Shown here: piece after piece, positions 1 through 60,603 of the stretch | How the letters are laid out: the number at the start of each line of letters is the position of its first letter | Numbering within the stretch: position 1 is the first letter of the stretch | Source of the DNA: Chitinophaga pinensis | Lineage (GTDB): Bacteria; Bacteroidota; Bacteroidia; NS11-12g; UBA9320 | NCBI GenBank assembly: GCA_945907065.1 | Contig: CAMDSC010000014.1 | Span: 1-60,603 of the forward strand | Length of the DNA: 60,603 nt | Direction of reading: 5' to 3' | Position numbers and translations under genes: made by a program | The notes under the pieces: model-generated | Seen by the model: only the letters and a program-made list of their open reading frames with translations | What the model was told of the DNA's origin: nothing | Database searches by the model: none

Positions 1-533
1 ACACCTTCGGGTGTTCCTGTAAAAAATAAATCACCAATTTTTAAGGTAAAAAACTGTGAACTGTATTCAATCACTTTTTCAATTGGAAAAATCATATTGG
101 CTGAACTTCCCTTTTGGACAATCTCACCGTTTTTAACCAAATGGAAGGAAATATTGTGAACATCAACTCCTGTTAATGGTAAAAAATCGCCAACCACGGC
201 ACTTTGGTCAAAAGCCTTTGAAATTTCCCATGGCAAACCTTTCGATTTTTGTTTATCCTGTAAATCACGGGCAGTAAAATCAATACCAATCGTGTATTCA
301 GCAAAATATTTATGAGCAAATTTTGCATCAATGTGCCTTCCTATTTTCTTAATTCTAAAAACAATTTCGGTTTCGTAATGAATGTTTTCAGAAAAATTGG
401 GATGGAAAAAAGGTTCTCCTTTTCGCAACAAAGCCGAATCGGGTTTCATAAACAAAACCGGCTCCGTTGGTATAGCATTGTTAAGTTCCTTGGCATGCTC
501 CGCATAATTGCGGCCTACACAAATTATTTTCAT
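1..533 (-). CDS. Fumarylacetoacetate hydrolase family protein (3' end cut by window edge)
   Basis: The frame opens with an ATG at 533 and runs off the left edge, giving 177 residues. The N-terminus (MKIICVGRNYAEHAKEL) and the segments HYETEIVF, IGIDFTARDLQ and FFTGTPEGV are typical of the FAH fold used for hydrolysis of C-C bonds in 2-oxo acids and acylpyruvates. E54 and E56 (ETE) and D85 are in the places of the metal-binding acids. Family members of about 200 residues are usually acylpyruvase or oxaloacetate-decarboxylase-like, so only the last 25 or so residues should be missing. The exact substrate cannot be read from the sequence. It is divergent from aat. Confidence 0.88.
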   Translation of the reverse strand, partial: MKIICVGRNYAEHAKELNNAIPTEPVLFMKPDSALLRKGEPFFHPNFSENIHYETEIVFRIKKIGRHIDAKFAHKYFAEYTIGIDFTARDLQDKQKSKGLPWEISKAFDQSAVVGDFLPLTGVDVHNISFHLVKNGEIVQKGSSANMIFPIEKVIEYSSQFFTLKIGDLFFTGTPEG

Positions 534-627
534 GGGGCAAAGGTAATTTGAAAATGTGCTAATTTGAAAATTTGAAAATGAGGAGAAAATTTAATTAACG
601 AATTTTCAAATTGACTAATTACCAAAT

Positions 628-635
628 TATCTTCG
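628..635 (+). promoter_or_regulatory. Candidate -7 box (TATCTTCG) for aat
   Basis: TATCTTCG fits the Bacteroidota TAnnTTTG-type -7 box with the TTCG variant and lies 5 nt before the aat ATG. The same box plus CAGCC-ATG wording recurs before the symporter at 49453. It implies an almost leaderless transcript and argues for the ATG at 641 rather than the upstream TTG at 611, which would lie before the start of transcription. Confidence 0.5.
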
Positions 636-640
636 CAGCC

Positions 641-1204
641 ATGTTCGATCCCCACATTGTTATTCAGGCATACACCCAAGGCTATTTCCCGATGGCACAT
701 CCTGATGAAGGCAATGAAATTTTTTGGCATTTACCCGAAAACAGGGGGATAATTCCATTAGACGAGCGTTTTAAAATCAGTAAAAATTTAGAAAAGCTTT
801 ATAAAAAAGGAAAATTTGAACTTAGACAAAATTCTGATTTTGAAGCTGTGATTTGGAATTGTTCACAACGGCGAGATGAGACCTGGATTTCGGAAGAAAT
901 TATTGATATCTATTGCCAACTTAATGAGATGGGCGTGGCTCATAGTTTTGAAACCTGGTTGGATGGGAAACTTGTTGGCGGCCTATATGGACTGGCTATT
1001 GGAAAGGTATTTTTTGGTGAAAGTATGTTTCATACAGTGACGGATGCTTCCAAAATTGCTTTGGTTTATTTGGTGGAAACGCTTCGCAAAAAAGACTTTA
1101 AATTATTGGATAGCCAATACCTCAACGACCATATAAAACAGTTCGGGGCTTATGAGATAAGCCACGATGAGTATTTAAATTTATTGCATGATGCTTTGGG
1201 TTAA
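641..1204 (+). CDS. aat: Leucyl/phenylalanyl-tRNA--protein transferase
   Basis: The enzyme transfers Leu or Phe from aminoacyl-tRNA to N-terminal Arg/Lys of proteins, creating N-degrons for ClpS/ClpAP; it is cytoplasmic. The family core is unmistakable: FWHLPENRGIIPL near the N-terminus, ETWISEEIIDIYCQL, GVAHSFETW, LVGGLYGLAIGKVFFGESMF and DASKIAL. The start is set at the ATG at 641 (MFDPHIVIQAYTQGYFPMAHP), because the family begins this way, a -7 box lies 5 nt upstream, and the longer frame would need a TTG and a non-conserved leader. The 187-residue length is normal for the Bacteroidota form. Confidence 0.95.
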   Translation: MFDPHIVIQAYTQGYFPMAHPDEGNEIFWHLPENRGIIPLDERFKISKNLEKLYKKGKFELRQNSDFEAVIWNCSQRRDETWISEEIIDIYCQLNEMGVAHSFETWLDGKLVGGLYGLAIGKVFFGESMFHTVTDASKIALVYLVETLRKKDFKLLDSQYLNDHIKQFGAYEISHDEYLNLLHDALG

Positions 1205-1237
1205 AACTTTTCTAAAGTTTGAAACTTTGGAAAAGTT
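1205..1237 (+). repeat. 33-bp near-perfect palindrome after aat
   Basis: The arms 1205-1220 and 1222-1237 match at 15 of 16 positions around a single G. It starts right after the aat stop codon and could form a transcript hairpin, but no T-run follows. Its AACTTT/AAAGTT wording is of a kind I associate with intergenic palindromes in Bacteroidota. It may act as a terminator or mRNA 3'-end stabiliser; that is inference. Confidence 0.6.
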
Positions 1238-1244
1238 AAATTAC

Positions 1245-1252
1245 TATTTTTG
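1245..1252 (+). promoter_or_regulatory. Candidate -7 box (TATTTTTG) for the GT39-TPR gene
   Basis: TATTTTTG matches TAnnTTTG, with a TTTG 23 nt upstream (1218-1221) as a possible -33 element inside the palindrome. The start codon follows after 7 nt, so the message would be nearly leaderless. Confidence 0.5.
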
Positions 1253-1259
1253 AACTTCC

Positions 1260-3677
1260 ATGTCGAAAAAGAATAATCAACAAAATTCTACTTTAAATAA
1301 GCCGCAGGCTGCCCCAAAAGCCAAAGGGCCGAAGCTTCCATTAAAAACCCGTTTTATTAACTTTTTTAAAGAAAAATGCGCTTTTTTTATAGCGGAACCA
1401 TTGGCCTCATTAAAAAACGAAGAATACAAAAACTCTTGGTGGAACGGACAACATCCTTTCTATCGATTGATTTTTGCAAGCTTGGTCTTTTTGGCTTTTG
1501 TAATAATTCCGTACCTAAGTTTTGATTATGGAATTACCTGGGATGAGTTTGAAGATATTGGATATTTTAATGAAGTTCTTGCTTATTACACTTCTTTTGG
1601 TGAAGATAAACGCTGCTTAGACATAGCAGGAACTTTGCCCGGCCATGAAGTAAAAACAGCATTACTTCCCCACTTAGTTAATTATGGTCCGTTTGTAAAC
1701 CTTGCTAGTGCCTTTGCTTATAAGTTTCTATCTCCTTTTGGATTGTATGAAACCCGTCATTTGGTGGTTTCATTGTTTGCTTGTATTGGTTTAATGTTCA
1801 CTGGGCTTTTGGCTAAGCGATTGGGCAACTGGCAAACAGGTATTTTGGCTTTTCTGTTTATTTTATTAACCCCCACTATTTTCGGTCATGGGATGAATAA
1901 CCAAAAGGATATTCCTTTTTTGGCTTTTTACTTGGCATCACTTTATTATATCATTAAATTTTTGGAAGAAATGCCTTCTCCAACCCGAGGCACTTGGTTT
2001 AAGTTAGCCATTAGTATGGGAATTTTAATGAGCATTCGAGTGGGTGGATTATTGGTATTTGCTTACTTGTTACTATTTACCGGGCTACTTTTTCTTTGGA
2101 ATGTATATACAAAAAAACATGGCTTTAATGGTAAAAATATTTGGCTTTATATATCCAAACTTTTTAAACCGACGGCTTTAGGTTATGCCGTAGGAGTTAT
2201 TTTTTGGCCTGCTGCTATAGCAGATCCATTGAAGCATCCTTTTGAAGCATTAAAGAATTTTGAAAAATTTAGTTTGGTTCATATTTATGAAATATTTGAA
2301 GGCAAAAAATATTATATGAAGGATTTGCCATGGTATTATGAACCTAAAAGTATGTTGATTACCATTCCGCTATTTGTACTTACAGGTTTTGCTATTGCTT
2401 TATTGTTATCAGCTATAAACTTTAAAAAAATAAAGGTTTGGCATATTGCAGTTTTAGTATTTGCCTCGGCATTCCCCATCTTTTATGTTATTTATAAAAA
2501 ATCAGCTTTATACAGTAGCTGGAGGCATTTGTTGTTTATTTATCCTACCGTAGTTGTGCTTGCAGCCCTAGGTTGGCAAAGTCTTATTCATTTAATAAAA
2601 CCTAAAAACCTTCGTTGGATTCCGGTGGCTATTTTGGTTTTATTAGTTGGCAAAGTTGGAGCTTGGATGGTAAAAAATCATCCCTATCAATATGTTTACT
2701 ATAATGAAACTGTTGGCGGAGTTGCTGGTGCTTATGGCTATTATGAAACGGATTATTGGTGTCAAAGTCCGCGGGCAGCAATGGAATGGCTTTTGGAACA
2801 TGAAAAATTAAAAGACACAAAAAAACGAGTATATGTTGCTAGCAATAATGAAAGCCATAGCATGAGTTATTATGCTGAAAAACAAACTGACAGCATTACT
2901 TTGGTTTGGACCCGCGATTTTGAATGGGAAGAAAGCTATTGGGATTATGCAATTTTTACCAGCCGTACCTTAAGCCATGAGCAAATGACAAATGGATACT
3001 ACCCTTTAAAAGGAACCATTCATAAAATAATGGTAGATGGTATTCCATTAGCCACAATTGTGAAACGGGAAAGCTTTGATTTTTACAAGGCTCACCAGCT
3101 TAAAAATAAAAATCTTTTAGATTCAGCTTTAACTTTTTACCAAAAAGCTATGACTCACAACCCAATTAATGAAGGCCCCTATCGCGAAATGGGTTATATA
3201 AAAATGGCTCAAAATAAACTAGAAGAAGCCTTGCCATATCTAAAAAAATCAATCAAGCTATGTCCTGAAAATTACTATGCCTACACCTATTTGGGTTACA
3301 TTTATCAACAACGAAAAATGAATGATTCTTCAGAATTTTTCTTTAAAAAAGCCATAGAATATAAAGCTAATATGAGCAATGCATGGGAAGGACTTGGAAG
3401 TATTTATTTAGATAAAAATGACCCTATGGCTGCCAAAAAGAATTTTCTTCGCTCGGCGGAATTGGGAAATCAAGGCGTCTATTTATACTACAACTTAGGT
3501 AGATCTTATGAAATGCTAAATTATCCAGACTCAGCTTTAATGTATTACAACGTGGCTACCCAGATTAATCCTAATTTTCCTTATCCATATAAGGCGATGG
3601 GAATAATACTTCAGAAACAGGGAAATCAGCAAGCACAGCAATATTTAGATAAAGCACGTTCATTGGGATTGCCATAA
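1260..3677 (+). CDS. Multi-pass membrane glycosyltransferase (GT39/ArnT-like) with C-terminal TPR repeats
   Basis: 805 residues. After a Lys/Pro-rich cytoplasmic tail and a first membrane helix near residue 70, the segment GITWDEFEDIGYF carries the acidic pair placed as in the first outer loop of GT39/ArnT/PMT-type transferases, which use polyprenyl-phosphate sugars. About ten hydrophobic segments follow up to roughly residue 480. A soluble region follows, and residues about 600-800 form several TPR units (for example from ALTFYQKAMTHNP and EALPYLKKSIKLCPENYYAY). The TPR part is likely periplasmic and may bind acceptor proteins or partners. Donor and acceptor are unknown. It stands alone in its orientation group and is not obviously in a glycan locus. 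Confidence 0.75.
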   Translation: MSKKNNQQNSTLNKPQAAPKAKGPKLPLKTRFINFFKEKCAFFIAEPLASLKNEEYKNSWWNGQHPFYRLIFASLVFLAFVIIPYLSFDYGITWDEFEDIGYFNEVLAYYTSFGEDKRCLDIAGTLPGHEVKTALLPHLVNYGPFVNLASAFAYKFLSPFGLYETRHLVVSLFACIGLMFTGLLAKRLGNWQTGILAFLFILLTPTIFGHGMNNQKDIPFLAFYLASLYYIIKFLEEMPSPTRGTWFKLAISMGILMSIRVGGLLVFAYLLLFTGLLFLWNVYTKKHGFNGKNIWLYISKLFKPTALGYAVGVIFWPAAIADPLKHPFEALKNFEKFSLVHIYEIFEGKKYYMKDLPWYYEPKSMLITIPLFVLTGFAIALLLSAINFKKIKVWHIAVLVFASAFPIFYVIYKKSALYSSWRHLLFIYPTVVVLAALGWQSLIHLIKPKNLRWIPVAILVLLVGKVGAWMVKNHPYQYVYYNETVGGVAGAYGYYETDYWCQSPRAAMEWLLEHEKLKDTKKRVYVASNNESHSMSYYAEKQTDSITLVWTRDFEWEESYWDYAIFTSRTLSHEQMTNGYYPLKGTIHKIMVDGIPLATIVKRESFDFYKAHQLKNKNLLDSALTFYQKAMTHNPINEGPYREMGYIKMAQNKLEEALPYLKKSIKLCPENYYAYTYLGYIYQQRKMNDSSEFFFKKAIEYKANMSNAWEGLGSIYLDKNDPMAAKKNFLRSAELGNQGVYLYYNLGRSYEMLNYPDSALMYYNVATQINPNFPYPYKAMGIILQKQGNQQAQQYLDKARSLGLP

Positions 3678-3798
3678 AAAAGTAATTCATTTACAATTTA
3701 TAGAAAAAACCTCCCGTTTAAAAAATCAGTTTTGGTTATCTACCAAAATTCAATTTACTTTACATAACTTTTCAAAGACTTATATCGTCTTGTAAAAT

Positions 3799-6279
3799 AT
3801 GAGGTTCTTTATCGCCATACTTATTTTAGTTGCAAGCATTACAAACGTATTAGCTTCACATATTGTCGGTGGCGACTTTTATTACAAATACCTTGGTGGA
3901 GACAGATATCAAATAACCATGAAGTTATATGTAGATTGTTATAAAGGTAATCCTGATGCTATTATTAGCGATGAAACAGCCATCATGAGTGTTTTTGGCG
4001 CTAATAATAGCGAAGTAATTAAAACATTTGAAATACAAAGAACCGGACCTTTTCATCTCAACGGACTTGTATATAAATGTATTAAAAACCCTGGTGACGT
4101 ATGTGTAGATCAATACAATTATGTTTTTGAAACAGATTTGCCGAAAAGAAAAGAAGGTTATATCATTGCTTTTCAGAGATGTTGCCGAAATAATACAATT
4201 AAAAATATTTATCAACCTGATGGCACTGGAGCTACGTATTGGGTACATGTGCCTGATAGAAATGTTGTGCCTGAAGACAATAGCCCGATTTTCAAAAAAT
4301 TTCCTCCCATTTTTATATGCAAAGGTTTCCCGTTGGTTTTTGACCATTCGGCAACTGATGCTGATGGAGATTCATTAAGCTACGAACTCTATCGACCTTA
4401 CATTGGTGGCGACAAAACAGGGCCTGCTCCTGGAAAGATTGACAACCCTCCTCCCAGTCCTCCTCCATTTAAGACAGTTCAATGGTATTCAGGATATAGC
4501 ACTGCTAATCAAATGCGGGGAACTCCTATTTTACAAATAGATGAATACACTGGCGAACTAACGGTTACTCCTGATGATTTAGGTCAATTTGTTTGCGGTG
4601 TAAAGGTGCTTGAGTGGAGAAACGGGGTATTGATTGGCGAAACTCTGCGTGACTATCAATTTAATGTAATAGAATGTGATGCAGTGGCAGTAGCCAATTT
4701 TAAGCCTAAAATTTGGTGTTCTGATACTGTAAATTTTATTGATAAAAGCGTTGGCGCAACAGCCATTTCTTGGGATTTTGGTGATCCAGCTTCTGGGTTT
4801 GAGAACAATATGAGTCTTGAAAGAAATCCTACCCATATTTTTTCTAAGGGTGGTGATTTCATTGTTAAACAAAGGGCCTGGAATACAGCCTGCGACGATC
4901 AATATGCACTAAAAGTTAAAGTTAGAATTAAGAAAGGTTTTGACCTTGGAAACGATAAAACTCACTGCTTTCCATTCAAACAAGTAATTGGTGTTCCATG
5001 GAATGACTTCACATCTATTCTTTGGTCAACTGGCTCAAAGGCAAGTTTTATAACGATTGATAAACCCGGACAATACCGTGTAGAAGCTAAATATGGTACT
5101 TGTATTATTCGTGATACTATTAACATTTATTATGACCCTATTTCATTCGTTTGTATTAATCGTGATTCATTGTTTTGTGATAAAGTAGATGTCAATCTTG
5201 AAGTAACGAATAGGTCAGCCAATGCTAAAATACGCTGGAACACAGGTGACACTGCTTCAAAAATTAAAGCTTTAACGGAAGGAAAATATATAGTTACAGT
5301 TTCAAATAAGAGTTGTTCAAAAAATGACACAATCAATCTGGTATTAGCTAAAATAACCCCTAATCTCGGCCCCGATATTTTTATATGCAACGATTTTTTG
5401 CAAACCCTTGATGCAGGAAAACAAGCTATTGGCACCACCTTTTTATGGAATACAGGGAATACCAACCGAGCCATTATTGCCGACCAACCCGGAAAATATT
5501 GGGTAACCACTCGATTGCAACATTGTATCAAATCAGATACAATGATTATCAATAATTCCAAGGTTATTTTAAACGTTGGACCAGATAAACATTTTTGCGA
5601 TTCCGTAAGAATTTTATTGGATGCCGGCCCTTCCAATCAAGGATCTACAACTACTTATGCCTGGAGCAATGGAGTGACTAATCAAACTACTTTTATAAAA
5701 ACAGAAGGTAAACATTGGGTAACTAAAACAGATAATTTTGGATGCATAAATTCGGATACTATTCAGTTTTTCATGTCTTTATCTCCTACAATTTCTATAG
5801 GAAAGGATACTACCATTTGCCTTAGAGCACCAATTCCTTTAACTCCCGGAGGCAATTTTAACAGTTATGTTTGGGAAGATGGGTCGACCAACAAACTGCG
5901 TTATGTGGAGGTAGCCGGAAAATATTTTGTAACTGTAACTGATGAAGTGGGCTGCTATACCACTGATACTATTATTGTAAAAACTGACCCCAATAAATTG
6001 CCCAACGAAATTTATATACCCAATGCTTTTACCCCTAATGGTGATGGGCTAAATGATGTGTTTCCTTTTGAAATGCCTTTGTTTTACAATGATTATAATT
6101 TAAAAGTATTTAATCGTTGGGGCGAAAAACTTTACGATTCCGATTCCACGCCCAAACCTTGGGATGGCAATACACTAGCTAAAGAAGACCAACTTGATGC
6201 TTATATTTGGGTTGTAACCTATAAAGGTTGTGATGGAACAAGGCACTCTAATAAAGGAACGATTACAATTTTGAGGTAA
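3799..6279 (+). CDS. Secreted PKD-containing protein with gliding-motility-type (CHU_C) type IX sorting domain
   Basis: 826 residues. It has a signal peptide (MRFFIAILILVASITNVLA) followed by SHIVGGDFYYKYLGGDRYQI, a start common to large Bacteroidota surface proteins. A PKD domain lies around residues 300-365 (SWDFGDPASGF). Then come about five cysteine-containing Ig-like repeats of roughly 80 residues, each opening with a LGxDxxxC-like motif and a WxxG segment. The end (IPNAFTPNGDGLNDVF, LKVFNRWGEKLY, WDGN) is the type B C-terminal domain that directs export through the type IX system and surface attachment. It is probably an adhesin or surface-layer protein; no catalytic domain is visible. 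Confidence 0.9.
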   Translation: MRFFIAILILVASITNVLASHIVGGDFYYKYLGGDRYQITMKLYVDCYKGNPDAIISDETAIMSVFGANNSEVIKTFEIQRTGPFHLNGLVYKCIKNPGDVCVDQYNYVFETDLPKRKEGYIIAFQRCCRNNTIKNIYQPDGTGATYWVHVPDRNVVPEDNSPIFKKFPPIFICKGFPLVFDHSATDADGDSLSYELYRPYIGGDKTGPAPGKIDNPPPSPPPFKTVQWYSGYSTANQMRGTPILQIDEYTGELTVTPDDLGQFVCGVKVLEWRNGVLIGETLRDYQFNVIECDAVAVANFKPKIWCSDTVNFIDKSVGATAISWDFGDPASGFENNMSLERNPTHIFSKGGDFIVKQRAWNTACDDQYALKVKVRIKKGFDLGNDKTHCFPFKQVIGVPWNDFTSILWSTGSKASFITIDKPGQYRVEAKYGTCIIRDTINIYYDPISFVCINRDSLFCDKVDVNLEVTNRSANAKIRWNTGDTASKIKALTEGKYIVTVSNKSCSKNDTINLVLAKITPNLGPDIFICNDFLQTLDAGKQAIGTTFLWNTGNTNRAIIADQPGKYWVTTRLQHCIKSDTMIINNSKVILNVGPDKHFCDSVRILLDAGPSNQGSTTTYAWSNGVTNQTTFIKTEGKHWVTKTDNFGCINSDTIQFFMSLSPTISIGKDTTICLRAPIPLTPGGNFNSYVWEDGSTNKLRYVEVAGKYFVTVTDEVGCYTTDTIIVKTDPNKLPNEIYIPNAFTPNGDGLNDVFPFEMPLFYNDYNLKVFNRWGEKLYDSDSTPKPWDGNTLAKEDQLDAYIWVVTYKGCDGTRHSNKGTITILR

Positions 6280-6333
6280 TAGTTTTAATAACCATTCTTT
6301 CCACCTATTTTCGTCTACTTTATAAATTCACTT

Positions 6334-6960
6334 ATGAGAATAAAACTTGTATTGTTTGTTATGGGGCTCAGCCTTTCTTATCAATCATTTTCTGATGATT
6401 TCGAAAAAAAATTGTTCAAAAAGTTAAAAGCTGAATCGTATCAGGTCAATGTATTTACCAACCAATATTATTTTCCTTTTTTGGGTATGGAAAATATTTT
6501 TGCAGCCAAATATCACCCCGGTATATCGGCAGGTTTTGTAAAAAACATTAAGAAAAAGGAAAAAACCACATTTTATTACGATGCCAAAGTTGGTATTTAT
6601 AATCATCGGTTTATTCAAACAGGCGTTCAGTTATACGGTGATCTAGGGTATCGTTTTACTTTACCAAAAAAGTTTTTTGTAGCTGGTGAATTTGGCTTAG
6701 GATATCTTCATGCCATTATTCATCAAACCAAATTTAAGGCGGATGATAACGGAAATTATTCCAAAGTTAAAAATTTTGGAAAGCCGCAAGTAATGACTGG
6801 CATTGGTATTAAAGTTGGCAAACAAATTACAGTTTATAAAAATACCGGCCGATTGTTTATTAATTATCAGCCTTGGTTTCAGTTTCCGTTTATAAAATCG
6901 TATGTGCCATTGTTGCCCAATAATTCCTTGCACCTTGGGTTTGACTTAATACTTAAATAA
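6334..6960 (+). CDS. Hypothetical exported beta-barrel-like protein
   Basis: 208 residues with a signal peptide (MRIKLVLFVMGLSLSYQSFS) and alternating hydrophobic/aromatic strands such as HPGISAGFVKNI, FYYDAKVGIYNH, QLYGDLGYRFTLP, FFVAGEFGLGYLHAI and HLGFDLILK. The terminal hydrophobic residue pattern fits an eight-strand-type outer-membrane barrel. It ends 8 nt before the following lipoprotein hydrolase and is probably co-transcribed with it. I do not recognise the family. Confidence 0.65.
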   Translation: MRIKLVLFVMGLSLSYQSFSDDFEKKLFKKLKAESYQVNVFTNQYYFPFLGMENIFAAKYHPGISAGFVKNIKKKEKTTFYYDAKVGIYNHRFIQTGVQLYGDLGYRFTLPKKFFVAGEFGLGYLHAIIHQTKFKADDNGNYSKVKNFGKPQVMTGIGIKVGKQITVYKNTGRLFINYQPWFQFPFIKSYVPLLPNNSLHLGFDLILK

Positions 6961-6968
6961 TTATAGAG

Positions 6969-8162
6969 ATGAAAAAGAACCTGATATTTATATTAGCCTT
7001 TATTACACTTTTCATTTGGGTAGGTTGCAAAAAAGCCGAGGTTGGAAAAACGGGAGATTGTACCAATTCAATTTATCCTAATTCCAATCCGGCTCATCCA
7101 AAAGGAGCCGCATTACAAGCCATCATTTATAAATATATTAAAAAAGGATTACCCGGCATTTCATTAATGGTGAGCAATGATAAAGGGGTATGGAACGGTG
7201 TGGGTGGATATTCAAGCATTGATGACAAAATAAAATACAAACCTTGCCGAATTGGTAAAGTAGCCAGTATCACTAAGTTTATGGTAGGTACTTTGGTTTT
7301 TAAACTGATGGAAGATTCAGTTAATTCATATTTGGGTTATTTAGATTTGGACAAACCATTAACCAACTGGATTGATAAAAAAACGTTAGAAAAAATAGAA
7401 AATGGAACCGAAGCCACGTTGCGCCAATGCATGAATCATTCTGCAGGCATTTATGATATTATTACTGATTCTGATTTTTACCTTGCAGTATTAAATAATC
7501 CTAATAAACACTGGTCGCAAGAAGAACTTTTAAAATATGTATATGGCAAACCTAAAGCTTTTAAAACCGGTGATACCTCCGGTTATTCCAACACCAACAC
7601 GCTTTTGGTAAGTATGGTAATTGAAAAAGCTACCGGCCGACAACATGGCCAACTGATGCGTGAAAAACTATGGGCTCCGCTTGGCATGGGCGATACCTAT
7701 TATCAAGGCCGTGAAAATTTACCCGATTTTGTAACTCAGGGGTATTATGATTTGTATAATAAAAAGCAACTGACCAATGTTTCCAATATTCTTCCGGGAA
7801 GCGGTAACGGTTATGGTGGCGTTTTTTCTAATGTGTATGATTTGCAAAAATTTATTGACGGGGTTTTGATTAATAAAACTGTGTTAAGTGCAAAATCACT
7901 TAGCATTATGCAAAATTATGGCCCGCCTGATGAGGTAAACCAATACGGAGTAGGTATTATGAAAAAATTTATTAACCGAGGGGTTAATTATGGTCTTGGC
8001 CATTCAGGCCGCGATTTGGGATATAGTGCCGACTTGTTTTATTTTCCAACAAAAGGCTTTACCACCAATTTTTTTGTCAATTACGGCACCGATTCCGAAA
8101 GTTTTTTAAAGCAAACCTTTAAAGATTTTGAAAACGAAGTGATTGATGAGATGTTGAAGTAA
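6969..8162 (+). CDS. Lipoprotein serine hydrolase of the beta-lactamase (class C/PBP4-like) family
   Basis: 397 residues. A signal ends in a lipobox-like WVGC with C20, so a lipoprotein is likely. The catalytic signature is complete: S100-I-T-K103 (SxxK), Y206-S-N208 (YxN) and a C-terminal GLGHSGRD in place of the KTG/HxG box. These place it in the S12 family of D,D-peptidases, esterases and class C beta-lactamases. Family members often act as esterases or peptidases on the cell surface, and substrate cannot be assigned. It follows the barrel-like gene by 8 nt. Confidence 0.88.
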   Translation: MKKNLIFILAFITLFIWVGCKKAEVGKTGDCTNSIYPNSNPAHPKGAALQAIIYKYIKKGLPGISLMVSNDKGVWNGVGGYSSIDDKIKYKPCRIGKVASITKFMVGTLVFKLMEDSVNSYLGYLDLDKPLTNWIDKKTLEKIENGTEATLRQCMNHSAGIYDIITDSDFYLAVLNNPNKHWSQEELLKYVYGKPKAFKTGDTSGYSNTNTLLVSMVIEKATGRQHGQLMREKLWAPLGMGDTYYQGRENLPDFVTQGYYDLYNKKQLTNVSNILPGSGNGYGGVFSNVYDLQKFIDGVLINKTVLSAKSLSIMQNYGPPDEVNQYGVGIMKKFINRGVNYGLGHSGRDLGYSADLFYFPTKGFTTNFFVNYGTDSESFLKQTFKDFENEVIDEMLK

Positions 8163-8306
8163 AACAGAGCAATTAATACTCATGGCTTTATTTATTTACT
8201 AATTAAAAAATATTGCAATTATAAAACACAATTTATGGCTCCAAGCCAGCCAATGGGAGTTAGCGATAAATTTTTGACAATATCCACCCATTAACAAAAA
8301 TCTTAG

Positions 8307-8314
8307 TATTTTTG
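8307..8314 (+). promoter_or_regulatory. Candidate -7 box (TATTTTTG) upstream of the Pvc16-like gene
   Basis: TATTTTTG fits the Bacteroidota -7 consensus. It would leave a leader of about 115 nt before the ATG at 8436. No -33 TTG at normal spacing is seen. The 273-bp gap 8163-8435 holds nothing else I can recognise. Confidence 0.3.
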
Positions 8315-8435
8315 ATTCAAAGTAGCCATCAGCAGAAAACTAATTAGAACGCATAAGAATGCATAAATCGAAACTTTACAAGATTGGAATCCTCGGAAAC
8401 TGCAAATTGATTTTAATACTAGGCCAAATATAATT

Positions 8436-8921
8436 ATGGGAAATACTGCATTGAATGAAATTACCAGCAAAATTATTTCAGTAATTCAGGATGCGGTTGA
8501 CAAAACAGGAAATTGGCCCGGACTAAGAGTATTACCAGAATTAATTAAAAATAAGAACCAAGGAATTGGGTTTTACCTTTTCCATGTGCAACAAAATCCA
8601 ATTTTTTACAACCTACCAAGATCAAAAAACGACATTATACAGCCAATTGAAACTTTGCCTCTAAATCTCTATTATCATTTGTCGGCAAACAGCATAAATT
8701 CCTCTAATGAAGAAGATGCCTTAGAAGAGCAAAGATTAATAACAGTCGCGATGAAGGCTTTGCATAACTCTCCCATAATCTATTCTGTTTCTGAAGAACA
8801 AATAATTTTAAAAATAAATAATACTAACATGAGCCTGTCCGAATCAATAGATTACTGGGCAGCGAATAAATCTCCAATGAGGTTATGTGCTTATTACCAA
8901 GTATCGGGAGTTTTACTTTAA
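8436..8921 (+). CDS. Orphan Pvc16-like (DUF4255) contractile-injection-system cap protein
   Basis: 161 residues, predicted soluble. The order GIGFYLFHVQQNPIFYNLP, then LPLNLYYHLSAN, then EEQRLITVAMKALHNSPII, then MSLSESIDYWAANKSPMRLCAYYQVSGVLL follows the DUF4255/Pvc16 N-terminal family, in which a xLNLYYxLTAY segment, an EEHRLLGxAMxxLHDxP helix and a final WxxxxxPYRLSxxYxVxxVxL strand are diagnostic. Pvc16-type proteins terminate the tail tube/sheath of extracellular contractile injection systems (PVC, Afp and relatives) in the producer's cytoplasm. No sheath, tube, baseplate or ATPase gene lies nearby, so this is an isolated copy. The closing residues are at the domain end, so the domain looks complete. 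Function outside a particle is unknown. Confidence 0.7.
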   Translation: MGNTALNEITSKIISVIQDAVDKTGNWPGLRVLPELIKNKNQGIGFYLFHVQQNPIFYNLPRSKNDIIQPIETLPLNLYYHLSANSINSSNEEDALEEQRLITVAMKALHNSPIIYSVSEEQIILKINNTNMSLSESIDYWAANKSPMRLCAYYQVSGVLL

Positions 8922-8930
8922 TCATAATCT

Positions 8931-9008
8931 ACCGATAATAGCAGGCTGCGTCAATGCTTAGTTTGTAGTTTGGAAAAGTGCGTTCTACCAACTACAATTG
9001 TTATCGGT
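8931..9008. repeat. Nested imperfect palindrome after the Pvc16-like gene
   Basis: An outer 8-bp inverted pair (8931-8938 with 9001-9008, ACCGATAA/TTATCGGT) encloses an inner pair (8963-8973 with 8988-8997, TTGTAGTTTGG/CCAACTACAA with one bulge). It begins 9 nt after the stop codon at 8921. There is no T-run, so a plain intrinsic terminator is not obvious; a folded single-strand DNA or RNA structure is possible. Confidence 0.5.
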
Positions 9009-9082
9009 TGAAAGATCATTGGCTTCGAAGCCGCCACCCAAAATACTTGTAATCGTTGCGTAGAAATATTGATAGAATATCC

Positions 9083-10543
9083 CTATTTCTCCGGAATCCT
9101 CTGCAACGTTTCCATAAAAAATGCCCAATACTTTTGTACCGAACTGATTTGAACCTTTTCATCTGGCGAATGAGCTCCACGTATGTTTGGTCCAAAAGAA
9201 ATCATTTCTATATCAGGATAATTACCCCCTAAAATCCCACATTCTAAGCCAGCGTGGCATGCACCGATTAGGGCATCTTCTTTATATAATTCTTTATAAA
9301 GGTTGCCCATTATTTTAACAATAGCTGCTTCAGGTTTTGGAGCCCAACCGGGGTAAGAACCTTTAAAATCAACCTTGGCTCCAATTAAATCAAACGTGGA
9401 TTTTAAGGCATTGGCCAAATCCATTTTTTCACTGTCCACCGAGCTGCGGGTAAGGCACTGAATAGAATATTCCCCTTCTTTTACCAACACACGGGCTAAA
9501 TTATTGGAGGTTTGTACCAAGTGCAAAATATCTGGACTCATGCGGTAAATGCCATTGGCACAAGCATAAAGGCTTTTTAACAATTTGCTTTGAAATCCTT
9601 TTTGTAATACCCTAAAAAATGTATCGCCATTCTCTATAGTTATGGTAAGATTAGGGTCGGTGGTATTGTGTTCGGCTTTAAGTTCAGCTTCCATGGTTTT
9701 TATAAACCAATCCAACGCTTTTTCTTCCTTTTCAGGAATTACAAATTCGGCCACCGATTCACGAGGAATGGCATTGCGCAAGCTACCGCCATCTATGCTG
9801 CCTATTTGTATTCCATATTTTTCGAACAAAGCCAATAAAACCCGGTTCATTATTTTATTGGCATTGCCACGGCCTTTGTAAATATCCATGCCTGAATGGC
9901 CTCCTGTTAATCCTTTTACATACAATCTATAGCCACTTGAATTGGGAGGAACGGCTTCATGAGTGTAACCTCCTGTGGCCGTAACATCCACTCCACCGGC
10001 ACAACCAATGGTTAGTTCATTATCGTCTTCAGTATCTAAGTTTAATAAAATATTACCATCCAATAATCCTCCTTTTAAATTTAATGCTCCCGTCATTCCG
10101 GTTTCTTCATCTATTGTAAACAAAGCTTCAATGGCAGGATGAGCAATGGTTGTGGATGCTAAAACCGTCATAATACTGGCTACTCCAATTCCATTATCAG
10201 CTCCCAATGTAGTTCCGTTGGCTTTTACATAATCACCATCCACAAGCATTTCTATTCCTTGGGTGTCAAAGTCAAAATCGGTACTTGCATTTTTTTGATG
10301 CACCATATCCAAATGGCTTTGCAATACTATGGTTTGTTTATTTTCCATGCCTTTGCTGGCCGGTTTTTTTATAATTACGTTTCCTATTTCATCCTGTATG
10401 GTAGGCAGGCCAAGTTTGTTTCCAAATTCAACCATAAACGCAATAATGCGTTCTTCTTTTTTGGACGGACGGGGAACAGAATTGATATCGGCAAAATGGT
10501 TCCACATTTCTTTAGGTGCTAGTTCACGAACTGTATTTGACAT
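9083..10543 (-). CDS. pepD: Aminoacyl-histidine dipeptidase (Xaa-His dipeptidase, M20 family)
   Basis: 486 residues, the usual length for PepD/carnosinase-like cytosolic peptidases, which cleave dipeptides such as carnosine with two zinc ions. Metal and catalytic residues are visible: H77 and D79 in QSHLDM, bridging D116 in LGADNGIG, E146-E147 in DEETG, D170 in LNLDTED, and H458 in GAHSPDE. The lid/dimerisation domain (about residues 190-390) contains GLTGGHSGMDI. No signal peptide is present. It is transcribed alone; the 342-bp gap upstream holds two hairpins. Confidence 0.95.
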   Translation of the reverse strand: MSNTVRELAPKEMWNHFADINSVPRPSKKEERIIAFMVEFGNKLGLPTIQDEIGNVIIKKPASKGMENKQTIVLQSHLDMVHQKNASTDFDFDTQGIEMLVDGDYVKANGTTLGADNGIGVASIMTVLASTTIAHPAIEALFTIDEETGMTGALNLKGGLLDGNILLNLDTEDDNELTIGCAGGVDVTATGGYTHEAVPPNSSGYRLYVKGLTGGHSGMDIYKGRGNANKIMNRVLLALFEKYGIQIGSIDGGSLRNAIPRESVAEFVIPEKEEKALDWFIKTMEAELKAEHNTTDPNLTITIENGDTFFRVLQKGFQSKLLKSLYACANGIYRMSPDILHLVQTSNNLARVLVKEGEYSIQCLTRSSVDSEKMDLANALKSTFDLIGAKVDFKGSYPGWAPKPEAAIVKIMGNLYKELYKEDALIGACHAGLECGILGGNYPDIEMISFGPNIRGAHSPDEKVQISSVQKYWAFFMETLQRIPEK

Positions 10544-10885
10544 GATAGTTTTGGTTTTAAAATTATTACTTCGGCAAAGGTATTTTATTTTGTGAGAGGC
10601 AGGAAATGATATTGGTTAGTTTAACCTCAAAATTTCATTTTAAAAATACTATGTTTAATTACATTAGGGGCTTTCAGCCCCTATAACCCTGACTAACTTT
10701 TTTTCTTGATAAAAAAGTTAGCAAAAAAATGCTCACCCGTTTATGTAAATTATTATGGTGTTCGCGAATGTTTTGGCATTTCAAGCCAAAAATATACTCC
10801 AACCGCACTAACTAAAACACGCCCGTATTTTTGGCAACCCACCGCACGGTAACCCGAAACTTCTGTATTATTGAGATTTTAGAAT
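10544..10885. other. 342-bp gene-free region with stacked hairpins
   Basis: The gap lies between the 3' end of the glycan operon and the 5' end of pepD, both on the minus strand. It holds a perfect 7-bp stem with a 3-nt loop (10666-10682, AGGGGCT/AGCCCCT), a perfect 11-bp stem (10693-10703 with 10711-10721, CTAACTTTTTT/AAAAAAGTTAG), a TTTTGGC/GCCAAAA pair around 10772-10793, and a GCCAAAAATA/TATTTTTGGC-like long pair around 10787-10845. No reading frame is evident. The hairpins may end the upstream operon's transcript; no clean stem plus T-run was found. Confidence 0.55.
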
Positions 10886-13411
10886 TTATTTCACATCAAA
10901 AAGTGATTTTATGATTAAGGAATTTTTGAAGTCTGAATTTTTAGGGGGTTCGCTTAGGTAAATTATTTTTTCTTCCCCAGGCAAAAGGTCAAAATAATTA
11001 TCACTTAGATTGGGATTGGTAGATAGTGATACATTTTTAGCCAAAAAATCTGATTTTATGCTGAAAGAATTTAAACTCAGATTGATGATAGCAAAGGTTG
11101 GTTTCAATAAAACCAGATTCTTTGGCTTTTCAAAATAAAATAAAGATTGGATAGATTCATTTTGAGAACCTTCGGTAAATTGAGCTGAAAGTAAATGGGT
11201 TCTAAATAAGGAAGTATTAAAATCCAATTTGTTAATACTATAAACCAATTGACTACTATTTGAAAGGAGATTTATGTTAAGTGTTTTGCTCCAATTTACG
11301 TTTCCATAAAAATCCATAAATTGAATTTTGAGAGTTCCATTTTTGTTTTTTAAAGCATCATTAATACAATAAACTTCTATGGTTGAATCTGCTTTATTGA
11401 ATGAAATTATAGTTTCACGATAACTCCTTTTAACCATATAATGGGCTGCTTTCCAGTTGTTGAAATAATCAACACTGCTCCATGAGGTAACAGGCCAACA
11501 ATCATTTAACTGCCAATACAAAGTACCCATGCAATAAGGTTTTGCTCTGCGATGGGCTTCAATAGCGGTTTTCATCCCATCGGCTTGTAGGCATTGAGAA
11601 ATATAAATATAATCTTCAAAATTTTTAGGAATTTTGTAATTCTGCTTCATATAAGTTTCAATGGTTTGATAACCACTTGGATGTTTTTGATGATTTTTTA
11701 CAGCTGCTGAATTAAAATTCAAATCATTTTCAGTTGCTATTTTTTTGAAGGTTGAATAATCTGGCATCCCTTGAAAACCATATTCGCTAACAAACCGGCC
11801 TACTTTTTTATTATAAGTTTCAAACGGTTCCAACCCCCACCAAACGCCCCAATAATGAACATCTCCTTGAATTAAACTTTCTTTCCGGCCCCAACCTATT
11901 GAAGCGGATGAAGGCCAATAATTTGAAGACCGAAGCGGATCAATCTCTTGGATATAATAGGGAAGAAGTTCTTCAAAAAAATGTTTGTAATTGGAATATA
12001 TTTCCAATGAATCTTTTTTTGAATAGTGATATTGTTTTTGCCAACCCCAATTGTTCCAGCCTTCATCTATTTCATTATTACCGCACCAAAGGGCCAAACT
12101 TGGGTGATTTTGTAGCCTCTTTATCTGGTCTTCAATTTCAAATTTTACAGTTCCACTTAAGGTGCTAACCGACGGATACATGGCGCAGGCAAACATAAAA
12201 TCTTGCCAAACCATAATTCCGTTTTTATCACATTCATAATAAAAATCATCATCACCATATACACCACCACCCCAAACTCGGAGCATATTCATATTGGCAT
12301 CTACAGCATTTTTTACAAGAGATTTATAATCATTTTTTGTAACCCGAGGCAAAAAATTATCGGGAGGAATCACGTTTGCACCCTTTATAAAAACAGGAAT
12401 TCCGTTCAGTTTAAAATAGAAACTTTTACCAATTGAGTCTTTATCCTGAATTAGTTCAATGGTTCTTATTCCAATTTCAATGGTTTTTGAATCCCAAACC
12501 GTGAAATAGCCATTTCCCAATTCAAATTTAAAACGATACATATTTGGCTCGCCCATGCCATTGCACCACCATTTCTTTGGGTTTTTAATTAAAAAAGTTG
12601 CATCAAAATCACATAACCCACTTCCCGAGAAAATTTTCAAATAATGGTCCTCACTCATATTTGGAGTTTCCAGAGTAATATCCAATTTTGCATCAATCAT
12701 ATATTGGTCTACCATTACTTCGCAATTCATGGTAATTTCAACTAAAGAGTCATTGATAAATTTTTGGGTATAATTGATGTGCTCAATTTTGGCTTTGTTC
12801 CAAAAATTGAGTTTTACATTTTTCCAAATTCCGCAGGTTACAAACCTTGGTCCCCAATCCCAACCATACTGATATTGCGCTTTTCGGGTAAAAATCCGTT
12901 CATCGCCAGGTAAGGTATATGCGAGTTTTTTTGATTCCGCAAATGCTTTCTTTTTAAAGGATTCAAAGAGGATAAAAATTTTATTGTTGCCTAATTTGAG
13001 ATACCTCTTTATTTCTACATTCCAGGTTCTGAACATATTGTCGGCATTCAGGATCAACGAATCGTTTATATAAACTTTGGCATAGGTATCCAAGCCGTAA
13101 AATTGCAATTCAATGTGTTGGTTTTTTAGTTCCTGAGCTGAAACAACAAAATTTGTCATGTATTCCCAATCCTCATTTTCAATCCATTGCAAATGCTTTT
13201 CATTCTCTCCAAAATAAGGATCAGAAATTATTTTATTAGCCAATAAATCGGTATGAACTGTTCCGGGAACGGTGGCTTTTAACCAAGATTTATCTCCCTT
13301 TTTTCTAAATTTCCAATCCAAATTATTAAGGCTTTTATCAGAAGTTTGAGAAAAAGAGCTAAGGCAATACATTGAAACCGAAATGAGTAAAAATAACCTT
13401 TCAATCCTCAT
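10886..13411 (-). CDS. Exported beta-mannosidase (GH2)
   Basis: 841 residues from the chosen start. The enzyme removes beta-linked mannose, such as the single beta-mannose of the N-glycan core. It has a jelly-roll N-domain (WKFRKKGDKSWLKATVPGTV), Ig-like domains and a TIM barrel with acid/base E447 in WCGNNEIDEGW and nucleophile E543 in FVSEYGFQGMP. The ATG at 13411 gives a good signal peptide (MRIERLFLLISVSMYCLSSFSQ) 4 nt after the cutC stop. An ATG at 13435 would add eight residues and overlap cutC by 20 bp, so it is less likely. It is last in the operon with cutC, glycosylasparaginase and GH20. Confidence 0.93.
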   Translation of the reverse strand: MRIERLFLLISVSMYCLSSFSQTSDKSLNNLDWKFRKKGDKSWLKATVPGTVHTDLLANKIISDPYFGENEKHLQWIENEDWEYMTNFVVSAQELKNQHIELQFYGLDTYAKVYINDSLILNADNMFRTWNVEIKRYLKLGNNKIFILFESFKKKAFAESKKLAYTLPGDERIFTRKAQYQYGWDWGPRFVTCGIWKNVKLNFWNKAKIEHINYTQKFINDSLVEITMNCEVMVDQYMIDAKLDITLETPNMSEDHYLKIFSGSGLCDFDATFLIKNPKKWWCNGMGEPNMYRFKFELGNGYFTVWDSKTIEIGIRTIELIQDKDSIGKSFYFKLNGIPVFIKGANVIPPDNFLPRVTKNDYKSLVKNAVDANMNMLRVWGGGVYGDDDFYYECDKNGIMVWQDFMFACAMYPSVSTLSGTVKFEIEDQIKRLQNHPSLALWCGNNEIDEGWNNWGWQKQYHYSKKDSLEIYSNYKHFFEELLPYYIQEIDPLRSSNYWPSSASIGWGRKESLIQGDVHYWGVWWGLEPFETYNKKVGRFVSEYGFQGMPDYSTFKKIATENDLNFNSAAVKNHQKHPSGYQTIETYMKQNYKIPKNFEDYIYISQCLQADGMKTAIEAHRRAKPYCMGTLYWQLNDCWPVTSWSSVDYFNNWKAAHYMVKRSYRETIISFNKADSTIEVYCINDALKNKNGTLKIQFMDFYGNVNWSKTLNINLLSNSSQLVYSINKLDFNTSLFRTHLLSAQFTEGSQNESIQSLFYFEKPKNLVLLKPTFAIINLSLNSFSIKSDFLAKNVSLSTNPNLSDNYFDLLPGEEKIIYLSEPPKNSDFKNSLIIKSLFDVK

Positions 13412-13415
13412 CCTA

Positions 13416-14093
13416 TTAATGTTTATAAATCTCAAATTTTAAAGCTTTTACTTCATTCTTATCTGCTGCTTCACCTTTATTTACGATAGCTGATGAATGA
13501 TAAAAAGGAGCATTGGTTTTATGAATAATCTCTGAAATGTTTAAGGAACGAACGCCACCTCCGGGCATAATATTAATGCGGTTACCTGCAATTTTTACCA
13601 AATCATTCAAAACACTCAACCCTGCAATTGCATTTTCAACAAGTCCTGATGTTAGAATGGTTTTAAAACCACATTTTATAACATTTTCCAAAGCTTTTTT
13701 GTAATCTTTGGTTCGGTCGAAAGCCCTATGAAACGTGCATGGAAACGGTGCTGCAAGATTTACCAATTCTGTATTTCTGGCTATATCAACTTCATTTTGA
13801 TTATCTAAAATTCCAAACACAAAACCATCAACTTTTAAGGATTTAAAATTTAAAATTTCAGTTTTCATTTGGTCAAATTCTGAGTTGGAATAAATGAAAT
13901 TTCCACCTCTTGGTCGTATCATTATATAAATTGGGTTGGATATTTTTTGCCGGGCAGTTTTAACAATTTCAGGCAATGGAGTGGTTCCTCCCGCTTCAAT
14001 ATCAGAACAAAGTTCCAATCGGTCAGCACCTGATTTTGCAGCTGTTAAAGCTGATTCTAAATTAAAACATGCTATTTCTAATTTTATATCCAT
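13416..14093 (-). CDS. cutC: CutC family TIM-barrel protein
   Basis: 225 residues, a single-domain cytoplasmic TIM barrel. Family motifs are all present: SGADRLELC, GGTTPLP, IMIRPRGG (R60, R62), TFHRAFD (H122, R123, D126), ILTSG and IMPGGGV (176-181). CutC is named for copper tolerance in E. coli, a role that later work has questioned. The conserved Arg/His/Asp set at the barrel mouth resembles sites for phosphorylated or anionic sugars more than copper sites (inference). It sits between the glycosylasparaginase (18 nt gap) and the beta-mannosidase (4 nt gap), which suggests that it works in the same glycan pathway. Confidence 0.93.
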   Translation of the reverse strand: MDIKLEIACFNLESALTAAKSGADRLELCSDIEAGGTTPLPEIVKTARQKISNPIYIMIRPRGGNFIYSNSEFDQMKTEILNFKSLKVDGFVFGILDNQNEVDIARNTELVNLAAPFPCTFHRAFDRTKDYKKALENVIKCGFKTILTSGLVENAIAGLSVLNDLVKIAGNRINIMPGGGVRSLNISEIIHKTNAPFYHSSAIVNKGEAADKNEVKALKFEIYKH

Positions 14094-14111
14094 TTGATGG
14101 ATGAATAAATT

Positions 14112-15101
14112 TTATTTTACAAAACTTTCAGCATCAAATAGTTTATTTCCGTCAGCATTATACTTGGCATAGTTAAATCCTTTTTGGATGGAATAGGCTC
14201 CTGTTTCCCCTTTTATATTTAATGCTAAAAATCCTACTTGGTAATCTTTTAAATCTTTTTTTCTAAGATTAATCAGTTTAACAATTCTTAATACAGCCTC
14301 TTCACAAGCTTTTTGTGGCGATTTTCCTTGTCGCATAAGTTCCACAACCAAATGAGACCCAACTATACGAATCACTTCTTCGCCAATCCCGGTAGCAGTG
14401 GCTGCCCCAATTTCATTATCGACGTATAATCCTGCTCCAATAATTGGTGAATCACCCACACGGCCATGCATTTTATAAGCCAATCCACTCGTGGTGCAAG
14501 CACCGGATAAATTGCCTGAAGCATCCATGGCTAGCATCCCAATAGTATCATGGTTTTCAATATTAATCACAGGATTGTATTGCGACTCTGTTAACCAATC
14601 TTTCCATTCTCGTTGCGATTCATCCGTTAATAAATTTTCTTTCATAAAGCCATTATTTAATGCAAACTGTAAAGCTCCATCCCCCACTAGCATTACATGA
14701 GGTGTTTTTTCCATAACCAATCTAGCTACCGAAATTGGGTGCATGATATGTTCTAAACAAGCCACCGAGCCAATGTTAAAAAATTCGTCCATAATGCAGG
14801 CATCTAAGGTTACCCTACCGTCTCTATCAGGCCTTCCGCCATATCCTACGCTTTGATTTGTAGGGTCAGCTTCTGTAATTTTCACTCCGGCTTCTACCGA
14901 ATCAAGAGCCCGTCCATTGTCCTTTAATACTTGCCAAGCGGCCTCATTGGCTTGCAATCCAAAATCCCAAGTGGATATAACTATAGGTTTTCCGGTTATT
15001 TTTTTAGGATCAATTTTATCGGCTTTGGACTTAAACGCACTTAATAATATTGCTGCCGAAGCTAAAGTGGTTGTTTTAATAAAGTTTTTTCTATTGGTCA
15101 T
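14112..15101 (-). CDS. N4-(beta-N-acetylglucosaminyl)-L-asparaginase (glycosylasparaginase)
   Basis: 329 residues. It cleaves the GlcNAc-Asn bond that remains after N-glycoproteins are degraded. It is an N-terminal nucleophile hydrolase made as a proenzyme: cleavage before T186 in NHDTIGMLAMD would release alpha and beta chains. Further motifs (GRVGDSPIIGAG, AATATGIGEE) match the enzyme known from Elizabethkingia. The start MTNRKNFIKTTTLASAAILLSAFKSKA is an export signal. It may be Tat-like, but the pair is not RR. It lies 11 nt after the hexosaminidase stop and 18 nt before cutC, so it is in the operon. Confidence 0.93.
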   Translation of the reverse strand: MTNRKNFIKTTTLASAAILLSAFKSKADKIDPKKITGKPIVISTWDFGLQANEAAWQVLKDNGRALDSVEAGVKITEADPTNQSVGYGGRPDRDGRVTLDACIMDEFFNIGSVACLEHIMHPISVARLVMEKTPHVMLVGDGALQFALNNGFMKENLLTDESQREWKDWLTESQYNPVINIENHDTIGMLAMDASGNLSGACTTSGLAYKMHGRVGDSPIIGAGLYVDNEIGAATATGIGEEVIRIVGSHLVVELMRQGKSPQKACEEAVLRIVKLINLRKKDLKDYQVGFLALNIKGETGAYSIQKGFNYAKYNADGNKLFDAESFVK

Positions 15102-15112
15102 TGTTCGTTTTT

Positions 15113-17398
15113 TTAATCAATTAATATTTCATCTATAAAAAGCCATGAATCAGAGCCTACTCCAGGATTTCCGTCTGCAATTTTTCCTGAATGAACAGCT
15201 ATAATTTTTACATACCTTGCATTTTGAGCAGTGAAATTAATTGTTACATTTCCTTTCATAGCTCTAATATCATCCCCTCCAACTACCCCTATAGTTATAA
15301 AACTTTTTCCATCCTCCGAAACCATTATTTCTAAACGTTTTGGATAATGAATCCAATTGGCAGGGTCTTTTAAAAAATTTAATTTAATTTGAGAAAAGGG
15401 TGTTAATTTTTGTAAGTCAATTGTGGCTTCTAAATTATTTATCCTAAATCCAAGCCAATCACTTTGTCGGCGAACAGAATCACCTCGAACACCATTTACC
15501 AAGGCAAATGGATTGCCAGATGAATATTTTTCACTGGCATTAAATTTTAGAGTAATTTTTTTTCCTGTTGATTTAGAGATATAGAAAGGTTGTTCAATCG
15601 TAGAACTTTTTTGTTTACCATTTTCAAAATAGGCCACCTTTACACGGGTATTTTTATCAATAATTAAAGGTGAGAAATAATTTGGAGAGTTTAAATTTAA
15701 AGGTTCGTCATCAAAACTATATTTAATTTTATTTACATCAAACGCTGTAGCTATATTTAATAGAATCCCTGAACCATCCTTATTTGGTGATACTTTGGTT
15801 GTGATTTGATAAATGGATTTGCTGTAATTAATTCCTTTATGATCCAGTAAATCGAAATGTTTGGTTAATCGTTTTTCAAAATCCTGATATTGTTTTGTAT
15901 TTGCTGTGCCCCATACCACTTCGGCCAAAGCCGCCATTCTTGGCAAGGCCATATATTCTACATTTTCAGGCAAGTTTATATATTCAGTCCAAACATTTCC
16001 TTGGGCACCAAGAATATATTTAGATTCATCTGCTGATAATTCTTTAGGCGTTGGTTGATAGGAATAAACCTTCTCCACCGTTGTAAAACCTCCAATGGCA
16101 ATGGGTTCATTTTTAGGTTCGCCTTGATAATGGTCGAAATAACAATGCGACCCCGGGCTCATCACCACAAAATGTTTTAGTTTTGCGGCTTCAATTCCTC
16201 CTTTGGTTCCCCGCCAGCTCATTACTGCTGCGTTTGGCGCCAAACCACCTTCCAATATTTCATCCCACCCAATTATTTTGCGGTTCTTTGAGTTTACAAA
16301 TTTCTCGAGCCGTGTGATAAAATAACTTTGTAGCTCATCCTCATCTTTTAATCCCTCACGCTTAATAACTGATTGACAATTTTTGCAAGTCTTCCATCGG
16401 GTTTTAGGGCATTCATCACCTCCAATATGAATGTATTGAGAAGGAAATAATTCAATAACTTCACTCAATATATCTTCTAAAAAAGTAAAGGTTTCTTCTT
16501 TAGGACAAAACACATCATCAAAAACACCCCAAGTGGTGGCCACTTCAAATGGACCTCCGGTACATGAAAATTCAGGATAGGCTGTAATTGCCGACATTGC
16601 GTGGCCCGGAAATTCTATTTCGGGCACAATTGTAATATGCCTTTCGGCGGCATAAGCCACAATTTCTTTAATATCGTCTTGAGTATAATAACCGCCATAA
16701 AGAAACGAATCAATCTTTTGTTCATTGTAATGTCCCACCATCGAACCCTTTCTCCATCCTCCAATATCAGTAAGTTTGGGATATTTTTTTATTTCAATTC
16801 TCCATCCTTGGTCATCCGTTAAATGCCAATGAAAGGTGTTCATTTTATACATGGCTAAATAATCAATGTATTTTTTTACAAACGCTTTTTGAAAAAAATG
16901 CCGGCTAACATCCAAATGCATCCCTCTCCAATTATATTTTGGAGCATCAATAATATTAACACAACCAACTTTTATTTCTTTATTTTTTTCTAAAGGCAAA
17001 AGTTGTAACAAAGTTTGAATGCCATAAAATAAACCGTTTGTTCCAGCTGCAGTTATTGAAATTCTATTGGGATTAATTAAAAGTTGATATGCTTCTTTAT
17101 CAAAAACGGTGGTATCAGGAATTGCTAACGACAAACTAATTATGGAAGCATCTTTAACATAATTTTCGGATATGGATAAATTAAAACCATAGTAATTTTG
17201 AATACATTCTTTTAAATATTTTGCTTCAAATGAGTTTTTATCAGCTAGTATTATTGTAGAATTATTTACTACAAATGAACCTTTTTCGAGGTTTATTGAT
17301 TTGGGTTTTGGAATTAAGGGTAAAACAATTTGGGCAGATTGAGCCAATAATTCAATTGCTGAAATGGCTATAAATATTAAAAGAAAAAAACGTTTCAT
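15113..17398 (-). CDS. Exported beta-N-acetylhexosaminidase (GH20) with C-terminal discoidin-like domain
   Basis: 761 residues from the ATG at 17398, chosen because it gives MKRFFLLIFIAISAIELLAQ as a signal peptide; the ATG at 17413 adds MIEKI. The N-terminal GH20b domain (about 30-155) precedes the catalytic barrel with GMHLDVSRHFF, FHWHLTDDQGWR and the HIGGDE motif, where D328 and E329 are the substrate-assisted catalytic pair. The last 150 residues resemble a chitobiase-C/F5-8 type C module (YVKIIAVHSG). It should remove terminal beta-GlcNAc or GalNAc. It is the first gene of the four-gene glycan operon. Confidence 0.95.
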   Translation of the reverse strand: MKRFFLLIFIAISAIELLAQSAQIVLPLIPKPKSINLEKGSFVVNNSTIILADKNSFEAKYLKECIQNYYGFNLSISENYVKDASIISLSLAIPDTTVFDKEAYQLLINPNRISITAAGTNGLFYGIQTLLQLLPLEKNKEIKVGCVNIIDAPKYNWRGMHLDVSRHFFQKAFVKKYIDYLAMYKMNTFHWHLTDDQGWRIEIKKYPKLTDIGGWRKGSMVGHYNEQKIDSFLYGGYYTQDDIKEIVAYAAERHITIVPEIEFPGHAMSAITAYPEFSCTGGPFEVATTWGVFDDVFCPKEETFTFLEDILSEVIELFPSQYIHIGGDECPKTRWKTCKNCQSVIKREGLKDEDELQSYFITRLEKFVNSKNRKIIGWDEILEGGLAPNAAVMSWRGTKGGIEAAKLKHFVVMSPGSHCYFDHYQGEPKNEPIAIGGFTTVEKVYSYQPTPKELSADESKYILGAQGNVWTEYINLPENVEYMALPRMAALAEVVWGTANTKQYQDFEKRLTKHFDLLDHKGINYSKSIYQITTKVSPNKDGSGILLNIATAFDVNKIKYSFDDEPLNLNSPNYFSPLIIDKNTRVKVAYFENGKQKSSTIEQPFYISKSTGKKITLKFNASEKYSSGNPFALVNGVRGDSVRRQSDWLGFRINNLEATIDLQKLTPFSQIKLNFLKDPANWIHYPKRLEIMVSEDGKSFITIGVVGGDDIRAMKGNVTINFTAQNARYVKIIAVHSGKIADGNPGVGSDSWLFIDEILID

Positions 17399-17720
17399 TA
17401 TTTTTTCAATCATACTATTTAATAAGTGAATATTGAAATGGTATTTTAAAGAAAATTATTTCCAACTTATATCATGAAAAAATGCATTGGTTAATAGGCA
17501 TTGTGTCAGTTTTCAACATATTGCCACTTAAAACTATATTTAACTGATGCTAATTTGTGCTAAAATATTTAATTAATTAGTAAGTATTTTAAATTATGAT
17601 TATACAAAAATTGAAATTTGGGTTAAAGCATCTGCGCTAACCGTTATCAATATTCATAATAGTGAAAGTTATAAAAAAATTGTTGCCGGTTTCAATTATC
17701 ATCCCAATTCACTTTTAAGA

Positions 17721-18230
17721 TTGCTTGCCCACAATTATAATACATTAGTGCATGGCGAGCCTCTACCATTTTTAAAAGGAAAGGAAGAGCTAATGGCCAT
17801 AACAAAATTAAAAAAGGGGAAATCCAAAATAGATGGAGAAGAATTATATAACCTTGTAAAAGTGTTAAAAGATATTTCTATATTTAATAAAACAGCAACG
17901 AATGATTTGATAGATCTTTGCTTATCGGCTGAGGCCAAAAATAATTCTGAGCCTGTTGAAAATACTTATACTGAATATCATAAAAATAATCCTACGTTAA
18001 TTATTAATGGGAAGATTACTGTAGAGTTTAGCCCTGAATGTTCATTAAATATTTTATCAAAAAATCATTTAAGTCCAAACATGTTTGGGGATAAAAAAAT
18101 AAGCAAAATAACACTTATCCCACCTTCAACAATTTATGAACTATCTCCTGTAAATCTTGCCAATTTGATTATTTCATCCGACTCAACATTGAATAGTTTG
18201 GTTTATGCAGACACTAGAGAATTGAATTAA
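17721..18230 (+). CDS. Hypothetical protein, probably 5'-truncated
   Basis: The frame beginning at a TTG (17721) codes for 169 residues. The same frame stays open back to 17577 without any ATG or GTG and reads like protein there too (for example IEIWVKASALTVIN and FNYHPNSLLRLLAHNYN), while the preceding stop is at 17574-17576. This suggests a gene that lost its 5' end, or a frameshift, because an ATG at 17596 lies in another frame that closes after 14 codons. I do not recognise a family. The C-terminal half (LIINGKITVEFSPECSLNIL) looks beta-rich. No signal or membrane segment is seen. Confidence 0.45.
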   Translation: MLAHNYNTLVHGEPLPFLKGKEELMAITKLKKGKSKIDGEELYNLVKVLKDISIFNKTATNDLIDLCLSAEAKNNSEPVENTYTEYHKNNPTLIINGKITVEFSPECSLNILSKNHLSPNMFGDKKISKITLIPPSTIYELSPVNLANLIISSDSTLNSLVYADTRELN

Positions 18231-18234
18231 TTCT

Positions 18235-18801
18235 TTAGAATAACCGACGGCTCAATATCCCTAGCACATTTTGATACATATTATTGGCCGTGCCTTTGCG
18301 CCAGTTAAGGATGTCTAGTTCGCCGCCATAATTCACATAAAAATCAATTTTGTATTTTGAAAATTCTTCTAATACATGATCTCTAAAATTAATAAAAGCT
18401 ATCCAACCATCTTCCACATCCTGAAACCATTCTTCATAATAATCATCACCTGAGGCATGAAAATTTAAAACATTTTCACCTATTAAAATAAATTTTGTTA
18501 TTCCTTCGGCCATAAAAATATCTACCACATCGCGTTTCAAAAACATGATATCATTATTAATGCAATCGTTCCATTCACCTAGCATTTCAATGATGACATA
18601 TCCTTCGTTATAGTCAGTATTTAAAACTTTTAGGTAAAGTGTTTCAGTACCAAATTCATCCCATTGCGGATGAATATAATGTCCGTAAATGGTATTGGTA
18701 AAATAAACTTCCGAGTATTCCCTTGCATAAAAAGGCGACTTGACATCTTCCTCTGATTTATATAGATGTAACCAATGATAGAAGGGTTCGATGGTATGCA
18801 T
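18235..18801 (-). CDS. Conserved hypothetical protein rich in acidic and aromatic residues
   Basis: 188 residues, predicted soluble, with many Trp, Tyr and acidic residues (HTIEPFYHWLHLYKSEED, YYEEWFQDVEDGWIAF, VNYGGELDILNWRKG). No signal peptide, membrane helix or catalytic motif stands out. It reads minus, 3' end to 3' end with the truncated orphan (4 nt apart), and precedes the S23-type protein and glycosyltransferase genes. The function is not recognised; it looks genuine from composition. Confidence 0.65.
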   Translation of the reverse strand: MHTIEPFYHWLHLYKSEEDVKSPFYAREYSEVYFTNTIYGHYIHPQWDEFGTETLYLKVLNTDYNEGYVIIEMLGEWNDCINNDIMFLKRDVVDIFMAEGITKFILIGENVLNFHASGDDYYEEWFQDVEDGWIAFINFRDHVLEEFSKYKIDFYVNYGGELDILNWRKGTANNMYQNVLGILSRRLF

Positions 18802-18804
18802 TAA

Positions 18805-18848
18805 GAGACTTTGAGATTGTGCGACTTTGAGATTGAGAGACTTTAAAT
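18805..18848. repeat. Short tandem GACTTTGAGATT repeats
   Basis: GACTTTGAGATT occurs at 18807-18818 and 18823-18834, followed by a partial copy at 18839-18847. They fill the gap between two minus-strand genes. Similar wording recurs near 19232 and 20239. Confidence 0.6.
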
Positions 18849-18854
18849 CAAAGA

Positions 18855-19208
18855 TTATTTTGAAAATTTAGAGATTAAGCTATAAACCAACTTTTGTATT
18901 TCTAGACATTTAGATTCAAGTGTCTGGTATCTCTCAAAATCAATAAATTCCAGGTCGTGGCTAAGTATTAATAAATTTTCTACTTCGATAGCAGAACCTA
19001 AAGCATAATCTAAAAAAGTAAGAAATTGTGCATTTGTTCTTCTTCCTGCACCTTCGGCCACATTGGTTGGTATTGAAACACTCGCTCTTCTGATTTGTGA
19101 AGTGATTCCATAGATTTCCTCTTTAGGAAAATGAGATGTTGAATCATAAATATCTTTAACAAAATTTCTGCTTTTTTGCCAGGCAATCAATTCTTTAAAT
19201 CTATGCAT
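18855..19208 (-). CDS. Four-helix-bundle protein (S23/23S rRNA intervening-sequence type)
   Basis: 117 residues, the usual length. The family signature is clear: ELIAWQKSRNFVKDIY, ITSQIRRASVSIPTNVAEG, FLTFLDYALGSAIEVENLL. Relatives were first found within intervening sequences of 23S rRNA genes and also occur as free genes scattered in Bacteroidota genomes. Their role is not known; nucleic-acid binding is suspected. Here the gene is bracketed by small intergenic repeats (18805-18848 and 19232-19259), which fits an inserted unit. There is no rRNA in the window. Confidence 0.9.
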   Translation of the reverse strand: MHRFKELIAWQKSRNFVKDIYDSTSHFPKEEIYGITSQIRRASVSIPTNVAEGAGRRTNAQFLTFLDYALGSAIEVENLLILSHDLEFIDFERYQTLESKCLEIQKLVYSLISKFSK

Positions 19209-19231
19209 AATAAAATATTTGCTTTGGGTAA

Positions 19232-19259
19232 TCTCAATGTCTCAATTCTCAATGTCTCA
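19232..19259. repeat. Tandem 13-bp repeat TCTCAATGTCTCA
   Basis: Two exact copies (19232-19244, 19247-19259) with 15-bp spacing. The second includes the stop codon of the glycosyltransferase gene. This is the other side of the S23-type gene from the repeats at 18805-18848. Confidence 0.7.
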
Positions 19260-20186
19260 TTTCTCTTCAGAAATATTTGTTTCATCCACAATATACAACG
19301 GGCGGTTTCGGATATTGTCATAAATGCGGCTGATATATTCGCCGATTATACCAATTCCTATCAATTGAATGCCTCCGATAAAGACTATTGTAATCATCAA
19401 TGATGACCAACCCGGCTCGTAATCTTTAAGAACATAACGGCTATATAGTGTATAAATTATTAATAAAAACCCAATAAAGGCACAGGCAAAACCTGAAATA
19501 GTAGCTACTCGCAATGGGAAATTGGAGAAGGAAGTGATTCCATCCATGGCCAGTCTAAACATTTTGCGAAACGTATAACCTGTGTCACCGCTCATCCGCT
19601 CATCACGGTCATACTCCACAAAGGTTTGACGAAACCCAACCCAAGCCATTTGCCCCCGAAGAAATTTTTGTTTTTCGGGCATTTTATTTATTTGGTCCAC
19701 CACCTTGCGGTGAATAATTCTAAAATCACCAGTATCCATTGGGATATCAATAGACGTAAGTTTGGCAAGTATTTTATAAAACCAGCGGGCCGTTAGTAAT
19801 TTTAATGCCGATTCACCTTTGCGCGATTTGCGTTTAGCATACACAATTTCAAAGCCCTCGTTTAATTTTTTATAAAGTTCAGGAATCAGTTCCGGTGGGT
19901 CCTGTCCGTCTGCATCTATAATTACCACTTCCGTTCCTCTGCATAAATCCAATCCTGCAGATACAGCTATTTGATGACCAAAGTTTCGGCTAAAGTTTAT
20001 AAATTTTACAAAGGAATGGTCTTTGGCTAATCCTTTGATAACAGCTATAGATTGATCTTTGCTGCCATCGTTCACATAGATTAGTTCAAACGATTGCCCG
20101 GTATTTTCCAAAGCATTTTTTAACCTTTCAAATAATAAAGGAATATTTTTTTCTTCGTTATATATGGGGATGACAACGCTAATCAT
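19257..20186 (-). CDS. Family 2 glycosyltransferase (GtrB/dolichyl-phosphate-mannose-synthase-like)
   Basis: 309 residues. A GT-A domain starts ISVVIPIYNEEKNI and has YVNDGSKDQS, FSRNFGHQIAVSAGLD, the DADGQDPPE metal-binding DxD region and the DTGDFRIIHR segment. Two membrane helices follow near residues 228-255 and 263-290. Such enzymes move a sugar from a nucleotide donor to undecaprenyl phosphate on the inner membrane; the lipid-linked sugar then feeds membrane transferases. The GT39-like protein at 1260-3677 would be the kind of enzyme that uses such a donor, but they are not linked. A -7 box lies 8 nt upstream. Confidence 0.92.
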   Translation of the reverse strand: MISVVIPIYNEEKNIPLLFERLKNALENTGQSFELIYVNDGSKDQSIAVIKGLAKDHSFVKFINFSRNFGHQIAVSAGLDLCRGTEVVIIDADGQDPPELIPELYKKLNEGFEIVYAKRKSRKGESALKLLTARWFYKILAKLTSIDIPMDTGDFRIIHRKVVDQINKMPEKQKFLRGQMAWVGFRQTFVEYDRDERMSGDTGYTFRKMFRLAMDGITSFSNFPLRVATISGFACAFIGFLLIIYTLYSRYVLKDYEPGWSSLMITIVFIGGIQLIGIGIIGEYISRIYDNIRNRPLYIVDETNISEEK

Positions 20187-20194
20187 TGGTGAGG

Positions 20195-20202
20195 CAAAAG
20201 TA
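20195..20202 (-). promoter_or_regulatory. Candidate -7 box (TACTTTTG) for the GT2 gene
   Basis: On the minus strand TACTTTTG ends 8 nt before the ATG at 20186. It fits TAnnTTTG and again implies a very short leader. Confidence 0.45.
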
Positions 20203-20230
20203 ATAATATAGATTGAAGATTGTAAGAAGT

Positions 20231-20352
20231 TAGATGTTAGACTTTGAGATATCTGACGGTGAGAAGTGAGACGCTGAAAAGTGAGATTTTTTAGCTATAA
20301 GGTGAAAGATATTCAACACCCAATGGTCTAACATCTAACAGTCTAACATCTA
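20231..20352. repeat. Inverted and direct copies of a 12-bp word
   Basis: TAGATGTTAGAC at 20231-20242 faces two copies of its complement GTCTAACATCTA at 20326-20337 and 20341-20352. Between them lie GACTTTGAGATAT and GTGAGA-type words related to those around the S23 gene. Related TTAGGATGTTAGGA wording occurs at 49361-49396. The region lies between two minus-strand genes; no T-run terminator is evident. Confidence 0.65.
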
Positions 20353-20363
20353 TAATCTATCCT

Positions 20364-22058
20364 CTAAAAATCATAATTCCTCATATCCAAATTCATCCGC
20401 AGCCCCAGCTGAAACCAATTGGTATTGCTTTGGTATTTTGCTAAATCACTTTTTACTGCACGGATATTAGCCCGGGCATCTATCCAAAGATTATGATAAA
20501 GCATATACGATGCATTAAAGAAAAAGATGGAGTAATTGGTTTTTACCCCTTGCCCGATTTTTAAACCTTTTTCATTCGGACGGTTTTCGTAGGTGGTTAA
20601 AATATTTCCTCCAAAATGCTTAGTGCTGCTATTGCTGTCAAGGCCTTTCATCACATAGATAAAACCTGTTTCTATAAATAATTTATAAATCGGTTGGTAC
20701 TTGGCTATAAAAATTGCTTCTCTAAAATTAGCCCCAAAAGGATGCGACAAAGCCTGATTATAGTTCACATAATTTTGGCTTTGTTTGAAATGGGTGTAGG
20801 TATAAGGACGTACTAAATTATACTCTACCTGCAAGTCAAGACCATTAATGGTAAAGGCGTTGATATACTTCAATCCTGTTTGTACCCCAAATTTATTAAC
20901 CCACGAACCAGTGCGTTTTATCATTTCATTTTTTATAAATTCATCTAAAACAAATTGCCCATAAAACGAAAACCGTTTTTTAAAGTTCCATTTCCAATCC
21001 ATGCCTACAATCACATTATCGCTGCTGTTGAGGTTGTGCTCAATGGCCCGGTAAAAAATTACAGGGTTTAAATAATTAATATCAAACGAACCTTTGTGAA
21101 TACTATCGCTACGGTCGTAAACTACCGATTCAAAGAAACCGATATTCAGGGTTTTAAATAATTTGATACCTAAATAATGATTTACGAAATATTTAGGTTT
21201 TACACCCTTCCCATCTGCGGATTGGCTTGTAAAATCTGTGAGTTGTGTAAACAGATTTTGATAATTGAACCGCCAGATTTTGGTGTTAATTTTTAAAAAT
21301 AAATAAGGATTGCTAAAATTTGAAAGGATAAGGCTGCGGTAGCCGTTGCCAATAAAATTGCGGTCGTGGCCAAACTGCATCCCAATATGTTTGGTAGGTG
21401 AAACCGTAATATATCCGCGAGCCATAAAAAAATCATGGGCATTGCTGCCAAAGGGTTTATGAAACCCGTTTCCGGGGATAACGCCTGTGGAATCTATAAT
21501 CTGCTTATAATAATTGGGAAACCGAAATTGATTTTCGGTGAGGTAAGAATAAAAACCAACTTTGTTGTCAATCATTCCTCTGACTTCAATGCCTCTAGTA
21601 TTTTGAAAAGTTGATATGGAATTGCTAAAGTCTTTACCACCTGAGAAACCTAGGACGGGATTTATCATAAAAGTTAAGTCTTGATTTTTATAGTGATACA
21701 ATGCAGAAGGACGTGTGTAAATTCTTTTTTTGAAAGATAGCCAAGAATTAGAAGTCCCATACACCCATGACTCATTAGCATGATATTCAAAATTGTCAGC
21801 CCTGATATATTTGGCACTATTCATTGAATTTTTTTCATTATGAAAAATAAAAATATAGTCTTTAATAGAGTCACTTTCTGCTCTAGAATATGGTTTAAGA
21901 GACGTTGATGTAAAATCTAAACTTCCTGTAATTTCAAGCCTGTCAATATGATAATTCGTAAAAGAATTTATAGGCAAATAAGTGCTTTGAGCCTTGATAA
22001 AAGAACTTCCCAAAACTAAAATCGCTGAAAGAATTACAAACTGCTTTATGGAATTCAT
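20364..22058 (-). CDS. Outer-membrane beta-barrel protein, Wzi/RemB-like
   Basis: 564 residues from the ATG at 22058, which gives a proper signal peptide (MNSIKQFVILSAILVLGSSF, then IKAQ); the ATG at 22088 adds ten residues of poor signal type. The body is a run of aromatic beta strands ending in the typical QLGLRMNLDMRNYDF. Segments such as HIGMQFGHDRNFIGNGYRSLILS and IWRFNYQNLFTQLTDF resemble a family annotated as capsule-assembly Wzi-like and, in flavobacteria, as gliding protein RemB. It may bind surface polysaccharide or help gliding adhesion; the choice cannot be made from sequence alone. It is divergent from ligA. Confidence 0.7.
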   Translation of the reverse strand: MNSIKQFVILSAILVLGSSFIKAQSTYLPINSFTNYHIDRLEITGSLDFTSTSLKPYSRAESDSIKDYIFIFHNEKNSMNSAKYIRADNFEYHANESWVYGTSNSWLSFKKRIYTRPSALYHYKNQDLTFMINPVLGFSGGKDFSNSISTFQNTRGIEVRGMIDNKVGFYSYLTENQFRFPNYYKQIIDSTGVIPGNGFHKPFGSNAHDFFMARGYITVSPTKHIGMQFGHDRNFIGNGYRSLILSNFSNPYLFLKINTKIWRFNYQNLFTQLTDFTSQSADGKGVKPKYFVNHYLGIKLFKTLNIGFFESVVYDRSDSIHKGSFDINYLNPVIFYRAIEHNLNSSDNVIVGMDWKWNFKKRFSFYGQFVLDEFIKNEMIKRTGSWVNKFGVQTGLKYINAFTINGLDLQVEYNLVRPYTYTHFKQSQNYVNYNQALSHPFGANFREAIFIAKYQPIYKLFIETGFIYVMKGLDSNSSTKHFGGNILTTYENRPNEKGLKIGQGVKTNYSIFFFNASYMLYHNLWIDARANIRAVKSDLAKYQSNTNWFQLGLRMNLDMRNYDF

Positions 22059-22082
22059 TTGGCAAACATAGTTAAAAAAATA

Positions 22083-22160
22083 TCGCACAGAGGCACGGAG
22101 TTATAGAGTATTCGATTTCTTAAAATTTCAACCTTCTTGTTGCTAAGTGTCTCTGTGCGA
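22083..22160. repeat. 14-bp inverted repeat between divergent genes
   Basis: TCGCACAGAGGCAC (22083-22096) pairs with GTGTCTCTGTGCGA (22147-22160), 13 of 14 positions, with 50 bp between. CACAGAGACAC-type words are common in intergenic DNA of many bacteria. It lies in the shared 5' region of ligA and the barrel gene. Confidence 0.6.
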
Positions 22161-22208
22161 AACTAAAAAGAATTGTATGTTTGAAGTTTTAAACTAATTA
22201 CTAAAACT

Positions 22209-24266
22209 GTGGATTTATTTTCGTCCCCACCCAGCCCCAAGATACAAATAGATGCCCTAACCAGGGAACTCAAAGAACATAATTACAACTATTATGTACT
22301 AGCCGAGCCAACCATTAGCGACCGTGAGTTTGACCGATTGCTGAAAGAACTGGAAGCCTTGGAAAAAGAATTTCCTGAGTTGGCTCATCTCGATTCGCCG
22401 GTAAAAGTAGTTGGTGGAGCGGTTACCAAAAATTTTATAACAAAAAAACACAGCCGCCCCATGCTGTCGCTGGGCAATACATACAGCGAAGCAGAACTCC
22501 GTGAGTTTGACGAACGGGCCAAAAAACTGGCGGGTATGGATTTTGAATATGTGGCTGAACTAAAATTTGACGGTTTTGCTATTGGGCTGACTTATAAAAA
22601 CGGAAAACTCATCCAAGCCCTTACCCGTGGGGATGGAACCCAAGGCGATGATGTAACCGAGAATGTAAAAACCATCCGAACCATTCCGCATCAGTTGCAT
22701 GGCAATTACCCTGAAGAGTTTGAAATTCGGGGTGAAATTTTTATGCATCGTAAAGCCTTTGACCGCATGAATGAGGAGCGGGTAAAAAACGGCGAGGCTC
22801 CGTTTGCCAATCCACGAAACTCTGCTGCAGGAACCATAAAAATGCAGGAAAGCAGCGAAGTGGCCAAGCGACCTTTGGATTGTTTTCTCTATCATTTTTT
22901 GGGAGATGAAAAACGATTTTTAACGCACTATGACAGCCTGAAAGAAGCCGAAACCTGGGGCTTGCAAATAAATGATGCCGCAAAAGTTTGTAAATCCATG
23001 GACGAAGTTTGGGCTTTTATAAAGCACTGGGACAAGGAACGAAAAAAATTAAGCTTTGAAATAGATGGGGTAGTGGTAAAAGTAAACAGCTACCAATTGC
23101 AGCATGAGTTAGGCTTTACTGCCAAAAACCCGCGCTGGGCCATTGCCTATAAATTTGAAACCGAACGGGCTGCCACCAAATTACTGTCTGTAAGTTTTCA
23201 GGTAGGCCGCACCGGGGCAGTTACTCCGGTGGCTAATCTGGAGCCGGTTTTGCTTTTGGGAACCACCGTAAAACGGGCTTCGCTGCACAATCAGGATATC
23301 ATAAATGAATTGGATATAAGGGTAGGGGATACCGTTTTTGTAGAAAAAGGGGGTGAAATAATTCCTAAAATAATAGAAGTGGACTTGGACATGCGACCGC
23401 TGGATTCAAAACCTTTAGAATTTATAACCCATTGTCCTGAATGCGGCACAGCCCTTATACGCAAAGAAGGTGAAGTTGCCCATTATTGCCCCAATGAGGA
23501 AGGGTGCCCACCGCAGATAAAAGGAAAAATGGTGCATTTTGTAGCCCGCAAAGCTTTGGATATTGACAGTATGGGCGAAGAAAGAATTGACTTGCTGCAT
23601 GAAAAAGGATTATTAAAAAATGTGGCCGATTTTTATGACTTAAAGTATGAACAAATATTTGGACTTTCAAAGACAACCAAAGATGAAGAGACCGGAAAGA
23701 CTAAGGATACACGCATTTTAGAAAAATCCGCGAATAATATTTTGTTAGGAATTGAAACTTCAAAAAATACACCGTTTGAACGGGTGTTGTTTGGTTTGGG
23801 GATACGGTTTGTGGGTGAAACGGTGGCTAAGAAATTGGCGAAATATTTTAAAACAATTGATGCCATTGCAGCCGCCACATTTGAGGAATTAAATGCGGTG
23901 GATGAAATTGGAGATACCATAGCCGAAAGCATCATTCAATGGTTTGCTAATCCTCAGCATATAGAAATAATAGAAAAACTGAAAGCCGCAGGATTGCACT
24001 TGTCTGTGGATGAAAGCAATCAACCCGAAATTGATAATAAACTGGATGGCAAAAGCTTTGTGGTAAGCGGAGTGTTTACCAAATTTAGCCGTGATGAACT
24101 GAAAGATACCATTGAAAAATTTGGAGGGAAAAATGTAGGAAGCATTTCTTCCAAAACCGATTTTGTTTTAGCCGGTGAAAACATGGGCCCTGCCAAACTT
24201 CAAAAAGCCACGGATTTGGGAATCAAGGTTATTTCGGAAGAGGATTTTATGGAGATGATTGGGTAG
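22209..24266 (+). CDS. ligA: NAD-dependent DNA ligase
   Basis: 685 residues, all domains present. The Ia NAD-binding segment holds HNYNYYVLAEPTISDREFD; K119 in AELKFDGFAIG is the adenylated lysine; the OB fold holds QVGRTGAVTPVANLEPV; the zinc finger uses C409, C412, C427 and C433; helix-hairpin-helix repeats follow (LFGLGIRFVGETVAK), then a BRCT domain from about 611. It seals nicks in replication and repair. The start is GTG at 22209; no nearby ATG gives a family-like N-terminus. The next gene, 23 nt on, also ends in a BRCT domain. Confidence 0.97.
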   Translation: MDLFSSPPSPKIQIDALTRELKEHNYNYYVLAEPTISDREFDRLLKELEALEKEFPELAHLDSPVKVVGGAVTKNFITKKHSRPMLSLGNTYSEAELREFDERAKKLAGMDFEYVAELKFDGFAIGLTYKNGKLIQALTRGDGTQGDDVTENVKTIRTIPHQLHGNYPEEFEIRGEIFMHRKAFDRMNEERVKNGEAPFANPRNSAAGTIKMQESSEVAKRPLDCFLYHFLGDEKRFLTHYDSLKEAETWGLQINDAAKVCKSMDEVWAFIKHWDKERKKLSFEIDGVVVKVNSYQLQHELGFTAKNPRWAIAYKFETERAATKLLSVSFQVGRTGAVTPVANLEPVLLLGTTVKRASLHNQDIINELDIRVGDTVFVEKGGEIIPKIIEVDLDMRPLDSKPLEFITHCPECGTALIRKEGEVAHYCPNEEGCPPQIKGKMVHFVARKALDIDSMGEERIDLLHEKGLLKNVADFYDLKYEQIFGLSKTTKDEETGKTKDTRILEKSANNILLGIETSKNTPFERVLFGLGIRFVGETVAKKLAKYFKTIDAIAAATFEELNAVDEIGDTIAESIIQWFANPQHIEIIEKLKAAGLHLSVDESNQPEIDNKLDGKSFVVSGVFTKFSRDELKDTIEKFGGKNVGSISSKTDFVLAGENMGPAKLQKATDLGIKVISEEDFMEMIG

Positions 24267-24289
24267 GTAAAGATAGAATCTTTTAAAAT

Positions 24290-25201
24290 ATGGACTTTAT
24301 AACGATTGATTTTGAAACTGCTACAGCGCAAAGGGATAGTCCTTGTGAAATTGGGTTGACGTTCGTTAAGAACCGACAAATTGTTAAAACAAAATCGTGG
24401 TTGATAAAACCAATGTATGAAGAATTTGATTTTTTTAATGTTCATATTCACGGAATCCACCCCTTTCATGTTAAAAATGAGCCTGAGTTTGACCAACTTT
24501 GGATGGAAATAGGCCCATTACTTGAAAACCAATTTTTGATTGCTCATAACGCAGGTTTTGATATGAGTGTTTTGAGAAGGACTCTTGAAGCTTATCAGAT
24601 ACCATTTCCAACTTTGAATTATTCATGTAGCTATATTTTTTCGAAAAAAGTTTGGCAAGGACTTCCATCATATAACTTGGAAACACTTTGTAGAATTAAC
24701 AATATTGAACTTAAACATCACAGAGCAGGTCCTGACAGTAAAGCAACTGCTGAACTATCGTTGAAAGCTTTTGATTTAGCTGGCATTAATTCCATTGATG
24801 ATATTCAAGAAAAATTAAAAACAACAATAGGAAAACTATATAATGGAGGTTATACCTCGTCCGAGACGAAAAGACTCACAACATTAAAAGACCTTGCAAA
24901 TATTGTTGGGGACCCAACCAAGATTAATCCCGATAGTATTTTTCATGGAAGGATAGTTGTTTTTACAGGTACTTTATCTTCAATGGTTAGGGCTGAGGCT
25001 CAACAGATAATAATAAATATTGGTGGATTTATTGGTAATAGTGTAACTAAGGATACTGATTTTTTAATTGTAGGGCAGCAAGATTATAGGGTGGTTGGCG
25101 ATGATGGAATGAGCAGTAAGCAAGAAAAAGCAGTTAAATTAATAGAGAAGGGTTCTAAATTAGAAATTATATCTGAGGATGATTTTTTAAAAAATATATA
25201 A
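24290..25201 (+). CDS. DnaQ-like 3'-5' exonuclease with C-terminal BRCT domain
   Basis: 303 residues. The exonuclease part (1-165) has Exo I (D7 and E9 in IDFETA), Exo II (D91 in HNAGFDMSVL) and Exo III (H144 and D149 in HRAGPDSKA), the DEDDh set. A linker leads to a BRCT domain (about 215-303, IVVFTGTLSS, GGFIGNSVTKDTDFLIVG). Similar exonuclease-BRCT proteins are often annotated as DNA polymerase III epsilon-like. It lacks polymerase-core binding features I can identify, so a repair role is more likely than replication proofreading. It begins 23 nt after ligA and is probably co-transcribed. Confidence 0.88.
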   Translation: MDFITIDFETATAQRDSPCEIGLTFVKNRQIVKTKSWLIKPMYEEFDFFNVHIHGIHPFHVKNEPEFDQLWMEIGPLLENQFLIAHNAGFDMSVLRRTLEAYQIPFPTLNYSCSYIFSKKVWQGLPSYNLETLCRINNIELKHHRAGPDSKATAELSLKAFDLAGINSIDDIQEKLKTTIGKLYNGGYTSSETKRLTTLKDLANIVGDPTKINPDSIFHGRIVVFTGTLSSMVRAEAQQIIINIGGFIGNSVTKDTDFLIVGQQDYRVVGDDGMSSKQEKAVKLIEKGSKLEIISEDDFLKNI

Positions 25202-25305
25202 AATATTCCATAGAGGTAGCTACTGAAATCCTAATTCTTGATAAGAAAAAAGGCAAAATCGAAAAAAAATAGTAACACTTTTTAAATCAAGGTCTCTTTT
25301 GATTT

Positions 25306-25313
25306 TAACTTTG
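25306..25313 (+). promoter_or_regulatory. Candidate -7 box (TAACTTTG)
   Basis: TAACTTTG matches TAnnTTTG and lies 16 nt before the ATG of the DUF4160 gene, so that gene probably has its own promoter rather than relying on ligA. Confidence 0.5.
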
Positions 25314-25329
25314 ATAAAAAATTAAAAAT

Positions 25330-25704
25330 ATGGAGAGAATTAAAGAAATTATAAAACATGAAATTCAAGAAGATTTAAAATTTTTAGAATTTAAGTTTGC
25401 TTTAGCTTTATCCTTGGTTGAATTTAAAGGTCAATTAATTGAATCAAGAAAACTAATTCAGATTATTGATGAAGCCAAAATAGAAATTTATCATGAAGAA
25501 CATTCTCCTCCTCATTTTCATGTTTTAACAAAAAATGAAAATGTTTCAATTGCAATAGAATCATTCAAAATTTTAAATGGCAGGCTAAAAAAAAGTACCT
25601 TAAAGAAGGTTAAATATTTTTATGACAATAATCGTGACTTATTAATAAGTTTCTGGAATTCTACTAGACCATCGAATTGTATGGTGGGACCTATAAAAAG
25701 TTAA
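25330..25704 (+). CDS. DUF4160-like small protein
   Basis: 124 residues. The segment IEIYHEEHSPPHFHVLT, followed by VSIAIESFKILNGRLKKSTLKKV and DLLISFW, follows DUF4160, in which the HxPPHFHV stretch is the hallmark. These proteins are often encoded beside a DUF2442 partner and are suspected toxin-antitoxin components, but no DUF2442 gene is next to this one. The N-terminal 45 residues are an extra helical part. The final CMVGPIKS is not family-like and may mark altered 3' sequence. Confidence 0.72.
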   Translation: MERIKEIIKHEIQEDLKFLEFKFALALSLVEFKGQLIESRKLIQIIDEAKIEIYHEEHSPPHFHVLTKNENVSIAIESFKILNGRLKKSTLKKVKYFYDNNRDLLISFWNSTRPSNCMVGPIKS

Positions 25705-25832
25705 ACGTTATCATCTTTAGTGGCTTAAGGATTAGCGAAGCGGTCCTTGTGACAATCTTCCTTCAAACACCCCTCTGCCCTATTTCTCAATCCACAGAGC
25801 AAGGTGAACTTTATGCCACTATCATTTTCAAA

Positions 25833-26864
25833 TTAGGCTATTATCCACGTATTGTCCCCTGACAATATTTTGTTAAGTGGCATTCGGCCTTTTCTTGATC
25901 TAATTTCTTCTATTTGCATCGTCATCCCTTCATCGTACACAGGACGTTCATCAGCATATAGAATACCAAAAGGACGTGGTAAATCTTCACCGTTAAATGT
26001 GGTATCAAAAAAACGGGAAAGCAAATTGGCTTTGGTTTTATCCTTTTCATCGTGTATCCACAAATCGGATAACCCATTTTCGGCAATGTTTACGATAACC
26101 GGAGTCAACCCATCAAGCTTGATTCCCTTCTCATCATTGTGACCAAAAATTAAAGGTTTTCCATGTTCCAAAAACACAGCTTCTTCCTTTTTGGTTTCCT
26201 TATCAGAAAAAGCAAAAAATGCGGCATCATTAAAAACAGGGCAATTTTGATAAATCTCAACAAAGGAAGTTCCCTTAAATTCACCTGCTCTTTTCAGTAC
26301 CATTTGCATGTGTTTTGGGTCGCGGTCAAGGGTTCGGGACACAAAAGATGCTTTGGCACCTAAAGCCAGTTCCGAAGGATTAAATGGTTCTTCAATGGAC
26401 CCGAAAGGTGTGGTTTTAGTCACCTTTCCTTTTTCGGAGGTTGGGGAATATTGCCCTTTGGTGAGGCTATAAATCTGGTTGTTAAAAACCAAATAATTAA
26501 AGTTAAAATTCTTTCGCATGGCATGAATAAAGTGGTTTCCACCAATGGAAAAAGAATCGCCATCGCCGGATACAATCCAAACACTTAAATCAGGATTTGC
26601 AGCTTTTACTCCTGAAGCTATAGCCGCTGCACGTCCGTGAATACTATGCATTCCATAAGTATCCATGTAATAGGTAAACCGTGAAGAACACCCTATTCCC
26701 GAAATAAAAACTAGGTTTTCTTTTGGAACACCCAATTCAGGAAATATGGTCTGAGCCTGTTTTAATATTGAATAGTCACCGCAACCGGGGCACCATTTCA
26801 CATCCTGATCGGTAGCAAAATCTTTGGAAGTAAGTTTTATTTCGTTTTCTAATACTGTTTCCAT
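25833..26864 (-). CDS. korB: 2-oxoacid:ferredoxin oxidoreductase, beta subunit
   Basis: 343 residues. This subunit binds thiamine diphosphate and an iron-sulfur cluster. WCPGCGDYSI (C25, C28) and ISGIGCSSRF (C59) provide cluster ligands; GDGDSFSIGGNHFIHAMRKN (from residue 100) and NNQIYSLTKGQYSPT are the thiamine-diphosphate site. With KorA it converts 2-oxoglutarate (or a related 2-oxoacid) plus CoA to the acyl-CoA, CO2 and reduced ferredoxin. It lies 6 nt downstream of korA. The 2-oxoglutarate preference is the usual one for this subtype in aerobic Bacteroidota, not proven here. Confidence 0.93.
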   Translation of the reverse strand: METVLENEIKLTSKDFATDQDVKWCPGCGDYSILKQAQTIFPELGVPKENLVFISGIGCSSRFTYYMDTYGMHSIHGRAAAIASGVKAANPDLSVWIVSGDGDSFSIGGNHFIHAMRKNFNFNYLVFNNQIYSLTKGQYSPTSEKGKVTKTTPFGSIEEPFNPSELALGAKASFVSRTLDRDPKHMQMVLKRAGEFKGTSFVEIYQNCPVFNDAAFFAFSDKETKKEEAVFLEHGKPLIFGHNDEKGIKLDGLTPVIVNIAENGLSDLWIHDEKDKTKANLLSRFFDTTFNGEDLPRPFGILYADERPVYDEGMTMQIEEIRSRKGRMPLNKILSGDNTWIIA

Positions 26865-26870
26865 TTTTGT

Positions 26871-28745
26871 TTATTGATTTAGTAGTTCTACAATTTTTGC
26901 TTTCATTTCGGTAGTGGTAAAAGGCATTCCCTGAACCTTTGAAAATCCGGTGGCATCAATTAAATATTTAGCCCGGATTAATTGCAAAAGCTGGCCACTG
27001 TTCATTTCAGGAATCAATACTTTATCGTATCCTTTTAATAATTCACCCAAATTTTTAGGGAACGGATTTATATATCGCAAATGAGCATTTGCCACATCAT
27101 AACCTTCTGCTATCGCTTCGCGAACGGCAGTTTTGATAGCTCCATAAGTGGAACCCCAGCCTAAAACCAATAATTTTGCTTTATCATTTCCGGTATCGGG
27201 CTTCAATTCAGGAATATAATCCGCTATCTTATTAATTTTTTCAGCCCTCAAATGAACCATTGTTTCGTGATTCAATGGGTCGTAGGATACATTTCCTGTA
27301 ATGTCTTGTTTTTCCAACCCACCTATGCGATGCTCCAATCCTTTCGTTCCGGGTTTAATCCAAGGACGAACTAATTTTTCGTTGCGTTTGTAAGGAAGTA
27401 TTTCACCATTCTCACCATTGGGTTTACCTAAAAATTCTACAGAAATAGGTTTCAAATCATCTTCAATTGGAAAACGCCAAGGTTCAGAACCATTGGCAAT
27501 ATAACCATCTGTTAATAAAATAACAGGGGTCATGTGTTCCACCGCAATTCGGCAAGCTTCGTATGCCATACTAAAACAATCTGACGGTGAGGTGGCAGCT
27601 AAAACGGCCAAAGGTGCTTCGCCATGACGACCATGCATAGCCATTAGTAAATCAGCTTGTTCGGTTTTGGTAGGTAATCCTGTAGATGGACCTCCGCGTT
27701 GAACATTTACTATTACTAATGGAATTTCTAACATTGTTGCCAATCCGATGGCTTCAGTTTTAAGTGCCAAACCCGGACCTGAAGTGGTTGTAATAGCCAA
27801 CTGACCGGTATAAGAAGCACCGATTGCAGAACAAACTCCAGCTATTTCATCTTCAGCCTGAAAGGTTTTTACACCATTGGCTTTGTATTTTGAAAGTTCA
27901 TGTAATATATCGGTGGCAGGTGTAATTGGGTAGGAACCTAAAAATAATGGAAGTCCTGATTTATCAGAAGCTGCTATTAAACCGATAGCTGTAGCATGAT
28001 TTCCGGTAATATTGCGATAAACACCTGATGGTTGTTTTGCCGCAGTAACCTTAAAACGGATGTTAAAAATTTCAGTGTTTTCACCGTAATTCCATCCTGC
28101 CTTTAAGGTTTTTATATTGGCATCCGCTATCTCAGGTTTTTTTGCAAATTTTTCTTCAATAAATTTAATGGTATGATCGAGCGGTTTTTCAAATGTCCAA
28201 AAAAGAAGTCCTAACACAAACATATTTTTAGAACGCTCTATTTCTTTGGTGCCTAATCCTGTTCCTGCAAGACATTCCTTTGTATTTTTAGTAATATCAA
28301 CCTTATGTAGAATGTAGTTATCCAAGGTTAAGTCTTCCAGCGGGTCAGCAGTTTCAGGATATTTAGCTAATCCTAGATTCTTTTTATCAAACCCTGAAAT
28401 ATTTGCAATAATAACTCCACCTTTTTTTAACCGAGGTAAATCCACTTTTAAGGCAGCGGCATTCATTGCTACCATTACATCAAATTCATCCCCTGGTGTA
28501 TAAATTTCTTTACTTCCAAAATGAACTTGAAATCCTGAAACTCCGGCAACGGTTCCTATCGGAGCCCTTATTTCTGAGGGATAATCAGGAAATGTACTTA
28601 AATCGTTTCCTAAAAAAGCCGCGGTATCAGTAAACTGCATACCGGTAAGTTGCATCCCATCACCTGAGTCGCCCGAAAAACGGACCACCATACTCTCTGC
28701 TTCTATTTCTGTATAAGTGTTATTTAGATTTACTTCATTTGTCAT
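26871..28745 (-). CDS. korA: 2-oxoacid:ferredoxin oxidoreductase, fused gamma-alpha subunit
   Basis: 624 residues. The gamma-type domain comes first (about 15-215; RFSGDSGDGMQLTGMQF, FPDYPSEIRAPIGTVAGVSG), followed by the alpha/pyrimidine-binding domain (GNHATAIGLIAA, GSYPITPATDILHELS, GGPSTGLPTKTEQADL). This fusion is standard for the KorA type. It forms the enzyme with KorB, 6 nt away. A low-potential pathway alongside the fused E1 dehydrogenase at 33429-35405 gives the cell two routes for oxidising 2-oxoacids. Confidence 0.94.
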   Translation of the reverse strand: MTNEVNLNNTYTEIEAESMVVRFSGDSGDGMQLTGMQFTDTAAFLGNDLSTFPDYPSEIRAPIGTVAGVSGFQVHFGSKEIYTPGDEFDVMVAMNAAALKVDLPRLKKGGVIIANISGFDKKNLGLAKYPETADPLEDLTLDNYILHKVDITKNTKECLAGTGLGTKEIERSKNMFVLGLLFWTFEKPLDHTIKFIEEKFAKKPEIADANIKTLKAGWNYGENTEIFNIRFKVTAAKQPSGVYRNITGNHATAIGLIAASDKSGLPLFLGSYPITPATDILHELSKYKANGVKTFQAEDEIAGVCSAIGASYTGQLAITTTSGPGLALKTEAIGLATMLEIPLVIVNVQRGGPSTGLPTKTEQADLLMAMHGRHGEAPLAVLAATSPSDCFSMAYEACRIAVEHMTPVILLTDGYIANGSEPWRFPIEDDLKPISVEFLGKPNGENGEILPYKRNEKLVRPWIKPGTKGLEHRIGGLEKQDITGNVSYDPLNHETMVHLRAEKINKIADYIPELKPDTGNDKAKLLVLGWGSTYGAIKTAVREAIAEGYDVANAHLRYINPFPKNLGELLKGYDKVLIPEMNSGQLLQLIRAKYLIDATGFSKVQGMPFTTTEMKAKIVELLNQ

Positions 28746-28964
28746 GTTCCTAACTACAAGCTGGCTTTAAAACTATCTATATAAATCTCTTCAAAATAGA
28801 TAAAAAGAAGAAGCCTATAATGAAGATGATTTTTTTGAGCAAAGTTCTGCACTATTGCCCCAGATTGCTATGACTTAAATCATTCCCAATAATAATTAAC
28901 TGAATATTATTTTAGAAAAAATTTTAACAATTATTAAACTAACGCGGAAATGTAAAATATGCTG

Positions 28965-29918
28965 TTAAATCGAAAGTTCATACCACTTAGGTCGGTGGTC
29001 AGAAATATAATACTTCAGATAATTTCGTAAAACAGTTGGTTTATTTTCATCCCATAAGGCAGAAAACAAAGCTCCGCCAAAATCAAAGACTCCTCCACTT
29101 TTTACTATACTTTTTATACCCGGCAAAAAAGCTACTTGGTCATAATTTTTATCATCAATAATATTCGAAAACACTTTACTTGTATGTTCGGGTAATTCAA
29201 ATCCTCTGGAAACTAAAGCATCATAAATGGGGTCACCTTTTTCTACTTTTGGTAAATTAAAATCACCCAATGCCATAATATTTGGAGTAAAAACGTATTT
29301 GCTTTTTCGTCTCAAATCAGCCCACCGAGCCACTGCAAATGTTTCTAAAGTGCGTCGTTCAATTGATTTTTTTTCAGTATCATCCCCAAAATACAAATGC
29401 ACATTTACCAAAGCAAACTCAAAAGCATTGGCTTTAAAAGTTGCCAAAAATGGGGTTCGACTAAATCCGCTAAATTTTGATTGAATACCCGGAAGCTTAA
29501 TATTTTCAAGATCTTCAGCTGCCATGGCTATTTCCCCGATTTTTTCAAGTTGCTTTACTTTTTCTGAATTATACAAATAAGCCATTCGTTCATTATTGCC
29601 CGAAGCATCAGTAAAAACAGCTTTATAGCGTTTGGGTAATTCCTTTTGCAACGCCCTGAAACCTTCCAAATTATCATTGATTTCCTGTAAAGCAATCACA
29701 TCAAACCATGAAATAATTTTAGCTATTATTTTATAGTGACTTGCTTCACGCTTTTGCAATCCAAGGTTTGCAATGTTCCAAGTGGCTATTAATAAATTAT
29801 CGCTTTTACTTTCCGGTATCAATCGCCCAGGTTTAGTGTTTTTATAGGTTTCTAAATTTTTAAGTTCTTTGGATACTAAAACTTTGTAATCAGTTTCAGG
29901 TTTAGGAAAAGCAGGCAT
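28965..29918 (-). CDS. Endonuclease/exonuclease/phosphatase (EEP) family protein
   Basis: 317 residues. The EEP fold signature is intact: LIATWNIANL, ALQEIN (metal-binding Glu), LVNVHLYFG, ALGDFNLP and the final SDHRPKWYEL. This superfamily includes DNase I, exonuclease III and inositol phosphatases; nothing in the sequence fixes the substrate. There is no signal peptide; the first 40 residues are polar and probably not exported. It is downstream of the PPIase, but a terminator hairpin and an own -7 box suggest separate control. Confidence 0.88.
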   Translation of the reverse strand: MPAFPKPETDYKVLVSKELKNLETYKNTKPGRLIPESKSDNLLIATWNIANLGLQKREASHYKIIAKIISWFDVIALQEINDNLEGFRALQKELPKRYKAVFTDASGNNERMAYLYNSEKVKQLEKIGEIAMAAEDLENIKLPGIQSKFSGFSRTPFLATFKANAFEFALVNVHLYFGDDTEKKSIERRTLETFAVARWADLRRKSKYVFTPNIMALGDFNLPKVEKGDPIYDALVSRGFELPEHTSKVFSNIIDDKNYDQVAFLPGIKSIVKSGGVFDFGGALFSALWDENKPTVLRNYLKYYISDHRPKWYELSI

Positions 29919-29938
29919 GGTTTAGTTTATTTAGTAGA

Positions 29939-29946
29939 CAAAAATA
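29939..29946 (-). promoter_or_regulatory. Candidate -7 box (TATTTTTG) for the EEP gene, overlapping a terminator
   Basis: On the minus strand TATTTTTG lies 20 nt before the ATG at 29918. Its T-stretch is also the T-tract of the hairpin at 29943-29974, so the end of one transcript and the start of the next share the same bases. Confidence 0.45.
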
Positions 29947-29974
29947 GCCCATAAACCGAAATTTATGAGCTATT
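29940..29974 (-). terminator. Intrinsic terminator after the PPIase gene
   Basis: On the minus strand a 13-bp stem with one mismatch (29974-29962 with 29955-29943, AATAGCTCATAAA/TTTATGGGCTATT) is followed by five T. It begins 24 nt after the stop codon of the PPIase. Confidence 0.65.
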
Positions 29975-29997
29975 GAAAAAATATTTTCTTAACGTTT

Positions 29998-31032
29998 TTA
30001 GTCTACTGAAATCAATTCAGTTTCAAAAACTAAATTCGATTTTGGTGGAATAGCGCCCGGATATCCAGCTTCGCCGTAGGCTAATTGATATGGGATTAAC
30101 AATTTGTACTTAGAACCTACTTTCATTAAAGCAATTCCTTCGTCCCAACCTTTTATAACTTGCCCAACACCTAATTGAAACGATAATGGGCTACCTGGTT
30201 GTGATTGATCAAATATTTTACCATCAATGAACATTCCTTTGTAGGCTACTGATACATTTTTGCCCGGTAAAGCTTTCGCTCCTGTTCCTTCTTTTTCAAC
30301 TACATAAAACAAACCATTGCTAGTCTTTTTAGCAGTTGGATAGTTTTTCATTACCCAGTCACCAAATTCTTTACCAGCATTAGCTTTAGCTTCAGCTTCT
30401 TTTAAAACTATAGCTTCTTTTAATCTATCAAATTGTGCTTGATCGGCCACAAATTTTTCTGCTTCTAATCCTTTACGAATTATTTGAACCGATTGCATTA
30501 TATCACTTGTTCGTGATGAATCAACAATATTTTGCCCTGTAACTACTTTGCCAAAAATAGCGTGTTTACCATCCAACCAAGGAGTAGCAACAATAGTTAT
30601 AAAAAACTGACTGCCATTGGTAGCCGGCCCTGAATTGGCCATAGATAAATAACCCGGACCATCGTGTTTTAAACCCGGTCCAAACTCATCGGCAAAAGAA
30701 TAACCCGGGCCACCGGTTCCATTGCCCAAGGGGTCACCACCTTGAACCATAAAATCTTGTCCGTCTCCATTCACTTTGCTTATTACTCTGTGAAATTTAA
30801 GTCCATCATAAAAATGATCACCGGCAGGTTTGGCTGTGTTAGTGATTTTTCCTTCTGCTAAACCCACAAAGTTGCATACCGTCATAGGCGCTTCTTTGTA
30901 AAATAATTTAATTAAAATACTACCACGGTTAGTGGTAATCTTGGCATACATGCCGTCTTCTGTTTGTGCTGATAGTTCCAATGTAAAGGCTATTAAAATA
31001 AGAGCCGCAAAAATAGGTTTTAAAATTCTCAT
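29998..31032 (-). CDS. Exported cyclophilin-FKBP fusion peptidyl-prolyl isomerase
   Basis: 344 residues with a signal peptide ([23 protein letters not shown]). The N-terminal cyclophilin domain (about 25-185) has [30 protein letters not shown] and NGSQFFITI; after a helical linker the C-terminal FKBP domain (about 245-344) has [30 protein letters not shown] and [18 protein letters not shown]. Both active centres look complete. It should catalyse proline isomerisation and assist folding in the periplasm, possibly of type IX clients. It has an own -7 box 42 nt upstream. Confidence 0.95.
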
Positions 31033-31074
31033 GTTTTATTAAAAATGGTTGTTTATAGTTTGCAATTTTCGTTC

Positions 31075-31082
31075 CAAAAATA
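31075..31082 (-). promoter_or_regulatory. Candidate -7 box (TATTTTTG) for the PPIase gene
   Basis: TATTTTTG on the minus strand, 42 nt before the ATG at 31032, just after the stop codon of the upstream glycosyltransferase. Confidence 0.4.
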
Positions 31083-31089
31083 CAAGATT

Positions 31090-32127
31090 TTAGTTTAGTA
31101 ATTTCAGTAATTCCTCCTTACGGGTCTCAAAACTGTAATTTTCAACCACCCGGTTTCGTGAAGCTATGCTCAAAGTATCCAAATCAGATTTGAATAGTAA
31201 ATCCTCTATAATTTCAAACAATAGTTCCTCATTTCTTTTTGGTAAAACAAACCCTGTATTGCCAACAATATTAGGCATAGAGCAAACATTACTTACTACC
31301 GGTATACAGCCACAAAGCATGGCTTCGCACAAGGCATTCGGGAAACCTTCACTAATGGAAAGTTGGCAATAAAAGTAATGTTGATTTAAAATTTCGACCA
31401 ACTCATTGGCTGAAACAAAAGGCACAAAAATGAGATTGGGCGGACGGAGTTTATTCAAAAACTGAGGCGAAACTCCAACGATAGTAAATGTAGTTTCAGG
31501 AAACTTTAAAGCTGCTTTTTCCAGCAAATCAATTCCTTTTAAATAATACACCGCATCACGGTTATATGCTGCAATAGCTACAAAATTCTTTTCCCGCTTT
31601 TGCCCGGTAATTTTAAAAACATCGGTATAAAAACCATTGTAAATAACTTTAACCAAAGCCTTACTGGGTTTTGTAAAAGCTGAATACCCTTGCCGATTGT
31701 TACTAAAATTTTCATACTCATAATCATAGCCAATCATTTTTTCATGAACGGGCGAAAGAATTTTAGCTTTTTCAATACTTTTGGCGGTAAACCAACCCAA
31801 TAATTTTTTGCGATAATTCCCATAATTAATTTCTGGAAACGAGGCGCAATCAGAACCTCCGAGAATTACAACCGTTTTAATTCCTAAAATATTTCCAATA
31901 ATTACAGGCATGAATGAATGGTAACCTGCAAACTGGCAAACGATATATTTGGCCCTAAAATGCCACAAACAAATCAGTTTTTGGTAAACCATTAAAAATG
32001 GCAGTCGCCATTTTTTGGAAGGCTGAACGCATAACTTAATGATGGTATAGTTTTCACCCAATATTTTTAAATCCTTACTAACATAAGAAGCCTCGTTAGG
32101 ATAAAAGTATATTAGTTTTGGTTTCAA
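31090..32127 (-). CDS. Family 4-type glycosyltransferase
   Basis: 345 residues, a GT-B protein. The C-terminal donor-binding half holds GIDLLEKAALKFPETTFTIVG and the EX7E-like ISEGFPNALCEAMLCGCIPVVSNV, typical of GT4. The N-terminal acceptor half (KPKLIYFYPNEASYVSKDL) includes VVILGGSD. Its start overlaps the stop of the preceding glycosyltransferase by 4 bp (ATGA type), so the two are translationally coupled. The sugar and acceptor are unknown; a surface polysaccharide is likely. Confidence 0.88.
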   Translation of the reverse strand: MKPKLIYFYPNEASYVSKDLKILGENYTIIKLCVQPSKKWRLPFLMVYQKLICLWHFRAKYIVCQFAGYHSFMPVIIGNILGIKTVVILGGSDCASFPEINYGNYRKKLLGWFTAKSIEKAKILSPVHEKMIGYDYEYENFSNNRQGYSAFTKPSKALVKVIYNGFYTDVFKITGQKREKNFVAIAAYNRDAVYYLKGIDLLEKAALKFPETTFTIVGVSPQFLNKLRPPNLIFVPFVSANELVEILNQHYFYCQLSISEGFPNALCEAMLCGCIPVVSNVCSMPNIVGNTGFVLPKRNEELLFEIIEDLLFKSDLDTLSIASRNRVVENYSFETRKEELLKLLN

Positions 32128-33425
32128 ATTTCAGTTTCTAAAAGTACAGCTAACTTATGGGTTACCGCCAATCGGCTATAGGGTTCAGGGTCAAAATTAT
32201 TTAAAGTTGATTTATCCTCCTGCCAATTTTTAAAGCTTAGGGTAATAAATTGAGCCATTTTTTCAATTGCTTCAGGGTCACAAAATTGCGACATAGTTTG
32301 TTCCTTAACCAAAGTTGCTGCATCACTCAGTTCATCCCCAATACCTAATATTGGAACATTGGCAGCCAAATATTCCATGGTTTTGGTGCTCACAATGAGG
32401 CGGGTTTGGCCTATCATCGGCGGACAAAGCAATAACAAATCACTGTTTTTCATTAAGGTTAGAGCTTCCTTGCGGGGCAAAAATCCCTGATGAATCAATT
32501 GAACATTTGGCAAATCGGTTTTAAGTTTTTCTAAATGAATGGGATGAACACTTCCGGCCAAATGAATCAGGATTTTTGAAGCATCAATATCAGAAATTTT
32601 TAAAGCGTCAATAAATGAGTCCAACCGTTGGGTGTCTCCTAATAAGCCAATATGAGAAATAGTGAAAAGCTCATTTTTTGAAGTTCTCTTTTCAATGACT
32701 TCAAACATTTCCTTGTCGTAGCCATTATAAAGAACATGAAGTTTTTTGGGGTTCTTCATTTTCTTGCGCAGCAAATCTGCCATTCCCGGACCAACAGTGG
32801 TTATAACATGGGCTGAGTTTAGAACTTTTGATTCTAGTTCTTCATCTTTTTGCTTTGCAAAATTGAAACGGTAGGTGTTTTGTAAAAAGTAGATTTCACT
32901 CCAGGGGTCACGAAAATCAGCCAGCCATTTTATATTAAATTTTTTAGATAAATAAAGTCCTGCCAAATGGGTGGAATGTGGCGGCCCTGTTGTAATAAGC
33001 CAATCAAATTTTTCTGATTTCAATAAATCAGAAGCAGCTTTTTTTGCATAAGGAACCCAACCTTTACGAGCATCAGGCACAAAAAAATTAGACCTAACAA
33101 ATGCCATGGCTTTGCTAAAAATTCCTCCACTATTTTCTCCTAAATTACCATAAGGTATTTCCTTCTTTGTTTTCCCTGATTTTAAAAACGAATAAAATTT
33201 TAAAGGTTCTAAGGTATTGGTATAAATGGTTTCAATCTCCTTCACCATATCCAGTTGCGACTTATCAATCAATGGATATGAAGCTTTATCCGGATGAACA
33301 GTTATTACTGTCGGATTATATCCCAGCCGTTTTAAATACATGGCAAAATACATCCAACGCTGCACCCCACCACCGCCGCTAGGTGGCCAATAATAAGTTA
33401 GGATAAGGATGCGTTTTTCTGCCAT
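32124..33425 (-). CDS. Family 4-type glycosyltransferase with GGGGVQRW N-terminus
   Basis: 433 residues. The N-terminus RILILTYYWPPSGGGGVQRW carries the glycine-rich loop of GT-B glycosyltransferases, followed by WLADFRDPWSE and the C-terminal ISHIGLLGDTQRLDSFIDAL and IGQTRLIVSTKTMEYLAANVPILGIG. These resemble proteins that assemble capsule or exopolysaccharide in Bacteroidota. It begins 3 nt after the stop of the fused E1 gene and overlaps the next glycosyltransferase by 4 bp, so it is probably read from the E1 promoter. The link between E1 and glycan synthesis looks accidental. Confidence 0.87.
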   Translation of the reverse strand: MAEKRILILTYYWPPSGGGGVQRWMYFAMYLKRLGYNPTVITVHPDKASYPLIDKSQLDMVKEIETIYTNTLEPLKFYSFLKSGKTKKEIPYGNLGENSGGIFSKAMAFVRSNFFVPDARKGWVPYAKKAASDLLKSEKFDWLITTGPPHSTHLAGLYLSKKFNIKWLADFRDPWSEIYFLQNTYRFNFAKQKDEELESKVLNSAHVITTVGPGMADLLRKKMKNPKKLHVLYNGYDKEMFEVIEKRTSKNELFTISHIGLLGDTQRLDSFIDALKISDIDASKILIHLAGSVHPIHLEKLKTDLPNVQLIHQGFLPRKEALTLMKNSDLLLLCPPMIGQTRLIVSTKTMEYLAANVPILGIGDELSDAATLVKEQTMSQFCDPEAIEKMAQFITLSFKNWQEDKSTLNNFDPEPYSRLAVTHKLAVLLETEI

Positions 33426-33428
33426 GTC

Positions 33429-35405
33429 TTAATATTCCAATAAGTCCATTATCACAGTCAACAACTGCTTTTTTGCCAAAAAATTATCCTCTAAATCCAT
33501 TGCCATAGGGATTGGGGTATCTAAACTCCCCACCCGTTTAACCGGGGCATCCAGATATTCAAAACAATGCTCCGAAATCCAGGCAGCTATCTCCGCTCCT
33601 ATTCCTCCGGTTAAGGTATCTTCATGCACAATCACAACCTTTCCGGTTCTTTTAACTGCTAATTCCACGGCTTCTTCGTCCCATGGAATCAGGGTTCTTA
33701 AGTCTATAATCTCAGCTGAAATATTATTTGCTTCTGTAATTTCAGTAGCCCAATGAACCGCCCAACCGTAGGTTATTATAGCAATATCATCACCCTTTAT
33801 TACTGTTCGGGCTTTGCCAAAAGGAAGGGTATAATAATCATCATATACTTCTTCCTTTATGCTTCGGTATAAATGTTTATGTTCAAAAAATAAGATGGGG
33901 TTTGGGTCGTTAAACGCCTGACAAAGCAGTCCTTTGGCATCGGAAGGAGTGCTGGGATACACAATTTTCAAACCCGGAACTTTAGTAAACCAAGCCTCAT
34001 TGCTTTGTGAATGAAACGGCCCGGCATTGGAACCGGCTCCTGTTGGCATTCTCACAACTACATCGGCAGGTTGCCCCCAGCGGTAATGGCTTTTGGCCAA
34101 ATTATTTACAATTTGATTGAACCCGCAACTCACAAAATCAGCAAACTGCATTTCTACCATTGCTTTTTTTCCTCGGATGGCTAAACCATACCCTGCACCA
34201 ACTATAGCCGATTCACAAATGGGTGTATTTCTTACTCTCCCTTTTCCAAATTGTGTTACAAATCCATCGGTAATTTTAAAAACACCTCCGTAATCGGCAA
34301 TGTCCTGTCCCATCAACACCAAATTATCATGGCGTTCCATACTTTGGCGCAAGCCATCACCTATAGCATCAATCAGGCGTTTTTCTTTTTTGGTTTCGAT
34401 AGTTGGTTTTATTTCCTGATAGGTAATTTCCTGATAAACATCGGCCAATTCTTCGTTGGTATCCGCTGTAATTTCAGGCTGGGCAAATACATCTTCCAAC
34501 CCTACTTCCATCTCCGACTTTATTCCGTATTTTATTTCCTCAATTTCTGAAGCATTGATAAAACCAATTTCTAGCAAGTATTTTTCAAAGTTATTAATAG
34601 GGTCTTTTTTCTCCCATTCATCAAACAAATGTTGCGGCACATATTTGGTACCACTAGCTTCCTCATGGCCACGCATCCTGAATGTAAGGCATTCCAAAAG
34701 ATACGGTTTAGGGTCGGTTCGTATTTCTTCGGCTATTTCTTTTACCGCTGATAGAACCTCCAAAATATTATTACCATCCACCTGTTTGGTTTTTATTCCA
34801 TACCCAATTCCTTTGTCAATAAACTGCTTTTGTCTAAACTGCTCATTGCTGGGGGTTGAAAGTCCGTACCCATTGTTTTCTATTAAAAAAATAACTGGCA
34901 AATCCCATACGGCAGCCACATTCATCGCTTCATGAAAATCACCTTCACTGGCACCGCCATCCCCACTAAATACCAAAGCACATTTGCCTGTATTGTCTAA
35001 TTTTTCAGCTAAGGCAATCCCATCAGCCACACCAAGCATAGCACCTAAATGGGAAATCATCCCCACAATATGAAACTCAGTAGTACCAAAATGAAACGAG
35101 CGGTCGCGGCCTTTGGTAAATCCCGACTTTTTACCCTGCCATTGAGCAAAGAGTTTGGCAAACGGAATCTTTCGTGTGGTAAAAACTCCCAAATTTCGGT
35201 GCAAAGGCAAAATGTATTCGTCTTCTTTAAGCGCTAAGGTTGCTCCAACCGAAATGGCTTCCTGACCAATACCGCTAAACCATTTACCCACCTTTCCCTG
35301 CCTAAGCAGAATGAGCATTTTTTCTTCTATAATTCTCGGTTTTACAAGGGCTTTGTAAATTTCTTTAAGTTCAACCCTTGAATAATTGTAGCCGGAAAAA
35401 TTCAT
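33429..35405 (-). CDS. Fused alpha-beta E1 component of a 2-oxoacid dehydrogenase complex (branched-chain type)
   Basis: 658 residues. The alpha half (1-330) holds the thiamine-diphosphate motif GDGGASEGDFHEAMNVAAVW (148-167) with ENNGYG; the beta half (345-658) holds MGQDIADYGGVFKITDGF, MVEMQFADF, RMPTGAGSNAGPFHSQ and VIVHEDTLTGGIGAEI. The fused arrangement is common in Bacteroidota and is usually assigned to branched-chain 2-oxoacid dehydrogenase, though a pyruvate or mixed specificity is possible. E2 and E3 genes are not in the window. A -7 box lies 4 nt upstream of the ATG. Confidence 0.92.
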   Translation of the reverse strand: MNFSGYNYSRVELKEIYKALVKPRIIEEKMLILLRQGKVGKWFSGIGQEAISVGATLALKEDEYILPLHRNLGVFTTRKIPFAKLFAQWQGKKSGFTKGRDRSFHFGTTEFHIVGMISHLGAMLGVADGIALAEKLDNTGKCALVFSGDGGASEGDFHEAMNVAAVWDLPVIFLIENNGYGLSTPSNEQFRQKQFIDKGIGYGIKTKQVDGNNILEVLSAVKEIAEEIRTDPKPYLLECLTFRMRGHEEASGTKYVPQHLFDEWEKKDPINNFEKYLLEIGFINASEIEEIKYGIKSEMEVGLEDVFAQPEITADTNEELADVYQEITYQEIKPTIETKKEKRLIDAIGDGLRQSMERHDNLVLMGQDIADYGGVFKITDGFVTQFGKGRVRNTPICESAIVGAGYGLAIRGKKAMVEMQFADFVSCGFNQIVNNLAKSHYRWGQPADVVVRMPTGAGSNAGPFHSQSNEAWFTKVPGLKIVYPSTPSDAKGLLCQAFNDPNPILFFEHKHLYRSIKEEVYDDYYTLPFGKARTVIKGDDIAIITYGWAVHWATEITEANNISAEIIDLRTLIPWDEEAVELAVKRTGKVVIVHEDTLTGGIGAEIAAWISEHCFEYLDAPVKRVGSLDTPIPMAMDLEDNFLAKKQLLTVIMDLLEY

Positions 35406-35409
35406 GCGA

Positions 35410-35417
35410 CAAAATTA
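35410..35417 (-). promoter_or_regulatory. Candidate -7 box (TAATTTTG) for the fused E1 gene
   Basis: TAATTTTG on the minus strand, 4 nt before the ATG at 35405, which implies a leaderless message. Confidence 0.5.
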
Positions 35418-35539
35418 ACGAGGATTTATTGGATTTAAAGGATGAAAGGCTTTTTTAAACATTTGTTTATAACATTTTAATAATAAAATACTGTAATCCT
35501 TAAACTTTGCGTTTTATATAATTAATAAAGAAAATTCAA

Positions 35540-36241
35540 ATGTTTTTATCCATTTTATTACAAACCAATCCCGAATTAGGCGACACCACAAATGCCGCAG
35601 CCACTGGAACTGTACCCGTTGAAGGTATCAATATTCTTGATATGCTTATCAAAGGTGGGCCAATTATGATACCTATCGCTTTATGCAGCATTATAGCTGT
35701 ATATATAATGATTGAAAGGTATTTTAGTATTAAAAAGAAATTTAAAATTAATGATAATTTTATGTCCAGCATTAAGGATAATGTGGTGAATGGAAATATT
35801 GCTGCCGCCCTTAATCTGTGTCGTACTAACCCAACTCCGGTTGCCCGGATGGTTGAAAAAGGCCTTATAAGAATTGGAAAACCTTTGAAAGATATAGAAG
35901 CCAGTATGGAAAATGTTGGAAACCTTGAAATTTCGAAGGCTGAGAAAAACTTAGGTGTTTTAGGAATTATTGCCGGTGTGGCTCCTATGTTGGGTTTCAT
36001 TGGAACAATTATGGGGGTTATTACAATCTTCCATTCCATTGCTGCTACCGATAATTTTAGTATTGCAATTGTAGCTGGAGGTTTATATCAAAAAATGATT
36101 ACCAGTTTGGCAGGATTAACAGTGGGTGTATTTGCTTATTTTGGATATCACATACTCATGATGATGGTGGATAGACTTACATTCCGTATTGAAGCTGCAG
36201 TTATTGAATTTGTAGATATATTGCAAGAACCAACCCGCTAA
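35540..36241 (+). CDS. exbB: MotA/TolQ/ExbB proton channel family protein
   Basis: 233 residues. It has three membrane helices (near 35-58, 135-160, 175-200), with the family segments GIIAGVAPMLGFIGTIMGVI and MITSLAGLTVGVFAYFGY. With ExbD it turns the proton gradient into work for TonB-dependent outer-membrane uptake or for Tol-type functions. exbD starts 11 nt after its stop. The first 30 residues are a low-complexity polar leader. A near-match -7 box (TAAACTTTG, one base too long) lies at 35501-35509. Confidence 0.9.
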   Translation: MFLSILLQTNPELGDTTNAAATGTVPVEGINILDMLIKGGPIMIPIALCSIIAVYIMIERYFSIKKKFKINDNFMSSIKDNVVNGNIAAALNLCRTNPTPVARMVEKGLIRIGKPLKDIEASMENVGNLEISKAEKNLGVLGIIAGVAPMLGFIGTIMGVITIFHSIAATDNFSIAIVAGGLYQKMITSLAGLTVGVFAYFGYHILMMMVDRLTFRIEAAVIEFVDILQEPTR

Positions 36242-36252
36242 TTTTTAAGATT

Positions 36253-36648
36253 ATGCGATTAAGACACAAACGAAGATTTCATGCTGAAGTAGGAACAGGT
36301 GCCCTAAACGACATCATGTTTTTCCTTATGCTGTTCTTCCTTATCATTTCTACTTTGGCCAATCCAAGTATAATAAAAATATTTTTACCCAAAACTGCGG
36401 TAAGTGAAAGGGTAAGCAAACCACCGATTATATTGGTAATTACTGCCGACAAGCATTATTTTATAAATAATGCCGAAGTGGCTTTTGAAGATATTGAAGG
36501 CATGCTGCAACAAAAATCTGCAGGAATGGAAGAGCCGACTATTATTTTAAGAGCCGATGCCGCTTTAACCGTTCAAGACTTGGTAGACGTGATGACCATT
36601 GGGGTGAAAAACCATATAAAAATGGTGATTGCTACTCAAAAGCAATAG
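36253..36648 (+). CDS. exbD: ExbD/TolR family biopolymer transport protein
   Basis: 131 residues. It has one membrane helix (about 18-40) with the key aspartate at the start of the helix in ALNDIMFFLMLFFL, and the periplasmic domain ends in DALTVQDLVDVMTIG-like sequence with an adjacent alanine-rich turn. It pairs with ExbB 11 nt upstream. Many Bacteroidota carry a second exbD and tonB next to this one; here an acetyltransferase follows after 10 nt, so any TonB must be elsewhere. Confidence 0.9.
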   Translation: MRLRHKRRFHAEVGTGALNDIMFFLMLFFLIISTLANPSIIKIFLPKTAVSERVSKPPIILVITADKHYFINNAEVAFEDIEGMLQQKSAGMEEPTIILRADAALTVQDLVDVMTIGVKNHIKMVIATQKQ

Positions 36649-36658
36649 GCTTCTTTAA

Positions 36659-37210
36659 ATGTTAGAGCTCAACTTTCTCCCTTTTCCAACTTTGGAAACC
36701 GAAAGACTTATTTTAAGAAAAGTAACTATGGCCGATTCTCAGGATGTACTTACTTTAAGAGGCGACATTGATGCCATGCGTTATATTGGGAAACCAATTT
36801 CAACCACTTTTGATGAAGCCCGCGATTTAATAACACGCATACAAGATGGCTTAGAAAATAATACTGCTATCGGTTGGGCAATATCTTTAAAAAACAACCC
36901 TCAACTTATTGGCACTATTGGGTTTCATCAAATAGATAAACAACACTATAGGGCCGAAATTGGCTACATGCTTTTGCCACAGTTTTGGAATAAAGGCCTT
37001 ATGAGTGAAGCTATACAACAAGTTTTGGATTATGGATTTAATACCATGAAACTCCACAGTATTCAAGCTAATATTGACCCAAACAATAAGGTTTCAGCAG
37101 CCATTCTTAAAAAATATAACTTTGTAAGTGAGGCTTATTTTAAAGAAAATTTCTTTTTTAATGGCAAGTTTATGGACAGCGAAATATTTTCGTTGCTCAA
37201 TAAACGATAA
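36659..37210 (+). CDS. GNAT acetyltransferase, RimJ/RimL type
   Basis: 183 residues. The fold is plain: TLETERLILRKVTMADSQDV, IGTIGFHQIDKQHYRAEIGYML, then the acetyl-CoA loop region PQFWNKGLMSEAIQQVLDYGF and IDPNNKVSAAILKKYNF. Relatives acetylate N-termini of ribosomal proteins, or antibiotics and amino sugars; the substrate cannot be told here. It starts 10 nt after exbD and may be in the same transcript. Confidence 0.9.
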   Translation: MLELNFLPFPTLETERLILRKVTMADSQDVLTLRGDIDAMRYIGKPISTTFDEARDLITRIQDGLENNTAIGWAISLKNNPQLIGTIGFHQIDKQHYRAEIGYMLLPQFWNKGLMSEAIQQVLDYGFNTMKLHSIQANIDPNNKVSAAILKKYNFVSEAYFKENFFFNGKFMDSEIFSLLNKR

Positions 37211-37252
37211 TCATTATTTACCAAAAGGTAATTTCGGATATCAATTATCATT

Positions 37253-37624
37253 ATGAAAAATTGCATTACACTTTCGTCCTTTTTAATTTTAGTGCTTCTT
37301 TCAAGTTGTAAATTCCATAAAAAGGAAATACCTGAAGGTGGGCCGTGTTCTTATAAAACAGATTTTTACCCGGCTATAGTAATTGATATATTTAAAGTAG
37401 ATTACAATATGTTTGATTTATCAATGACCATTAACACCCCAAATACCAACGGAGTTGATACAATTTATTATTCCTACGCTTATGGCCGACACATGGATTC
37501 AACCGAGATTAAAAACCTGAATGTTCAAATCGGTACCGCCTTTAAGTATAAAATAATGCAAATTGAAACAGGTTCCTGCTCGCCTTATCTTGAACAATTA
37601 GTAATTGAAAAATTCGAAAAATAG
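37253..37624 (+). CDS. Small lipoprotein of unknown function
   Basis: 123 residues. MKNCITLSSFLILVLLSSCKFHKKE has a clean lipobox LSSC, so C19 is probably lipidated. The mature part has two more cysteines (GGPCSYKT, TGSCSPYL), which could form a disulphide, and reads as beta-rich. I do not recognise a family. It stands alone between the GNAT and hydrolase genes. Confidence 0.75.
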   Translation: MKNCITLSSFLILVLLSSCKFHKKEIPEGGPCSYKTDFYPAIVIDIFKVDYNMFDLSMTINTPNTNGVDTIYYSYAYGRHMDSTEIKNLNVQIGTAFKYKIMQIETGSCSPYLEQLVIEKFEK

Positions 37625-37654
37625 ATTCCAGTAACTTCCCTCTATTTAATTCTT

Positions 37655-37662
37655 TACATTTG
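37655..37662 (+). promoter_or_regulatory. Candidate -7 box (TACATTTG) for the hydrolase pair
   Basis: TACATTTG matches TAnnTTTG and lies 29 nt before the TTG start of the first alpha/beta hydrolase. Confidence 0.45.
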
Positions 37663-37691
37663 TTGAGTTATAATTAATTCACACCCTTATT

Positions 37692-38579
37692 TTGTTTCAC
37701 TGGATTTCAGAACATATTTTTAGCATTCTTACGGTTGTTATTATTATTTATTTGTCAATAAGTGTTTTGGTTTATTTCATCCAGGATTTCTTTTTATTCA
37801 AGCCCGAAAAATTAGACCCTGAATTTGAGTTTCAATACAAAAACTTAGATTTTGATGAACACACATTAGATATTAAACCTGGTGTATCACTTTCTGTACT
37901 CCGTTTTAAAGCTGAAAACCCTGTTGGAATAGTACTTTATTTAAAGGGAAATAGTAGAAGTATTAAGGGTTGGGGAAAGTTTGCCATTGATTTTGTAAGG
38001 TATAATTACGATGTAATAATGGTGGATTACAGGGGGTTTGGAAAAAGTACCGGTCGCCGGTCGCAGCAAGGCATCAAGAATGATTTGCAATTGGTATATG
38101 ACAAAATAAAGGAAAGGGTAGATGAAAAATTTATAGTGCTATACGGGCGGTCAATGGGTTCGGGTTTTGCCACCAAATTGGCTTCTACCAATAATCCGCG
38201 AATGCTTATTTTGGATGCCCCTTATTACAGTATGGCTAAATCTACTGGACGGTATCTTCCTTTTTTACCAATGACATTTTTATTGAAATTTCCTATCCCG
38301 ACCTACAAATGGATTAAGTATGTAAAATGCCCCATTCATATTATTCACGGTACTGAAGATAAATTGATTCCATTTAAATCCAGTATAAAATTGGCAGCCA
38401 TAAACTCAGAATTAACTAGGCTGCACTCTGTAATTGGCGGAGGGCATAATAATTTGAATACTTTCGAATCCTACCATGAAGTATTAGGACAAATTTTGAA
38501 GGCAAGTGCTGTGGAATTTGACAGGGAAAATAGCAGTATTGATTTTAAGCGAAAAACGAAAAGGTATCAAAGGTTGTAA
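37692..38579 (+). CDS. Membrane-anchored alpha/beta hydrolase (copy 1)
   Basis: 295 residues from a TTG; the frame contains no ATG before the conserved part. A membrane helix spans about 10-32, then the fold carries the full triad: nucleophile S154 in YGRSMGSGFA, D223 in HGTEDKLIPF and H252 in GGGHNNL. In the second strand-loop the usual HG pair of the oxyanion region reads LYLKGN, so K85 replaces His (the next gene has FHGN). It resembles esterase/acyl-hydrolase proteins of the DUF3530/YqiA-like broad class; substrate unknown. Copy 2 starts 9 nt on. Confidence 0.82.
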   Translation: MFHWISEHIFSILTVVIIIYLSISVLVYFIQDFFLFKPEKLDPEFEFQYKNLDFDEHTLDIKPGVSLSVLRFKAENPVGIVLYLKGNSRSIKGWGKFAIDFVRYNYDVIMVDYRGFGKSTGRRSQQGIKNDLQLVYDKIKERVDEKFIVLYGRSMGSGFATKLASTNNPRMLILDAPYYSMAKSTGRYLPFLPMTFLLKFPIPTYKWIKYVKCPIHIIHGTEDKLIPFKSSIKLAAINSELTRLHSVIGGGHNNLNTFESYHEVLGQILKASAVEFDRENSSIDFKRKTKRYQRL

Positions 38580-38588
38580 TTTTCACAA

Positions 38589-39329
38589 ATGCCCATTCAG
38601 TTTTTATTAGAAAAAATAATTTTCAGGCCGGTAAAAATAAGTGCCGATTATCTATTCCATTTTGATTCAAATTTTGAAGAAATAAATTTTTATCCTGAAT
38701 CGGATGTTGAAATTAATGCCCTGCATTTTAAAGTTAAAAATCCGAAAGGAATAATTCTGTATTTTCATGGCAATAAAGACAATCTGGCCCGTTGTGGAAA
38801 AATTTCATCTCAACTAACCAAGTTTGATTATGACGTAATAGCAATTGATTACAGAGGATATGGAAAAAGTACCGGAACACTTTCTGAAGAAACTTTTTTT
38901 AGTGATGCCCTGTTTTGTTATACTCAAATTAGAGAAACCCTTAACCCTTTAAAAATTGTAGTTTATGGTCGATCGTTGGGAACCGGAGTGGCTTCACATC
39001 TGGCAGGAAAAGTGAATCCTGATAAACTAATCTTGGAAACCCCTTATTATGATATGCATGATTTAATAAGCAATTACTTTCCTTCATTTCTGTTTAAAAA
39101 TAAGCTAAATTTTAAATTAAAATCCCATTCCTACCTTATAAATACCCAGTTCCCGATTTTAATTTTACACGGAACCAAAGACACTGTTGTGCCTTATTCC
39201 TCGGGCCAAAAATTATTTGAAAGCCTTCAAAATCCTTTAAAAAAATTGATAACTTTTAATGGCGGAAAGCATAATAATTTAAATAGTTTCCAAAACTATT
39301 GGGATGAATTGAGGGAATTTCTTGAATGA
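38589..39329 (+). CDS. Alpha/beta hydrolase (copy 2)
   Basis: 246 residues, clearly a paralogue of the preceding gene: VIAIDYRGYGKSTG against VIMVDYRGFGKSTG, and NGGKHNNLNSF against GGGHNNLNTF. Triad S129 (YGRSLGTGVA), D198 (HGTKDTVVPY) and H228 are present, with an intact HG in YFHGNKDN. It has no membrane helix like that of copy 1; it begins with FLLEKIIFRPVK. The tandem pair is likely co-transcribed. Substrate unknown. Confidence 0.87.
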   Translation: MPIQFLLEKIIFRPVKISADYLFHFDSNFEEINFYPESDVEINALHFKVKNPKGIILYFHGNKDNLARCGKISSQLTKFDYDVIAIDYRGYGKSTGTLSEETFFSDALFCYTQIRETLNPLKIVVYGRSLGTGVASHLAGKVNPDKLILETPYYDMHDLISNYFPSFLFKNKLNFKLKSHSYLINTQFPILILHGTKDTVVPYSSGQKLFESLQNPLKKLITFNGGKHNNLNSFQNYWDELREFLE

Positions 39330-39347
39330 TGGTCTTACAATTTAATT

Positions 39348-39355
39348 TACATTTG
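39348..39355 (+). promoter_or_regulatory. Candidate -7 box (TACATTTG) for the flippase gene
   Basis: TACATTTG, followed by GCC and a TTG start after 8 nt. A TTG 23 nt upstream (39322-39324) could be the -33 element. Confidence 0.5.
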
Positions 39356-39363
39356 CCTCCACA

Positions 39364-40857
39364 TTGGGTACCATCAAAAAACTGGCTTCGCAAACTTTAA
39401 CCTACGGACTAAGTACCATCGTAGGTCGATTCATCAATTTTTTATTAGTTCCGCTTTACACCGCGGTATACAATCCTCATGATTATGGAATAGTAACCGA
39501 CGTGTATGCCTTGGTGGCTTTTTTAAACATTGTTTTGACCTATGGCATGGAAACCTCCTTTTTTAATTATGCAAGGCAGGATGAACATTCCGTTGGAAAA
39601 ACATATACTACAGGTTTTAACAATTTATTAATTACTACCTCTATTTTTCTGGTTTTAGGGTCCCTTTTTTATAAGCAAATTGCTATTCCTTTGGGTTATT
39701 CCGACCACCCTGAATATATCCTTTGGTTTGTTTGGATATTAGGTCTGGATGCTTTAAGTGCTCTGCCTTTTGCCTTATTACGCCAATTAGAAAAACCTAT
39801 AAAATTTTCAGTTTTAAAGCTACTTTGGGTTTTAATAAATGTTTTGTTAAACCTATACTTTTTATTGTGGGCTCCCCATTTGGTGGCCAATGGAAGTGTA
39901 GCACCTTTCTTCAATCCTGAAATTGGTTTGGGTTATATTTTTATTTCCAACCTCGTAGCCAGTTTGGTCATATTAATTTTATTACTTCCAGAGTGTTTAA
40001 AATTTGGGTTTAAGGCAGATTCTGAATTACGAAAGGATATGCTAAAATATGCCTGGCCCTTAATATTTATAGGACTTGCAGGTATTGCCAATGAAACATT
40101 TAGTCGGGTTATTTTAAAATATTTAACACCCGGTGAAGACGGGTTGTATGAACTGGGAGTATTTGGGGCTTTCTATAAACTGAGCATGATTATGACCTTG
40201 TTTATTCAAGCCTTTAAGTTTGCGGCCGAACCTTTCTTTTTTAGTCAGCATAAAAACGAAAATGCTCAGGTATTGTATGCCCGCATTATGGATTATTTTG
40301 TGATGGTGTGTGCATTCATCTTTGTTTTCACCATGCTTTTTGTGGATGATTTAGCGGCTTTACTTATTCGTCATAAATCCTACTATGAGCATCCCGATGG
40401 CATAAAAATAGTTCCCATTTTATTAATGGCTAATTTATTTTTAGGCATTTTTTATAGCATTAGCGTGTGGTACAGGCTTACCAATAACACAAAAAAAGGC
40501 TCTCAGCTTTCAATCATAGCCGCTATTTTAACAGTAATTTTAAACCTTTTGTTGATTCCTAAATTTGGATTTTTAGCATCGGCGTGGGTTACCTTAGGTG
40601 TTTATGCGTTTTTGGCGGTGGCCAATTATTTATGGGGGCAAAAGTATTATCCGGTCCCTTATAATCTGCCTAAATTGGGTTTACTCATAGGGTTGGCATT
40701 GCTTATTTACGGCTTATCTTTTTATCTTAACCCATTACTAAACATCAGCAAGTGGATTATAAATCCACTATGGTTATTGGTATTTGGGGGAGGATTATAT
40801 TTTATCGAAACAAAATTTAAAACCGAAACTACCCTTGGAAATCAAAATAATAAATAA
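39364..40857 (+). CDS. Polysaccharide flippase (Wzx/MATE-like, MOP superfamily)
   Basis: 497 residues with about 14 membrane helices. The start [36 protein letters not shown] is typical of O-antigen/lipid-linked sugar flippases of the polysaccharide-biosynthesis family. It should move undecaprenyl-linked oligosaccharide or a related lipid across the inner membrane. The start codon is TTG. Its last 23 nt overlap the start of dut, so the two are translationally coupled. The glycosyltransferases at 31-33 kb and 19-20 kb are possible partners, but the link is by function only. Confidence 0.87.
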
Positions 40858-41266
40858 CTCCAAACACGCTTTGCCCGAATACCAAACCGCCCAGGCAGCC
40901 GGAGTAGATTTACGAGCCAATCTGGAGGAAGAAATAACTTTACAACCGCTTCAACGCCATTTGGTAGGAACAGGATTATTTATAGAATTGCCCCTAGGAT
41001 ACGAAGCCCAAATACGGCCACGAAGCGGACTGGCAGCCAAACACGGCATCACAGTCATCAACTCACCCGGAACCATAGACTCTGATTACCGCGGTGAAAT
41101 AAAAATATGTTTGGTCAATCTTTCCAACGACCCGTTTACCATAAAAGATGGCGAACGAATAGCTCAAATGGTAATAGCCTGCCACGAAACCGCCCAATTT
41201 GTTTTGGTAACCAAACTATCAGAAACCGAACGGGGCGAAGGAGGACATGGGCATACCGGGAAGTGA
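40835..41266 (+). CDS. dut: dUTP diphosphatase
   Basis: 143 residues from a TTG at 40835, which gives [17 protein letters not shown] as in other Bacteroidota; the longer frame from 40784 would extend into the flippase gene. Motif 1 AAGVDLRA, motif 2 RPRSGLAA, motif 3 [13 protein letters not shown], motif 4 GERIAQMVI and motif 5 [11 protein letters not shown] are all present. The enzyme hydrolyses dUTP to dUMP and keeps uracil out of DNA. Motif 5 has His where the family usually has Phe (GGFGxTG), so the uracil-stacking residue may differ. Overlap with the flippase is 23 nt. Confidence 0.93.
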
Positions 41267-41448
41267 AAAGATTTATATAATTTTAAATATATAAAAAACT
41301 TCTCAAAGCCAACCAGTTTTAATTAGATATGAGAATGTTTTAATTAGTTTTGTTTCTCAGAGCTACAAGTTATATACAAGGCGACGGAATGGCATAGCAT
41401 ACAGACAATAAAATAATTATTGATTAAATTAAAATTGAGGAACAATTT

Positions 41449-42867
41449 ATGAAAAAGTCTTTAAAATTATCACTTATATTAAGTGCGATATTTCTTTCAT
41501 CGGTAACAATTACAAATGCTCAGACGGGGGAATTTACTTTTAGTATAGAGGCAAAAGAAAATCAAATTCAAAAAAATGACGAGGCTAATCCCTGCCTTAC
41601 AGCCATGGAGTATGAACTTATTGAAAACCGATGTGCTGAAAATGTAAAGTTATTAAAAATTAATAAAAGTCAGAAAAGACAGTTGTTGACAACAAGCCTC
41701 AACTGGCCTCTGAAAACGGCTGCCGGTTTTACTGATTGCAGTTATTATTTTATTGGTGCGTATTTAGATCAAAATTCTGCATCAGGTGTTTTTAAAGACT
41801 GGAATTGTGGCACCCGCTCATATGATGGTCATGGAGGAACCGACATTGGCATTTGGCCTTTCCCTTTTAACAAGGTAGATAGTAATTCAGTAAAAGTCAT
41901 TGCAGCTGCTGCCGGAACAATTATTGATAAGCATGATGGCGAATTCGACAGAAACTGTGTAGGAGTGGGAAGCGGGTTAACAGCAAACTACTTAATAATT
42001 CAACATGAAGATGGTTCAAGGGCATTGTATTGGCACATGAAAAAAAATTCTATAACATCTAAAGTAATTGGTCAGAAAGTAGCAATTGGCGAACAAATAG
42101 GTGTGGTGGCAAGTTCTGGAAGTTCAAGTGGTCCACATCTGCATTTCGAAGTATGGGCAGGAAGCACAGCCAGCACACGCATTGATCCTTATTACGGGTC
42201 GTGCAATTTATTAAATGCTTCCAGCTGGTGGACTTCACAAAAACCGGCTTCTGAGCCTGCCATTTTGAAAGCATCTGTTCATATTACAGATTATGTCCCG
42301 AAGGCTTGCCCAAAATCGGATACTACTAACGAAAGTACATTTTACGCACTGCCTTTTAATGGTCCAGGAATGCCAACCGATTATGCCAAATTTTTTATTT
42401 TTCTCAGAGATGTTTCTAAGGGCTCAATCGTTGATATGAAAATACTTAATCCGAATGGAACCACTTATAGTAGTTGGAATTATACTTTCACGAGCAATTT
42501 TAATGTGTGCTATGCAGGTTGGTCTAAACATTTGCGAATACTACCGGGAGTTTGTACTTTTCACGCAACTTACAATGGAGTCATTTGCTCACAAAATTTC
42601 ACGATTTCAACTAATACCGGAATTTCCGGATATGATAATTTAACGGACATTTTAATCTATCCGAATCCTGCAACTGATAATTTAACAATTGAAACCCATC
42701 AAAAAGCTGCAATAGAAATATTAAACACAGCAGGACAAATAATAAAAACTATAAATACCACAGACAAACAGATAAGCATTAATATATCAGATATATCAGG
42801 CGGAGTTTATATAATAAAAGCAAAGACTGAGAAGGGAGTTGCTGTAAAGAAATTTATTAAAGAATAG
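41449..42867 (+). CDS. Secreted M23 metallopeptidase with Por-type C-terminal sorting domain
   Basis: 472 residues with a signal peptide (MKKSLKLSLILSAIFLSSVTITNAQ). The lysostaphin-type domain (about 95-260) carries the zinc and catalytic residues H128 and D132 (DGHGGTD), H196 (YWHM), H230 and H232 (GPHLHFEVW). A beta-domain follows, then a type A type IX sorting domain (IYPNPATDNLTIE, then GGVYIIKAKTEKGVAVKKF). Such enzymes cut peptidoglycan cross-bridges or other Gly-rich peptides. Many close members are lytic for other bacteria. Palindromic DNA flanks the gene on its 3' side. Confidence 0.92.
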   Translation: MKKSLKLSLILSAIFLSSVTITNAQTGEFTFSIEAKENQIQKNDEANPCLTAMEYELIENRCAENVKLLKINKSQKRQLLTTSLNWPLKTAAGFTDCSYYFIGAYLDQNSASGVFKDWNCGTRSYDGHGGTDIGIWPFPFNKVDSNSVKVIAAAAGTIIDKHDGEFDRNCVGVGSGLTANYLIIQHEDGSRALYWHMKKNSITSKVIGQKVAIGEQIGVVASSGSSSGPHLHFEVWAGSTASTRIDPYYGSCNLLNASSWWTSQKPASEPAILKASVHITDYVPKACPKSDTTNESTFYALPFNGPGMPTDYAKFFIFLRDVSKGSIVDMKILNPNGTTYSSWNYTFTSNFNVCYAGWSKHLRILPGVCTFHATYNGVICSQNFTISTNTGISGYDNLTDILIYPNPATDNLTIETHQKAAIEILNTAGQIIKTINTTDKQISINISDISGGVYIIKAKTEKGVAVKKFIKE

Positions 42868-42885
42868 AACGCCCAGTGCATAACA

Positions 42886-42995
42886 CGGCCTACCAAAAAG
42901 GCTCATCTCGCGATTACGTTGAAAGTTTTATGATTGTTTGGAGTTTCGTTTTCGTTGGATAGCTTTGTGGTAGAAGTCGCCCTTCTGGTATGCCG
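42886..42995. repeat. 110-bp imperfect palindromic element after the M23 gene
   Basis: Arms of 17 bp (42886-42902 and 42979-42995) match at 14 positions. The left flank AACGCCCAGTGCATAACAC (42869-42887) shares the AACGCCC...GCATAACAC wording of one half of integron attC sites of the Vibrio VCR type. The right side lacks a matching half. It lies 18 nt after the M23 stop codon. Confidence 0.5.
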
Positions 42996-43008
42996 AAACC
43001 ATTAAAAA

Positions 43009-43494
43009 ATGCAACCTCAAATAAAAACCATAAACCCCAAAAAACTTATAGGCCAAAACCTTACCATGACTTTTGCCAACAACAAAACCTTTGAATTATG
43101 GAGGCAATTTATGCCACGCCGAAAAGAAATTACAACTGAGGTGAGTTCGGATTTATTTTCGATGCAGGTATTTGATGACTCTTTTAGTTTTAAAAATTTC
43201 AACCCAAATACCTCCTTTCAAAAATGGGCTGCTTTAGAAGTTTCAAGCTTTGATTTTGTTCCAGAAGAAATGGAAACCTTTACATTACCCGGCGGATTGT
43301 ATGCCGTTTTTAATTACAAAGGATTGAGTACCGATACCCAAATTTTTCAATACATCTACGGAACCTGGATTCCAAATTCGAAGTATGAGCTGGACCAACG
43401 ACCACATTTTGAAGTATTGGGTGAAAAGTATAAAAACAATGACCCCAACTCAGAAGAAGAAATTTGGATACCAATAAAATTTATAAATAAATAA
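43009..43494 (+). CDS. GyrI-like small-molecule-binding domain protein
   Basis: 161 residues, a single soluble domain. PKKLIGQNLTMTF, ELWRQFMPRRKEI, KWAALEVSSFDFVPEEMETFTLPGGLYAVFNYKG, FQYIYGTWIPNSKYELDQRPHFEVLG and EEIWIPIKF form the GyrI/AraC effector-binding fold (SOUL-like alpha-beta repeat) as in stand-alone ligand-binding proteins. Relatives bind cationic drugs or other ligands. There is no DNA-binding domain here. It sits between the palindromic element and the secreted esterase. Confidence 0.85.
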   Translation: MQPQIKTINPKKLIGQNLTMTFANNKTFELWRQFMPRRKEITTEVSSDLFSMQVFDDSFSFKNFNPNTSFQKWAALEVSSFDFVPEEMETFTLPGGLYAVFNYKGLSTDTQIFQYIYGTWIPNSKYELDQRPHFEVLGEKYKNNDPNSEEEIWIPIKFINK

Positions 43495-43557
43495 AGGGTT
43501 TCGGTTGCTGCAGCCGGCAGTCTTCAATAATAAAATTATCAAAGGGCAAACAATTCC

Positions 43558-43565
43558 TATATTTG
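43558..43565 (+). promoter_or_regulatory. Candidate -7 box (TATATTTG) for the SGNH gene
   Basis: TATATTTG matches TAnnTTTG and lies 7 nt before the ATG at 43573. Confidence 0.5.
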
Positions 43566-43572
43566 TTTTACA

Positions 43573-46545
43573 ATGGTTGCTTCATTCAACAGTTTTTTTA
43601 TTAAAAAAATAATCTTTTTAACGTTGTTCTTTCTGTTCTTTTTCCAGACAGAAGCACAAATTAGTTTTGATAGAATTCCAAAAGATTTTGCGATTGTTCC
43701 AAGAAACACGGCTTCCAATATCGGAACTTTTAGAGTATCCGGTGCCGTTACAGATCCTGCATATTCAACCATTGAAATCCGTTCTTATCTTAAGGGAAAT
43801 TTAAAAGGCAAATCGGTTATGAATCTTTATTTCAAAGGTTCTTCAGCCAATTTTGATTTACAATTGAACCAAACAGCGGGTTTGTTGAATTATGATTTTC
43901 AGATTTATTTAAATTCAACACTTGTAAAAGAAGTAAAATCAGTGGCCTTTGGCGATATCATACTTATTACCGGGCAAAGTAATGCCGTGGCAAACACCTA
44001 TAATGGATTGGCTAATACAAAATATCGGGATTCTTTTATTCGTTCGTTTGGCACAGCCACAACAACGGCAAGTGCCGTGGCTGCTGATACAAACTGGTAT
44101 GTGGCTAATGGAGACGGATACTATGGACAGGGCACCGTAGGGCAATGGGGATTGATAATGGCAAGGCAAATTAGGGATTCGATGCAAGTTCCTGTGGCAA
44201 TTATAAATAATGCAGTTGGTGGCACGCCTATTACCTATCATAAAAAAAACAATGGAAATCCTACGGATTTAAATACAAGCTATGGCCGGCATTTATATAG
44301 GGCAACCAAAGCCGAAGTAAATAAAAAAGCACGGTTCATGTATTTTTATCAAGGAGAGAGTGATGGCGCAGCAGCCAAATTACATGATTCGCTTTTCAAA
44401 ATAATGCACCGCGATTGGCGAAACGATTTTCCCGGCCTGGAAAAAATTTATGTGGTTCAGGTAAGGGGAGGTTGTGGTAATCCAAGCTTACAATTAAGGG
44501 AAGCACAAAGGCAATTTGAATTTGTATTGCCCATTACCCGAACCCTTACCATGAATGGATTTAATGGTCATGATGCATGTCATTTCGCTCTTAAAGATGG
44601 TTATGAATCTTTGGGTTTTGAAGCAGCAAATTGTTTGTTGGCCGATTTTTATACCAAGAAAAACAAGAGCGATGCATATCCACTCAACCCTGTTTATGCT
44701 TACTTTTCAAAATCGGATTTCACCCAAATAACCCTCGAACTAAATCAAAATATTCAGAATTTAAAAGCAGATGCTAATTTTTATCAGCTGTTTCAATTGG
44801 AAGGAAATCCGGGTGTAACAATTACAGGAGGAAGTATAATAACTAATAAAATTGTGCTTACCCTATCGGGAAAAGTATGCAAAATTGCTGGATTAAGTTA
44901 TGATGGAAAGGCGACGATTCAACCTTGGGTAACCAATAGAAACGGAGTTGGATTGCTTACTTTTTATAAATTACCAATACATGCTACCAAACGAGTTGGT
45001 GGAATTGTAAACCTTTGTGATGGAGATAAATTTACTCCAAAAATTGATACAACAGCCGGATACAATTACTTGTGGAAAGGCAAATTAAGTAAAATAACAA
45101 GCACTAAAGCCTGGCCTGAAATAAAGCCAAATCAAAGTGAAATTTTTGAACTGATTATTCAAGATAAATCTAAGTTTTGCAAAGCCGACACCCAGTTATT
45201 TTATCTAAATATTGACTCGGTTAAAAATCCAAACCTAGGTCCAAATATTCATCTGTGCCCTGGTGATTCATTTAAAACTGTATTGAATTATCCGTCCCAT
45301 TCTTTTGTTTGGAAACGTTATAATTCGGTAATTTCCAAGGCCGATAATATTGTAATTAAAAAAGAAGGGATTTATTCTTTAGATATTTTGTCTGCAAGAG
45401 GATGCCATGCCTTTGATACAATTAAAATCAGCCAATCGTTTCCTGCCAATATTTTGGATTCCAGTTACCGCATTTGCCCTGAAACCTCAGTGACACTAAA
45501 AACCGAAAGACCGTTTTCCAGTTACTTATGGAATAATGATTCAACATTGAATTTAGATTCATTGGTTGTGAAAAATGGAATGGTAAGAGTTATTGCTATG
45601 GATTCTGCAGCTTGTGTTTATAAGGATTCAGCCATAGTAGAGAATTATATAACCGAAAAAATAATCCTTGAAACTCAACCCAAATTTTGTGATTATGCGT
45701 TTCATCTTTATTTCAAACCTATAAATTGTATGTCATGGTATTTAAATGAAAACGAAATATTAAAGTCCTTTTACTATTTGACCAAAAATGATTCAGGATA
45801 TTTCAAATTTGTAGATTCTAATGGTTGTTCCCAAAGTTTAGAAATAAAACCAAAAGTGATAACAAAACCAGTTCAGCAAAATTATTCTTATCAGGTTTGT
45901 CTTGGAAAATCAACTATTATTCAACTAAATCCTGCCTATAATTACAAATGGGCTGATGGATATTTTGGAACTAAAAAAACAGTTACAAAATCAGGTCTTT
46001 ACAAATACTCCGTTTTCAATAGCTCTTGTGAATATGAAGATTCCCTGTTGGTTTGGATGCCTATAAAACCTTTATGGAATATACCTGCCGATACTACCAT
46101 TTGTGAAGGAAATAGCATTCATTTTTCCTTGCCTAGCACTTTATTAAACGCTAAAATGAACGGCATTACTTATGAGGATTCACTGACAATAAAGGAAGAA
46201 GGATTCTATGAAATAATAGGTTTCGATTCCCTAAACTGTTCATATAATTGGAGTATTAGAGTAACAGAAAAAAACTGTTTAAATAATTCAAAAAGAATAG
46301 GATTAAAAAACTTCACAATTTATCCTATTCCTGCAACAAACCATTTTGTAATAACTGCTGAAAATAATTTTACAGGATGTAAATTCATTCTTATGGATTT
46401 TGCTGGAAAGCAATTACAATTTAAATATGAGGTGATACATTCTGATGAAATAAATGTAGACATGACAGCACTTTCAGCGGGAATTTATATATTAAAGATA
46501 GTAAATAATAGCTCCTATTACAATTTCAGGGTTGTTAAAAAATAA
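43573..46545 (+). CDS. Secreted SGNH-type esterase (sialate O-acetylesterase-like) with Por-type sorting domain
   Basis: 990 residues with a signal peptide (MVASFNSFFIKKIIFLTLFFLFFFQTEAQ). The catalytic domain (about 120-360) has ILITGQSNAVAN with nucleophile S136, an NNAVGGTPI block, FYQGESDG, and the DxxH pair D334/H337 in GHDACHFAL, as in SASA-type carbohydrate esterases. Residues about 365-880 hold a beta-domain and several Ig-like CxPGD-type repeats. The end (IYPIPATNHFVI, AGIYILKIVNNSSYYNFRVVKK) is a type A type IX sorting domain. It probably removes acetyl groups from glycans outside the cell; sialate preference is unproven. Confidence 0.85.
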   Translation: MVASFNSFFIKKIIFLTLFFLFFFQTEAQISFDRIPKDFAIVPRNTASNIGTFRVSGAVTDPAYSTIEIRSYLKGNLKGKSVMNLYFKGSSANFDLQLNQTAGLLNYDFQIYLNSTLVKEVKSVAFGDIILITGQSNAVANTYNGLANTKYRDSFIRSFGTATTTASAVAADTNWYVANGDGYYGQGTVGQWGLIMARQIRDSMQVPVAIINNAVGGTPITYHKKNNGNPTDLNTSYGRHLYRATKAEVNKKARFMYFYQGESDGAAAKLHDSLFKIMHRDWRNDFPGLEKIYVVQVRGGCGNPSLQLREAQRQFEFVLPITRTLTMNGFNGHDACHFALKDGYESLGFEAANCLLADFYTKKNKSDAYPLNPVYAYFSKSDFTQITLELNQNIQNLKADANFYQLFQLEGNPGVTITGGSIITNKIVLTLSGKVCKIAGLSYDGKATIQPWVTNRNGVGLLTFYKLPIHATKRVGGIVNLCDGDKFTPKIDTTAGYNYLWKGKLSKITSTKAWPEIKPNQSEIFELIIQDKSKFCKADTQLFYLNIDSVKNPNLGPNIHLCPGDSFKTVLNYPSHSFVWKRYNSVISKADNIVIKKEGIYSLDILSARGCHAFDTIKISQSFPANILDSSYRICPETSVTLKTERPFSSYLWNNDSTLNLDSLVVKNGMVRVIAMDSAACVYKDSAIVENYITEKIILETQPKFCDYAFHLYFKPINCMSWYLNENEILKSFYYLTKNDSGYFKFVDSNGCSQSLEIKPKVITKPVQQNYSYQVCLGKSTIIQLNPAYNYKWADGYFGTKKTVTKSGLYKYSVFNSSCEYEDSLLVWMPIKPLWNIPADTTICEGNSIHFSLPSTLLNAKMNGITYEDSLTIKEEGFYEIIGFDSLNCSYNWSIRVTEKNCLNNSKRIGLKNFTIYPIPATNHFVITAENNFTGCKFILMDFAGKQLQFKYEVIHSDEINVDMTALSAGIYILKIVNNSSYYNFRVVKK

Positions 46546-46557
46546 GAAATCCCCTTT

Positions 46558-47817
46558 CTATACTGCCACATCAACCCCTGCAGGTTTTCGTATCTTTTTA
46601 ATATGCCTATCAACTATATAAATAAGAGTTAGGGCAATCACCATAGAAACCATCACCACATATCCTAACCTTTCATAATGCAAAAGATTACCTGATTCAC
46701 TCCTTACCACAATTAGTCCGGCCAAAAATGCGGCAAACCCTCCTGAAATCATGGATACTGACGAGTTAATACTCATAAAAGCCCCACGATCTTTTAATTC
46801 AGGAATAGAAGTCATAAGGGCAGAGGAAGAAATTATTCGCGAAGTAATACCTGCAAACAAAATAACATTGAGCACCATTACCTCCCAAAGCGGTGTAATG
46901 CCGAGTCGGGTATATATGGCCACCATTACGCCACTGAGAATTGTGCCAATCAAAAACATTTTAAACTGGCCAATTCTATCACACAACTTTCCAATTAAAG
47001 GACCAAAAATGATGGAGGAAATACCGGTAACGCCATAAAGTTTCCAAAGATCAATTCGCTGAATCCCTAAATTATGGACGCTAAAATCGCTACCAAAAGG
47101 CATCAACATAAAACCGCCCGTGGCCAAAAGTGTGGTAGCCAAAAAAGCCCTCAGGTAGGATTTATGAGTTAAGGTTTTATAAAGGTGAGTAAAAGCACTT
47201 CTGTCGTTTTTAATTTTTAAATGTTCATCAATGGGTTTCATATACACCACGATTATTATACCTACCAAAATGGTAAAGCCAACAATCATTGTAAATGGAG
47301 CATGCCAGCCAAAATGTGCCGCAAGCAATAACCCAACTGGCAAGCCTAATATTTGGCTAGCAGCAAAAGCCATTTGTGTAAACCCCATTACCCTACCTCT
47401 TACTTCGGCTTTAAATAAATCGGCTACTATGGCAAACCCAATCGAACCGATTACTCCTCCAAAAATACCGGTAACTATTCTTGCCATTAGTAAAAAATTA
47501 TAAGTTGGAGCAATGGCACACAAAAATGTTCCCAAAACGAAACCAGTATAGAAGAAAAGCAATAGCTTTTTTCTATCAAATCTATCCGCAAAACCTGCGG
47601 TTAACAGACCTGAAAGACCTGCAAATATTGCATAAGCCGATACAACTCTAGAAAACTGTGCGGGGGTAATTTTTAATTCCGACATTAGCTGTTCGCCTAG
47701 TGGTGATAATACCATAAAATCTAAAACCACCGTAAACTGGATGATCGATAAAATGACGATCATGAAAATTTGGTATTTCGTAAATAAGGGTTCTATTGTA
47801 GGTTTAGTTTTGGCCAT
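46558..47817 (-). CDS. MFS transporter (drug/proton antiporter-like)
   Basis: 419 residues with 12 membrane helices. FMVLSPLGEQLMSELKITPAQFSRVVSAYAI and the loop GFADRFDRKKLLL match the Bcr/CflA-like or sugar-efflux branch of the major facilitator superfamily, with a fair match to the motif-A loop. The substrate cannot be told. It is convergent with the SGNH gene (12 nt between stops) and stands alone otherwise. Confidence 0.88.
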   Translation of the reverse strand: MAKTKPTIEPLFTKYQIFMIVILSIIQFTVVLDFMVLSPLGEQLMSELKITPAQFSRVVSAYAIFAGLSGLLTAGFADRFDRKKLLLFFYTGFVLGTFLCAIAPTYNFLLMARIVTGIFGGVIGSIGFAIVADLFKAEVRGRVMGFTQMAFAASQILGLPVGLLLAAHFGWHAPFTMIVGFTILVGIIIVVYMKPIDEHLKIKNDRSAFTHLYKTLTHKSYLRAFLATTLLATGGFMLMPFGSDFSVHNLGIQRIDLWKLYGVTGISSIIFGPLIGKLCDRIGQFKMFLIGTILSGVMVAIYTRLGITPLWEVMVLNVILFAGITSRIISSSALMTSIPELKDRGAFMSINSSVSMISGGFAAFLAGLIVVRSESGNLLHYERLGYVVMVSMVIALTLIYIVDRHIKKIRKPAGVDVAV

Positions 47818-47907
47818 TAATTAAAATATTCTTTACTATTAAACCCAAACATTTAGTATTTGTTCGGTTAATTTATAAAAATTTAATCTATTCTATAATT
47901 AGTGTTT

Positions 47908-49350
47908 TTAAGTTTCAGCAGTTTCCGTTGGAATATCTTTTAAAACTCCCCCGGATAAATCTTTGGTATTTTTAACTCCCAATTTTCTCAAACTTTCGGC
48001 TTGATTAAGAAGGTTTCCACTCCCTGTTTTTAGTTGTTTAAATGCATCATCATAAGCTTTTCCTGCCTGATCAATATTTTTTCCAACCTTTTCCAAATTT
48101 TCTACAAATCCTACAAACTTGTCATACAATAAGCCACCGCGTTTCGCTATTTCCTCTGCATTGCGGTTTTGATCATCGCGTTTCCAAAGGTCAGCAATCA
48201 TTTTTATAGCACTTACTAAATGGGTTGGACTGATGAGTAAAATTCGCTTGTTATAGGCATACTGCCAAAGGTCTTCATCTGTTCTTACAGCTTCCAAATA
48301 GGCTGGCTCTATTGGGATGAACATCATGGTAAAATCGAGGCCTTTAACCAATTCACTATAATTTTTGCCGCTTAATGAATTTATATGGTTTCTTAAACTT
48401 TGAATATGGTCTTTTAAAAACACTTTTTGTTCATCCACGTCTTCAGAACTGGCATATTTTTCATAAGCCACCAAAGAGACTTTAGAGTCAATTACAACCT
48501 TTCTATCATCAGGATAGGTAAGTATAAAATCGGGTCGGTTAGCAATCCCTTCATCATCTTTTAATGATTCCTGCTTTGTATATTCTCTGCCTTTTTGTAG
48601 CCCTGATTTTTCCAAAATACGTTCCAAAATAACTTCACCCCAATCTCCTTGTTTTTTGCTATCACCTTTCAAAGCCCGAGTTAAATCATTAGCCTCCTTG
48701 CTAATTTTTTGGTTAAGCTCTAATAGTTCTTTCACCCTATCACCCAATGAAAATCGCTCCTTACTTTCCTTATCGTAGGTTTCTTCCACTTTCTTTTTAA
48801 AGCTTTCTATATTTTCAGATAAAGGCTTTAAAATACTATCCATATTGACTTTGTTTAACTCTGTAAATTTTTGAGTCTTCTCATCCAATATTGTTTGCGC
48901 CATATTTTTAAACTCGGTTTCAAAGGTTTTTCGGGTGTCGTCTATTTCTTTACGAAGCGTATTTAGTTTATCGTTTAATCCTTCATTTTGGGCTTTCAGT
49001 TGTTGAATTACACCATAATGTTCGGTTATTAAACTGTTCTTTTCATCCAAATCATTTTTGAATTTATTAACGTCTTCTTCTTGTTTTCTAAAGGTTTCAA
49101 TAGCATTTTCAAGGCGTGCTTTATTCATACTAACTTCATCCGTAACCGCCACTAATTGCTGCGATTTCTCAATCAAAAGTTTTTGGGTTTCAAATAAAGT
49201 TTGGTTTGCTGCTTCCAATTTTTGAGATTCCAAAGCAAGTTGGGTTTGCCTTTGATTATCCGAATTTTTATTAATTATTGAGCTAATAATGGTAGCTAAA
49301 ATTCCGCCACCTATTAATCCAATTACAAGCGATGTAAAGTCAAGATTCAT
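47908..49350 (-). CDS. rmuC: DNA recombination protein RmuC
   Basis: 480 residues. It has an N-terminal membrane anchor (LVIGLIGGGILATIISSII), a long coiled coil (about 35-215) and the RmuC nuclease-like domain (GDWGEVILERILEKSGLQKGREY, PDFILTYPDDRKVVIDSKVSL, MFIPIEPAYLEAV). RmuC limits inversions at short repeats and defends against some mobile DNA in E. coli. The ATG is 5 nt after a TAAATTCG -7 box. It is divergent from the symporter gene with 102 nt between them. Confidence 0.93.
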   Translation of the reverse strand: MNLDFTSLVIGLIGGGILATIISSIINKNSDNQRQTQLALESQKLEAANQTLFETQKLLIEKSQQLVAVTDEVSMNKARLENAIETFRKQEEDVNKFKNDLDEKNSLITEHYGVIQQLKAQNEGLNDKLNTLRKEIDDTRKTFETEFKNMAQTILDEKTQKFTELNKVNMDSILKPLSENIESFKKKVEETYDKESKERFSLGDRVKELLELNQKISKEANDLTRALKGDSKKQGDWGEVILERILEKSGLQKGREYTKQESLKDDEGIANRPDFILTYPDDRKVVIDSKVSLVAYEKYASSEDVDEQKVFLKDHIQSLRNHINSLSGKNYSELVKGLDFTMMFIPIEPAYLEAVRTDEDLWQYAYNKRILLISPTHLVSAIKMIADLWKRDDQNRNAEEIAKRGGLLYDKFVGFVENLEKVGKNIDQAGKAYDDAFKQLKTGSGNLLNQAESLRKLGVKNTKDLSGGVLKDIPTETAET

Positions 49351-49355
49351 AGCCG

Positions 49356-49363
49356 CGAATTTA
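49356..49363 (-). promoter_or_regulatory. Candidate -7 box (TAAATTCG) for rmuC
   Basis: TAAATTCG on the minus strand, 5 nt before the rmuC ATG, the TTCG version of the -7 element. Confidence 0.45.
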
Positions 49364-49439
49364 GGATGTTAGGAATTTAAGATGTTAGGATGTTGAGAAA
49401 TTTCCATTTAGTCTAATCTTCAAATCGTCTAATCCTTTG

Positions 49440-49447
49440 TATGTTCG
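49440..49447 (+). promoter_or_regulatory. Candidate -7 box (TATGTTCG) for the symporter
   Basis: TATGTTCG is followed by CAGCC and ATG at 49453. The box includes the upstream ATG at 49441, so a transcript started from it could not use that codon, which supports 49453 as the true start. Confidence 0.5.
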
Positions 49448-49452
49448 CAGCC

Positions 49453-50907
49453 ATGAAGCCGGAAATAATTCTATTGGTCATTGGACTTTATTTTTTAATG
49501 TTGGTTGCCATCTCCTGGTATACCTCCAAAAATGCAGATTCAAAAGCCTATTTTATTGGCAATAAAAAATCAATTTGGTGGTTGGTAGCCTTAGGTATGA
49601 TAAGTGACAGCCTAAGTGGAGTTACGTTTATTTCAGTTCCCGGCAATGTGTTTGGCGAAAAATTTAGTTACATGCAGGTGGTTTTTGGTTATGTAATTGG
49701 TAATTTTATAACAGCCTATGTTTTACTTCCGTTGTATTATCGGCTCAATCTCACGTCTATATACAGCTATCTTGGACAACGGTATGGTGATACCTCGCAA
49801 AAAACAGGTTCATTTTATTTTTTACTAAGCCGTACTTTGGGTGCCGCTGCACGTCTATTTTTGGCTGCCGGTGTTTTGCAAACCTATTTATTTCAACCTT
49901 TTGGTATTCCATTTCCCGTTTCGGTAATGATAATTATCGGGCTGATATTAATTTACACCTATCGAGGTGGTATTAAATCATTGGTTTGGACCGATGCCTT
50001 GCAATCGGTATTTTTATTAACGGCTCTTGGGCTAACCTTGTTCAATTTGTTTAATTATATCAATTGGGATACCGCCTGGAATTTAGTAGAACAAAACAGC
50101 TACAACCAAGTATTTGTATGGGATTGGTTGCCCAAAAATAATTTCTTTAAAATGGTATTGGGAGGAATGTTTATTGCCGTAACCATGACCGGTATGGACC
50201 AAAATATGATGCAAAAGAACCTGAGTTGTAAAAATATTAGCGAAGCCCGAAAAAACATTCTGTCCTATAACAGCACACTTATATTTATCAATTTCTTTTT
50301 TCTTAGTCTTGGTGTTTTGCTCTATGTGTTTGCCATGCAAAAAGGTATTGAATTACCAATGAAACCTGATGGAAAAGTAGCTACCGATGGGGTTTTCCCT
50401 TTGATGGCTTTTAATCATTTGGGTACTTGGGCTGGATTAATTTTTATAGTTGGGTTAACAGCAGCTACGTTTAGCAGTGCCGATTCGGTGCTTACTACCC
50501 TTACCACTAGTTTTTGTATAGATTTTTTAAAGGTAAACCCAGAAGAAGTAGAATCACAAACCAATAAAAACCGCCGCCATATTATTCATGTGCTTTTTGC
50601 TGTAGCTATTTTGATTAGTATTTTATTGATTCAAAAAATAAACAGTGGCGCTATTATTACTACCATCCTTACAGTAGCGGGCTATACATACGGGCCGTTG
50701 TTGGGCATGTTTGCCTTTGGTATTTTTACCATGATAAATATTAACGAACGGGGGGTAATTGCTGTTTGTGTTATTGCTCCTATTCTGACGTATTTTATTG
50801 ATATGTATTTGCCACAGATTACCGGTGGCTTTCAATTAGGATTTTTAAACCTTCCGGTTAACGGGGCTTTGACGTTTGCGGGGTTGTGGATGTTGAGAAA
50901 AAAATAA
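49453..50907 (+). CDS. Sodium:solute symporter family protein
   Basis: 484 residues from the ATG at 49453, with about 13 membrane helices. The N-terminal half holds AYFIGNKKSIWWLVALGMISDSLSGVTFISVPG and YSYLGQRYGD, and the middle VGLTAATFSSADSVLTTLTT carries the sodium-site serines and threonines of the SSS family. The solute could be a sugar, an organic acid or a sialic acid. Its stop codon lies 2 nt from that of the GH3 fusion on the other strand; proximity to a GlcNAc-releasing enzyme hints at sugar uptake (inference). Confidence 0.9.
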   Translation: MKPEIILLVIGLYFLMLVAISWYTSKNADSKAYFIGNKKSIWWLVALGMISDSLSGVTFISVPGNVFGEKFSYMQVVFGYVIGNFITAYVLLPLYYRLNLTSIYSYLGQRYGDTSQKTGSFYFLLSRTLGAAARLFLAAGVLQTYLFQPFGIPFPVSVMIIIGLILIYTYRGGIKSLVWTDALQSVFLLTALGLTLFNLFNYINWDTAWNLVEQNSYNQVFVWDWLPKNNFFKMVLGGMFIAVTMTGMDQNMMQKNLSCKNISEARKNILSYNSTLIFINFFFLSLGVLLYVFAMQKGIELPMKPDGKVATDGVFPLMAFNHLGTWAGLIFIVGLTAATFSSADSVLTTLTTSFCIDFLKVNPEEVESQTNKNRRHIIHVLFAVAILISILLIQKINSGAIITTILTVAGYTYGPLLGMFAFGIFTMININERGVIAVCVIAPILTYFIDMYLPQITGGFQLGFLNLPVNGALTFAGLWMLRKK

Positions 50908-50909
50908 TT

Positions 50910-53798
50910 TTATTTCAACGCTTCATAAATCACATCCATAATTTCTGTTCTTACGTTTTTTGTTATTAACGTTCGATTTTCGGCAGATGGATTAATACGA
51001 TTAGAAAGGAAAACAAACACAAGACCATTATCCGGATCAACCCAAATACAAGTGCCGGTAAAACCTGTATGGCCAAAACAATTATTGCTAGCAAAATGTG
51101 ATGCAGGGCTGGTTTTTCCAGGTGTATTTTCAGGCTTATCAAATCCTAACCCACGGCGACTGTCTTTACTTTGACGTTCTGTAAATTCAATAACTGTGCT
51201 TTGTTTTAAAAACCGTTTGCCGTTGTAAAATCCGTAATTCGCAAGCATTTGACCAATCTCTGCCAATTCATAAGCATTGCTAAACAAACCTGCGTGGCCA
51301 CTAACTCCTCCCAATAAGGCCGCCGAAGGATCATGAACATACCCTTGTAAAACGCCTTTGCGAAAATCTGGGTCTTTTTCGGTAGGAACAATTATGTTTT
51401 TAGCAAACTTTTGGCGTGGGTTAAAGGTCATAATATCTAAGCCCATGGGTTTGTAAAACGTTTCATCCATATAGGTGGCAAAATCCTTGTTCGTAACTCG
51501 TTCAATCATTATTCGCAGCATTATCATCCCCAAATCGCTGTAAACGTATTTGCTTTTAGTGCCCAATGGCGATGCGGCTATTTGCGCCAGCATCAGTTTT
51601 TGATAAAACTTATTTACATACAACCCTTCGTTTATTTCAAAACAAAATTTATCGGTTTTTACGGTTGATAAAACACTGTCGCGCAATTCGGGATTATCTT
51701 TAAACGTGAGATAAAAAGGTATAAAATCTTTAAGTCCAGCTTCATGAACCAATATTTGACGGATAGTAATATCTTGCTTATTGGTTTCTTTAAGCTCGGG
51801 CAAATAGTTGGCTAAAGTATCATCGAGATTTAGTTTTTTATCATCGTAAAGCTTCATTATAGCCAATGTGGTTGAGGCTATTTTGGTTACCGAAGCTAAA
51901 TCATATAATTGGTCATTTTCTACCTTTACTTTTTTATCATAAGTTTGATATCCGAAGGATTCATTATAAATAATCTGCCCATGCTGAGCCACTAAAACCT
52001 GACAACCAGGAGTAGCTTTGCTGTCAATAGCATTTTTAACAATATCATTAATTTTTAAAAGCTTTTTATAGGTTTTAGTAACGTAATTTAGAGGTTGCAA
52101 AACATCCGCCTTTTCAATGGTTTTACCGTAATTCATAGGATATTCAGTTCCTACAGAAACGCTAAGTTTGGCATCGGTTCGTTTCATGCCCCAAAGGGTT
52201 TTTGCAGCGGCTTGATAATAAGGCTCATCATCTCCAAAAGCATAAACTGTAGTTTTTAGCTCTGGAAAATTGACCATAGAATATGGGTTTCCAAAACAGA
52301 CAACAGTTACTTTGGTTTTCTCCTTAAGTTGGCTTACAAGGCTGCATAAATCCGAGGTGATTCCATAATTGTCTTTTGGATATTTATTAATGTGATGAAC
52401 GGCTACAATCACCATATCATACACTTCCAATTTAGCAACTATATTGGTGCAGTATACCACTCCAAATAATTTGTCAACCGAGTAAATATCGCATCCTCCC
52501 AACTCTTTCATTTTATTTTCAAAACCAGTTCGTCCATTTCCACCCAAGGCTATTACTGCCATTTTTTTAAAGCGTTTTGAAAATAAAGGAATATAACTTG
52601 AATCATCCTTGGCAACACAAATTTCACTTTCTACCAATTTATTATATAGACTTAGGGCATCGGTATTGTTTAAATCTTTTACTAAATCGGAATAATATTG
52701 ATTAGTCATTACATCCAAACCTGCAAATTCTTTGGCCCTTAATATTTTTTTGACTTTAGCATCTAAATCGGCCATACTAAATCTTCCATCCATTAAGGCG
52801 GTCTTAATTGTATCAATAGCTATAGGAACATTAGCAGGACAAAGCAGGATATCATTTCCGGCCAACAAAGCTTTTAATTCTATAGTCCCTTTTGGAAAAT
52901 ATTTAGCTGCTCCTTGCATATCCAAAGCGTCGGTAAATGAAAGCCCTTTAAAACCCAATTCATTTTTTAATAACCCATTTATAGCTTTAGGCGAAAGTGA
53001 TATTGGTAAATTCGTTGTAGTATCAATAGCAGGCATGTAAACGTGCGCTGTCATTATGCTCATCACACCACTATCAATTAGGTATTTGAAAGGTTTCAAT
53101 TCTATTGAATCCAGTCGTTGGCGGTTGTGTGAAATTATTGGTAAATCTTTATGCGAATCGGTCTTTGTATCGCCATGTCCAGGAAAATGCTTGGCACAAG
53201 CAATAATACCTTCATCCTGCATTCCTTTGGCATATTTCCAACCTTTGCGGGCTACATTCATTGGGTCTTCGCCAAAAGAGCGAAAATTTATTACAGGATT
53301 ATCAGGGTTATTGTTTACATCAATTACCGGAGCAAAATTCACATGAATTCCTAGGCGTTTACATTGCTTTCCAATATCGCGACCCATTTTATAAATTAGG
53401 GATTCATCTTGTATTCCACCTAAACCTATTTGATATGGATACTGAATTGTGTTGTCTAATCGCATGGACACACCCCACTCTCCATCAATAGCTACCATCA
53501 AAGGTACATTAGCCATGGACTGATATTTTTGACCTAAAAGAAGTAGATTTTGAGGATCGGTTTTAAAAAATATTATTCCTCCCACTTTATATTTAGACAC
53601 CAAAGTATCCACCTCATCCAGATGATTTCGCCCTTTCGACGGCCTCACTTCCACCATCATAAGTTGCGCTATTTTCTCCTCAAGACCCAGTCGTGCAAAG
53701 GTTTCATTTACCCACGTGTCTTTCTGAATACCTTTTAAAGGTCTGTTTTCAAAAAAAGAAATAACACAAAAAAGTGTAAGTAATAATCCCCAACGCAT
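50910..53798 (-). CDS. Exported GH3 beta-N-acetylglucosaminidase fused to a beta-lactamase-family serine hydrolase
   Basis: 962 residues with a signal peptide (MRWGLLLTLFCVISFFENRP). The GH3 barrel (about 30-370) has NFAPVIDVNNN, KHFPGHGDTKTDSH (the D214/H216 dyad of NagZ-type enzymes as acid/base) and D290 in TDALDM as nucleophile. A second alpha/beta domain follows (about 390-575), then an S12-type hydrolase (about 600-960) with SVTK, YSDLG and GHTGFTGTCIW. The fusion is known in Bacteroidota and is thought to act on peptidoglycan muropeptides. The YxN tyrosine motif reads YSD rather than YSN. Confidence 0.92.
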   Translation of the reverse strand: MRWGLLLTLFCVISFFENRPLKGIQKDTWVNETFARLGLEEKIAQLMMVEVRPSKGRNHLDEVDTLVSKYKVGGIIFFKTDPQNLLLLGQKYQSMANVPLMVAIDGEWGVSMRLDNTIQYPYQIGLGGIQDESLIYKMGRDIGKQCKRLGIHVNFAPVIDVNNNPDNPVINFRSFGEDPMNVARKGWKYAKGMQDEGIIACAKHFPGHGDTKTDSHKDLPIISHNRQRLDSIELKPFKYLIDSGVMSIMTAHVYMPAIDTTTNLPISLSPKAINGLLKNELGFKGLSFTDALDMQGAAKYFPKGTIELKALLAGNDILLCPANVPIAIDTIKTALMDGRFSMADLDAKVKKILRAKEFAGLDVMTNQYYSDLVKDLNNTDALSLYNKLVESEICVAKDDSSYIPLFSKRFKKMAVIALGGNGRTGFENKMKELGGCDIYSVDKLFGVVYCTNIVAKLEVYDMVIVAVHHINKYPKDNYGITSDLCSLVSQLKEKTKVTVVCFGNPYSMVNFPELKTTVYAFGDDEPYYQAAAKTLWGMKRTDAKLSVSVGTEYPMNYGKTIEKADVLQPLNYVTKTYKKLLKINDIVKNAIDSKATPGCQVLVAQHGQIIYNESFGYQTYDKKVKVENDQLYDLASVTKIASTTLAIMKLYDDKKLNLDDTLANYLPELKETNKQDITIRQILVHEAGLKDFIPFYLTFKDNPELRDSVLSTVKTDKFCFEINEGLYVNKFYQKLMLAQIAASPLGTKSKYVYSDLGMIMLRIMIERVTNKDFATYMDETFYKPMGLDIMTFNPRQKFAKNIIVPTEKDPDFRKGVLQGYVHDPSAALLGGVSGHAGLFSNAYELAEIGQMLANYGFYNGKRFLKQSTVIEFTERQSKDSRRGLGFDKPENTPGKTSPASHFASNNCFGHTGFTGTCIWVDPDNGLVFVFLSNRINPSAENRTLITKNVRTEIMDVIYEALK

Positions 53799-53890
53799 AG
53801 CAATAAAATAAAGGCAATTTTAGCCCCAAAAGATTTTTGGGAGCCAATTTACTTATCAACGAGCGTTGATGACGGTATAGTATTAAAAAC

Positions 53891-54358
53891 TTACAAATTT
53901 GCTAAGGTTTTTTTAACCTCAGCTAAATTTGGTAATTCACCTGCATTTTCCAATACTTCTGCATACTGTATGATTCCATCCTTATCAATTACAAAAGCAC
54001 TGCGTTTTGAAACTCCATGTAACCATCCGGCAAAGGTTTCATAAAGGCAATCATAAGCTATTGAAATTGTTTTATTAAAATCTGAAAGCAAAGTAAAATT
54101 AAGATTTTGATCTTCTTTATATTTTTTTAATGAAAATGGCATATCCACCGAAATTCCTATAACCTCAGCATTTACTTTGTTATACAAAGAAATTTCATCC
54201 CTTACAGAACAAAGTTCAGCAGTGCAAACATTTGTAAAAGCCGCCGGAAAAAATAAAAGAACTACAGGTCTTCCTTTAAAATCAGAAAGATGAACTAAAT
54301 TTTTTTCAGTATCATGGGATTTAAACTCTGGGGCAGGTTGACCAATTTGTAAAGGCAT
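53891..54358 (-). CDS. Peroxiredoxin (AhpC/TSA, AhpE/BCP-like)
   Basis: 155 residues. PAAFTNVCTAELCSVRDE holds the PxxxTxxC active site with peroxidatic C45; C50 five residues on could be the resolving cysteine, an atypical 2-Cys arrangement like BCP/PrxQ. It reduces peroxides using thioredoxin-like donors in the cytoplasm. It is divergent from feoA (178 nt between starts), and an oxidative-stress gene beside an iron(II) uptake gene makes sense physiologically, but no shared operator was recognised. Confidence 0.93.
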   Translation of the reverse strand: MPLQIGQPAPEFKSHDTEKNLVHLSDFKGRPVVLLFFPAAFTNVCTAELCSVRDEISLYNKVNAEVIGISVDMPFSLKKYKEDQNLNFTLLSDFNKTISIAYDCLYETFAGWLHGVSKRSAFVIDKDGIIQYAEVLENAGELPNLAEVKKTLANL

Positions 54359-54518
54359 ATTATTTGTGATTATTAAATTATTACTAAAATTTTAAACGTT
54401 TTTAAGCACCAATTGTTTGGATAACATTACTAAAAACGGTTTCAAATAAAATATAAAATTATAGATAAATGGAGATAAATGACTTTTGTCACTATTTAGA
54501 AAAAGACTAAATAAACCT

Positions 54519-54526
54519 TAACTTTG
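54519..54526 (+). promoter_or_regulatory. Candidate -7 box (TAACTTTG) for feoAB
   Basis: TAACTTTG followed by CCCC lies 10 nt before the TTG start of feoA. No clear Fur-type palindrome was found in the 178-bp gap. Confidence 0.5.
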
Positions 54527-54536
54527 CCCCTCACAT

Positions 54537-54758
54537 TTGAAACTTACAGATTTAAAAAAGGGGCAATCTGCCGAAATTATTTCCTTTGAAAAGGATGACC
54601 TAAAACTTAAGTTTTATGAGATGGGATGCCTGCCCGGAGAAAAAATAACTCTGGAATTAATAGCTCCTATGGGCGATCCCATTGCTATAAATATTGGCGG
54701 ATATTTGCTAAGCCTAAGAAAACAGGATGCTAAAAATATTAAGGTAAAAATATATTGA
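54537..54758 (+). CDS. feoA: Ferrous iron transport protein A
   Basis: 73 residues, the typical length, from a TTG at 54537. KLTDLKKGQSAEIISFEKDD, LKFYEMGCLPGEKITLELIAPMGDPIAINIGGYLLSLRKQDAKNIKV is the SH3-like fold of FeoA, which supports FeoB. Its end overlaps the TTG start of feoB by 4 bp, so the two are translationally coupled. Confidence 0.93.
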   Translation: MKLTDLKKGQSAEIISFEKDDLKLKFYEMGCLPGEKITLELIAPMGDPIAINIGGYLLSLRKQDAKNIKVKIY

Positions 54759-56824
54759 GCAATCCTAAAACCATACAAAATGTTTATCTGGTTGGAAATC
54801 CCAATTGCGGCAAATCCACCATTTTTAATAGTGTAACTGGTTTACATCAAAAAACCAGTAATCTTCCCGGCACCACCATCGAAATAAGAAAAAGTAAGAT
54901 TACAAATAAAGATGGTAAAACAATTCGCTTATTTGATTTACCTGGAATCTACAGTATTAATCCTGCAACCAAAGATGAGCAAATAGCTTGCGAACCCTTA
55001 CTTAATCCTGAACATAAAGAACATCCCGATCATGTGGTGGTGGTTGTAGATTCATCAAACCTGAAACGCAATTTATTGCTTTTTACCCAAGTGGCTGATT
55101 TGGGGTTTCCAGTATCGTTGGTTTTAAATATGTCTGACATCGCCTCTAAAAAAGGAATTGTTATTGATGTTGAAAGGCTGGAACGTGAGTTGGGAGTTAA
55201 AATAATTGAAACCTCAGCTCGAAGTGGATTAAACATTGACCTGCTGAAAGATCTGATTTTTGAAGATGGATTTAAGTCACATTTCAAATGTTTTAATCCT
55301 CCATCACTAAAAGAATTTTTTACTGAACCAACCATTGACCTAAGCAAATATAACGACTATCAAGCTTTACAAATCGTTTATAAAAATACCGACATTGTAG
55401 GAGGAAAAGCGCATCAATTAATTTTTGAAGAACAACGGGCTATGGAAGTAATGGTGAGATATAAAGCCATTGATGGTTTGATTGCACATTGCGTTACATA
55501 TTCAAATGCCCGAAAACAGTTTACTAAAAAAATAGATAAGATTGTTACCCATCCGATTTTAGGTTACCTAATTTTTCTTCTTATAATTTTCATAATTTTC
55601 CAGTCGGTATTTACTTTAGCAGCATACCCGATGGATTTAATTGAACAGGGATTTTCGCTGGCAGGAAATTATCTATCACAAATTATCCCACATGGAATAA
55701 TGCAAAGTTTAGTGGTAAATGGAATATTAGCAGGAATGTCAGGAGTTATTGTATTTATTCCCCAGATCGTAATTCTATTTATGTTTTTGGCCATTTTGGA
55801 AGATTCCGGATATATGTCGCGGGTTAGTTTTATTCTCGACAAAATAATGCGAAAATTTGGGATGAACGGCCGTTCAGTGTTGCCACTTATTAGTGGTGCA
55901 GCCTGTGCCATTCCTGCTATTATGAGTGCTCGAACCATTGAAAACAAACGCGACCGACTCATCACAATTATGGTTACTCCATTTATCAGTTGTTCGGCCC
56001 GCTTACCGGTTTATATTTTAATTATCAGTATTATTCCTATCCATTTCAAAATATTTGGAATCTTTAATCATCAAGGGTTTTTATTAATGGCCATGTATCT
56101 TTTAGGAGTTATCACTTCATTGTTGGCCGGAATAGTTTTAAGCCGGTTTATTAAAAATACTGATACCACAGGTTTTTTTATGGAGCTACCAACTTACCAA
56201 TTACCACGCATAAAAAACATCATGATTACGTGTATTACCAAAGCTAAAAGTTTTGTGTGGGAAGCAGGAAAAATAATATTTCTTGTATCAATAGTTTTAT
56301 GGTATCTAACCTCTTTCGGTCCATCCGAAAAATTTAAAGAAATTGAAAAAGAAGTAGCTTATGAGTTAAAAATAAATAAAATTAGCGATGAAGAGGCCAA
56401 TTTAAGTTTAGCCTTGCAAAAACAGGAACATTCCTATGCAGGCTATTTTGGAAAAACCATAGAACCTTTAATAAAACCACTTGGATTTGACTGGCGCATA
56501 GGCATTTCATTAATTACTTCATTCATAGCTCGTGAAGTATTTGTAGGTTCCATGGCCACCATATATGGGGCTGGTCAGGATGATTTTGTAAATATTAGAA
56601 AAAAAATGCAGGCTGAAATTAATCCTGTTACCCATAAACCTACCTTTTCCATAGCAGTTTGTTTATCGTTATTGGTTTTTTATGCATTGGCTATGCAATG
56701 CGCCAGTACTATAGCCGTAGTGTATAAAGAAACTAAAAGTTGGAAATGGCCAACCTTGCAATTTTTGTTGATGAGTATAACAGCTTGGGTGGCAAGTTGG
56801 GTGGTATTTAATATTTTTTCATAA
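54755..56824 (+). CDS. feoB: Ferrous iron transporter B
   Basis: 689 residues. The N-terminal GTPase domain has G1 GNPNCGKST, the G2 threonines in NLPGTTIE, G3 DLPGIYSINP and G4 NMSD; the C-terminal part has about ten membrane helices with the two gate regions (GVIVFIPQIVILFMFLAILEDSGYMSR and SLLVFYALAMQCASTIAVVYKETKSWKWP). It brings Fe(II) across the inner membrane. The start is TTG, overlapping the feoA stop. It precedes rpoD by 107 nt. Confidence 0.95.
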   Translation: MSNPKTIQNVYLVGNPNCGKSTIFNSVTGLHQKTSNLPGTTIEIRKSKITNKDGKTIRLFDLPGIYSINPATKDEQIACEPLLNPEHKEHPDHVVVVVDSSNLKRNLLLFTQVADLGFPVSLVLNMSDIASKKGIVIDVERLERELGVKIIETSARSGLNIDLLKDLIFEDGFKSHFKCFNPPSLKEFFTEPTIDLSKYNDYQALQIVYKNTDIVGGKAHQLIFEEQRAMEVMVRYKAIDGLIAHCVTYSNARKQFTKKIDKIVTHPILGYLIFLLIIFIIFQSVFTLAAYPMDLIEQGFSLAGNYLSQIIPHGIMQSLVVNGILAGMSGVIVFIPQIVILFMFLAILEDSGYMSRVSFILDKIMRKFGMNGRSVLPLISGAACAIPAIMSARTIENKRDRLITIMVTPFISCSARLPVYILIISIIPIHFKIFGIFNHQGFLLMAMYLLGVITSLLAGIVLSRFIKNTDTTGFFMELPTYQLPRIKNIMITCITKAKSFVWEAGKIIFLVSIVLWYLTSFGPSEKFKEIEKEVAYELKINKISDEEANLSLALQKQEHSYAGYFGKTIEPLIKPLGFDWRIGISLITSFIAREVFVGSMATIYGAGQDDFVNIRKKMQAEINPVTHKPTFSIAVCLSLLVFYALAMQCASTIAVVYKETKSWKWPTLQFLLMSITAWVASWVVFNIFS

Positions 56825-56855
56825 AAAAACATTCATTTTTTTTGCAGAATTGTTA

Positions 56856-56863
56856 TATTTTTG
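56856..56863 (+). promoter_or_regulatory. Candidate -7 box (TATTTTTG) for rpoD
   Basis: TATTTTTGC matches TAnnTTTG, with the ATG of rpoD 68 nt downstream. No -33 TTG at usual spacing. Confidence 0.45.
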
Positions 56864-56931
56864 CAAGTTCTATCGAAAAACGAATAATAATTCTAATTTC
56901 AACGTCTAAATAAAGAGAATTTAAGGAAAAA

Positions 56932-57795
56932 ATGAGGCAGCTAAAAATCAGTAAACAGTTTACCAATCGCGAAAATAAGTCGCTTGACAAGTACCTGAAT
57001 GAAATTTCAAAAGTCCCAATGATTGATGCACAGGAAGAGGTGGAACTAGCCCGCCGAATCCGTGAAGGAGATCAAACCGCTTTAGAAAAATTAGTAAATG
57101 CCAACCTCCGTTTTGTTGTTTCTGTATCCAAACAATACCAAAATCAAGGATTAACTCTTGGGGATTTAATAAATGAAGGAAATTTAGGTTTGATAAAAGC
57201 CGCCAAGCGTTTTGATGAAACCCGTGGTTTTAAATTTATCTCTTATGCGGTGTGGTGGATTCGTCAATCTATTTTACAAGCTTTGGCCGATCAATCCCGT
57301 ATTGTACGTTTGCCGTTAAATAAAGTAGGTTCCATTGGTCGTATTTCGGCTATGGCTGCCAAACTTGAGCAAATACACGAACGTGAGCCAACCGCTGAAG
57401 AAATCGCTGTAGCATTGGATGTTCCATTAATAGAAGTTGAAAATGCCTTGCGTTCAGCAGGTCGTCACTTATCTATTGATGCACCGCTTACCGAAGGTGA
57501 AGACAATACACTTTTAGGTGTTTTGGACAGCAACGATGAGCCTCGACCTGATTCATCTTTAATCAGTGAGTCATTACAAAAAGAAATAAGCCGAGTTATT
57601 AGCACCTTAAGTGATAAAGAACGTGATGTATTGAAATACTACTACGGACTTGATGGCGGACCGGCTCATACATTGGAAGACATTAGCGAAAAAGTAGGAT
57701 TAACCCGCGAAAGGGTTCGCCAGATAAAAGAAAAAGCATTGCGAAGATTACGCAAATCCTCAAAAAGTAAGATTTTGAAATCTTACTTAGGATAA
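56932..57795 (+). CDS. rpoD: Primary RNA polymerase sigma factor
   Basis: 287 residues, the short Bacteroidota form lacking region 1.1. Region 1.2 ([15 protein letters not shown]), region 2 ([52 protein letters not shown]), region 3 and region 4 with the helix-turn-helix ([28 protein letters not shown]) are all present. It directs recognition of the TAnnTTTG/TTG-type promoters seen across the window. A strong terminator follows. Confidence 0.97.
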
Positions 57796-57800
57796 AACAA

Positions 57801-57831
57801 AAAACCCTTCGAAAATTTCGAAGGGTTTTTT
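57801..57831 (+). terminator. Intrinsic terminator after rpoD
   Basis: A perfect inverted repeat (AAAACCCTTCGAAA at 57801-57814 with its complement at 57816-57829) ends in a run of six T. It starts 5 nt after the stop codon. The reverse strand also ends in T, so it could work in both directions. Confidence 0.9.
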
Positions 57832-58021
57832 GTTACTATTCGTAAAATTAGCTTTAAATTTTGTAAAACTTAAAACGCAACTTTTAAATAAATTTTATTT
57901 TACCGAAACTTTGAATTTTATTTTTAGATTATTGAATGGTGGACCAAATGACCTAATTTAACTTTTAAAATGTATTTGATGATTTTATCTTGAACAGGTT
58001 TGTTTAAAATAAGATTTTGAT

Positions 58022-58966
58022 TTAATTCGGCAATCTAGCTTTGTTCTTACGCAGGTTATTGTACATATCATACATTATTTGCATATGAGGTGCAGTAAGT
58101 ACTGCTAAGCCTAAAATCACATAACCCATAAAAGCTATATTGTTTACAAACATAAACCCAGTAAACCCGAATATTCCAATACCGCTTATAGCTAAAGTAC
58201 TATAAATCAGTATTTGCTTTACTATGATAAATTGTGAAATTTGTTTATCTTCCAATAAATAGATAATAATACTATTGAGGGATAAAACAGAATGCCAAAC
58301 CACAAAATAAAAAGTAAAACCTACTAGTAAAGGCAAACTGTATAGAATTAAAAGAAGGAAAGCAAAGTGAATTAGAAAATAACCTTTTTCATTTACGGTG
58401 GTATTTTTATTTTTTAAAAAATAAACAAAACTGGTAGCAAAAAACAAAATAACAGATGCTGAAATAGTTTTAAAACGGTTAAGTTCTATCCAAGCCATAA
58501 GAAATTTATTTTCATTGCCAGAATAAAATAGGTGAATAAATGGTTTTACTTCATCAAAATGATGAAGTAGTAAAACACTTAAAATTACCAACCCATAGGT
58601 AATTACAAAAAGCTTACCTGTGAATGTATCTGTTTTAAATTGGTTTAAATCTGTTTCTCCAAAATGGTAGGCAGAAAATAAAATAAATAGGAAACTTCCT
58701 ATTAATGGAAAAAACCAAATTATGGCAGCAAATAAACACAGCCTGCCCAGGTAAACTGCAAAAAACCTGAGATTTGAAAACTCTTTTTTATTAGAATCTG
58801 CATGACGGCTTGCCACAAGCAAATCAGCTGCACCATGCGGCACACCTATTAGAATAATACCGCTTAAAAAAATAATAAATTGAGCTTCTGTATTAATTGA
58901 ATTTACAAATTGCTGAAAAACAATCAGGATAAAACCCAATAACAACAATAGATTTCTCATAGTCAT
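58022..58966 (-). CDS. blh: Brp/Blh family beta-carotene 15,15'-dioxygenase
   Basis: 314 residues with about eight membrane helices. Conserved iron-binding-type residues stand in their usual contexts: H44 in GVPHGAADLL, H101 in SAYHFGETDL, H225 in VVWHSVLSL and H294 in TAPHMQIMYDM. The enzyme splits beta-carotene into two retinal molecules, here for the rhodopsin gene upstream (68 nt between genes). A terminator-like hairpin sits between them, so expression should be lower than that of the rhodopsin. Carotenoid synthesis genes (crt) are not in the window. Confidence 0.94.
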   Translation of the reverse strand: MTMRNLLLLLGFILIVFQQFVNSINTEAQFIIFLSGIILIGVPHGAADLLVASRHADSNKKEFSNLRFFAVYLGRLCLFAAIIWFFPLIGSFLFILFSAYHFGETDLNQFKTDTFTGKLFVITYGLVILSVLLLHHFDEVKPFIHLFYSGNENKFLMAWIELNRFKTISASVILFFATSFVYFLKNKNTTVNEKGYFLIHFAFLLLILYSLPLLVGFTFYFVVWHSVLSLNSIIIYLLEDKQISQFIIVKQILIYSTLAISGIGIFGFTGFMFVNNIAFMGYVILGLAVLTAPHMQIMYDMYNNLRKNKARLPN

Positions 58967-58985
58967 TTTTTTAGTTTAAAATTTC

Positions 58986-59025
58986 AAAAAAAGAAAGTGT
59001 GATATTTATGATATCACACTTTCTT
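58986..59025 (-). terminator. Perfect 15-bp hairpin with T-tract between rhodopsin and blh
   Basis: On the minus strand AAGAAAGTGTGATAT (59025-59011) pairs with ATATCACACTTTCTT (59005-58991) around a 5-nt loop and is followed by TTTTT (58990-58986). It begins 9 nt after the rhodopsin stop codon. It is a typical Rho-independent terminator, placed inside the rhodopsin-blh gene pair, so it is more likely a partial terminator (attenuator). Confidence 0.9.
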
Positions 59026-59034
59026 AAAATAAAA

Positions 59035-59772
59035 CTAAGCTGTTGCTGTTGATTTATCTGATTGAGCTAAAGCATAAATTACTAAGCCGAAACCAATTTT
59101 ATTTATGGCGTCACCAATATTGTAAACAATATCCATTGAAAGACCTTGCCAAATTTTCATTCCAAACAAACCACCTTCGGTACCAGCTATGTAACCAATA
59201 GGATAAATAGCCCATCCAACCAATACAAACCAACCAAGTGTTTTAACTGCTTTGGCTACTGCTGGGCCAGCATTGTTTGCAAGCTTTGCAATGTCACCAA
59301 ACCATACCAAGTAAACAATATAAAAATAAGCCATTCCGCTAATTAAACCCCAAATCCAACTTTGTGTTGCATTTCCATAAATAGCTTCTCCAATATAACC
59401 TGTAACTAACATAACTATGGATGCAAAAATTAGTTGCCATAGCAAAGCTATCTTAGCACCTGCCTTTTTTGTAATCAAATAAAATTCAACACACATTAAT
59501 GGCACAGTAAGAATCCAGTCTACGTAACGGAAAAACACAGGTGATTCTCCTGTTTCTAGGTTGTAATCGCGCATGTAATAATAATGCACAGCAGCAATGA
59601 AGGTAATTAGTCCTGATACAAGAATGGAAGTTCTCCATTTCTTTTCAACGTTGGACAATTCAAAGAAAAAGAACACAGACGCGGCCATCATGGCCATGCA
59701 GCCTACAAAAAATGTAAAGGCTACATAATTTGTTTTTGCAATTGGTAAAATTGTAAGTAAATTTTGATACAT
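59035..59772 (-). CDS. Proton-pumping microbial rhodopsin (proteorhodopsin type)
   Basis: 245 residues with seven helices. Helix C reads RYVDWILTVPLMCVEFY: D85 (proton acceptor), T89 and E96 (donor) form the DTE set of proton pumps; R82 and H63 (AAVHYYYMRDY) are the other hallmarks. K225 in GDAINKIGFG holds retinal. M93 sits at the spectral-tuning position, which suggests green absorption. Helix E reads SWIWGLISGMAYFY, with G142 where bacteriorhodopsin has W138 and xanthorhodopsin has G156, the place of the carotenoid fenestration. The usual N-terminal signal is absent. blh follows. Confidence 0.96.
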   Translation of the reverse strand: MYQNLLTILPIAKTNYVAFTFFVGCMAMMAASVFFFFELSNVEKKWRTSILVSGLITFIAAVHYYYMRDYNLETGESPVFFRYVDWILTVPLMCVEFYLITKKAGAKIALLWQLIFASIVMLVTGYIGEAIYGNATQSWIWGLISGMAYFYIVYLVWFGDIAKLANNAGPAVAKAVKTLGWFVLVGWAIYPIGYIAGTEGGLFGMKIWQGLSMDIVYNIGDAINKIGFGLVIYALAQSDKSTATA

Positions 59773-59810
59773 AATTTTTTTTTGTTTAAGTAAATATGTT
59801 TTTGATTAAA

Positions 59811-59818
59811 CAAAAGTA
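59811..59818 (-). promoter_or_regulatory. Candidate -7 box (TACTTTTG) for the rhodopsin gene
   Basis: On the minus strand TACTTTTG matches TAnnTTTG and lies 38 nt before the ATG, giving a leader of about 30 nt. No -33 TTG at standard spacing. The region upstream is extremely AT-rich. Confidence 0.5.
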
Positions 59819-60401
59819 ATCAACTATTTCATTATTTGTTGTTTTTTTTAAAAAATTTTTAAAAAAAATTAGAATTTAAAAAAATTAAATAAAAAATGAT
59901 TTTTAAAATTGTTAGACTTTTCCAATTTTTACTTTTTTAAACTTGAATTTTAAGGTTTAATTCCTTTTAAGTATTAATTCAATTTTTACTTCGTTTTGCA
60001 AATAATTTTAAAATAAAGATGGCTCTATATTTCAAAGAATGCCTAGAAGTTGCTTACTAAAATGGCACAAAGACTTAAATTTTTTGTGTTCTTTTTTAAT
60101 TTCAATTTATTATATTTATTATTTTTAGAAGAATTAACATATTGTAGGAGCATAGCCTAATTAAATCACTAAAAATACGTCCGAAACAACTAGCCTTCAT
60201 GTCATTGAGTAAACAAAATAATGACAAATAAATTACAATTCGCCTTTTGTAAAATATGATTTTAGCAAATTTTGGGGTAAATCTTAACGCATCCAAACCT
60301 GATTTTCCAAAATGTAATGGAATGGTCTCCTGTCGAAATAGAAAAAAATGCGTTTGGTTGGTTTTGAATTTATAAATCCTTTGAAAAACTATGAATCTTT
60401 A
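59819..60401. other. Gene-free, very AT-rich region
   Basis: 583 bp with runs of A and T near 59840-59960. I see no convincing gene; the 64-codon frame at 60102-60296 has no family-like sequence and a composition as expected by chance. No clear terminator or repeat. Confidence 0.6.
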
Positions 60402-60603
60402 TTATATAGCTTCTAACAACTTCTCCATATACTTATCAGATTTATAAGCAAAGTTAGAAATATCTTTTATTACCTTTCTGAATTCTTTAATTTGAACAGC
60501 CTTGCCCTGTTGGTTTTTAAGCTGCGATAAGGATTTAAGAATTGGATCAATGCCTTTTCGTTTGCGTTCGGTAGTCAATATTTTAGCTATGGAAGCTATA
60601 TCT
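60402..60603 (-). CDS. C-terminal part of an unidentified protein (cut by right edge)
   Basis: The frame enters from the right edge and ends at a TAA (60402-60404), leaving 66 residues. It is Lys-rich and helical (AKILTTERKRKGIDPILKSL, FRKVIKDISNFAY) and ends KYMEKLLEAI. Coding is likely because of smooth composition and codon use like its neighbours, but no family is recognised. It would be transcribed toward the rhodopsin gene. Confidence 0.5.
   Translation of the reverse strand, partial: DIASIAKILTTERKRKGIDPILKSLSQLKNQQGKAVQIKEFRKVIKDISNFAYKSDKYMEKLLEAI

Follow-up and report, generated by a model that had tools for sequence, protein, structure and literature searches.

The window, that is the whole stretch of 60,603 nucleotides analyzed here, encodes a rhodopsin in which the fenestration glycine G142 was confirmed as real. 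In the explanation that we favor, and that as a whole we hold to be probable, the protein is a standard Bacteroidota proteorhodopsin that would pump protons outward with light. Its sequence and a structure model indicate that it is likely to bind a carotenoid and to act as a dual-chromophore pump, a reading that is well supported, though not proven, and that would be ordinary for this group. The initial annotation had proposed a dual-chromophore pump as opposed to a plain proteorhodopsin; the first part is likely to hold in view of the glycine, crtZ and a pocket lining like that of NM-R1, whereas the contrast to a plain proteorhodopsin is not supported. This form of pump is already known as normal for the phylum, and what is new here is the freshwater-type member.

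The rhodopsin gene and its neighbors

59035..59772 (minus strand): rhodopsin gene, 245 aa, predicted outward proton pump (DTE type) within the proteorhodopsin clade
58022..58966 (minus strand): blh, beta-carotene 15,15'-dioxygenase, 314 aa; TIGR03753 with 148.8 bits (cut-off 95.25) and PF15461
59811..59818 (minus strand): TACTTTTG, putative -7 promoter element (Bacteroidota consensus TAnnTTTG), found by eye

The rhodopsin open reading frame matches Pfam family PF01036 (Bac_rhodopsin) with 149 bits and has the coordinates given for it in the initial annotation, to which the minus strand has to be added. Residues D85, T89, M93, E96, G142 and K225 were all found at these numbers, with D85, T89 and E96 forming the DTE motif in helix C, K225 in helix G being the retinal lysine and M93 the color-tuning site; the claim that the pump residues D85, T89, E96 and K225 are intact was confirmed by this residue check. 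The nearest sequence in the PDB is NM-R1 with 320 bits, compared to 84 bits for Kin4B8 and 82 bits for xanthorhodopsin (XR), and by bit score the protein therefore does not belong to the xanthorhodopsin clade proper (XR, GR and Kin4B8). Its nearest relatives in named genomes (75-90% identity) come from lake or pond MAGs and isolates of the Chitinophagales type (Chitinophagaceae, Sediminibacterium, Flavihumibacter and Cnuella), and these closest relatives suggest that the host is a freshwater Chitinophagales-type bacterium.

The retinal-forming gene blh has the same orientation as the rhodopsin gene and follows it after 68 bp, scores above the TIGR03753 cut-off and would account for retinal supply; the order rhodopsin-blh is kept in the closest relatives (L003-L011). 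Beyond blh a sigma factor and feoB are encoded, and no long open reading frame was found upstream of the rhodopsin gene up to the contig end at 60603. In this upstream region, the sequence TACTTTTG matches the consensus and, at a distance of about 40 bases from the start codon of the rhodopsin gene, might be the -7 element of its promoter; it is a weak candidate with no clear -33 box. Elsewhere in the window (50910-53798, minus strand), a 962-aa protein combines a beta-N-acetylhexosaminidase-like part with a PBP4B/beta-lactamase-fold part.

The fenestration glycine and the putative carotenoid pocket

59347..59349 (minus strand): codon of the fenestration glycine G142; position counted from the ORF start at 59772
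59176..59193 (minus strand): codons of Y194-I195-A196-G197-T198-E199 in TM6, with the equivalents of Kin4B8 Y204, A205, S208 and Y209

A MAFFT alignment, gap-free in helix E, equates G142 with XR G156 (the reference sequence used is 100% identical to 3ddl), Kin4B8 G153, NM-R1 G142 and F152 of green proteorhodopsin (GPR), and HMMER alignments agree with this placement. The equivalence to XR G156 and GPR F152 given in the initial annotation was therefore correct, and glycine, not the Phe, Trp or Tyr that would have spoken against an opening, occupies the position. G142 thus provides the small residue expected of a carotenoid antenna at this site, and the helix E motif W-G-x-[LIF]-S is common to the fenestrated proteins of this comparison.

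Glycine at position 142, together with Y194 and T198, is present in every aligned relative from 80 other genome loci (83 alignment rows, the window being present twice), an invariance which argues that G142 is not due to chance. In a sample of the phylum comprising 392 genomes, glycine was found in all 57 DTE rows, among them the window, 12 rows of its own family and the XR reference, as well as in all 20 NDQ sodium-pump-type sequences; 20 of the DTE sequences with this glycine belong to genomes in which no crtZ was detected. The glycine is likewise present in the Bacteroidota proteorhodopsins of a 2026 paper. When archaeal-type rhodopsins of the same phylum were inspected by eye, W or F was seen at this position. 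Six rhodopsins of the phylum sample fell below the alignment threshold (L128, L163, L164, L167, L100 and L103), and for five archaeal-type ones among them inspection by eye gave W (L128), F (L163, L164 and L167) or, for L100, a residue that is bulky or unclear. One further sequence (L159) was scored as G by the script although this G had been placed in a gap, and by eye the residue is F.

The contrast to a plain proteorhodopsin drawn in the initial annotation fails at this point, as every Bacteroidota proteorhodopsin examined has the glycine, and so do sodium pumps and rhodopsins from genomes without detected crtZ. Being universal in the clade, G142 does not discriminate and cannot by itself prove an antenna. 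It is characteristic of the clade and allows for an antenna but is no sign of an unusual protein. Taken alone, a residue fixed across the sampled Bacteroidota proteorhodopsin, xanthorhodopsin and sodium-pump group is a weak marker, and it has to be judged jointly with the pigment genes and the TM6 pair.

Several rhodopsins of the sample deserve mention in their own right. The NDQ sodium-pump-type sequences with the fenestration glycine (L099, L101, L102, L105, L106, L108-L111, L113, L116-L120, L129, L132, L136, L140 and L143) come mostly from genomes without detected crtZ. In two Bacteroidia rhodopsins, L169 (G377) and L170 (G271), helix C reads DTK and DTQ instead of DTE. The GTDB family of the window contains two rhodopsin types (L086, L087, L090, L091 and L093-L096 versus L088, L089 and L092), which occur together even inside one genus (g4). 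The window's type has GYI(L/A)GT in TM6, whereas in the second type helix E contains WGxxST and TM6 reads GYMCMPGGWL; since this second type carries P where xanthophyll binders have S or T, its carotenoid preference may differ.

An AlphaFold2 model calculated from the window protein and 32 relatives (pLDDT 86, pTM 0.83) gave, with both methods, 9jou as the best PDB match (Z 31.0, rmsd 1.7 A, 66-67% identity), a structure entitled 'zeaxanthin-bound light-driven proton pumping rhodopsin, NM-R1'. According to the alignment, 14 of 16 positions of the pocket and the retinal site are identical to NM-R1 (139, 141, 142, 145, 146, 149, 150, 153, 178, 181, 187, 190, 194 and 198), and only I195 and E199 differ. 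It had been considered that W141 or Y149 might fill the opening. Both residues are also present, next to G142, in NM-R1, which still binds zeaxanthin, and therefore do not prevent binding there. In Kin4B8, the ring pocket is formed by Y204, A205, S208 and Y209, a bulkier residue in place of the glycine blocks zeaxanthin binding, and with S208A binding is nearly lost (PMC12308411). The window protein has the conserved Tyr equivalent to Y204 (Y194) and a polar residue at the position of S208 (T198), as expected for binders of 3-hydroxy xanthophylls.

The acidic residue E199, which is P in NM-R1 and Y in Kin4B8, was counted against an antenna. Located by the ring pocket, it might make binding or energy transfer dependent on pH or select a distinct xanthophyll, unlike in NM-R1 and Kin4B8, an idea that we regard as very doubtful. 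Sodium pumps and genomes without detected crtZ have the glycine as well, so that the residue evidently persists without this antenna. Its presence in every relative, in the NDQ pumps and in the 20 DTE sequences from such genomes would fit a plain single-chromophore proteorhodopsin that inherited the glycine from its clade and whose pocket would, in this cell, be occupied by lipid. CrtZ products, moreover, double as membrane antioxidants, which was counted in favor of this alternative. We nevertheless consider it unlikely, given a lining nearly identical to that of zeaxanthin-bound NM-R1, polar residues T198 and E199 that match those of xanthophyll binders already tested, and genes for a zeaxanthin pathway in the same genome.

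Carotenoid genes of the same genome and a possible mechanism

L084 (G000:C2): crt cluster with crtI, crtB, a gene for a 167-aa protein, crtZ (154 aa) and a lycopene cyclase gene of the CarR/crtYcd type (231 aa)
L084:10303-10767 (G000:C2): CrtZ, assigned from His motifs, cluster and similarity to Pantoea
L084:9751-10254 (G000:C2): 167-aa protein of unknown family between crtB and crtZ

A single phytoene synthase is encoded in the genome to which the window belongs (2.7 Mb, 99.9% complete), and CrtZ was located by reading the neighborhood of crtB. It has four His motifs (HKFVMH, HRDHH, HDIFIH and HKIHH) and shares about 41% identity with a Pantoea hydroxylase whose plasmid-borne gene lies next to crtB, phytoene desaturase and crtY. 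When CrtZ was compared to Pfam and NCBIfam at E 0.001, no match was obtained, so that a profile-based annotation would miss it. PF04116 was rejected as a route to CrtZ, as its sole match was a 272-aa fatty-acid-hydroxylase family protein and not CrtZ; from this search alone, crtZ would wrongly be called absent. The genes for xanthophyll formation that the initial annotation had proposed to look for are hence found in the same genome as a crtI-crtB-crtZ-crtYcd cluster, and at the gene level the host appears able to make a 3-hydroxylated xanthophyll.

In this genome, no match to the carotenoid 1,2-hydratase cruF (PF04240) was found. Four fatty-acid-desaturase family matches are present (L171-L174), of which L172 (= L084:5999-7075), L173 and L174 resemble lipid desaturases or an alkane-hydroxylase type, whereas L171 was assessed from its frame length of 361 aa only; no obvious ketolase was encountered, as none of the three sequences read is CrtW-like. 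With CrtZ and CrtYcd, and without cruF or an obvious ketolase, zeaxanthin would be the expected main xanthophyll. Another antenna carotenoid, such as a pigment of the keto or myxol type, might be considered because the desaturase scores above the cut-off for NF058655 CrtID ('bifunctional phytoene desaturase/3,4-desaturase'), which would suit 3,4-didehydro products. We think this quite unlikely, as zeaxanthin is the joint product of CrtZ and CrtYcd and neither the hydratase nor, among the desaturase-family sequences read, anything resembling CrtW was found.

The crt cluster is separate from the rhodopsin gene, which was counted against an antenna. Among the flanks of the 80 relatives, only L082 has crtI-crtB-crtYcd beside the rhodopsin gene, and crtZ was found in none of these flanks. 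In Bacteroidia, crtZ is present in 16 of 16 genomes with rhodopsin and in 76 of 89 without (Fisher p = 0.21), so that no link between crtZ and rhodopsin is seen, a result also counted against an antenna; in the window's family the corresponding numbers are 12/12 and 8/11 (p = 0.09), crtZ being common throughout the family. As crtZ is near-universal in Bacteroidia, its presence was rejected as independent support for an antenna.

For a zeaxanthin-binding pump, the following mechanism may be envisaged. Retinal would be formed from beta-carotene by the product of the adjacent blh, and zeaxanthin from beta-carotene by CrtZ of the separate crt cluster. One 3-hydroxylated carotenoid, most likely zeaxanthin, would lie on the lipid-facing side of the rhodopsin where, for lack of a side chain at G142, helix E would be open and one carotenoid ring could reach the retinal ring, whereas Y194 of TM6 and the polar T198 and E199 would hold the carotenoid hydroxyl. 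The bound carotenoid might then pass blue-green excitation to retinal and/or speed up the photocycle, and sequence does not decide between these two roles. It is possible, though we would not expect it, that zeaxanthin, once bound, acts mainly by tuning or accelerating the photocycle or by stabilizing the protein, with little energy transfer. Binding and transfer are separable in Kin4B8, where salinixanthin binds but transfers poorly; KR1, however, binds astaxanthin with energy transfer and is similar to Kin4B8 with other tested carotenoids (PMC12308411). For the window protein we infer binding, the identity of the carotenoid, energy transfer to retinal and a benefit for the cell.

Comparison with known rhodopsins

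Between 2023 and 2025, marine Bacteroidota rhodopsins were reported to bind carotenoids (Chazan 2023; Fujiwara 2025, as cited in PMC12308411 and PMC13043013). The proteorhodopsins EinA29G6 and KR1, the latter flavobacterial, are tested binders of lutein and zeaxanthin (PMC12308411), and the antenna idea is thus already established for the phylum. Judged from TM6 pocket residues, not full sequences, EinA29G6 has a set (Y/I/T/E) identical to Y194/I195/T198/E199 of the window protein, and the set of KR1 (Y/M/T/D) is near to it (PMC12308411).

Kin4B8, a zeaxanthin-bound xanthorhodopsin (8i2z), shares with the window protein the fenestration glycine, the conserved Tyr and a polar residue at 208, but belongs to the xanthorhodopsin clade, is only 27-28% identical and has Tyr209 in place of Glu. 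Salinibacter xanthorhodopsin (3ddl) has G156 and the helix E motif WGxxS, but binds the keto-carotenoid salinixanthin and has hydrophobic M/A in TM6 where the window protein has T/E. The gammaproteobacterial GPR resembles the window protein in pump residues and overall family; however, its F152 closes the site at which the window protein has G142.

The closest known system is NM-R1 (9jou/9jov), from Nonlabens marinus, with 69% identity (MAFFT, 154/222), the 1.7 A fold match and equal G142, W141, Y149, Y194, T198 and DTE motif. It differs in having M instead of I195, P instead of E199 and a shorter D-E loop, and in its origin from a marine flavobacterium, whereas the closest relatives of the window protein point to a freshwater-type Chitinophagales host. 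Carotenoid assistance of proton pumping has been demonstrated in Kin4B8 and in rhodopsins of marine flavobacteria, and the window protein would extend it to a freshwater Chitinophagales-type bacterium.
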